Origin: an uncultured Bacillota bacterium
GTDB taxonomy: Bacteria > Bacillota_I > Bacilli_A > RFN20 > CAG-826
DNA: 32,528 nt
Direction: 5' to 3'
Assembly: GCA_949291655.1 (NCBI GenBank)
Contig: CASEWT010000006.1
Coordinates: 1-32,528, forward strand
Shown: piece by piece, positions 1 to 32,528 of the stretch
How positions within the stretch are numbered: position 1 is the stretch's first letter
Layout of the letters: each line of letters starts with the position of its first letter
Translations under genes and position numbers: made by a program
The notes under the pieces: generated by a model
What the model was told of the DNA's origin: nothing
What the model saw: only the letters and a program-made list of their open reading frames with translations
Database searches by the model: none

Positions 1-185
1 GGGACGTGACGGCGATGTGCGTCTGGGAAGACGCGCTGTATCTCTTCCGCGGCGGCAGGGTGCAGAAGCTGACCGCCCTTGGCGACGAGCGCGATTTCCG
101 CCTGCGGGAGGCGTTCGTCTCGGCGGACGCCTGCCCCGCCACCGTGGCGGCGGGGGACCGCATCTACTGGCTGGGCGAAGACGGC
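1..185 (+). other. Probable foreign or misjoined coding fragment at the window edge
   Basis: The plus strand is open from the window edge and reads like a real protein up to about base 180 (segments such as ALYLFRGGRVQKL and GDRIYWLGEDG, reminiscent of beta-propeller or phage structural repeats). Beyond that the frame becomes proline/arginine-rich shadow sequence until its stop at 296. The opposite frame, which carries the TIR-STAND protein, reads well down to about base 190 and then turns into implausible sequence (PRRHGGGAG). Leucine here is often CTG, whereas the rest of the window prefers CTC. The simplest reading is a junction near 180-190 that joins unrelated DNA, either by rearrangement or by assembly error. 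The product is not identified. Confidence 0.4.
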
Positions 186-1460
186 GTTCATCCCCCCGCG
201 GAAGGAATCGAGATCGAGGCTTTGGCCCCGCGAGAGCTCGAAGAAGGTCTTCACGAGGAGGAAGTTCCCCTGGGCGAGGGCGACGATTTCCTTTAGTTGG
301 GCATTGGTTACCTTGACCTTCAGCTGCTCGGAGAGGAGATGGACGTAGCCCTCCATGTCGCTTTCCCCCGAGAGGAGGTCGTAGCGCTTGGCAAAAGACA
401 TCCCGTAGTCGACCGAGGAGCCGCTCCGGGAGGTGACGAGGATTTTCATCCAGCGCGGGAGGGAGGGGATGTTCTCGAAAAGGGCGAGGCCGATCTCGGC
501 GATGTCGGCGTCGTGGCACTCGTCGAGGCCGTCGATGATAAATAGGAGGCTCGTCTCCGGGGAAAGCCCCTTGAGGGAGCGGACAAACAAATCGTAGAAG
601 GCCTTGGAAACCTCGCCTTTCTCAAGGGAAGAGAAGTCGACGTTCTCCTCGAGGGCGACCCCGTAGGAAGGGAAGCGGACGGAAAGGCTATAGGCAAGAT
701 CCTTGAGGATGAGGATGGGGTCGAGGCTTTTCTCGTCGCGCCTAAGGCAGAAATGGATCCCGACGACCCTTGGGTCCTCGTTAGCGAGGTGGCTCGAAAG
801 GTAGCTCTTCCCGCTTCCGGGGGCGGCGACGAGCCACATGAGGCGGCTGAGGGCGTCTTCCATCCAGGCTTCGTAGGCTTTCATGAAGTCCGGCCGCGGG
901 GCGAAGAAGCCGCCGGGAGCGAGGGTCTTGGATAGTTCCGAGGAAGGGTCTTGCGGGGATAGCTTCTTCTTGAGGTCGAGGGAAACCCCGCTTGCGTCCT
1001 CGTCGGAAAGGCCCCTTTCGAGGGAGGAGAGGATGGCCTTGAGCTTTCCTTGGTAACGGGCCTCGATGACGAGGCCGTTGACCGGGTCGATGGCATCCCG
1101 AGCGTCGAGCCAGTTGATCCGGGAGACGAGGAAGGGCGGGGCGGCGTCCTCGATGAGGACGGGGACGACCGGGAGGTTGATGCTCCTTGCGTAGGCGATC
1201 TCGTCGAGGCAAACCGAATCGGGGCGCCGGGTCGAGTGGCGCGACATGAAATAGAGGACGACGTCGCTATGGGCGAGGCTTTCCTGGATCCAGTCGTCGA
1301 AATGGGCCCCCTTGCCCATGTCCTGGTCGAAGTAGACTTCGTGCCCTTCCTTCTTGAGGTCGTTAACGACCCGTTCCGGAAAAAAGGAAAGGTAATCCCA
1401 TCCGTAGGAAACGAAAACGCGGCGATGGATGGCCGCCTCGATGTTGGCTTTTTCTTCCAT
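1..1460 (-). CDS. TIR-domain STAND (NACHT-like) NTPase, partial
   Basis: Partial gene running off the left edge; about 486 codons are visible. Residues ~14-120 form a TIR domain: FVSYGWDYLSFF, the EVYFDQDM strand, and SVCLDEIAYAR, which supplies the glutamate (~residue 86) that is catalytic in NAD-cleaving TIRs. A P-loop AAPGSGKS lies at ~212-220 and a Walker B IIDGLDECHD at ~306-315, typical of STAND/NACHT ATPases; VTSRSGSS follows as a sensor-like strand. Such proteins are known as bacterial NLR-like antiphage factors: the C-terminus senses a phage trigger and TIR oligomers deplete NAD+. Here that role is inferred. The sensor end is missing, because after about base 190 the frame no longer looks like protein. 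The ATG at 1460 has no SD; a TACAAT box sits 6 bases upstream, so the mRNA may be leaderless. It is divergent from the reductase gene at 1575. Confidence 0.85.
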   Translation of the reverse strand, partial: MEEKANIEAAIHRRVFVSYGWDYLSFFPERVVNDLKKEGHEVYFDQDMGKGAHFDDWIQESLAHSDVVLYFMSRHSTRRPDSVCLDEIAYARSINLPVVPVLIEDAAPPFLVSRINWLDARDAIDPVNGLVIEARYQGKLKAILSSLERGLSDEDASGVSLDLKKKLSPQDPSSELSKTLAPGGFFAPRPDFMKAYEAWMEDALSRLMWLVAAPGSGKSYLSSHLANEDPRVVGIHFCLRRDEKSLDPILILKDLAYSLSVRFPSYGVALEENVDFSSLEKGEVSKAFYDLFVRSLKGLSPETSLLFIIDGLDECHDADIAEIGLALFENIPSLPRWMKILVTSRSGSSVDYGMSFAKRYDLLSGESDMEGYVHLLSEQLKVKVTNAQLKEIVALAQGNFLLVKTFFELSRGQSLDLDSFRGGMNAVFAQPVDAVPRRHGGGAGVRRDERLPQAEIALVAKGGQLLHPAAAEEIQRVFPDAHRRHV

Positions 1461-1466
1461 GGGGGG

Positions 1467-1472
1467 ATTGTA
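1467..1472 (-). promoter_or_regulatory. -10 box for a leaderless TIR-STAND transcript
   Basis: TACAAT on the minus strand ends 6 bases before the ATG, with only C residues between and no SD. Transcription would start at or next to the A of the ATG. No good -35 box is visible 17 bases upstream. Confidence 0.45.
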
Positions 1473-1489
1473 AACCAGCCTCCCCTTTT

Positions 1490-1505
1490 CGGGTAGCCCT
1501 ACCCG
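1490..1505. repeat. 16-bp perfect inverted repeat in the divergent intergenic region
   Basis: CGGGTAG-CC-CTACCCG, with 7-bp arms and a 2-base centre, lies between the TIR-STAND start (1460) and the reductase start (1575). It is a candidate operator. GC-rich palindromes serve CsoR/CstR-family persulfide and copper repressors, but here the half-site order (GGGTA then TACCC) is opposite to their usual TACCC-GGGTA, so the regulator is unknown. Confidence 0.4.
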
Positions 1506-1574
1506 TCCCCGAGCGTCTTCTTTGCCTTCGGCTCGGCCCTTCCCTTAGCCTAGAGAAGAAAGGGAGGGACAACC

Positions 1575-3236
1575 ATGAAAGTCATCATCGTCGGCGGGGT
1601 GGCCGCCGGGGGAAGCGCCGCCGCCCGGCTAAGGCGCCTCGACGAGCGGGCTAAGATTACCGTCTACGAGAAGGGGAAGCACGTCTCCTTCGCCAATTGC
1701 GGGCTCCCCTACTACATCGGGGACGTAATCGAGGACGAGGCGAGCCTCCTCCTCGTAACCCCGGAGCTTTTCAAGAAGCGCTTCGATATCGACGTCAAGA
1801 CCGAGCACGAGGTCGTTTCGATCGACCGCGCGAGGAAGGAAGTCGAGGTGAAGGACCTAGCAAGCGGGCGCCTATTCCGCGATTCCTATGATGTCCTCGT
1901 CCTCGCGACCGGATCGACGCCCCTGAAGCCGATGATGGAGGGGATCGACCTCCAAAAGGTCATGACCCTCCGGAGCGTCGAGGACGCCCGGGCCATCAAG
2001 GAAAGGGCCCTTAAGGGAAAGAAGGTCGCCGTCGTCGGGGGCGGCTTCATCGGCCTCGAAGCGGCCGAAAACCTCCTCCATCTCGGAAAGGAAGTCCACC
2101 TCTACCAGCTTCTCCCCCAGGTTCTCCCGGCCTACGACCAGGAGGTTGTCGCCTACGTCCACCACGAGCTGAGGGGCAACGGGGTCCGTCTCCACCTCGG
2201 AGCCGAAGTCCAGGGCTTTGCCAAGGAAAGCGGGCGGCTGACGGTGAAAACCAAGGACGGAGACGATCGTGGCTACGACTTCGTCCTCTTCGCCATCGGG
2301 GTCCGGCCCGATTCGGGGCTGGCCGCCCTCTCCGGCCTCGAGATCACCCCAAGGGGTTCGATCGTCGTCGACGAACATCTGAGGTCGAGCGATCCCTTTA
2401 TCTACGCGGCCGGCGATGCCGTGGCCATTCTTAACGAGGCGACCGGGGAACGCCAGATGGTCGCGCTGGCTGGGCCGGCCAACAAGGAAGGGCGGATCGT
2501 GGCCGATAATATCGCCGGGCGGGACTCCGTCTACCATGGGGCCCTCGGCACCTCGATCCTCAAGGTCTTCTCCTTGGCCGTCGGGATGGCCGGGATCGGG
2601 GAGAAAGACGCCCTCCGCCGGGGCATCAAAGCCCGGAGCGTCCTTCTGGCCCCGGCCGACCACGCGACCTATTACCCCGGGGCCAGCACCACGATCCTGA
2701 AGCTCGTCTACGAGGAAGGAACCGAGCGGATCCTCGGGGCCCAGGCCCTCGGCCCCTCTGGCGTCGACAAGCGGATCGACGTCGTCGCGACGGCCATGAA
2801 GGCCGGAATGAAAGCCAGCGAGCTGAAAGAGCTCGACCTCGCCTATGCTCCGCCCTTCGGGTCGGCCAAGGACCCGGTCAACATGCTCGGCTTCGTCGCC
2901 GAGAACCTCGAAGACGGCCTCCTCAAGACCTTCCATTACGACGAGGTCGATGCCCTCCCCCGCGACGGGTCGATCACCCTCCTCGACGTCCGAACGGAAG
3001 AAGAGTACCGGGCCGGCCATATCGAAGGGTTCAAGAACATCCCCCTCGACGAGCTCCGGGAGCGCCTAAAGGAAATCCCGAGCGGGAAGAAGGTCTACCT
3101 CCACTGCCTGAGCGGGCTCCGAAGCTACCTCGCGGCCCGGATCCTCATGAACGAAGGCTACGACGCCTATTCCCTCGACGGCGGCTACCTGGTCTACATG
3201 GCCTATCAGGCCGACCTCGCGGCCAAGCAGCATTAA
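1575..3236 (+). CDS. CoA-disulfide/persulfide reductase with C-terminal rhodanese domain
   Basis: A 553-residue flavoprotein. The N-terminal FAD site GGVAAGGSAAARLRR is followed by SFANCGLPYY, whose Cys (~residue 42) is the redox-active cysteine of the single-cysteine CoA-disulfide reductase/NADH oxidase family. VVGGGFIGLEAAE is the NAD(P)H Rossmann motif and YAAGDAV is the second FAD contact. Residues ~455-553 are a rhodanese domain (LLDVRTEEEYRAGHIEG) with active-site loop HCLSGLRS, Cys ~511. This fusion (CoADR-RHD) reduces CoA persulfides and polysulfides in the cytosol and is linked to sulfide and low-molecular-weight thiol balance. The ATG has an SD (GGGAGGGA) 5 bases upstream. The gene stands alone and is followed by a stem-loop. 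It may be controlled through the palindrome at 1490-1505. Confidence 0.93.
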   Translation: MKVIIVGGVAAGGSAAARLRRLDERAKITVYEKGKHVSFANCGLPYYIGDVIEDEASLLLVTPELFKKRFDIDVKTEHEVVSIDRARKEVEVKDLASGRLFRDSYDVLVLATGSTPLKPMMEGIDLQKVMTLRSVEDARAIKERALKGKKVAVVGGGFIGLEAAENLLHLGKEVHLYQLLPQVLPAYDQEVVAYVHHELRGNGVRLHLGAEVQGFAKESGRLTVKTKDGDDRGYDFVLFAIGVRPDSGLAALSGLEITPRGSIVVDEHLRSSDPFIYAAGDAVAILNEATGERQMVALAGPANKEGRIVADNIAGRDSVYHGALGTSILKVFSLAVGMAGIGEKDALRRGIKARSVLLAPADHATYYPGASTTILKLVYEEGTERILGAQALGPSGVDKRIDVVATAMKAGMKASELKELDLAYAPPFGSAKDPVNMLGFVAENLEDGLLKTFHYDEVDALPRDGSITLLDVRTEEEYRAGHIEGFKNIPLDELRERLKEIPSGKKVYLHCLSGLRSYLAARILMNEGYDAYSLDGGYLVYMAYQADLAAKQH

Positions 3237-3255
3237 GAAAAGCGGGCTCAGTGAT

Positions 3256-3293
3256 GCGTGCCCCTCCTCCTGTGTCCAGGATTCGGGGCACGC
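3256..3293 (+). terminator. Stem-loop after the reductase gene
   Basis: GCGTGCCCC (3256-3264) pairs with GGGGCACGC (3285-3293), and the stem can be extended by GATG/CATC with a small bulge. There is no T-run after it, so intrinsic termination is uncertain. It also lies at the edge of the AT-rich helicase island. Confidence 0.4.
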
Positions 3294-3359
3294 GTCATCT
3301 GCTCTGACCATTCATTCGGAAAATATATAGCTTTTTTTCATTTCTGCCTGATCGAATGC

Positions 3360-3365
3360 TATTAT
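3360..3365 (+). promoter_or_regulatory. -10 box for the helicase gene
   Basis: TATTAT lies 30 bases before the ATG at 3396, in an AT-rich stretch. The SD AAGGAG (3382-3387) is 8 bases before the start. No clear -35 box is visible. Confidence 0.35.
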
Positions 3366-3395
3366 CGGCCGTGAATCAACAAAGGAGAGCTCGGT

Positions 3396-6134
3396 ATGAC
3401 GAACGATGAAGAAATTGTTAACATATGCACCATAATTTCGGAAAACATAACCGAAGTTTCTCACACAAACCTCGGATTGGCGTCACAGAATATGCTGGCG
3501 CAGCTTCGGCACTTGGTCGAACATGTAATCATCAAGGTCGACCCAAATTCAGTTAATCCCGATCCCAATTCATACGAAGAAATTAGGAGAGCAAAAGCCT
3601 CCTTGCAAAAATACGACAAAAAGAAAAAATATTACTTTTTGTTCGATTTCTTAACTCTTCTGGCCAAAACGGAATCTCACTATTCGCAGTTGAAAGACGC
3701 CTCTGAACGATTGATGCGAAAGTACATGTCCTATTTGGCTAGGATCAGAAGTTTATTAAAGACAGAGTATGGAATGGATGTGCTCGACAACCTCGACGAC
3801 TACCCTCGTAGAATGGACGAAAGTCTCAAGGAGTACTACAAAAAGATTTCTGAACGCATAGAGAAAGGCAGCGAGGATGCCAGCTTTGACAAATATAAAT
3901 TCGATGCAGTCTACTACGTATCGAAAAACGCTGAGTTTTGGGTCAATGGAAAACTTTATTTTCAAATAACCTTCGAGACTGCCGCGGGTCGCCACGTCAA
4001 GGCGGACCATTTAATCGCCTTTACAAGGATTCCCATCTTTGATGACTATGCGCTTAAATTCAAAATCCATAGCGACTTTATATCCGTTTACGGAAAACGC
4101 ATTCCAATTCTAATCATCGATGATTATGAAATTTCTATAAGACCGGTGGAATTCAGTACATTGTCGCAAGTTTTGGGAGTTAACAATCACCAATTTAAAA
4201 GAAGCAACGCCGGTTATAGGCCTTTAATGGACTTTATTAAAGAAAACGGTGCTTCTTTAACCGAGATTCTTTCTTATGATCAAAACCAATATAGCGAGTT
4301 TAGAACCATTGTTTCAGGTAATAAGCCTTCCAATAACCTATTGGATATTTTCGATAAAGCGAGGGCGATCGTCAGAAAAAAGCTTCCCGGTTCCAATGTT
4401 CTCCGCTACTTAACCTTAAAAATGAATCTTGAGATTATGCGGAAGCAGTCTCAAAAAACTCCTTGCGAAGATTTGTCGAATTTATATTTAAAGTACGACT
4501 GCATCCCATTCGATACCATGCCATTTTGTTCGTCCCTCTCCGGTCACAACCCAGAACAATATGACGTTCTGAAATCGGTGTCTCCGGAAGGACGAACGCA
4601 TGAATTCCTGGCGCACAGAATTAAGGTGAACACCGAAAAAGGCGGCCATTTGTTCACGCCTTTAGAAGAACTCCAAGACTTTCAAAACATTCCCAAGTTA
4701 ATCGATACGTACAACTCCAAGCTATATTACAAGCACAAAGGCCGAAAAATTCGTTGCTTTAAAAGCTTTTATTATATCGACGAATACGTTCAAAGCACCG
4801 AGACCATAATCGATAAGCTGAAGGCCATGGCGTCTAATGGAATTCCTTCATATTCAAAGGCATTTAATTCGTGGCTGGGAAAAACCGGGTATTTCATAGA
4901 TGACGACGAGAAGCGAACAATCGTTTCTTCGATGTTTGAAAAAACCGGCGTTGCGCTGATCTATGGACCGGCCGGAACAGGAAAGTCTACCCTGATTCGC
5001 CACATTGCTAGTTTTTTCGAAAACCAAAGAAAATATTTTATTGCCAGCACGAATGCTGCCGTCAAGAATCTCCAAAGAAAGATTACGGTCAAGGAAAGCA
5101 CTTTCTCTACAATATCGAAATTCCTGCAATTGAATCCAGATCGCCAAAAGTGTGATGTTCTTTTTATTGATGAGTGCAGCACAATCGACAACCGAGACAT
5201 GCTGAAAATTTTAAATAGTGCCAAATTTCAGCTGATCGTTCTTGTGGGAGACATTTATCAAATCGGCTCGCCTAATTTTGGAAACTGGTTCCATATAGCA
5301 AAAGTTGCAATGCCGAGTTTTTCGGTTTTTGAGCTTACGACCCCTCATCGAACCGAAAACAAAAAACTTCTAAGCATGTGGAAGGCCGTGAGGAACATGG
5401 ATTCGGACATAACAGAGCAATTGGTAACTGGCGGATTTGTAGCCCCCATCAACGACTCGATCTTTGATCATTCCAACGACGATGAGATTATTCTCTGCTT
5501 GAACTACGACGGGCTATACGGAATCAACAATATCAATCGGATGTTGCAGGCTGCAAATCCTAATGATTCAGTCTATTGGAACGAAAGAGAATACAAAGTA
5601 GGAGACCCTATAGTCTTCAATGAAAGCAGTCCTTTTTCCCCGCTCATTGCAAACAACACAAAAGGGAAGATAAGAGGGGTATTCGCGGGCGAGGATAAAA
5701 TTACGTTCGATATTGAGCTCGACGGCGCTTTAAACCCCCTCGACGCTAGGTTCTATGATTTCAAGATGATAAACGAGCCGAGCGAGAAGAACACTGTGAT
5801 TGAGTTCAGCGTGCCGAAATATCGCAGTAACGACGAAACGGATGATGCAATGGACTCTCGTAAAGTTCCGTTCCAAGTTTCCTACGCTCTGTCCATTCAC
5901 AAGGCGCAAGGCCTTGAATTTAAATCCGTTAAAATAATCATCACAAAAGAATCCGGCGAAATGGTAACGCACGATATTTTTTACACCGCTATCACAAGAG
6001 CCCGCGAACAATTAAAAATATACTGGAGCGCCGATGTACAAGAACTGGTTTTGAAAAGTTTAAAGAAACGCAAATTGCAGCTAGATGTTTCCCTTTTGAG
6101 AGAACTAAGAAAGAAAAAGCGTAGCAAGCTATGA
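3396..6134 (+). CDS. AT-rich SF1 (RecD/UvrD-like) DNA helicase with unknown N-terminal half
   Basis: A 912-residue protein. The C-terminal half has the superfamily 1 helicase motifs in order: Walker A GPAGTGKST (~523-531), Walker B LFIDECST (~588-595), motif III LVGDIYQIGSP, arginine-containing LTTPHRTENKK, then VSYALSIHKAQGLEF and the C-terminal FYTAITRAREQLKIYW. The pattern fits the AAA_30/UvrD_C_2 group (RecD-like, 5'-3' in known members). The first ~500 residues contain a charged helical stretch (~60-160) and a beta-rich part around YYVSKNAEFWVNGKLYFQ that I do not recognise. Base and codon use (AAA, ATT, TTT) differ sharply from its GC-rich neighbours, pointing to recent acquisition. Large stand-alone helicases with novel N-termini are often defence or mobile-element proteins, but nothing here proves that. 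The SD is good. Confidence 0.85.
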   Translation: MTNDEEIVNICTIISENITEVSHTNLGLASQNMLAQLRHLVEHVIIKVDPNSVNPDPNSYEEIRRAKASLQKYDKKKKYYFLFDFLTLLAKTESHYSQLKDASERLMRKYMSYLARIRSLLKTEYGMDVLDNLDDYPRRMDESLKEYYKKISERIEKGSEDASFDKYKFDAVYYVSKNAEFWVNGKLYFQITFETAAGRHVKADHLIAFTRIPIFDDYALKFKIHSDFISVYGKRIPILIIDDYEISIRPVEFSTLSQVLGVNNHQFKRSNAGYRPLMDFIKENGASLTEILSYDQNQYSEFRTIVSGNKPSNNLLDIFDKARAIVRKKLPGSNVLRYLTLKMNLEIMRKQSQKTPCEDLSNLYLKYDCIPFDTMPFCSSLSGHNPEQYDVLKSVSPEGRTHEFLAHRIKVNTEKGGHLFTPLEELQDFQNIPKLIDTYNSKLYYKHKGRKIRCFKSFYYIDEYVQSTETIIDKLKAMASNGIPSYSKAFNSWLGKTGYFIDDDEKRTIVSSMFEKTGVALIYGPAGTGKSTLIRHIASFFENQRKYFIASTNAAVKNLQRKITVKESTFSTISKFLQLNPDRQKCDVLFIDECSTIDNRDMLKILNSAKFQLIVLVGDIYQIGSPNFGNWFHIAKVAMPSFSVFELTTPHRTENKKLLSMWKAVRNMDSDITEQLVTGGFVAPINDSIFDHSNDDEIILCLNYDGLYGINNINRMLQAANPNDSVYWNEREYKVGDPIVFNESSPFSPLIANNTKGKIRGVFAGEDKITFDIELDGALNPLDARFYDFKMINEPSEKNTVIEFSVPKYRSNDETDDAMDSRKVPFQVSYALSIHKAQGLEFKSVKIIITKESGEMVTHDIFYTAITRAREQLKIYWSADVQELVLKSLKKRKLQLDVSLLRELRKKKRSKL

Positions 6135-6169
6135 AGACGCATTCACATCATAGCCGCCAAAGGTCTCAA

Positions 6170-7618
6170 TCAAGCGTAGAGGCGGTTAGCCAATTCGGGG
6201 CGGTCGATGAAGGGGTTGCGGTTTCCCTGATACTCGTAGATCCGGCTGTTCCGCTGCTCCTCGAAAGCATCGACCGGGTCTTCTTCGTTCCATTCGAGGA
6301 GGACGGAGAGGCGGCCCATTGAAAGGTCATCTGCGTTCTCGATGTCGTCGATGAGTTTGAGGAAGTCGTAACGGAGGGCCATGTAGGAGCAGACTCTCGC
6401 CACATCGCCCCGGAAGTCGCCTTCGAAGGCATGGTTGTTACTCCCGTCGGAGGCGATGTTCGGAAAGAAGGCGATGTCGCTATCGGCGACGTCATAGAAC
6501 TTATTCCCGTGCTTGCCGTTGCTGTTCTGGCAGCTGACCCTTAGGTTATGGAGGCCGGTGGCGTGGTTCTTGGTATCGGAATCCGGCCGCGGGTCGACCC
6601 CGCCTTCCTCCATCTGCGAGCAGGGCCAGACGTGTTTCTTGTTCCAGGTGCCGTCGTTGGTCCCGCTTATGAGGTCGCCGTCGTAGATGCCGTAGAGGGT
6701 CCCGGGCTTATCTGGGCTTTCGTCGGTGTAGCGCAAGATGGCGGTATCCTCGCCATAGGAGAGGCGGGTCATCGTCTAGGCGAGGGCGGAAAGCTCTTCC
6801 TTTAGCTCGGCGTCGCTTTCCTCGAAGTCGATGCCGGCGTAGTAGTCTTCATCGCTCATCTTCCCGTAATTGGTTTCCGGGATCCCGTTTTCCCCCGGGA
6901 CGGTGGGGACGAGTTCTTTTTCGTCTCCGCCGAGATCGAGGTCGAGGCCGTCGGGGACATAGAGGGTGAGGCTCAAGGAATAGAAGTAGATGGCTTTCGA
7001 ATTGGCGCTCAAGGACAGGGCGAAGGAGATCGTGTCTTCCTCGAGGGCCTCGGAGGCATACTCGACCACCGCCGCGTTCCCGGGGATGTCTTCCTCGAAG
7101 AGGTAGGAATCGGCGGTAACCGCGTAATGGGCCCCGACCGTCGTCTTGAGGGCAATGGTGTAGCCAAGGAGCCTCACCTCGCCCGGGAAGGTCGTCAATA
7201 ACGTCCACGGCGTTTTCTGGGGCTGCTTGTTCGAGCCGATCTGGATGCCGTCGCTCGATTGGCCGAGGAAGGCGAAGGCGTCGTAGTCCCAAGCAAGGCC
7301 GTTGATGGGCTCAGTCGTTCCCGCATTGGTGTCGTAGCCGCTTCCGGTAAAATCGCCTTGGTTGGGCTTGTAGGTATACACCTGCACCGACCATTCCTCC
7401 GTTACGCCCTCGGAAGACGAGGAGAGGGAAGAAGAGAAGCCTTCCTCGCTCGAGGAAGGCCCGAGGCTTTCGCTTGGCGAAGAAGAGGAACTTTCCGGAA
7501 GCTCGGAAGAAAGGCTTTCGCCCCCGAAGGAAGAAAGGGAGGGCGAGGAGGCGCTTCCCGCGCAGGAAAAGAGGCCTATCCCAAGAAGGGCGGCGGCGAT
7601 GACAAGGTGTTTCTTCAG
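6170..7618 (-). pseudogene. Secreted endonuclease I (NucM/EndA-type) lipoprotein, interrupted by in-frame TAG
   Basis: In one frame the sequence encodes a lipoprotein signal (KKHLVIAAALLGIG, lipobox LFSC), a Ser/Glu-rich linker, a beta-sandwich domain often linked to such nucleases (WDYDAFAFLGQSSDGIQIG), and an endonuclease I domain: WNKKHVWP with the metal-site His, LHNLRVSCQNSNGKHGNKF, GDVARVCSYMALRYDF and the C-terminal EEQRNSRIYEYQGNRNPFIDRP. Members degrade extracellular DNA. Two lesions are visible. A TAG at 6776-6778 cuts the nuclease domain right after ELKEELSALA, and the same frame resumes at once with LSYGEDTAILRYTDES. There is also no ATG/GTG/TTG at the front: the first usable codon is CTG (7616-7618), which follows an in-frame TAA and ATA. 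An ATG two codons after the TAG could restart the nuclease half, but without export. Decay or a sequence error is likely. Confidence 0.8.
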
Positions 7619-7717
7619 TATTTAATCTCGACCATTCTAGGCAGGTGATTTCCGGGCTTCCACAAGGAGTTGAAAGTAGCCTTTACAGAGGAACCATCGA
7701 TGTTTTTTGGCATTGTT

Positions 7718-8142
7718 TCAACCGTTAAGAAGGGCTTTGGACGACCTCAGGATGGCACCAAGGGAAAGCCCGGCCGTAATGGCTACGGCAGCGAGCCCAG
7801 CCCCGGCCTTGATGGCCAAAAGGGTGCCATCCTCCCCGAAGGTGGCGACCATCAAGACGGTGAGGGAGACCATGCTCATGAGAGCGTCGGCAAAGGAGAC
7901 GAGGCGAAGGGCGGAAAGGATGGGATTGCCAACCTTTTTGGCCATAAGGAGGTGGGCCAAAGCGACGGAAAACTTGTAGAAGGCATAACAAGCCGAGGCG
8001 ATGGCGTAGACGTTCCCGCGGAGGGCGGGCGGACCTTCCACCACCATCATGGCCACGGCCCCGCCCATCAGGAGGTCGAAGGGAAGGAGGAGCGCCGCCT
8101 CGGCGAGCCGGATCTTCTCCTGGGCGAGGCGGAAGGCTGGGG
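7718..8142 (-). pseudogene. C-terminal remnant of an integral membrane protein
   Basis: About 140 codons of good minus-strand protein, ending in a stop at 7718. At least three hydrophobic segments are visible: EAALLLPFDLLMGGAVAMMV, IASACYAFYKFSVALAHLLM, and the pair LMSMVSLTVLMVA / AGLAAVAITAGLSLGAIL. It resembles the last part of uncharacterised Bacillota membrane proteins of the SFADAL...ATFG type; no function is known to me. Upstream of about base 8142 the frame runs into antisense of the transposase remnant, so the N-terminal half has been lost through the IS256-type insertion or a deletion beside it. Confidence 0.6.
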
Positions 8143-8701
8143 AAGATGCCTGGAAAGCCTCAAGGAAAGGGGGATAGGCAATCCCCTGATGTTCGTCACC
8201 GACGGGCTGCAGGGGATGCCGGAGGCCATAAGGCGGGCATTCCCCGGGTCCTCCCACCAAAGGTGCATGGCCCGCGTCGGAAGGAAGATGTCATCCGGGG
8301 CGAGGAGGAAGGGCACGCAGGCCATATTGGACGATTTCAAATCGGCCTGTTCGGCCGAATCGGAGTTGGAGGCGAAGGCCCGGCTAGGCCTGTTCGTGGC
8401 GAAGTGGTCCCAAACCTACCCTTCGTTCAGGAAGTACCTGGCCGAGCCGGGGCCGTTCTCGTCCTGCCGCTTCCCCAAAGCCGTCTGGAGGCCCCTTTAC
8501 ACCTCGAACGCGGTCGAGGCGTTCCACGCCTGCCTGAAGAGGAAACTCAGGGCGAGGCTCGCCCTCCATTCCCTCAAGAACGGGTGCTACCTTATAGCCG
8601 TCGAGGCGGAGAGGTACAACCGAATCGGCAGGAACAGGAAGCTGACCGGCCTCGACGAGCTGACGGCCGGCGAGCCGGAAACCCTTGGAATGGAGAGGTA
8701 G
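8140..8701 (+). pseudogene. IS256-family (mutator-type) transposase, C-terminal remnant
   Basis: About 185 codons match the second half of mutator-type transposases: CLESLKERGIGNPLMFVTDG, with the second catalytic Asp in VTDGLQGMPEAI; then RCMARVGRKM, AILDDFKSACSAESELEAK, FAVW-like spacing, and RPLYTSNAVEAFHACLKRK with the catalytic Glu region, then LKNGCYLIAVEAERYNRI. The N-terminal half with the first catalytic Asp is missing, so the element is dead. It begins abruptly inside a membrane-protein gene read on the other strand. The open frame extends further 5' (from 7670), but that part is only a shadow of the membrane gene. Confidence 0.8.
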
Positions 8702-8945
8702 AAATAGTTAAATGTCAGAGCAAGAAGAAAAGGCATCGAAGGCTTAATTGCACAAAATTCGTCGGTGGTCTCCCTATCAAATATGACGTGTCAAAAAATC
8801 ATCGGCAAAATCCCAATGTTTTATTAAATAGACGAGAGTTGAATCTATTTTTGTTTGGAATGATGTTTATCTGTCTATATTAATAACGTCTAAGCAAATC
8901 AACTATCACATTCCAGTCAACCTCGCATTCAGCTATTTGAAGTAG
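8702..8945. other. AT-rich non-coding stretch after the IS256 remnant
   Basis: No coding signal is seen. The first ~70 bases probably belong to the 3' end of the insertion sequence. From ~8770 the DNA is clearly more AT-rich than its surroundings, which suggests remnant foreign DNA. I could not identify a terminal inverted repeat with confidence. Confidence 0.35.
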
Positions 8946-10337
8946 TTAAGCGGTAACCTTAATTTTGTATTTTCTCAAAGCCTTTTCCAGCGGCTCCCCC
9001 GCTATCCGCGCCCGATAAAGGATGAGGGCCACCGGAAGGCCGAGATCACCCTTCTTTTTGAGTTCCTTTGCCTTCTTTTCCCATTCTTTGGCCTTCGCCT
9101 TGTCTTTCTGAACTCCCACCCCGCTTCGGCATAACTTGCTCATAAGAAGACAGGACATCCCGAATCCCCTCTCGGCCCCGAGCTTTATCAATTCCATTGC
9201 CTTCTTTTCGTCTTTTCTGACTCCGATCCCCCGTACATAGAAATCGGCCAGGAGCTGGCAAGCCGGCCCGTGCCCCGCATCTACGGCTTTTTGCAGGTAC
9301 ATGGCCCCGATATTGGGGCAAGGAGGTATTCCGATGCCCGCGGCATGAAACGCCCCGGCGCCATAAGAGCCTTCCGCGTCCCCTAGGCTCGAGGCCAGAT
9401 TAAAGAAGGTAAGTGCGGACCTCTCGTCAATCGGAAGGTATTCCCCAGTGCAATAGGCATAGGCAGCAAATAGAGCGGCATCGGCATTGCCGGCGACCGC
9501 GGCATTCATGACGAGGATAATCCCCTGTTGCGGATCTTTCTCGAACCCCCATTCGCCTTTTAAGAGGGCGCGGCCAAGGGCAAACTGGGCCCTGGGGTAT
9601 CCTAGATCAGCTCCGCGCTTCATGTAGGAAGCCGCCGCCTTATCGTCTTTTTCGACGAGCGTGGCACCGTTCTTGTAGGCAACGAAAAGGCGGTAAGCCG
9701 CCTCGCCGTTACTTCTCTCGGCCGCCTCCTTGTAGTGGGCAAGGGCCCGCTCTTTGTCGCCGTTGGTTTCATAGTAATAGCCCAGCGCGTAATGGCAAAA
9801 GGCGTCGCCCAGCTTTGCCCCGGAGGCCGCTATTTTCATTCCCTGCCGATAATCCTTTTGAGCCCTCTCGCCCCTCAAATAGATCTTGGCCAGGGCTCCA
9901 TATGCCGGTGGGTAGTCCTTTTCGGTCAATTGGACTAAAAGATTATGGCCCCTTTGGGCTTCTTCCTCGCTTCTCCAGTCCTTGCGTAGTTCCTCGGCCA
10001 GGCGGAAGCTGGCCTCGGAATAGCCGGCCTCGGAGGCGCGTTCGATGATCTTGAAACCCTGCGCGTATTCTTTGGGAGACGAGCTTTTGAGGTAATCCGA
10101 GGCCACGCGGACGATCGCCTCCCCGTCGGTCAGGAAGTCGTCGTCCGAATGCCGATGCAAAAGATCCATCTTCGAAGCATGAAAGGAAGCGAGATTCCTT
10201 TCGCCAAGGATCTTGGCGAACTTGGCCTCCCTTTCTTCCATCTCGGAAAGAAGGAAACTTTCGTGGCAGAAGGTACATTGAAGGGCCTCGCTATCCTCGA
10301 CGAGCTCTTTTCCGCAATGGGGGCAATGGCAGTTCAT
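8946..10337 (-). CDS. Sel1-repeat (TPR-like) protein with N-terminal zinc ribbon
   Basis: 463 residues. The N-terminus is a zinc ribbon (CPHCGKEL...LQCTFCHESF, two CxxC pairs). From ~residue 90 to 430 it is a chain of Sel1-like repeats, recognisable by phrases such as AAYRLFVAYKNG, ASYMKRGADLGYPRAQFALG, AMYLQKAVDAGHGPACQLLADFYVRGIG and AMELIKLGAERGFG. Sel1 solenoids bind partner proteins; no enzyme is implied. No signal peptide is present, so it is cytosolic. The start at 10337 has an SD (AAAAGGA, 7 bases away) that itself follows a TACAAT box closely, giving a leader of ~20 bases. The much longer upstream open frame (to 11057) is a shadow across the IS30 remnant. Confidence 0.85.
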   Translation of the reverse strand: MNCHCPHCGKELVEDSEALQCTFCHESFLLSEMEEREAKFAKILGERNLASFHASKMDLLHRHSDDDFLTDGEAIVRVASDYLKSSSPKEYAQGFKIIERASEAGYSEASFRLAEELRKDWRSEEEAQRGHNLLVQLTEKDYPPAYGALAKIYLRGERAQKDYRQGMKIAASGAKLGDAFCHYALGYYYETNGDKERALAHYKEAAERSNGEAAYRLFVAYKNGATLVEKDDKAAASYMKRGADLGYPRAQFALGRALLKGEWGFEKDPQQGIILVMNAAVAGNADAALFAAYAYCTGEYLPIDERSALTFFNLASSLGDAEGSYGAGAFHAAGIGIPPCPNIGAMYLQKAVDAGHGPACQLLADFYVRGIGVRKDEKKAMELIKLGAERGFGMSCLLMSKLCRSGVGVQKDKAKAKEWEKKAKELKKKGDLGLPVALILYRARIAGEPLEKALRKYKIKVTA

Positions 10338-10389
10338 GGGGTTGTCCTTTTTTTGCATTGTAACATTTGTCCATGCGGTATCGGCTATG

Positions 10390-10414
10390 AAAAAAAGAGG
10401 GGAGCGTCCCCTCT
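10390..10414 (-). terminator. Intrinsic terminator without an obvious parent gene
   Basis: A perfect 8-bp stem AGAGGGGA/TCCCCTCT with a 3-base loop (10396-10414) is followed on the minus strand by seven T. It would end a minus-strand transcript coming from the right, but what lies there is the IS30 remnant, and the regulator gene beyond it has its own terminator. Confidence 0.75.
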
Positions 10415-10526
10415 GGAATTCAAGCTTGAATAAAGTAGCCAGCTCCAGAATTCGCCCCTCCAAGAACCCAATTCCACAATCCATTAAAATAGGCATATCC
10501 ACGGCCAGGCCGGAAAGGAGATGGCC

Positions 10527-10979
10527 ATGCCACTCTACAAACGGCTCTGCCTGAAAGACCTCGAGAAGCTGGCCGATATCATGTCGTCCGGCGAGAGGAA
10601 CCCCGCCAACGCCGCCATGGAACTGGGGGCAGGCCCTTCCGGGCCGAGGAAGGCGATCCTCAAATACCGCGTCCTCGAACCCCAACGACCATCCCTCAAC
10701 CAATGCGGGAAAAGGACGCGCTGCAAGCTGACGGACGCATGCCGGCCGTGCCCTTACCGGACCGCCCACGAATGCCGTGGGCGCCAGAGGGGATGCAATG
10801 CCCAATACGACGAATTCCAGCTCGAGCCGGACTGCGGCAGGGTCAATGGCTTCCCCTATTGCCGCGACGGATGCCCGAAGCGACAATGCCGGCTCTCGAA
10901 GTTCCGCTTTTACCCCGCCAAGGCCTGGGAGGAGATCTCCTCCCTCCGGTCCGAGGCGAGGAAGGCCGCCCTGGATTGA
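10527..10979 (+). pseudogene. IS30-type transposase, N-terminal remnant
   Basis: 150 codons from the ATG at 10527 (the second ATG; SD AAAGGAG is well spaced for it). It has the IS30-like order: a helix-turn-helix region (LKDLEKLADIMSSGERN), then a cysteine-rich block (CGKRTRCKLTDACRPCPY, CRGRQRGCNAQ, YCRDGCPKRQCRLSKF), then YPAKAWEEISSLRSEARKA, which in intact clostridial homologues leads into the catalytic DDE domain. Here the frame stops just after RKAALD and no DDE part follows, so this is a truncated copy. If translated it would give a DNA-binding fragment that could act on related elements; that is speculation. Confidence 0.65.
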
Positions 10980-11155
10980 CAAAACCCGTATCATGGACGG
11001 CGTTTTGCGGGAACTATTTTCGGCTGGGACTAGTAGCCACATTTTGTTGGCTCCCACTATGCATTCAAGTATTGAAAAGAATCTTCGATGCCGCCACTGT
11101 TTTCAGTTTCAAAGCTTTTTCGGCATTATCAAAGAAATCCCAAATGGCATTCCAT

Positions 11156-11178
11156 AAAGAAAAGGCCCGGCACGGGCC
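11156..11178 (-). terminator. Terminator of the XRE regulator gene
   Basis: GGCCCG-gca-CGGGCC (11164-11178), followed on the minus strand by TTTTCTTTAT, about 25 bases after the stop codon. Confidence 0.75.
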
Positions 11179-11202
11179 AATTCACAGCAAGCCGATCTTC
11201 CT

Positions 11203-11856
11203 TCAATAACGATTCAGAAGCCGGACCTCATCGACGACCGTCTTGACTTGGTTGAGGTCCTTCAAGGGGTAGACGGCATAGTTTTCCTCGAAGGTCCGGA
11301 CCGTGAGCCTTCCGGCGTTCCAGTTCCCATGGGTCTTCACTTCGAGGGAAACAATCTTCTGGAAAGGAATTACCTTAGTGCCCGTCAACGTCTTGAGTCT
11401 CAGCCCGAAGTCGTTGTATTCGAGAAGGACGCGGCCAACGGGGAATAGCGACTTAACGAACTGCGAGGCGACGCAAGCCAATACGAAGAAGAGGATGAGG
11501 TTGTAGAAGACCAGTTCCCAGAGCTCGACATGGGACCCGATCGATACGACATTGAAGGCGGCATCCACACCTCCGACGAAGAGAAACATCGCGCCATAAA
11601 GGAGAGCAAAGGCCGGATGCTTGAAGCCGATGGCCTTGTACTCCTTGCTCTTGGTGCTTTCGCCGACGCCCAACAACTCGTTCATGCTTATTCCGAACTC
11701 CCGAGAAATGAGGCGAAGGACGTCGAGGGAGGGATAGGCCAGTCCCCGTTCCCATTTCGAGACGGCTTGCCGGGTCACGTAGATCCGCGCGGCCATCTCT
11801 TCCTGAGTGAGGTTGTTCTCTTCCCTAATCTTCATGATCTTTTCGCCTAAGTCCAT
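11203..11856 (-). CDS. XRE-family regulator with C-terminal membrane helices
   Basis: 217 residues. Residues 1-65 are a classic XRE helix-turn-helix: LGEKIMKIREENNLTQEEMA, ARIYVTRQAVSKWERGLAYPS, LDVLRLISREFGISMNELLG. Two hydrophobic segments follow (FALLYGAMFLFVGGVDAAF and ELVFYNLILFFVLACVASQF), then a C-terminal beta-rich part (EYNDFGLRLKTLTGTKVIPF) resembling a PH-like fold. XRE regulators tethered to the membrane occur in Bacillota next to stress or transporter genes; the signal is unknown. The start at 11856 is set by a strong SD (AAGGAGGAAG), with the ATG 6 bases further. The longer upstream frame has no protein character. Confidence 0.85.
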   Translation of the reverse strand: MDLGEKIMKIREENNLTQEEMAARIYVTRQAVSKWERGLAYPSLDVLRLISREFGISMNELLGVGESTKSKEYKAIGFKHPAFALLYGAMFLFVGGVDAAFNVVSIGSHVELWELVFYNLILFFVLACVASQFVKSLFPVGRVLLEYNDFGLRLKTLTGTKVIPFQKIVSLEVKTHGNWNAGRLTVRTFEENYAVYPLKDLNQVKTVVDEVRLLNRY

Positions 11857-12046
11857 GGGGTTCTTCCTCCTTGCACTGCCATCGTAAGTAGGCTGCTGAC
11901 GGAAAGCACGCAACCGGCGGTTTCTTTCCCCTTTCCCGGGGTTTAAGCCGCTCGGCCTTCCTATTTTCCTCCATCGTGCCTCGTTTGGAGTCCTTATGAA
12001 CGGCCTTTCTTTTGCCTTGCTGCCATGCCGGGGCCCGACTACGAGC

Positions 12047-12069
12047 AAAAAGCCGCCCATAAAGGCGGC
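12047..12069 (-). terminator. Terminator of the exported-protein operon
   Basis: GCCGCC-cataaa-GGCGGC (12052-12069), followed on the minus strand by TTTTTGC, about 40 bases after the stop at 12107. Confidence 0.75.
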
Positions 12070-12106
12070 GTGGCAAAGACGGCTGTCGGAGGCCTCCTTC
12101 CCGAAA

Positions 12107-14674
12107 CTAGGCCCGGAGGAAGCGCGTCCCGTCATAGCGGATGGAGAAAGCGGTACTCTCCCCAAGCCGCGAGAGGGCATTTTGACTCTGGATGCTTGTC
12201 CCGTCGGAAGCAAAGTACATGCTCGCGAAGTAGACGTAGGTGCTCCCGCCGGCGGCAAAAAGGCCGGTGGAAGGATCGTAGGTGCAGCTCAGCAAGGAGC
12301 AAGATCTTTCGTCCCGGGCTTCGAAGCTCCCGCTGCCCCCGCAGTCGAAGAGATATGCCTGCCCGGAAGAATCCCTCAAGACGCCGGAGGTCGAATCGTA
12401 GGTCCCGACGAAGGAAAGGAAGGAAGAGGTGTAATAGGCCGTACCGAAGGAAACAAGTGGCCGAGCGTAGCCCTTGGCGTGTTTCTCATCGGTCGCCAAG
12501 GCCGTATCGAAGCCAAAGGTCTCGACATTGATCCCGTAATCCTCGCGCAGGATAAGGAAAGGGTTGCTTCCCTTTCCATAGTCGACGTAGACAAGGTCCG
12601 AGGAACTCGGGACCGAAGAGACGTCCGTAACGGCGATGCGGTTGAAGTCGATCGCCCCGGCCAGGCGATAGAGGGTCGCATTCCCCCTCTGGAAGACGAG
12701 AGTCCCGTAAACCTTCACCTCGGAAGGGCCGAAGTACTTCTGGAAAGGGTTCGAGGTATCGCTTGGCGAAAGCCTCGAAGGAGAAGGGACGGCGAAGTCC
12801 CGGCTGACATAGGCCCCGGTCGAGCGATCGACATAATAGTAGGACTTATCGAGGACCGATACCTGGGCCGAGCGATCGCTCACGTCATAGCCAAGGCATA
12901 CGAAGGAATCCTTGTCGGCGATGAAGCTCGAGCCCGGCATCATCTTGATCGGCTGGGCGATTCGTACCGAAGAGGCAACGAAGAAGAGGTCAAAGAAGGA
13001 AGGGATCGGGAATATGAACTCCGAAGTGTCGATTTTCGTCTCGATGACCACTCTGATTTCGAAGACGAATTTCCTAACGGCGACCGCGACGTTGCGGAAC
13101 TCCGTCTTGACCCGCTGGGAAAGGCATCGGGTGAGGACGACATTATCCGCGGCGAGGCCGCTTTCCATCCCTTCGATCCGGGCACCTTCCAAGACGACTT
13201 CGGAGTCATCTTCCGACGGGGCTTGGAGCTCGAAGAAGTAATCCCCGCCGGCGGGACCGATGAAATTGATGACGAAATCGGAAATCCGGGCGGTAATGAA
13301 CGTCCCGACATAGATATTGCAATAGGCGACAAGCTTCCCCCACGTCGTGCCGTCGTGGCGAACCACGGCCCGGCAAAGTAGATAAGGAAAAGTGAAGGAA
13401 TCGAAAGGGAAAGCCTTGGCAAGGGCCATCTGGGTGGTGGCCGTTCCTCCTTTGTAGTTGAGGACGACGGCCATTGTTTGAAGGGTTCCCCCGTCGACGT
13501 AGATGTTCCCCGTCCCGGCCGAATCGACGATCGATCCGTAGCTTTCGAGCTTCCCGCTTCTTTCGATGAAAACATCGTGGCCGTTTAGATCGAGTTCGAT
13601 GTAGGCCCCGGTTATGTTGCTTTGGACCGCGAAGCTGTCGCTTTGCCCGAAGTTGCTCCGCAATATCAAGGTTCCGCCGATCGTGAGATCGTCCAACAAG
13701 ACGAGGCGGTACTGAAGGGCTTTCGAATCCTGATTCCGCACGGCGACGACCTGATTGCCGCTCGAGTTCTTGGAGCCGTCGGTCCCGTCGTTCAAAGCCA
13801 TGTTCACGGTAACCCCAGCCTGTATTGCCAATTCGCCGCCGCTCGGGGCCGCAAGGAAGACAGTCCTCGTCTCGGCCGAATACCCCGGGTCGGACCCGAT
13901 GTCGTAGGCATTGCCTTTGCCGCTTACGTAAAAGGAATGGGAGCCGCTCGTGAGATTGGATATGGTTGTCCCAAGGCGGGAGGGGGAGGCGGAAACATAA
14001 TCGTCTTTGACGACTTGCGCCGTCAGGGCGATGTCGCCATCGAGGGGTGCTGAAAAGTCGAAGGAGGTCCCGTCCTCCCTCGTTAGGCCCGTAAAGGTAT
14101 AACCCTCGCCGAGGATGCCGCTTACGTAATCGCTCAGGAAATCGGGGGAAAGGAGGGATCCAGAGGTCATCGAAATCTCGTCGACCCGCCCGTCGAGATC
14201 GTCGTAAACGATACTATCGCGGTAGGAAGACTGGTAGAGCGCGGCTGCCCCCCGATAAATGTAGACAAAGACCCAAGTTCTTTTGATGGTTTCGGTGACG
14301 TCGAGGCGGTATTGGCCGCTGCCATCGCTTTTCGGGGCATAGTAGGAGCCGGTATCGATGTCTTCCCCGCTGGTGAAATTGAAGTTGTAATTCCGAATCG
14401 TCGTGAAGAAATTGTTGTAATTGGCTTCGCTGTCCGTCGAAAAACTGACGAGGGGCGCCGTTTCGAAAACCTCTTCGCGCTCTTGACTCATCTTGATTCG
14501 GTATCCGAGGCTCAAAGTGACCTGCCCATCGCTTCCGGCCGTCCCCCGGAGGGAACTCGAATCCGACTCATCGACGGCATAGGGGAAAACGAAGGAAGCG
14601 CTCGCCGAGCCGATGGAAAGGGCGACCGTCGAAAGGCAAAGGGCGAAGCGGGCAAAGCAGGCAGGCTTCTTCAT
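12107..14674 (-). CDS. Large exported protein of unknown function, beta-rich
   Basis: 855 residues. An N-terminal signal peptide is visible (MKKPACFARFALCLSTVALS, then GSASASF as a likely cleavage region). The rest is rich in S, T, Y, D and alternating strands; a stretch around ~360-420 (YIELDLNGHDVFIERSG, YGSIVDSAGTGNIYVDGGTL) looks like the rungs of a beta-helix as in adhesins. There is no LPxTG signal or C-terminal anchor, so it is secreted or attached through another partner. Its ATG overlaps the stop of the upstream exported-protein gene (ATGA, 14671-14674), so translation is probably coupled. That upstream gene is out of frame at a G9 run, which would be expected to reduce expression of this one too. 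I do not recognise a family. Confidence 0.8.
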   Translation of the reverse strand: MKKPACFARFALCLSTVALSIGSASASFVFPYAVDESDSSSLRGTAGSDGQVTLSLGYRIKMSQEREEVFETAPLVSFSTDSEANYNNFFTTIRNYNFNFTSGEDIDTGSYYAPKSDGSGQYRLDVTETIKRTWVFVYIYRGAAALYQSSYRDSIVYDDLDGRVDEISMTSGSLLSPDFLSDYVSGILGEGYTFTGLTREDGTSFDFSAPLDGDIALTAQVVKDDYVSASPSRLGTTISNLTSGSHSFYVSGKGNAYDIGSDPGYSAETRTVFLAAPSGGELAIQAGVTVNMALNDGTDGSKNSSGNQVVAVRNQDSKALQYRLVLLDDLTIGGTLILRSNFGQSDSFAVQSNITGAYIELDLNGHDVFIERSGKLESYGSIVDSAGTGNIYVDGGTLQTMAVVLNYKGGTATTQMALAKAFPFDSFTFPYLLCRAVVRHDGTTWGKLVAYCNIYVGTFITARISDFVINFIGPAGGDYFFELQAPSEDDSEVVLEGARIEGMESGLAADNVVLTRCLSQRVKTEFRNVAVAVRKFVFEIRVVIETKIDTSEFIFPIPSFFDLFFVASSVRIAQPIKMMPGSSFIADKDSFVCLGYDVSDRSAQVSVLDKSYYYVDRSTGAYVSRDFAVPSPSRLSPSDTSNPFQKYFGPSEVKVYGTLVFQRGNATLYRLAGAIDFNRIAVTDVSSVPSSSDLVYVDYGKGSNPFLILREDYGINVETFGFDTALATDEKHAKGYARPLVSFGTAYYTSSFLSFVGTYDSTSGVLRDSSGQAYLFDCGGSGSFEARDERSCSLLSCTYDPSTGLFAAGGSTYVYFASMYFASDGTSIQSQNALSRLGESTAFSIRYDGTRFLRA

Positions 14675-15367
14675 CGGCTTTCCCTCGTGAGCGAAAAGGT
14701 TATCGCGTAGCGCGCCCCGGCGAGCTTTTCCGCGTCAAGGCTCCCGGAAGTGATGCCAAAGGAGAAGGTAACGGGGCTATGCGTTTCGAAAGAATGGACG
14801 GCATCGAGCTCGACCAAGGTATAAAGCGAGCGGTCTATTCGACTTTTCACCGGAAGGAGGAACGTCGTCGTTGCCCCTTGGGTCGAGAGGGTCCGTTCTC
14901 CTTCCAACTCGAAGCTGTAGACGCCGTACTCGGATAAGGAAACGGACATCGCGGTGACGAAATTGGCATTCAAGGCATCGGTCCCTTCCAAAAAGAAGGA
15001 AACCTTGAGCATGACATCGTCGTAGAAATCCAAGGACGAAAGCTTCGCCCGCTCGATCTTCCCGTCAACCTCGAAAGCGGGCGAGCCCGCAAAGGTGCCG
15101 GAAGAAGAGGAGGCGTAGACGAAGGAGGGGCCATCCGGCGTCCCTTCGTCGAAACTCAGGCCGATGTCGGAAAAGCCGATCGTCGTGGCATAGGCGATGT
15201 CCCCGACCGTCGCCGAAAAAGGCCCGACTTCAGCGCTAGAGGGCCCGATAAGAAAGGTCGAAAAGCCGAGAGCAAGCGAGGAAAGAACTGCTAAGGCTAA
15301 TAGAAATCCCCCCCCCTCGCACGAAGCGAGAGGCTTTCTTTCTCCGAACGAGGGCTTGCCGTTTCAT
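14671..15367 (-). CDS. Exported protein with G9 run in the signal peptide; out of frame as read
   Basis: From the ATG at 15367 the frame encodes MKRQALVRRKKASRFVRGG, a strongly basic signal-peptide start, and then meets nine G (15308-15316 on the plus strand as C). In the sequence as given the frame continues as ISISLSS and stops after RAL. Shifted by one base it gives the missing hydrophobic core FLLALAVLSSLALGFSTFLI and then ~205 residues to the stop at 14671 (GPFSATVGDIAYATTIGFSD through YAITFSLTRESR). So 8 or 11 G would be ON and 9 is OFF. The mature part is a beta-rich domain of unknown function. No SD precedes the ATG; a TAGAAT box lies 7 bases upstream. It overlaps the 855-residue gene by ATGA. 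Confidence 0.75.
15308..15316 (-). repeat. Nine-G homopolymer inside a signal-peptide coding sequence
   Basis: Nine consecutive G on the coding strand, between the basic n-region and the hydrophobic core. Runs of this length slip during replication and are classic contingency loci. Only one other run of this length occurs in the window, at 17524-17532. Confidence 0.8.
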
Positions 15368-15374
15368 CGCCATG

Positions 15375-15380
15375 ATTCTA
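15375..15380 (-). promoter_or_regulatory. -10 box of the exported-protein operon, leaderless start
   Basis: TAGAAT on the minus strand ends 7 bases before the ATG at 15367. No SD is present. A weak -35 candidate (TGGCAA) is 17 bases upstream. Confidence 0.45.
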
Positions 15381-15432
15381 TCTCCGATGCCGCCGTCTTG
15401 CCATTCTTTACGAAAACCAGCCAGCCGGGCCC

Positions 15433-16161
15433 TCACTTCCTAAGGGCGTGCATCAAAATCCCGCCGGCCACCGCCACGTTCAAGGAATCGATGTTTCCCA
15501 TCTCGATCTTGACCCGGCCGTTGCTATGGCCGCGGATGTAGGATGAAATGCCGTGGGATTCGCTTCCGAGGGCCAAGGCCAGCTTCTCCTTTCCGAGGTA
15601 TTCCTCGGGCGGAAGGGAAGAGGTAAGGTCGCTGGCCAAAAGGAAATACCCGCTTTCCTTGAGCCTTCCCACCGCTTCCTCGGCCTTCAGGAAATGGAGG
15701 CGGAGCTGGAAGATGGCCCCCTGGGAAGCCATGAGAGCCTTGCTCGAATAAGGGGAAGCCGAAGGCGGGAGGAGAACAATGTCGAGATAAGAGAAAGCCA
15801 GGGCCGTCCTGAGGATCGTCCCGAGGTTCCCGGGGTCACCTACTCCATCCAGGACGAGAACGCGGGGCGAAGAAAAGGGTTCCTCTTCCTTCTTCCGACA
15901 GAGGGCCAAGACTCCCTCGGGGTGGATGAGAGACGTGACTTTCTTGTAAGCCCGCGTCGAAAGGCGGGTCGTCTTGGGGAACGAGAAACCAAAGTCATCG
16001 GTCTCGAAGAGCTCGAGGACCTCTCCGTGCCGGAGGGCTTCCTCGACGAGGTGCTTCCCCTCGGCGAGGAAGAAAAGACCCTTCCCGTCCTTTAGGGAGG
16101 CGAGTTCCTTGACCCGGGGGTTGGAGGGGCTATCGATATAGGGGATTTCCGAGGGTCTCAT
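15433..16161 (-). CDS. TrmH/SpoU-family RNA 2'-O-methyltransferase
   Basis: 242 residues. Residues ~10-90 are a substrate-binding domain (SPSNPRVKELASLKD, FLAEGKHLVEEAL). The C-terminal SPOUT domain shows the three family motifs: VLDGVGDPGNLGTILRTA (motif 1, with the catalytic Arg region NLGTILR), LALGSESHGIS (motif 2) and IEMGNIDSLNVAVAGGILMHAL (motif 3). These enzymes methylate a ribose in rRNA (or tRNA) using SAM bound in a trefoil knot; the exact nucleotide cannot be told from sequence. Longer upstream frames are shadows of the divergent zinc-ribbon gene. The ATG at 16161 has no SD; a CACAAT box lies 8 bases upstream. It is divergent from the gene at 16274. Confidence 0.93.
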   Translation of the reverse strand: MRPSEIPYIDSPSNPRVKELASLKDGKGLFFLAEGKHLVEEALRHGEVLELFETDDFGFSFPKTTRLSTRAYKKVTSLIHPEGVLALCRKKEEEPFSSPRVLVLDGVGDPGNLGTILRTALAFSYLDIVLLPPSASPYSSKALMASQGAIFQLRLHFLKAEEAVGRLKESGYFLLASDLTSSLPPEEYLGKEKLALALGSESHGISSYIRGHSNGRVKIEMGNIDSLNVAVAGGILMHALRK

Positions 16162-16169
16162 GCAAGGGG

Positions 16170-16175
16170 ATTGTG
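16170..16175 (-). promoter_or_regulatory. -10-like box for the methyltransferase gene
   Basis: CACAAT on the minus strand lies 8 bases before the ATG at 16161; no SD lies between them. It resembles the arrangement at the TIR-STAND gene (TACAATCCCC before ATG). Confidence 0.35.
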
Positions 16176-16273
16176 GGCCAGTCCAAGGAAAAAGGGAACA
16201 TCGGCTTTGTAGAAAAGGGAGACAGGAAAGATAGCAAAGGATATAGTAAAGCCAGCGGAAAGGGGGATTCAGG

Positions 16274-16627
16274 ATGCCATATTGCACGAAATGCGGGGCC
16301 GAGATGAAGGAAGAAGACGCCTTCTGCCCAAGCTGCGGGAGCCCTAAGGGGGCCGGGACGGCCGTTGTTGCGGCCGCGGAAGCCCCGAAAGAGGGACTAA
16401 GCACCATCGAAACCGTCGCCTTCGTTTTCATGATCCTCGGGACAGTCTTCGCCGCCATGGGTTTCCTTATCCCCTTGGCTTGGTGCATCCCGATGACCAT
16501 CTACGCCAAGAAGGCGATGGACGAGAAGCGAAAGATCGACGTCGGATTCAAGGTGTGCACCCTTCTTTTCGTAAGCATCGTGGCCGGGATCCTGCTCCTC
16601 TGCCGCGACGAAAAGGACTGCCATTGA
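16274..16627 (+). CDS. Small zinc-ribbon membrane protein
   Basis: 117 residues. The N-terminal zinc ribbon has CTKCGAEMKEEDAFCPSCGSP (two CxxC pairs, ~residues 4-24), then an alanine-rich linker, then two hydrophobic segments (VAFVFMILGTVFAAMGFLIP and VCTLLFVSIVAGILLLC) separated by a charged loop. Such zinc-ribbon double-spanners are common in Bacillota and of unknown role. The SD GGAAAGGGGG lies ~8 bases before the ATG. A TATAGT box is seen about 30 bases upstream. It ends at a shared bidirectional terminator. Confidence 0.8.
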   Translation: MPYCTKCGAEMKEEDAFCPSCGSPKGAGTAVVAAAEAPKEGLSTIETVAFVFMILGTVFAAMGFLIPLAWCIPMTIYAKKAMDEKRKIDVGFKVCTLLFVSIVAGILLLCRDEKDCH

Positions 16628-16641
16628 GGCGAAGGACAAGG

Positions 16642-16665
16642 AAAAAAGGCCGACCGGCCTTTTTC
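16642..16665. terminator. Bidirectional terminator between convergent genes
   Basis: A run of six A, then GGCC-gacc-GGCC, then five T, placed between the stops at 16627 (plus) and 16680 (minus). It works in both directions. Confidence 0.85.
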
Positions 16666-16679
16666 TTTATCCTCGAGGC

Positions 16680-17318
16680 TTACTCCTTCTTCTCCTCCTC
16701 CCAGCGGTAGTCCCGCCGGAGGAGCTTCTTCCGGCACTTCTCGTAGTCGGGGAAGGCCGAGCGAAGGAGGAGGTGGAAGCCTTTCTGGTGGTCGAAGAAG
16801 AAATGATGGGCGAGCTCATGGACGACGACCGAGTCGATGATGTGGGGATCGTAGGCCATAAGGGAGAGGGAATAGGTAATCTTATGGGTCTTCCGCGAGT
16901 TGCTCCCGAGGCGGGTGCTCATCTTCCTGACGCTCACGCGGTAGGGCTCATAGATATCGAGAATGGCCTCGTACTTCCTGGTCGCGGCGAGGACGTAGGC
17001 GTAGAAGGCCTTCCGCTCCTCCTTCTCGAGGGCTTGGGTCAAGGGATCGGGATAGAATTTCCCAAAGAAATAGTGGCCGTTCCCGCCCTCAGGAAGGGAA
17101 GAAGGCGCCTCGAGAAGGCGGAGAAGGCGAGGGGCGAGCTCCTCGGCCGCTTTCTGGATGGCGGCCATCGAAGTCCGATAGGGAGCCGAGACCTTAAGCG
17201 AGCGCCCCTCGCCCTTCCGGAAGGAAATCGAGCGGCATTTCCGGTAGGTCAAAGTCGCGGGGATATTCTCCCCGCGAAGGGAGACGGCGGTTTCGACGTT
17301 TGGATGCTTGCTAGCCAC
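16680..17318 (-). CDS. YgjP-like (DUF45/WLM) zinc metallopeptidase
   Basis: 212 residues. The family pattern is clear: an N-terminal beta part TLTYRKCRSISFRKGEGRSL, the central VSVRKMSTRLGSNSRKTHKI, and the metal motif VVHELAHHFFFDHQKGFHLLL (HELAH plus a downstream His). YgjP/DUF45 proteins are predicted zinc peptidases, often found with restriction or housekeeping genes; their substrate is unknown. The start is GTG at 17318. GAGGAG stands directly against the GTG, too close for a normal SD, while GATAAT lies 6 bases upstream, again pointing to a leaderless or nearly leaderless transcript. Confidence 0.9.
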   Translation of the reverse strand: MASKHPNVETAVSLRGENIPATLTYRKCRSISFRKGEGRSLKVSAPYRTSMAAIQKAAEELAPRLLRLLEAPSSLPEGGNGHYFFGKFYPDPLTQALEKEERKAFYAYVLAATRKYEAILDIYEPYRVSVRKMSTRLGSNSRKTHKITYSLSLMAYDPHIIDSVVVHELAHHFFFDHQKGFHLLLRSAFPDYEKCRKKLLRRDYRWEEEKKE

Positions 17319-17324
17319 CTCCTC

Positions 17325-17330
17325 ATTATC
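17325..17330 (-). promoter_or_regulatory. -10 box for the YgjP-like gene
   Basis: GATAAT on the minus strand ends 6 bases before the GTG start at 17318. There is no convincing -35. Confidence 0.4.
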
Positions 17331-17428
17331 CGATGAACAGGCCGGCGCTTCTAGGTTATTCGGGCTGGAGACCCAGCAAGAAGCTGCCGCCCTGCTACCG
17401 CGGATGAAAGAAAGTGGCGGACGGGCCT

Positions 17429-17577
17429 TCAGGAAGCCGAGAGGCTACCAAACAGCCTTTCGGCGTAGCGCTCGATGAGGCAGGTGGAAAACCCGAGGCT
17501 AACGCTCAAAAGGGCGGCCAATACCCCCCCCCGAACATTCCGATCCGCGCTTCCCGCTTCCTTCCGAGCCTTCTCAT
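17429..17577 (-). CDS. Small exported ORF with G9 run in the signal peptide; out of frame as read
   Basis: From the ATG at 17577: MRRLGRKREARIGMFGG, strongly basic, then nine G (17524-17532). As read, the frame goes to YWPPF and stops. Shifted by one base it gives a hydrophobic core VLAALLSVSLGFSTCLIE, then RYAERLFGSLSAS and a stop at 17429, for a product of about 48 residues. The core closely resembles that of the larger exported protein upstream of 15308 (LALGFSTFLI). Seven or ten G would be ON and nine is OFF. It has a good promoter (TTAACA-17-TATACA) 9 bases from the ATG and no SD. It could be a small signal-anchored protein or the surviving front of a lost larger gene. Confidence 0.5.
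17524..17532 (-). repeat. Second nine-G homopolymer in a signal-peptide coding sequence
   Basis: Nine consecutive G on the coding strand, in the same position relative to the signal peptide as the run at 15308-15316. Confidence 0.8.
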
Positions 17578-17586
17578 TTCCGCGTT

Positions 17587-17615
17587 TGTATAACCGTTAG
17601 GGTGCTGATTGTTAA
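17587..17615 (-). promoter_or_regulatory. Sigma-A-type promoter of the small exported ORF
   Basis: -35 TTAACA (17610-17615) and -10 TATACA (17587-17592) on the minus strand, separated by exactly 17 bases. The ATG begins 9 bases after the -10 box, so the leader would be 0-3 bases. Confidence 0.65.
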
Positions 17616-17774
17616 CAACGTTTGCCCAGAATGGGGGCATGGAGGCTGCCATCAAAAGCAGTTATCCCTTTTCAAGGCCAAAGGGCCAATAGGCCGAGGC
17701 GGCGATTTGCCTAAGCAAAGAATGGAAAAGCGTCCCCGTTTGCCTTATCCTTTTCGGGCAAAGGACCAGGTACT

Positions 17775-18638
17775 ATGGACAAGATTCTCGTTTCGGCTTG
17801 CTTGCTCGGGGAAAAGACCCGCTACGACGGTAAGGACAACCTCGACGAATCCTTGTTCAAGAAGCTTTCGGCCCACTACGAGATCGTCCCCTTCTGCCCC
17901 GAGGTCGAGGGCGGGCTTCCGATTCCCCGCCCCAAAAGCGAGATCGTCGGGGGAAGGGTCATGAACGAGAAGGGGGAAGACGTCACTTCCCACTTCGTCC
18001 GGGGCGCTGAGAAGGCCGTTGAGGTGTGCCGCTTCCTCGGGATCGGGATCGCCATCCTTAAGGACGGCTCGCCCTCCTGCGGGCCGCGGAAGGTCTACGA
18101 CGGGAAGTTCGCCGGGAACAAGATCGACGGACTTGGGGTCACGGCCCGGAAGCTCATCGAGGCCGGGGTCAAGGTCTATGCCGAAACCGACGCCCTCGAC
18201 TTCCTTTTCCCCGAGCGGAAAGTCGACGAGCGCCCCTACTCCAAGGAAAACCCGGCCGCCAAGAAGCGGCTCGAGGAAAGGAAGAAGCTCCGGAGCCGCG
18301 GGAAGGAAGGCTTCCGCTCTGAGCGGGCCTCGCATGAGGGAGAACGGAAGGAAGGATTCTCCGCTAGGGGCTTCAAGAAGGACTTCAAGGGCTCCCGCCC
18401 CTTCCGCGGGAAAGGCGGCTACAAGGGGAAGGAAGGTTCCTTCCGCTCGAAGGAGGGTTCCCCCTCCAAGGGGCCGGGAAAGGGCTCCTTCCGCGGCAAG
18501 AAGGCCTTCCGGGGCCCGGAAAGGGAAGGAAGCGGCGCCAAGAAGAACTACGGGAGCAAGAAGAAATTCTTCTATTCGTCCAAAGGGAAAACCGGGAGCC
18601 GGACGGGCTCCTTCGCCCGAAAGAAGAAGGAACAATGA
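17775..18638 (+). CDS. DUF523 (TudS-like) iron-sulfur protein with a basic low-complexity tail
   Basis: 287 residues. Residues 1-~150 are a DUF523 domain with its three conserved cysteines: VSACLLGEKTRYDG, FCPEVEGGLPIPR and KDGSPSCGPRKVYDG. A characterised relative, TudS, is a [4Fe-4S] 2-thiouracil desulfurase, so a role in sulfur removal from thionucleobases is possible. Residues ~150-287 are an unusual tail made almost only of K, R, G, S, F and E (for example FKGSRPFRGKGGYKGKEG), like the RNA-binding tails of DEAD-box helicases. The usual family length is about 140-160 residues, so the tail nearly doubles the protein. The start ATG has an SD (AAAGGA, 9 bases away) that can be folded into a hairpin. 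The stop overlaps the next gene by ATGA. Confidence 0.85.
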   Translation: MDKILVSACLLGEKTRYDGKDNLDESLFKKLSAHYEIVPFCPEVEGGLPIPRPKSEIVGGRVMNEKGEDVTSHFVRGAEKAVEVCRFLGIGIAILKDGSPSCGPRKVYDGKFAGNKIDGLGVTARKLIEAGVKVYAETDALDFLFPERKVDERPYSKENPAAKKRLEERKKLRSRGKEGFRSERASHEGERKEGFSARGFKKDFKGSRPFRGKGGYKGKEGSFRSKEGSPSKGPGKGSFRGKKAFRGPEREGSGAKKNYGSKKKFFYSSKGKTGSRTGSFARKKKEQ

Positions 18639-19135
18639 AGGGCCTTCGCCTCTACGTGAGCGCCGGGATATTGGCCGCGCTCGCCTTTTTGGGTGCCTCC
18701 TACCTCTCGATTCCCTATGCCGGCGGGGGCTACTTCAACTTCGGGGACATCGTCATCCTCCTTTCCGCCGGGCTTCTCGGCCCCTATGCCGGAGCCTTCG
18801 TCGGGGCGGTCGGAGGCGGCTTGGCCGACCTTTCCCTCGGGATGGCGGTCTTCGCCCCCTTCTCCGTCCTCGCCAAAGCCGGTCTCGCCTTCCTCGCCGG
18901 GCTCTTCGCCCGCCTCTTCAAAAAGAAGGGCCTCGGCTTCCTCCTCGGGGGCTTCCTCGGCGGGATTTTCGAGGTGCTCGTCTATTTCCTCGCCTATCTC
19001 GCCCTCTACGGGACGATATCGATTTCCTCCCTCTTCGATTCCCTCCAAGCCTACGGCTCCCTCGCCGTCTCCTATCCCCTTCTCCTTCTCCTCAGGCGCA
19101 TCCTCCCGAAGGAGTGGTTTGCCGAAAAGGAGTAG
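18635..19135 (+). CDS. ECF transporter S component (substrate-binding membrane subunit)
   Basis: 166 residues, almost wholly hydrophobic with about six membrane segments. GGYFNFGDIVILLSAGLLGPYAG followed by GGGLADLSLGMAVFAPFSVLAKAG is the typical ECF S-component signature (PF07155-like group). The S subunit binds a vitamin or precursor and docks on a shared EcfAA'T energising module encoded elsewhere. The substrate cannot be told from sequence. Its ATG overlaps the stop of the DUF523 gene (ATGA), so the two are co-translated. A desulfurase-like enzyme next to a vitamin/nucleobase-type transporter suggests they may handle a related, possibly sulfur-containing, compound; this is inference. Confidence 0.8.
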   Translation: MKGLRLYVSAGILAALAFLGASYLSIPYAGGGYFNFGDIVILLSAGLLGPYAGAFVGAVGGGLADLSLGMAVFAPFSVLAKAGLAFLAGLFARLFKKKGLGFLLGGFLGGIFEVLVYFLAYLALYGTISISSLFDSLQAYGSLAVSYPLLLLLRRILPKEWFAEKE

Positions 19136-19174
19136 CAAAAGCCCCTTCCTTTCCCGGAAAACGGCCAATCTGCC

Positions 19175-19203
19175 TTGATGGTTGGCAAGGGACAACCTAT
19201 CAT
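19175..19203 (+). promoter_or_regulatory. Promoter of the ABC exporter operon
   Basis: -35 TTGATG (19175-19180) and -10 TATCAT (19198-19203) with a 17-base spacer. The in-frame GTG at 19212 is 8 bases after the -10 box, so the transcript would begin at or 1-2 bases before the start codon. Confidence 0.65.
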
Positions 19204-19211
19204 TCAGCCAA

Positions 19212-21011
19212 GTGAAAGACTTCGCCAAGACCCTCTACCGCATAACGAAGGGATACCTCCCGCTCCTCATCTGGTCGCTCCTCGCCCAGGTGGCGATGAT
19301 TTTCTTCAACGTCTTCGCCGTCTTCCTCCTCCAGGTCCTCGTCGATAGCCTCACTTCCCTCGAAAGTTTGACCGAGGGGGTTTCCTTCCTCGAGGAGGGG
19401 GTCATCTGGCTTCTTACCGGGGGCCGGGGAGCCGCCTACCTTTACGCCAACCGGGCCTACATCATGCCCTTTTCCATTTTGTCCGCCGGCATCCTCCTCG
19501 CCCTCGCGACTTCCCTCCGGATGATGCTTAGGAGCTATCTTTCGAGCGGGGTCAACGGGTCGATGCAGTGCGTCCTTTTCTCCCACCTCGAGCGCCTCCC
19601 CTACCCCTATTTCAAGCGGAGCAAGGCCGGAGACCTCATCCAGACCTGCACCCGGGACATCGACGTCCTCCGCCGCTTCCTCATCCTCGACCTCGGGAAC
19701 TTCAACTACACCTTCTGGATGCTCCTTTTCTGCCTCCTCGTCCTCTTTGCCCTTTCCTGGAAGCTGGCCCTGGTGAGCATCTCTCTCCTCCCGGCCATGT
19801 TCGTCTACTCCTTCTTCCTCATCAAGAAGGTCCGGAAGCGTTACCGGGCGACCGACGATAGCGAGGCCGTCCTCACCGACAAGATCAACGAGAACCTCCT
19901 CGCCGCCCGGATCATCAAGGCCTACGGGGCCGAGCGCCGGGAAATCGGGAGCTTTTCCCTCCTCCTCGACGACTACAAGGCCAAGTTCATCGCCTGGAGC
20001 CGCCTCAGCGGCTTCTTCTTCGGCAGCAGCGACGTCTTCGTCTTCGGGAGCAAGCTCCTCTCCCTCCTTTATAGCGCCTACCTCATCTTTGATGGGGAAA
20101 TCGGGGCCGGTACCCTCGTCGTCGCCTTCCTCCTCATCGACATGATGGTCTGGCCGGTCCGCGACACGGCGACCTCCCTCTCGAACATGGGGCGCTACCT
20201 CGCTTCGGCCGACCGGGTAAGGGAAATCCTCGACGAGGAGGAAGAAGACGTCGATAGCGGCCTCACCCCGGTCGTCAAGGGCGAGGTCGTCTTCGAGGAC
20301 GTCCGCTTCCATTACCCCGATAGCGACCTCGACATGATCGACGGGGTCTCCTTCCGGGTAAAGCCGGGCTCTTCCCTCGCCATCATGGGGCGGACCGGGG
20401 CCGGGAAAAGCACCCTCGCTTACCTTTTGACCCGCCTCTACGACTACGACGGGGGACACATCTATCTCGACGGGACGGAAATCACGAAGATCGCCAAGCA
20501 CCACCTCCGGCGGAACGTCATGCCGGTCCTCCAAGACCCCTTCCTCTTCTCGAAGTCGGTGGCCGAGAACATCAAGATGGCCCGGCCCGACGCCTCGATG
20601 GAGGAGGTCAAGAAAGCCGTGAGGATGGCCTCCCTCGAAGAGACCCTGTCGCGCCTTGAAAGGGGCTACGACACCCCGGTCGGGGAAAAGGGAACCTCCC
20701 TTTCCGGCGGGCAAAAGCAACGGGTGGCCATCGCCCGGACGCTTCTGGCCTCCTCCCCGGTCCTCGTCCTCGACGACTCCTTGAGCGCCGTCGACACGGC
20801 GACCGATTTGAAAATCCGGGAAAACCTCGCCGCCATGGCGAAGAAGCCGACCACCATCATCGTCACCCACCGGGTGATGACGGCCAAGGACTGCGACTAC
20901 ATCATCGTCCTCGACGGCGGGAAGATCGCCGAGGAAGGGACCCACGAGGAGCTCCTCCGGCGGCCGGGGCTCTACCATACGATTGCCGCCATCCAGGGGA
21001 AAATGGCATGA
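19212..21011 (+). CDS. Heterodimeric ABC exporter, subunit with degenerate ATP site
   Basis: About 599 residues: a six-helix ABC-exporter membrane domain (~1-310) fused to an ATPase domain. Walker A MGRTGAGKSTLAYLL, Q-loop VLQDPFLFS, signature LSGGQKQRVAIA, Walker B VLVLDDSLSAVD and switch VTHRV. In the Walker B the catalytic Glu is Asp, as in the degenerate site of TM287/288- and BmrCD-type heterodimers, while its LSGGQ is intact. The GTG at 19212 is preferred because it follows a good promoter by 8 bases; a longer version from a TTG at 19182 would begin inside the promoter spacer. The stop overlaps the partner gene (ATGA). The substrate is unknown: multidrug, lipid or peptide. Confidence 0.93.
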   Translation: MKDFAKTLYRITKGYLPLLIWSLLAQVAMIFFNVFAVFLLQVLVDSLTSLESLTEGVSFLEEGVIWLLTGGRGAAYLYANRAYIMPFSILSAGILLALATSLRMMLRSYLSSGVNGSMQCVLFSHLERLPYPYFKRSKAGDLIQTCTRDIDVLRRFLILDLGNFNYTFWMLLFCLLVLFALSWKLALVSISLLPAMFVYSFFLIKKVRKRYRATDDSEAVLTDKINENLLAARIIKAYGAERREIGSFSLLLDDYKAKFIAWSRLSGFFFGSSDVFVFGSKLLSLLYSAYLIFDGEIGAGTLVVAFLLIDMMVWPVRDTATSLSNMGRYLASADRVREILDEEEEDVDSGLTPVVKGEVVFEDVRFHYPDSDLDMIDGVSFRVKPGSSLAIMGRTGAGKSTLAYLLTRLYDYDGGHIYLDGTEITKIAKHHLRRNVMPVLQDPFLFSKSVAENIKMARPDASMEEVKKAVRMASLEETLSRLERGYDTPVGEKGTSLSGGQKQRVAIARTLLASSPVLVLDDSLSAVDTATDLKIRENLAAMAKKPTTIIVTHRVMTAKDCDYIIVLDGGKIAEEGTHEELLRRPGLYHTIAAIQGKMA

Positions 21012-22942
21012 GAACGCTCGAAGAGGAAAAACTGCCCGAGAAACTGAACCTCCGGATCTGGCTACGGATGGGCAAATACGTCCTGAATAGCCTCCCGGTC
21101 CTTTTCCTCATCGTCGTCTCGATGCTTTTCACGGCCTTCTACGACGCGAGCTTCGTCCCGGTCATGAATGCCGCCCTCACCGGGGCCGTGCCCCTCCTTT
21201 CTAGCGCCAGCGACTTCTGGACTTGTCAAATCCCGGTTTCCTTTGTCTCCGGGGTCCTCGAGGGTACGTTATCGATGGGGGCAATCGTCCTCCTCGAGAT
21301 CGGGGCCATCCTCCTCCGCTCCGTCTCCATCTTCGTCACCTTCTACTGCACCTCCTACCTCGGGATGAAGATCATGGCCGGCCTCCGCTCGGACACCTTC
21401 GCCCACGTCCAGGAGCTTTCCTTCGCCTATTTCGATAAGAACAACTCCGGCTGGCTCATCGCCCGGATGAACAACGACACCTCGGCCATCGGGGACGTCC
21501 TCAGCAACGACATCGTCAACGTCTTCTGGGCGGCCTTCGACATCGCCTTCGTCCTCGTCACGATGTTCGGGCGGGACGTCCTCCTTTCCCTCATCCTCCT
21601 TTGCTCGATCCCGGTCATGGCCATCTTCGTCCCCCTCTTCGAGCGGGCCGTCCTCAAAAGGTGGCGGGCGGCGAGGAACGCCTACAGCTACTTCGTCGGC
21701 TACCTCGCCGAGGCCATCAACGGCTCGAAGACGGTCAAGACCCTCGGGATCGAGCGGGAAGTCGAGAGCGAGGCGAAAGAAATCGTCGACGACATCAAGG
21801 GGAAGCGCCTAAAGGCCAACCGCCTCGACGCCCTCTTCTCCCCCTTCGTCACCGTCCTCAGCCAAACGATGGTCAGCATCGTCGCGGCCGTCGGGATCTA
21901 CCTCATCGGGGCTTCGGAAAACGAGGCCGAGACGGTCGCGACCGTCGTCATGTTCGTCGGCTTCGTCGGGCAGATCTACTCCCCGATCCAGCGCCTCAGC
22001 GAGATCTTCTCCGACTTCATGGCCAACCAGGCCGGGGCCGAGAAGGTCGCCCAGCTCCTCGACGCCAAGGTCGACATCGTCGACCGGGAAGACGTCGTAA
22101 GGAAGTACGGGACGATCCTCGAGCCAAAGGAGGAAAGCTACGTTCCCCTCGACGGGGACATCGTCTTCGACCGCGTCTCCTTCTCCTACGTACCGGGGAC
22201 CGAGGTCATCCACGGCCTCTCCCTCACCGTGAAGGAAGGGACTTCCCTTGCCATCGTCGGGGAGACCGGAAGCGGGAAATCGACGATGGTCAATCTCCTT
22301 TGCCGCTTCTATCAGCCGAGCGAAGGGCGGATCCTCATCGGGGGGAAGGACTATCTCGACTACTCCCTCGGGTGCCTTAGGAGCAACATCGGCTACGTCC
22401 AGCAGACCCCCTTCGTCTTCGCGGCTACCTATTTCGAGAACATCGCCTACGGGGCTCCGGGAGCGAGCCTCGAGGAAGTCCGGGAAGCCGCCCGCTTCGT
22501 CGGGATCGACGCTTTCATCATGGCCCAGAGCAAAGGCTACGACACCTTCCTGACCGACGGGGGCTCTTCCCTGAGCGAGGGGCAGAAGCAACTCATCTCC
22601 TTTGCCCGGGCGCTTCTTAGGAACCCCCGCCTCCTCATCCTCGACGAGGCGACGAGCTCGATCGACACGATGAGCGAGCAAGCCATCCAGAAGGCCCTCG
22701 GGAAGATCTTGAAGGGGCGGACTTCGATCACCATCGCCCACCGCCTTTCGACCATCGTCGATAGCGACCGGATCCTCGTCATGGAAAAGGGAAGGATCGT
22801 CGAGGACGGGACCCACAAGGAGCTCCTCGAGAAGAAGGGAGCCTACCACCGCCTCTACATGAACCAGTTCCAGGACCTCTCGGTCTCGAGCCAGCTCGAA
22901 ACCTACGAGAAGGACATCCTCGGAAAGGGCGTCAAGCTGTAG
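21008..22942 (+). CDS. Heterodimeric ABC exporter, subunit with catalytic ATP site
   Basis: 644 residues: membrane domain (~1-360), then ATPase domain with Walker A VGETGSGKSTMVNLL, Q-loop YVQQTPFVF, signature LSEGQKQLISFA, Walker B LLILDEATSSID with the catalytic Glu, and switch IAHRLS. Its signature deviates (LSEGQ instead of LSGGQ), exactly complementary to the first subunit. The pair therefore has one working site (this Walker A/B plus the partner's LSGGQ) and one degenerate site, the arrangement of heterodimeric multidrug exporters. It is translationally coupled to the first subunit by a 4-base overlap and ends at a strong terminator. Confidence 0.95.
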   Translation: MRTLEEEKLPEKLNLRIWLRMGKYVLNSLPVLFLIVVSMLFTAFYDASFVPVMNAALTGAVPLLSSASDFWTCQIPVSFVSGVLEGTLSMGAIVLLEIGAILLRSVSIFVTFYCTSYLGMKIMAGLRSDTFAHVQELSFAYFDKNNSGWLIARMNNDTSAIGDVLSNDIVNVFWAAFDIAFVLVTMFGRDVLLSLILLCSIPVMAIFVPLFERAVLKRWRAARNAYSYFVGYLAEAINGSKTVKTLGIEREVESEAKEIVDDIKGKRLKANRLDALFSPFVTVLSQTMVSIVAAVGIYLIGASENEAETVATVVMFVGFVGQIYSPIQRLSEIFSDFMANQAGAEKVAQLLDAKVDIVDREDVVRKYGTILEPKEESYVPLDGDIVFDRVSFSYVPGTEVIHGLSLTVKEGTSLAIVGETGSGKSTMVNLLCRFYQPSEGRILIGGKDYLDYSLGCLRSNIGYVQQTPFVFAATYFENIAYGAPGASLEEVREAARFVGIDAFIMAQSKGYDTFLTDGGSSLSEGQKQLISFARALLRNPRLLILDEATSSIDTMSEQAIQKALGKILKGRTSITIAHRLSTIVDSDRILVMEKGRIVEDGTHKELLEKKGAYHRLYMNQFQDLSVSSQLETYEKDILGKGVKL

Positions 22943-22954
22943 GCAAAATATCGA

Positions 22955-22982
22955 AAAAGGCCGGCAAAAGGCCGGCCTATTT
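22955..22982. terminator. Bidirectional terminator between exporter and AbiE operons
   Basis: AGGCCGGC-aaaag-GCCGGCCT (22958-22978), flanked by five A before and ATTTT after. It lies between the convergent stops at 22942 and 22999. Confidence 0.85.
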
Positions 22983-22998
22983 TCGGTTTTCCTTCCTT

Positions 22999-23868
22999 TC
23001 AAGCTTCTACGAGCCCTTCGACGATCGAGGAAAAGAAATCCTTTTCGAAGTAGGAAAGGGAAGTGCCGGGCTTAAGGAAAGCCTCGACGTCCTCCCGCGC
23101 CTCCCGCCAGTCGACGAGGGCAAAGCGTTCCCGAAGCATGGCCTTGACGTCTTCGATGCGAAGGCGATCGCCTTCGTAGAGGCCGGTTTGCTTCAGCTTG
23201 TTCTCGAGATAGGCCATGTTGACCTTGGTGCCCAGTCCCAAAAGATAGGCCAGATCGTAGAAGTCGCGCCCTTTGACGCGCCCATGCCATTGCCTAGCAA
23301 GGCAAGCCGCCAGCTTGCCGGCGAAAAGGGACGGACGGTCAAGGACCCGCATCTTGTAGGGAAAAGGAAAGGCCCGGAAGGCCGGTCCGGAGGCAAACCC
23401 CAAAGCCGGGCGCTCGTCGCATTCGATTTTGATTTTGAGCTTCTGATCGGGATTCACGCCCCTGCTGCTCGATTCGCCGAAGAAGAGAGCCAAAGCATCG
23501 GCGAGGTTAACGGATACGAATCCCGACATTATGTTGCTTGGGCCCTTCTTCTCCTTGATAGAGAGATCGATCGGGAGGTCGACTCCGCAGGAGAGGAAAC
23601 TCCGCCTGATGCTCGGGAAGGCCTGATCGATCCTGGCGGAGCCTTCGGGCGAAAGAAGGGTGAAATCCAAATCCTCGGAAAAGCGCGGAAGGTTAACGAA
23701 AAGGCGAAGGGCCGTTCCGCCGTAAAATCCGGCCCGGTCGAAAAAGGAGGCTTCGGATAGGCCGAACAAAACGATTTCCTGAAAAACTTCCCTGATAGCG
23801 AATGCCTTCGCATCCAAACCGGCGTTTCGATATTCTTCAAAACGCGACGACAAACCCTCGTTCACCAC
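22999..23868 (-). CDS. abiEii: AbiEii-type nucleotidyltransferase toxin
   Basis: 289 residues. The AbiEii nucleotidyltransferase signature is clear: YGGTALRLFVNLPRFSEDLDF (GG plus DxD), then KIKIECDERPALG and the C-terminal LFAGKLAACLARQWHGRVKGRDFYDLAYLL that marks the family. AbiEii transfers nucleotides (GTP-dependent in studied members) and arrests growth on phage infection; AbiEi represses the operon. Start GTG at 23868, with a second GTG at 23865 whose GTGA overlap with the AbiEi stop is equally plausible; the SD AAAGGAGG lies 9-12 bases before. A decayed copy of its C-terminal region lies at 24805-24900. Confidence 0.93.
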   Translation of the reverse strand: MVNEGLSSRFEEYRNAGLDAKAFAIREVFQEIVLFGLSEASFFDRAGFYGGTALRLFVNLPRFSEDLDFTLLSPEGSARIDQAFPSIRRSFLSCGVDLPIDLSIKEKKGPSNIMSGFVSVNLADALALFFGESSSRGVNPDQKLKIKIECDERPALGFASGPAFRAFPFPYKMRVLDRPSLFAGKLAACLARQWHGRVKGRDFYDLAYLLGLGTKVNMAYLENKLKQTGLYEGDRLRIEDVKAMLRERFALVDWREAREDVEAFLKPGTSLSYFEKDFFSSIVEGLVEA

Positions 23869-24458
23869 GTGATGTTGCCTCCTTTCGCGAGCATCTCGGT
23901 CAAGAGAGAGATGTTCCGGCTCCGGTAATAAGAGCCGTACGCGACCAGTTTGGCTTTGTCGAGATTTCGAAATTGCTCCTCGTCGATCCGGAGATCGGCG
24001 AAAAGAAGGTCCTTCAGTTGTTTCAAAGAGCCGACCCCGCGAAGGGCATAAAGCTTGTCGAGGAGCGCCTTTTCCGGGCTAGCTATCTTATATGGGATCC
24101 CCTTGGCCTCCATGTCCAGGAGGCCAAAGGGAAAAGCCTCGACCGGAACATCCCTGTAACGGAAGGTTCCAAAAGGAGTCTGATACTCTTTCCTCCGCCT
24201 TTTGAGGCAAGTGGCCGAAACAACGCTAAGCGTTCTTTCGGGAATCAGGCCGTAAAAGGAAAGGGCCGTCTCGAAAGATATGTACGAGGGACCGTAAATA
24301 TAAGGGGCTAGAGAAAAGGGATCGACATGCCGGTCGTCGCTATAAAGGCCATGGGTAACCGGAAAGAGGTTCCCTCGCTTAACCTCGGTTTCGATTTTGG
24401 CCCCTGAGTTAACGTAATCCAGATATTTCAGATGCAAGTCGCCCGTCGAATAAAGCAT
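23862..24458 (-). CDS. abiEi: AbiEi-type antitoxin and autorepressor
   Basis: 198 residues. The pattern fits AbiEi: an N-terminal winged-helix-like part (YLDYVNSGAKIETEVKRGNLFPVTHGLYSDD), then YIYGPSYISFETALSFYGLIPE, the antitoxin core FRYRDVPVEAFPFG, and ASPEKALLDKLYALRG. It neutralises AbiEii (type IV) and binds inverted repeats in its own promoter. Start ATG at 24458 is set by SD GGAG 6 bases upstream; a TTG start 7 codons earlier would sit inside the promoter. The N-terminus does not look like a typical zinc-binding motif. It overlaps the toxin gene by 4-7 bases. Confidence 0.9.
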   Translation of the reverse strand: MLYSTGDLHLKYLDYVNSGAKIETEVKRGNLFPVTHGLYSDDRHVDPFSLAPYIYGPSYISFETALSFYGLIPERTLSVVSATCLKRRRKEYQTPFGTFRYRDVPVEAFPFGLLDMEAKGIPYKIASPEKALLDKLYALRGVGSLKQLKDLLFADLRIDEEQFRNLDKAKLVAYGSYYRSRNISLLTEMLAKGGNITW

Positions 24459-24478
24459 ATATTTCTCCAGATAACCCA

Positions 24479-24507
24479 AATATATTGGTTTTTTTAGAGC
24501 AAATCAA
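24479..24507 (-). promoter_or_regulatory. AbiE promoter with overlapping CCAA/TTGG inverted repeat
   Basis: -35 TTGATT (24502-24507), 17-base spacer, -10 TATATT (24479-24484) on the minus strand. A short inverted repeat CCAA-tatat-TTGG (24476-24488) covers the -10 box, a fitting place for AbiEi autoregulation; operator identity is inferred. Confidence 0.7.
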
Positions 24508-25072
24508 TAGGTTTGATGACAGCGGAGCCAACACTCCCATAAAAACCGCCTAGCCTAAAAACCGCTTCTCTTCCCCTGAAAAAAGCCGGGCGCGGAAGAG
24601 GCTGGGGTAGATGCCAAGGCTGAGGCCGGACGGGGCTTAGGCGTTGGCCAAAGTGGTTCGGGAGCGCTTGTCCCCTTCCGTCCTAGACGGAGCCCTTCCC
24701 CACGGGATGGGACGGCCGCGCTTCCAGATAGCTCCCGGCCCGCCACCCGGAGAGAAACTTTCCAAACCGAGAGGCGTTTCTGACTTGTCTCGCTTCGTAA
24801 AAAAGCCGGGCATAAGGAAGTTCCCTACGTCCTCCCGCGCCTCCCGCCAGTCGACGAGGGCAAAGCGTTACCGAAGCATGACCTTGACGTTTTCGATGCC
24901 GAGGTGACTGCCTCCGGAGCCTTCGCAAAAGGCAGGAAAAAGCCATCACGGATAAGCAAAATCGGTCTCAGGGACCGGGGTTTTCAGAAGGTATTCTGGC
25001 AGTGGCTAGAAAGGGCTTTTTGCGGAGTTGGCTATTTTATTCAAGCTTGCCTTTTTGTTAGAGGCGTTGCTT
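24508..25072. other. Gene-poor stretch between AbiE and the AT-rich gene
   Basis: No intact gene is seen. It holds the decayed AbiEii fragment (24805-24900). The parts 24540-24780 and 24905-25070 show no convincing reading frame on either strand; short frames there end without recognisable domains. GC content falls from about 25020 toward the AT-rich gene at 25073. Confidence 0.5.
24805..24900 (-). pseudogene. Decayed duplicate of the AbiEii C-terminal region
   Basis: The segment matches 23065-23160 of the AbiEii gene at a constant offset of 1740 bases. Over about 70 bases (24828-24897) only three differences are seen. Translated on the minus strand it reads VKVMLR, stop, RFALVDWREAREDV; the stop (TAA, 24868-24870) replaces the Glu codon GAA of the intact gene. 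It is a relic of a second AbiE copy or of a local duplication. Confidence 0.85.
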
Positions 25073-25855
25073 TTAAAAACTTATGATCGCTTGTAGTTCC
25101 TTGATCATTCTTTGAAGAGTATCTAAAAATGTTTCTTTATCAATAAAAGCGTTGGATAACAATAAATCAAAATTCCTTTTAAAATCTTTTGGCAAAATTT
25201 CACATTCTTTCAATGCATAAAACATCATTCTCTTTTCGCCTGGATGAGTAATCTCGTTTACGGCAAATATCACGTCAAAATAAGATTCGATGAAGGCTGC
25301 TAAACGGTGATTGACGCTGATAAAATCGGAACGATTTAAGGCTTTTTCTATTTGCTTATCATATGAAGGCAGATAACCGCTCAATAATGACAAATTCCTT
25401 TTTATTATGTTTTCTTTTAACTTTTCTGGATATTTAATGTCATATTGTTTCTTGAATTTTCCAAGTTTGCCATTTCGGTCGAACAAGATTTTGCAAGTCT
25501 TTAAGTTATGCCACAAACAGGTGGTATAACCATTGGAAGCCACTCCATCATCCACCACTCTTGAGATGTTTTTGGCAAAATCGTCCAAATGGCGATACAA
25601 GATATCAATATCAATATCGTCTTTTAACGTACAATCGTCTTCCAATTCCCAATATGAGTTAGAAAGTTCAATATATCTACAAGTTCCATCTAGTATTCTT
25701 TTTCTCACTTCTAAGGAAGGCACATTCGTTACGTAAACACAAAGGTCGTAATCCGATTTTTCATCATAATTGTCGGAAGATCTTGATCCGCCTAAGGCCA
25801 GTGCTTCTACCTCGTTAATTTCCTTAAACTCTTCAACTAACTTTTCAAAATACAT
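25073..25855 (-). CDS. Nucleotidyltransferase-like (DUF4037-type) protein, AT-rich
   Basis: 260 residues. The N-terminus has a nucleotidyltransferase fold signature: ALALGGSRSSDNYDEKSDYDL (GGS, DxD) and a later acidic strand DDIDIDILYR. The C-terminal half (~130-260) is helical (IIKRNLSLLSGYLPSYDKQI, NHRLAAFIESYFDVIFAVNE), as in DUF4037 and kanamycin-nucleotidyltransferase-like proteins. The substrate is unknown; antibiotic modification and toxin-like use are both possible. Base use (AAA, TTT, ATT) differs strongly from its neighbours, so it is probably acquired. A TACAAT box directly touches the ATG at 25855, so either the start lies further in or the box is not used. Confidence 0.8.
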   Translation of the reverse strand: MYFEKLVEEFKEINEVEALALGGSRSSDNYDEKSDYDLCVYVTNVPSLEVRKRILDGTCRYIELSNSYWELEDDCTLKDDIDIDILYRHLDDFAKNISRVVDDGVASNGYTTCLWHNLKTCKILFDRNGKLGKFKKQYDIKYPEKLKENIIKRNLSLLSGYLPSYDKQIEKALNRSDFISVNHRLAAFIESYFDVIFAVNEITHPGEKRMMFYALKECEILPKDFKRNFDLLLSNAFIDKETFLDTLQRMIKELQAIISF

Positions 25856-26251
25856 ATTGTATACACCGCTTTTTATGGGTGCCCCGAATCATAGACACTA
25901 TTATCCCTAGGCTTCTCTCGGCTCGTCAACGCGGATGCCGCCCGGCATTTTGCCGTGAGCATCCATTTTGCTTTCCTCCTGCCATTGCAGCAGTCGATGC
26001 AGTTGCCCTTCCTGGGCATGGACCGGGCCATTCCCTTCTCCTCGACAAGCATAGTGAGGCCCGATTGATTCGGTAAGCGCGAAACCCCTCAGGGCATCGA
26101 AAGGTTCCTTCGTTCCTACCGAGTGCTTGGGGGGAGACTTCGGAAATCTCAAAGCCCAGGGGAAGGGCCTTAAAGACCTTGCCGTTTTGAAGCCCCGTTT
26201 GTTCGCATGAAAAAGGGGCAGGTTTCCCTACCCCTCGATTGGTCCTAAGGA
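25856..26251. other. Intergenic stretch without a convincing gene
   Basis: An 80-codon frame on the minus strand (25907-26152) has no recognisable domain and mixed codon use; I do not call it. The right end holds the terminator of the sugar-import ATPase gene. The left end holds the upstream region of the nucleotidyltransferase-like gene. Confidence 0.4.
26210..26235 (-). terminator. Terminator of the MsmK-type ATPase gene
   Basis: GGGGCAGG-tttc-CCTACCCC (one G-U pair), followed on the minus strand by TTTTT, about 15 bases after the stop at 26252. Confidence 0.8.
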
Positions 26252-27598
<1,347 letters not shown>

Positions 27599-27638
27599 GT
27601 ATCTCCTTTTCCGGGGCAATCCCCGCTTGGCTGAGGCG

Positions 27639-27667
27639 ATTATATGAAAGCGCTTGCACCTTGTCTA
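27639..27667 (-). promoter_or_regulatory. Promoter of the MsmK-type gene
   Basis: -10 TATAAT (27639-27644, perfect) and -35 TAGACA (27662-27667, one mismatch) with a 17-base spacer on the minus strand. The leader is about 35 bases and includes the SD. Confidence 0.85.
27645..27658 (-). promoter_or_regulatory. CcpA cre box inside the promoter spacer
   Basis: TGCAAGCGCTTTCA matches the cre consensus TGNAANCGNWNWCA throughout. It fills most of the -35/-10 spacer, so a bound CcpA (or another LacI-family repressor) would block RNA polymerase. Confidence 0.8.
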
Positions 27668-27680
27668 GTGCACGGTGCAC
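27668..27680. repeat. GTGCAC palindrome just upstream of the -35 box
   Basis: GTGCAC-g-GTGCAC, 13 bases, a perfect inverted repeat directly next to the -35 box. It is a candidate second operator or activator site; the factor is unknown. Confidence 0.5.
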
Positions 27681-27745
27681 AAATCGAATGAGGAAGGTTG
27701 AGATCCTCCTGCCTTCCCCTTGCAAGAAGGGCAGAAGAAGGCAAA

Positions 27746-27781
27746 CAAAAACCCCGCTTTGCGTTCTTTAAGCGGGGTTTT
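27746..27781. terminator. Strong terminator after the PucR-type regulator gene
   Basis: ACCCCGCTT and AAGCGGGGT flank a 10-base loop, with four T on the right and four A on the left, so it can work in both directions. It lies just after the stop at 27794. Confidence 0.85.
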
Positions 27782-27793
27782 GCCGTTGTTTCC

Positions 27794-28360
27794 CTACTTC
27801 CGGCCGTAGGCTTCGTAGAGCTCGATGAGGAGGGCGTTATGGTAGTCCCGGGGATCGATCCCCGTCGCCTCGACGAACTTGTTCAGGCGGTAGTTGAAGG
27901 TGTTCCGGTGGACGTAGATGGCCTCGCTCGCCTTGATGGCGTCGAGGCCGCTACGAAGGTAGGCGATGGCCGTAAGATAAACCTCGCGGTCGAGGCCCGA
28001 GAACTCGCCCCTTAGAAGCGGGAGGGAGGAGTAGTCGCGGTAATAGAACTCCCGGAGGAGGACGTCGGAAGGGAAGAAGGCGCTATTGGGGAAGTAGGAG
28101 AGCCCCTCGACGATGAGCTTCCTCGAAAGGGGGGTGTCGGCGTGGCTACGGAGGAAGGAAAGGGTCGTCCCAAGGTCGTCCCGGATAGCCATGAGGGAAG
28201 CATGGAGGGGCATGAAAAGGTCCTTCGAGGCGTAGACGAGGCCGGAGGTATTCGCTTCCCGCTCGAGGCGGAAAGGGACCCCGAGGGAAGAAAGGGCGCC
28301 CTCGAGGGCGAGGTGGTCAAGGGGTCCCTCGGACCGGTAGAGATAGACGAACTCGCGCAT
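27794..28360 (-). CDS. PucR/CdaR-type regulator (C-terminal HTH)
   Basis: 188 residues. The C-terminal ~60 residues are the PucR-type helix-turn-helix: YLTAIAYLRSGLDAIKASEA, IYVHRNTFNYRLNKFVEATG, IDPRDYHNALLIELYEAY. The N-terminal part is a short, unassigned sensor-like region with no visible ligand motif. CdaR/PucR relatives control use of sugar acids and purines. Its ATG follows the stop of the oligoglucosidase gene with no gap (TAG then ATG), so it is co-transcribed and probably translated by re-initiation; it may regulate that operon or the nearby MsmK gene. It ends before a strong terminator. Confidence 0.88.
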   Translation of the reverse strand: MREFVYLYRSEGPLDHLALEGALSSLGVPFRLEREANTSGLVYASKDLFMPLHASLMAIRDDLGTTLSFLRSHADTPLSRKLIVEGLSYFPNSAFFPSDVLLREFYYRDYSSLPLLRGEFSGLDREVYLTAIAYLRSGLDAIKASEAIYVHRNTFNYRLNKFVEATGIDPRDYHNALLIELYEAYGRK

Positions 28361-30082
28361 CTAGCGGATCTTCAGGAGATAGCACTCGAAGGGGCGGAGG
28401 GTGAAGACGTGGTCTTTGAGGAGAACCCCGTCGTAATTGTGGAGGACGATGTCGGCGATCTCGTAATTGAAGGTGAAATACGTCTCGTGGGGCCGGAAGT
28501 TCGAGATAACCATGATGGTCGAGCTCCCCCGGTGGAGGTAGGCGAAGACGTCGGGATGGTTATAGTCGACGATCTCGAGCTTGCCGTTGTTGACGATGTC
28601 GTTGTAGATGGCGTTCTTCCTAAAGGAGATGGCGTACTGGAAGTAGTTGAGGATCGAATAGGGATCCTCCATCTGCTCTTGGACGTTCACCCCTTCGAGG
28701 TAGTTGGGATTGACCTTGACCTTGGGGGACGCCTTCGAGAAGCCGGCGTTGCTCGTCTTGTCCCACTGCATCGGGGTCCTGGCGTTGATCCGGTTGGCCC
28801 TCCGCCAGAAGCGGAGGATCGTCGCATCGTCGTAGCCCGCCTCCTTCATGCTCTTCAAGGCGTCGCGGTTGGCTTCGTCATTGAGGAAATCCTCGAGGCG
28901 GTCGTAGGTGACGTTGCTCATCCCGATTTCGTCCCCCTGGTAGATGAAGGGAGTTCCGTAAAGGAAGAGGAGGGTCGTCACGAGCATCTTGGCGCTTTCG
29001 GCGCGGTAAAGGACCGAGCCGTATTGGCTAAGGACCCGGGGGTGGTCGTGGTTGCACCAATAAAGGGGGAGGTCGCACGTCGCGGCGTTTTGGTACCACC
29101 GCATGAAGTTGTTCTTGAGGGAGATGACGTCGGTCTTTATTTCCTCGTCCTTCTTGTCGATCGAGCCGTAGGCCCCGTTGTTCCAGACGGTGTCGAAGTT
29201 GAAGACGAGGTTGATCGGTCCTTTTCCCCGCTCGGAGAAAAGGCGGGCTTGGGCAGGCTGGACGCAGCCGCCGACCTCCCCGACGAGGAGGGTGTCCTCC
29301 TTGACGCCCTTCTCCCGGAATTCCCGGAGGTAGGTTAGCAGTTCCGGGCGGTTGGAAAACTCGCTCGGGTCGAGGACGTAGCCCTCCCTTCCGACCGGAA
29401 GGGGGCTATCCTCATAGGTCGGGTTCTTGGCCAAATGCGAGATGGCGTCCATCCTAAAGCCGTCGGCCCCGAGGTCGACGTAGTGCCGGGCAATCTGGTA
29501 GTAGCGTTCCCGAAGCCGGGGATTCGACCAGTCGGTGTCCGGCATCGAGGGAGCGAAGACGTGGAGGTAGAACTCGTCCTCGGTCCCCGGCATCCTTTCC
29601 CAGGCCGAGGTCGAGAAGAAACTCCCCCAGTTGTTGGGAGGAAGGAGGTTCCCCTGGGCGTCCCGCCGGCCCTTCCGGACGATGTAGTAGGACCTTTCCT
29701 CGGAGGAAGGGTCTTCCTTGGCCCTCAGGAACCACTCGTGGGCGTCGCTGGTGTGGTTCATCGCGAAATCGAGGAGGACGCGGATCCCCCGGAGATGGGC
29801 CTCGCGGAGCAAGGTCTTCAAATCCTCGTCGCTCCCGAAAAGGGGATTGACGTGGAGGTAGTCGCTCACGTCGTAGCCGTTGTCCTTCATCGGGGAGTCG
29901 AAGATCGGGCAGATCCAGAGGAGATCGATCCCGAGTTCCCGAAGGTAGTCGAGCTTCTCGACGATGCCGGGGAGGTCGCCGATCCCATCGCCGTTCGCGT
30001 CCTTATAGGCCGCCGGGTAAACGATGTACCCGATTGAATTGCGCCACCACGCTTCCACCCTGAAATCCTCCTTGGCGTTCAT
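28361..30082 (-). CDS. GH13 oligo-1,6-glucosidase / alpha-glucosidase
   Basis: 573 residues. The GH13 conserved regions are all visible: LLDFAMNHTSDAHEWF (region I), GFRMDAISHLAK with the nucleophile Asp (II), LLVGEVGG with the acid Glu (III) and WCNHDHPRVLSQYG with the third Asp (IV). The start YPAAYKDANGDGIGDLPGI and region V (FRPHETYFTF near the C-terminus) fit the MalL/DexB-type subfamily that cuts alpha-1,6 or alpha-1,4 oligosaccharides in the cytosol. There is no signal peptide, consistent with uptake by an MsmK-driven importer. The start is taken as the ATG at 30082: the in-frame ATG at 30088 lies inside a perfect TATAAT box, so that box would give a leaderless or nearly leaderless mRNA. 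No SD is visible. Confidence 0.95.
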   Translation of the reverse strand: MNAKEDFRVEAWWRNSIGYIVYPAAYKDANGDGIGDLPGIVEKLDYLRELGIDLLWICPIFDSPMKDNGYDVSDYLHVNPLFGSDEDLKTLLREAHLRGIRVLLDFAMNHTSDAHEWFLRAKEDPSSEERSYYIVRKGRRDAQGNLLPPNNWGSFFSTSAWERMPGTEDEFYLHVFAPSMPDTDWSNPRLRERYYQIARHYVDLGADGFRMDAISHLAKNPTYEDSPLPVGREGYVLDPSEFSNRPELLTYLREFREKGVKEDTLLVGEVGGCVQPAQARLFSERGKGPINLVFNFDTVWNNGAYGSIDKKDEEIKTDVISLKNNFMRWYQNAATCDLPLYWCNHDHPRVLSQYGSVLYRAESAKMLVTTLLFLYGTPFIYQGDEIGMSNVTYDRLEDFLNDEANRDALKSMKEAGYDDATILRFWRRANRINARTPMQWDKTSNAGFSKASPKVKVNPNYLEGVNVQEQMEDPYSILNYFQYAISFRKNAIYNDIVNNGKLEIVDYNHPDVFAYLHRGSSTIMVISNFRPHETYFTFNYEIADIVLHNYDGVLLKDHVFTLRPFECYLLKIR

Positions 30083-30086
30083 CGCC

Positions 30087-30092
30087 ATTATA
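30087..30092 (-). promoter_or_regulatory. -10 box for the oligoglucosidase gene
   Basis: TATAAT (perfect) on the minus strand, 4 bases before the ATG at 30082 and overlapping the alternative ATG at 30088. A possible -35 (TTACAC) lies 18 bases upstream. Confidence 0.5.
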
Positions 30093-30175
30093 AAGCCGCC
30101 ATTGACCCAAGTGTAAGCCAATGCGCAGCCCGGGTCCTCCGAAAGGAGGGAAAGCCGTCCGCGACGGGAAAAAGC

Positions 30176-30670
30176 CTAGAAGCGAACGAGGAGAATGCAG
30201 CTGTCGCCGGTCCCCGGACCCCCGTCGTTGGGAGATACGCTCACCGTCGCCGAGGCGAAGCTGGCGACCTCGGGGGCCACTTCCTTGATGAGGAAGACCC
30301 CGCTTTCGTAATTGCCGCCTTCGACCTGGAAGACCGGAAGGCCGTCGCTCGGGTCGACGGCCGAGGCGTCGAGCTGGAAGAGGACGTCTTCCTTGCTCGG
30401 GGGTTCCCCGCCCTCGTTGAAGGCGAGGGAAAAGGCGTAGCGCATGTAGGAAACGCCATCCTCGTCGACGAAGGTCGGCACGAAGGCCAGGGAAAGGAAC
30501 TTGTCCCCGGCGGCGTTCTCCCGGAGGGGGTTCCCGTCCATGTCGAGGAGGGAAATCGTCTCGATGTAGACCGGGACGATGATGTTTTGGGGATTCGTCC
30601 CGAAGCTCGCGACGAGGACGATGCCAAGGAGGGCGATGAAAGCCACGACGAGGGCGACCGATTTCTTCAT
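30176..30670 (-). CDS. Exported or membrane-anchored protein of unknown function
   Basis: 164 residues. The N-terminus is a signal anchor: MKKSVALVVAFIALLGIVLV, then ASFG. The rest is a single beta-rich domain (IIVPVYIETISLLDMDGNPL, YMRYAFSLAFNEGGEPP) outside the cell; no lipobox Cys is present, so it probably stays tethered by its N-terminal helix. Its ATG overlaps the stop of the ABC-2 permease gene (ATGA), so it belongs to that transporter operon and may be its partner. I do not recognise a family. Confidence 0.75.
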   Translation of the reverse strand: MKKSVALVVAFIALLGIVLVASFGTNPQNIIVPVYIETISLLDMDGNPLRENAAGDKFLSLAFVPTFVDEDGVSYMRYAFSLAFNEGGEPPSKEDVLFQLDASAVDPSDGLPVFQVEGGNYESGVFLIKEVAPEVASFASATVSVSPNDGGPGTGDSCILLVRF

Positions 30671-32352
30671 CTACGGGCTTCCTCCTTTCCTTGGTAGCGG
30701 CCTTTGAGATAGAAGATGGCCGCGCTTATCCCCCCGTAGAGGAGGGCGAGGGCAAGCAGCTTCAGGTAGGAAGGGAGCACCCCTTCGTTCCGATAGAGGA
30801 AGAAGAGGGCGGCGGTCGCCGCGCTCACGAGGAAGGCGAGAAGGGTCGCCGCCCTCTCTCCCTTGAGGGAGGAGCCGTCCTGAAGGAAAGTCGAGGAGGG
30901 ATGGACGAAGTCGAAGGCAAGGGCAGAAAGGCACGTCCCGAGGTAGAAGAGCACAAGGGAAGCGGCCAAAAGGGCGGAAGAAGCCGGGTCGAGCCCGTAG
31001 AAAAGGGCATAGAGGAAACTCGAGGCAACGAGGGAAAGGCTTCCGATGACCCCCGGGAAGACGAGCTTCGGGAGGATGAAGAAGAAGGAAGGCCGGGGAT
31101 AGGAACGGCTGAGGAGGTAGCCCATCCCCTCCTCGGTGAAGCTCCGAGCGAGGGCCGAGGCCGAGGCGAGGGAAACAAGGAGGAAGATGAGGAGCATCAG
31201 CACCTCGACGTAGTAGCGTCCCCGGGAGGAGAGGTCCATCCCGTGGAAGAGCTTGCCGAGGGCGAGGGCGAGTAAAGGAAGGGCGAGGAAGGCGAGGGAA
31301 AGGGAGACGAGGCCGCGCTCGCCCCCGCTTTTGAGGAGGAGGGTTTCCTTCTTGAGGGCGCTCACGAAAGGCGGGAGGGGGCGGTTTTCCTTGCCCTTCC
31401 CCGCTCCTACTTTCCCTTCGCCCCCGAGGGCACTCCCCGAGGAGAGGCGGAGGTAGAAAGGATTGAGGACGAAGACGTCGAAGAGGGGCGATAGGGAAGC
31501 AAGGAGGGCCATCCCGAGGAAGGCGTAGAGGCTTAAGAGGGGGAAGGCCTGGTAGCTATAGCCGGTCGGCTCCCCGACAAGGAAGGTCGTCGCCGCATAG
31601 AAAGGCGAAAGATACGCCTTGAAACCGTTGAGGATGCCTTGGACGATGCGGCTGTAGTAGCTCCAGTTCGTGAAGATGTCGACGGAGTCGGGGACGAGGA
31701 GGACGGCGGCGACGAAAAGGCCGGCCAAGGCGAGGAAAAGGGCGATGAGGAGGGGGAGGCGGAGGGCCCGCCGCTCCTCGAGGAAGGAGGCGAGAAGGTG
31801 ATAGGGAATGACGAAAAGGGAGGCGAGCATGACCTCGAAGAAAGAAAGGAAGGCGAGGGCGAGAAGAAGCCACGGATAGAGGCCCCCCGGGGCCCCCATC
31901 ACCGCCATGTAGCCGAGGAGGAGGGGGAACTGGACGACGAAGTTCCGCCCGAGCTCATGGACGAAATAGACGGCCAGCCGGGCCAGGAAAAGGGTCGAGC
32001 CGGTGCAGGGATAGGTAAGGAGGATCTTGTTGTCGGGGCTAAGGAAAAGGGAGCGCCTCAGCCCCGAGAGGAGGGAAAGGAAGCCGAAGAGAAGAAGGAA
32101 GGCCATGACCATCGAAGGGACGGCCAAGGGGACGTAGAAGACAGTCGAGAAGACATTGAAGGAGGCGGCAAGGTAATAGGCCCCGTAGGAAAGGAAGCCG
32201 AGGGCGAGGAAAAGGACGAGGAGGCTCATGAGCTTCACGAGGGTCCGCTTGAGGTCCCCGCGGAAGGATAGATGGCTCTTCTCGCGGAAGAGCATCCGGA
32301 AAAGGACGAGGAACTTCCGGAAGGAGAAGACTTACTTTTTCGTCTCTTTCAT
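30667..32352 (-). CDS. ABC-2-type transporter permease, with in-frame TAA at codon 7
   Basis: About 555 residues if read from the ATG at 32352, which overlaps the stop of the ATPase gene (ATGA). Around twelve hydrophobic segments are visible (for example LMSLLVLFLALGFLSYGAYY, VPSMVMAFLLLFGFLSLLSG, VEVLMLLIFLLVSLASASAL), consistent with a large exporter permease without an ATPase domain. The frame MKETKK is cut by TAA (32332-32334) and resumes at once as VFSFRKFLVLFRMLFREKSH with the codon use of the neighbours. Without the upstream piece, translation would start at the ATG at 32295, which has no SD. Either a recent nonsense mutation with restart, or a sequence error. Substrate unknown. Confidence 0.75.
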
Positions 32353-32528
32353 TGGGCTTTTGCCTCGCTTTTCCGACTTTCGAGGAGCTCGAGGAAGAGC
32401 TGCTCGAGGTCGATGCCCTTCGCGTGGAGGTCGGCGACTTCCCCGCGGAAGACGAGGTCCCCTTTCCTTAAGACGATGATCTCGTCGCAGAGGTTGCTCA
32501 CGACGTCGATGAGGTGGGTCGAGAAGAA
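32349..32528 (-). CDS. ABC transporter ATP-binding protein, C-terminal end (partial)
   Basis: The last ~59 codons of an ABC ATPase running off the right edge. FFSTHLIDVVSNLCDEIIVL contains the switch His (STH) and the typical strand after it, followed by RKGDLVFRGEVADL and a short acidic tail. It lies first in an operon with the permease and the exported protein and overlaps the permease start by 4 bases. Walker and signature motifs lie outside the window. Confidence 0.85.
   Translation of the reverse strand, partial: FFSTHLIDVVSNLCDEIIVLRKGDLVFRGEVADLHAKGIDLEQLFLELLESRKSEAKAQ

Follow-up and report, generated by a model that had tools for sequence, protein, structure and literature searches.

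The locus analysed here raises the question of whether a run of nine G, which at present puts the start of a gene out of frame with the rest of it, is a switch, or whether the gene has been misassembled, has decayed, or is expressed in spite of its frame. The run lies in the window, by which we mean the whole stretch of 32,528 nucleotides that was analysed, on its minus strand at 15308-15316 (C on the plus strand), where it forms codons 18-20 of a gene designated A. It parts the ATG and basic n-region (MKRQALVRRKKASRFVR) from the hydrophobic core (FLLALAVLSSLALGF), leaving both in different frames. The elements of the gene are as follows.

15317-15367, minus strand: start codon (ATG at 15367) and basic n-region of A (MKRQALVRRKKASRFVR)
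15308-15316, minus strand: the G9 tract proposed as a switch; its present length is out of frame
15236-15367, minus strand: OFF product, a shortened peptide of 43 aa and its stop, in the frame from the A start
14671-15309, minus strand: 212 codons and a stop, coding for the hydrophobic core and the mature part of A, intact, out of frame with the start

Translated from the ATG at 15367, the gene yields MKRQALVRRKKASRFVR-GGG-ISISLSSSFLACSRLFDLSYRAL-stop. The core frame begins with GFLLALAVLSSLALGFSTFLIGPSS, continues with the hydrophobic core FLLALAVLSSLALGFSTFLIG and stays open for 212 codons until a TGA at 14671; no start of its own (ATG, GTG or TTG) was found upstream in this frame. An earlier note on this DNA had placed nine G between a basic n-region and a hydrophobic core, had described the protein as given as stopping early (after 43 aa, as counted here), and had seen an 855-residue exported protein (designated B, 12107-14674) overlapping A as ATGA. 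All of this was borne out, and the description of the locus proved correct in each detail that was checked.

The length of the run is in itself no argument, since the dinucleotide content of the window allows about two G9 runs: two are present, and dinucleotide-preserving shuffles of the window gave a mean of 2.01. The real genome avoids long G-runs, with at least nine G at only 3 places in 1.2565 Mb and at least eight at four places. Three of these four runs (15308, 17524 and contig 50:4771-4778) are preceded by a basic n-region and followed by an LGFST/VGFGS-type core. Across 37 genomes of the genus, 84 distinct G-runs of at least eight were read, and 13 of them sit at one spot, between n-region and core of family A, against about 0.0002 of the 84 expected there by chance, a rough Poisson estimate from the rate of the other G-runs. 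The non-random feature is the position of the runs, not their length.

The A genes form one uncharacterised family of putatively exported proteins of ~200 aa. Alignments of the family (A1, A2) had no match in Pfam or NCBIfam, and no curated profile of these two collections identified A or the window B as SipW/TasA-type or as another named exported family. A profile search of the order placed family A in 50 of 279 genomes, a count in which some weak matches may be other exported proteins whose core is similar. Signal peptides were assigned by eye; the basic n-region and hydrophobic core are visible in this way in all members, and the core helix is predicted. The AlphaFold model of A has a mean pLDDT of 43.7.

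Homologues with 7-11 G at the same place, which the earlier note had suggested looking for, do exist: tracts of G8, G9, G10 and G11 occupy this spot in A genes, among them nine from other genera (three belonging to family f5 of the order) with G8-G10. Among intact tract-bearing A genes, 7 of 20 are in frame and 13 of 20 out, where the start codon was taken as the one whose basic n-region directly precedes the tract and the sample comprised one assembly per species, many of them MAGs. The in-frame share is close to 1/3, as would be expected of an unbiased switch with a tract drifting over three frames. These counts also bear on the concern that the gene is truly in frame and that assembly or sequencing has given the tract in the window a wrong length. 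Homopolymers of eight or more are error-prone and the window comes from a 107-contig assembly, but more than a dozen species have the tract at this place in their assemblies. Moreover, open reading frames spanned by other runs of G8 or longer in the genus are mostly in frame (~20, versus 4 out-of-frame candidates, one of which is two adjacent genes), in contrast to the 13 of 20 among A genes. We consider such an error quite improbable.

ON and OFF states were found between close relatives. The orthologue of the window A in the sister species G031, whose contig CASFWS010000058.1 was the only one matched in a contig search with the single A protein, is in frame, the window thus being OFF and G031 ON. 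The flanks read GTGCGA-G9-ATTTC in the window and GTGC-G9-AGTTTC in G031, both with nine G and with a net difference of one base, so that in this pair the frame has changed at the tract and not by a pure change of its length. At a second locus G031 has G8 and is out of frame, G002 has GGGGTGGGG and is in frame, and the present genome has G9 with the gene deleted. All three members of the group G018, G033 and G026 are in frame, with G9, with G8 and without a tract. Several A genes without a tract are constitutively in frame, and an interrupted tract locks one orthologue in frame. On the A tree, many deep branches of which are weakly supported, members in the ON state, in the OFF state and without a tract occur mixed together (11 changes versus a shuffled mean of 12.7).

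Alternatively, the out-of-frame gene might be read by design, if slippage during transcription (or ribosomal frameshifting) were programmed at the tract and gave a constant fraction of full-length A. The tract is located ~50 nt into the putative transcript, the effect of homopolymers is known in principle, and such reading would be compatible with purifying selection on the OFF frame. An out-of-frame state is, however, not maintained in the family (7 of 20 genes are in frame), other A genes are in frame with an interrupted tract or none, and the length of the run is not conserved. As a sole explanation this is unlikely, though transcriptional slippage may act in addition to replication slippage.

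Selection on the switched-off frame was assessed by comparing the core and mature part of A between the window and G031. In the core frame, 16.5 synonymous and 15.5 non-synonymous differences correspond to a dN/dS of 0.30, versus 1.2 and 1.5 for the other two reading frames of this DNA (binomial test on the A frame, p ~0.002); for B, the value against the G031 orthologue is 0.15. Judged by these substitution patterns, the OFF frame of A is under purifying selection, and a dN/dS of 0.30 in a switched-off frame means that this is not old decay, as the earlier note had argued from the intact downstream codons. That A is an ordinary pseudogene here, broken by chance at its G-run, might be suggested by family members that have decayed, namely the copy at 17524 of the window (3' part and B deleted) and one in G019 (C30, with a TGA after the core). 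Against this, A in the window retains 212 intact codons, a dN/dS far from that of the wrong frames and an intact B, and contig 50 of the same genome carries another intact A-B copy which is also OFF with its tract at the same position. Decay therefore appears highly improbable.

The deleted copy in the window consists of the following elements.

17524-17532, minus strand: second G9 tract, occupying in a second A gene the position of the first; the rest of this A and its B are deleted (orthologues in G031 and G002 have an intact B)
17533-17577, minus strand: n-region of the second, deleted A (MRRLGRKREARIGMF)
17470-17484, minus strand: junction of the ~3.6-kb deletion, located by comparing the window with the G002 locus in blastn

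Compared with G002 and G031, the window has lost ~3.6 kb here, and with it the larger part of the second A and almost the whole of its B; a CTC[A/C]TCGAGC repeat occurs near the junction. The B gene of the second locus in G031 was considered as a decayed copy as well, which was ruled out, its reading frame being intact and open over 1060 aa. In two A copies (L123, G019 C30; L263, G030 C1:274865) a TGA stands at the conserved family Trp after the core. Recoding of TGA as Trp was rejected: RF2 is present in five of five genomes tested and TGA ends A in the ATGA overlaps, and for this reason both copies are taken as probably decayed.

The surroundings of A indicate an operon, for which two further features are needed.

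12107-14674, minus strand: B, an 855-aa exported beta-rich protein, its start codon in the ATGA overlap with the A stop
15375-15404, minus strand: putative sigma-70-type promoter of A, ATGGCA-18-TAGAAT, from a promoter scan

With 7 nt between the end of the -10 box (TAGAAT) of this putative promoter and the ATG at 15367, the A transcript would be leaderless. In most A homologues (L177-L194) a TATAAT-like box is located ~6-9 nt before the start codon, which suggests leaderless A mRNAs in the genus. In 17 of the loci read, a long ORF for a predicted exported protein (B, 790-1141 aa) comes after A, mostly with an ATGA overlap, and the A-B operon is kept in all loci examined, tract-bearing or tract-less. 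The ribosome-site-like GAGGG lies within the end of A ahead of the window B start, and a purine-rich sequence of this kind is found at the B start, inside the end of A, in many loci. From the start-stop overlap in nearly all loci, it is plausible that A and B would be switched together.

A Hint module with a conserved first Cys is found towards the C-terminal end of about 10 of 18 B homologues. In the contig 50 copy of B, this is a Hint (hedgehog/intein) domain (Pfam PF01079, residues 777-894, E 3.3e-8); in the window B it is absent, the protein ending before the Hint position. Some B homologues (including L188, 5327-8374) are large and exported, and combine Ig-like (Big_2) domains with a Hint domain at the C-terminus. 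The AlphaFold model of the window B (mean 49.2) is confident and beta-rich only in part of residues 320-600, and Foldseek of the model against the PDB gave no match at E < 0.001; given the low confidence and the lack of a match, we claim no fold for B.

Other G-runs in this genome and in the order were noted alongside. The fourth run of at least eight G in the genome, an intergenic G10 at contig 29:5690-5699 (L109), is located ~210 nt upstream of another exported gene of the GFSTW type, and the sister species G031 has G11 at this place (L075); this pair is a possible candidate for transcriptional phase variation. A glycoside hydrolase-like gene, MVDGVFGVNNSAA-[G]-SATYKFPSEYESTTELYTHR (L290 in G038, L299 in G050), is in frame with G9 in one of these genomes and out of frame with G8 in the other, and is likely to be another switch in the order. 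In other families of the order, G9-G11 were seen by eye in or beside glycosyltransferase-like and DNA-methylase-like frames (L273 and L268 in G045, L280 in G043, L303 in G055). Glycosyltransferases and DNA methylases are classical phase-variable gene classes.

With regard to A itself, the G-tract is very probably a phase-variation (contingency) switch inside its signal peptide, A being the first gene of a two-gene exported operon. The shared tract position, the existence of both ON and OFF states and the purifying selection on the OFF frame thus support the phase-variable exported protein proposed in the earlier note. Slipped-strand mispairing in replication would alter the number of G. At one length in three, the start codon and basic n-region would be joined to the core, and A would be made and exported; at the other two, a short peptide would end soon after the tract, and the window would represent a captured OFF state. 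B would probably be co-switched, at least partly, as translational coupling via the overlapping start is lost; we base this on the overlap of its start with the A stop and on the polarity known from Bifidobacterium pilus loci (PMC9187656). Slippage within a population, its effect on export, the coupling of B and the function at the surface are what we infer from these patterns. The gain is likely to be antigenic or adhesive variation, or escape from phages, at the cell surface.

On a wider scale, we think it rather probable, from the genomes compared, that these genes constitute an undescribed two-gene exported system (A, then B with a frequent C-terminal Hint), widespread in an uncultured order of gut-type Firmicutes, with a conserved poly-G tract in the signal peptide, leaderless transcription and stochastic export of the pair, which some lineages would have locked ON by an interrupted tract and others lost by deletion. 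Comparative genomics alone points to such a conserved switch for an exported operon of an uncultured lineage whose genomes are small, and provides exact sites at which metagenomic reads could measure ON/OFF ratios in hosts. It should be noted that automatic annotation will call such genes truncated or miss their starts. No description of family A or of its order-wide tract was found in the literature (open-licence papers), and the family, its operon with Hint-bearing B proteins and the retention of the tract at one point of the signal peptide across genera appear to be new.

Phase variation by homopolymer slippage has been documented mostly in cultured Gram-negative pathogens. Cases from gut commensals are few, such as that of Bifidobacterium (PMC9187656). 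The mechanism proposed for A is that of classical poly-G contingency, and its nearest analogue is the pilus switch of B. breve, where the G-tracts of the sortase-pilus genes bbr_0113 and bbr_1889 of strain UCC2003 slip in vivo, as demonstrated by maximum-depth sequencing and EM, and separate the Sec-signal ORF from the remaining part of the gene (PMC9187656). Both cases concern a gut commensal with an intragenic G-tract between the Sec signal and the rest of an exported protein, an annotated length that is OFF, and the first gene of a cluster, with polarity on the downstream genes in B. breve (PMC9187656). The B. breve proteins are, however, LPXTG pilins with a sortase, whereas A is without a known domain and no sortase cluster was seen; furthermore, the tract lies here inside the signal peptide, unlike in B. 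breve, and the proposed switch is read from one assembly per species. Hint proteins (PF01079) offer another point of comparison, the domain being common to many B homologues and missing in the window B. The locus also resembles the poly-G/C contingency loci of Campylobacter, Neisseria and Helicobacter (PMC8355987, PMC5084427, PMC2823697), in which surface-related genes are turned ON and OFF by frame through G/C tracts of 8-11 close to their 5' end. Those loci belong to other phyla and other families; in the uncultured Firmicutes order, by contrast, a single family keeps its tract at a single position in different genera.
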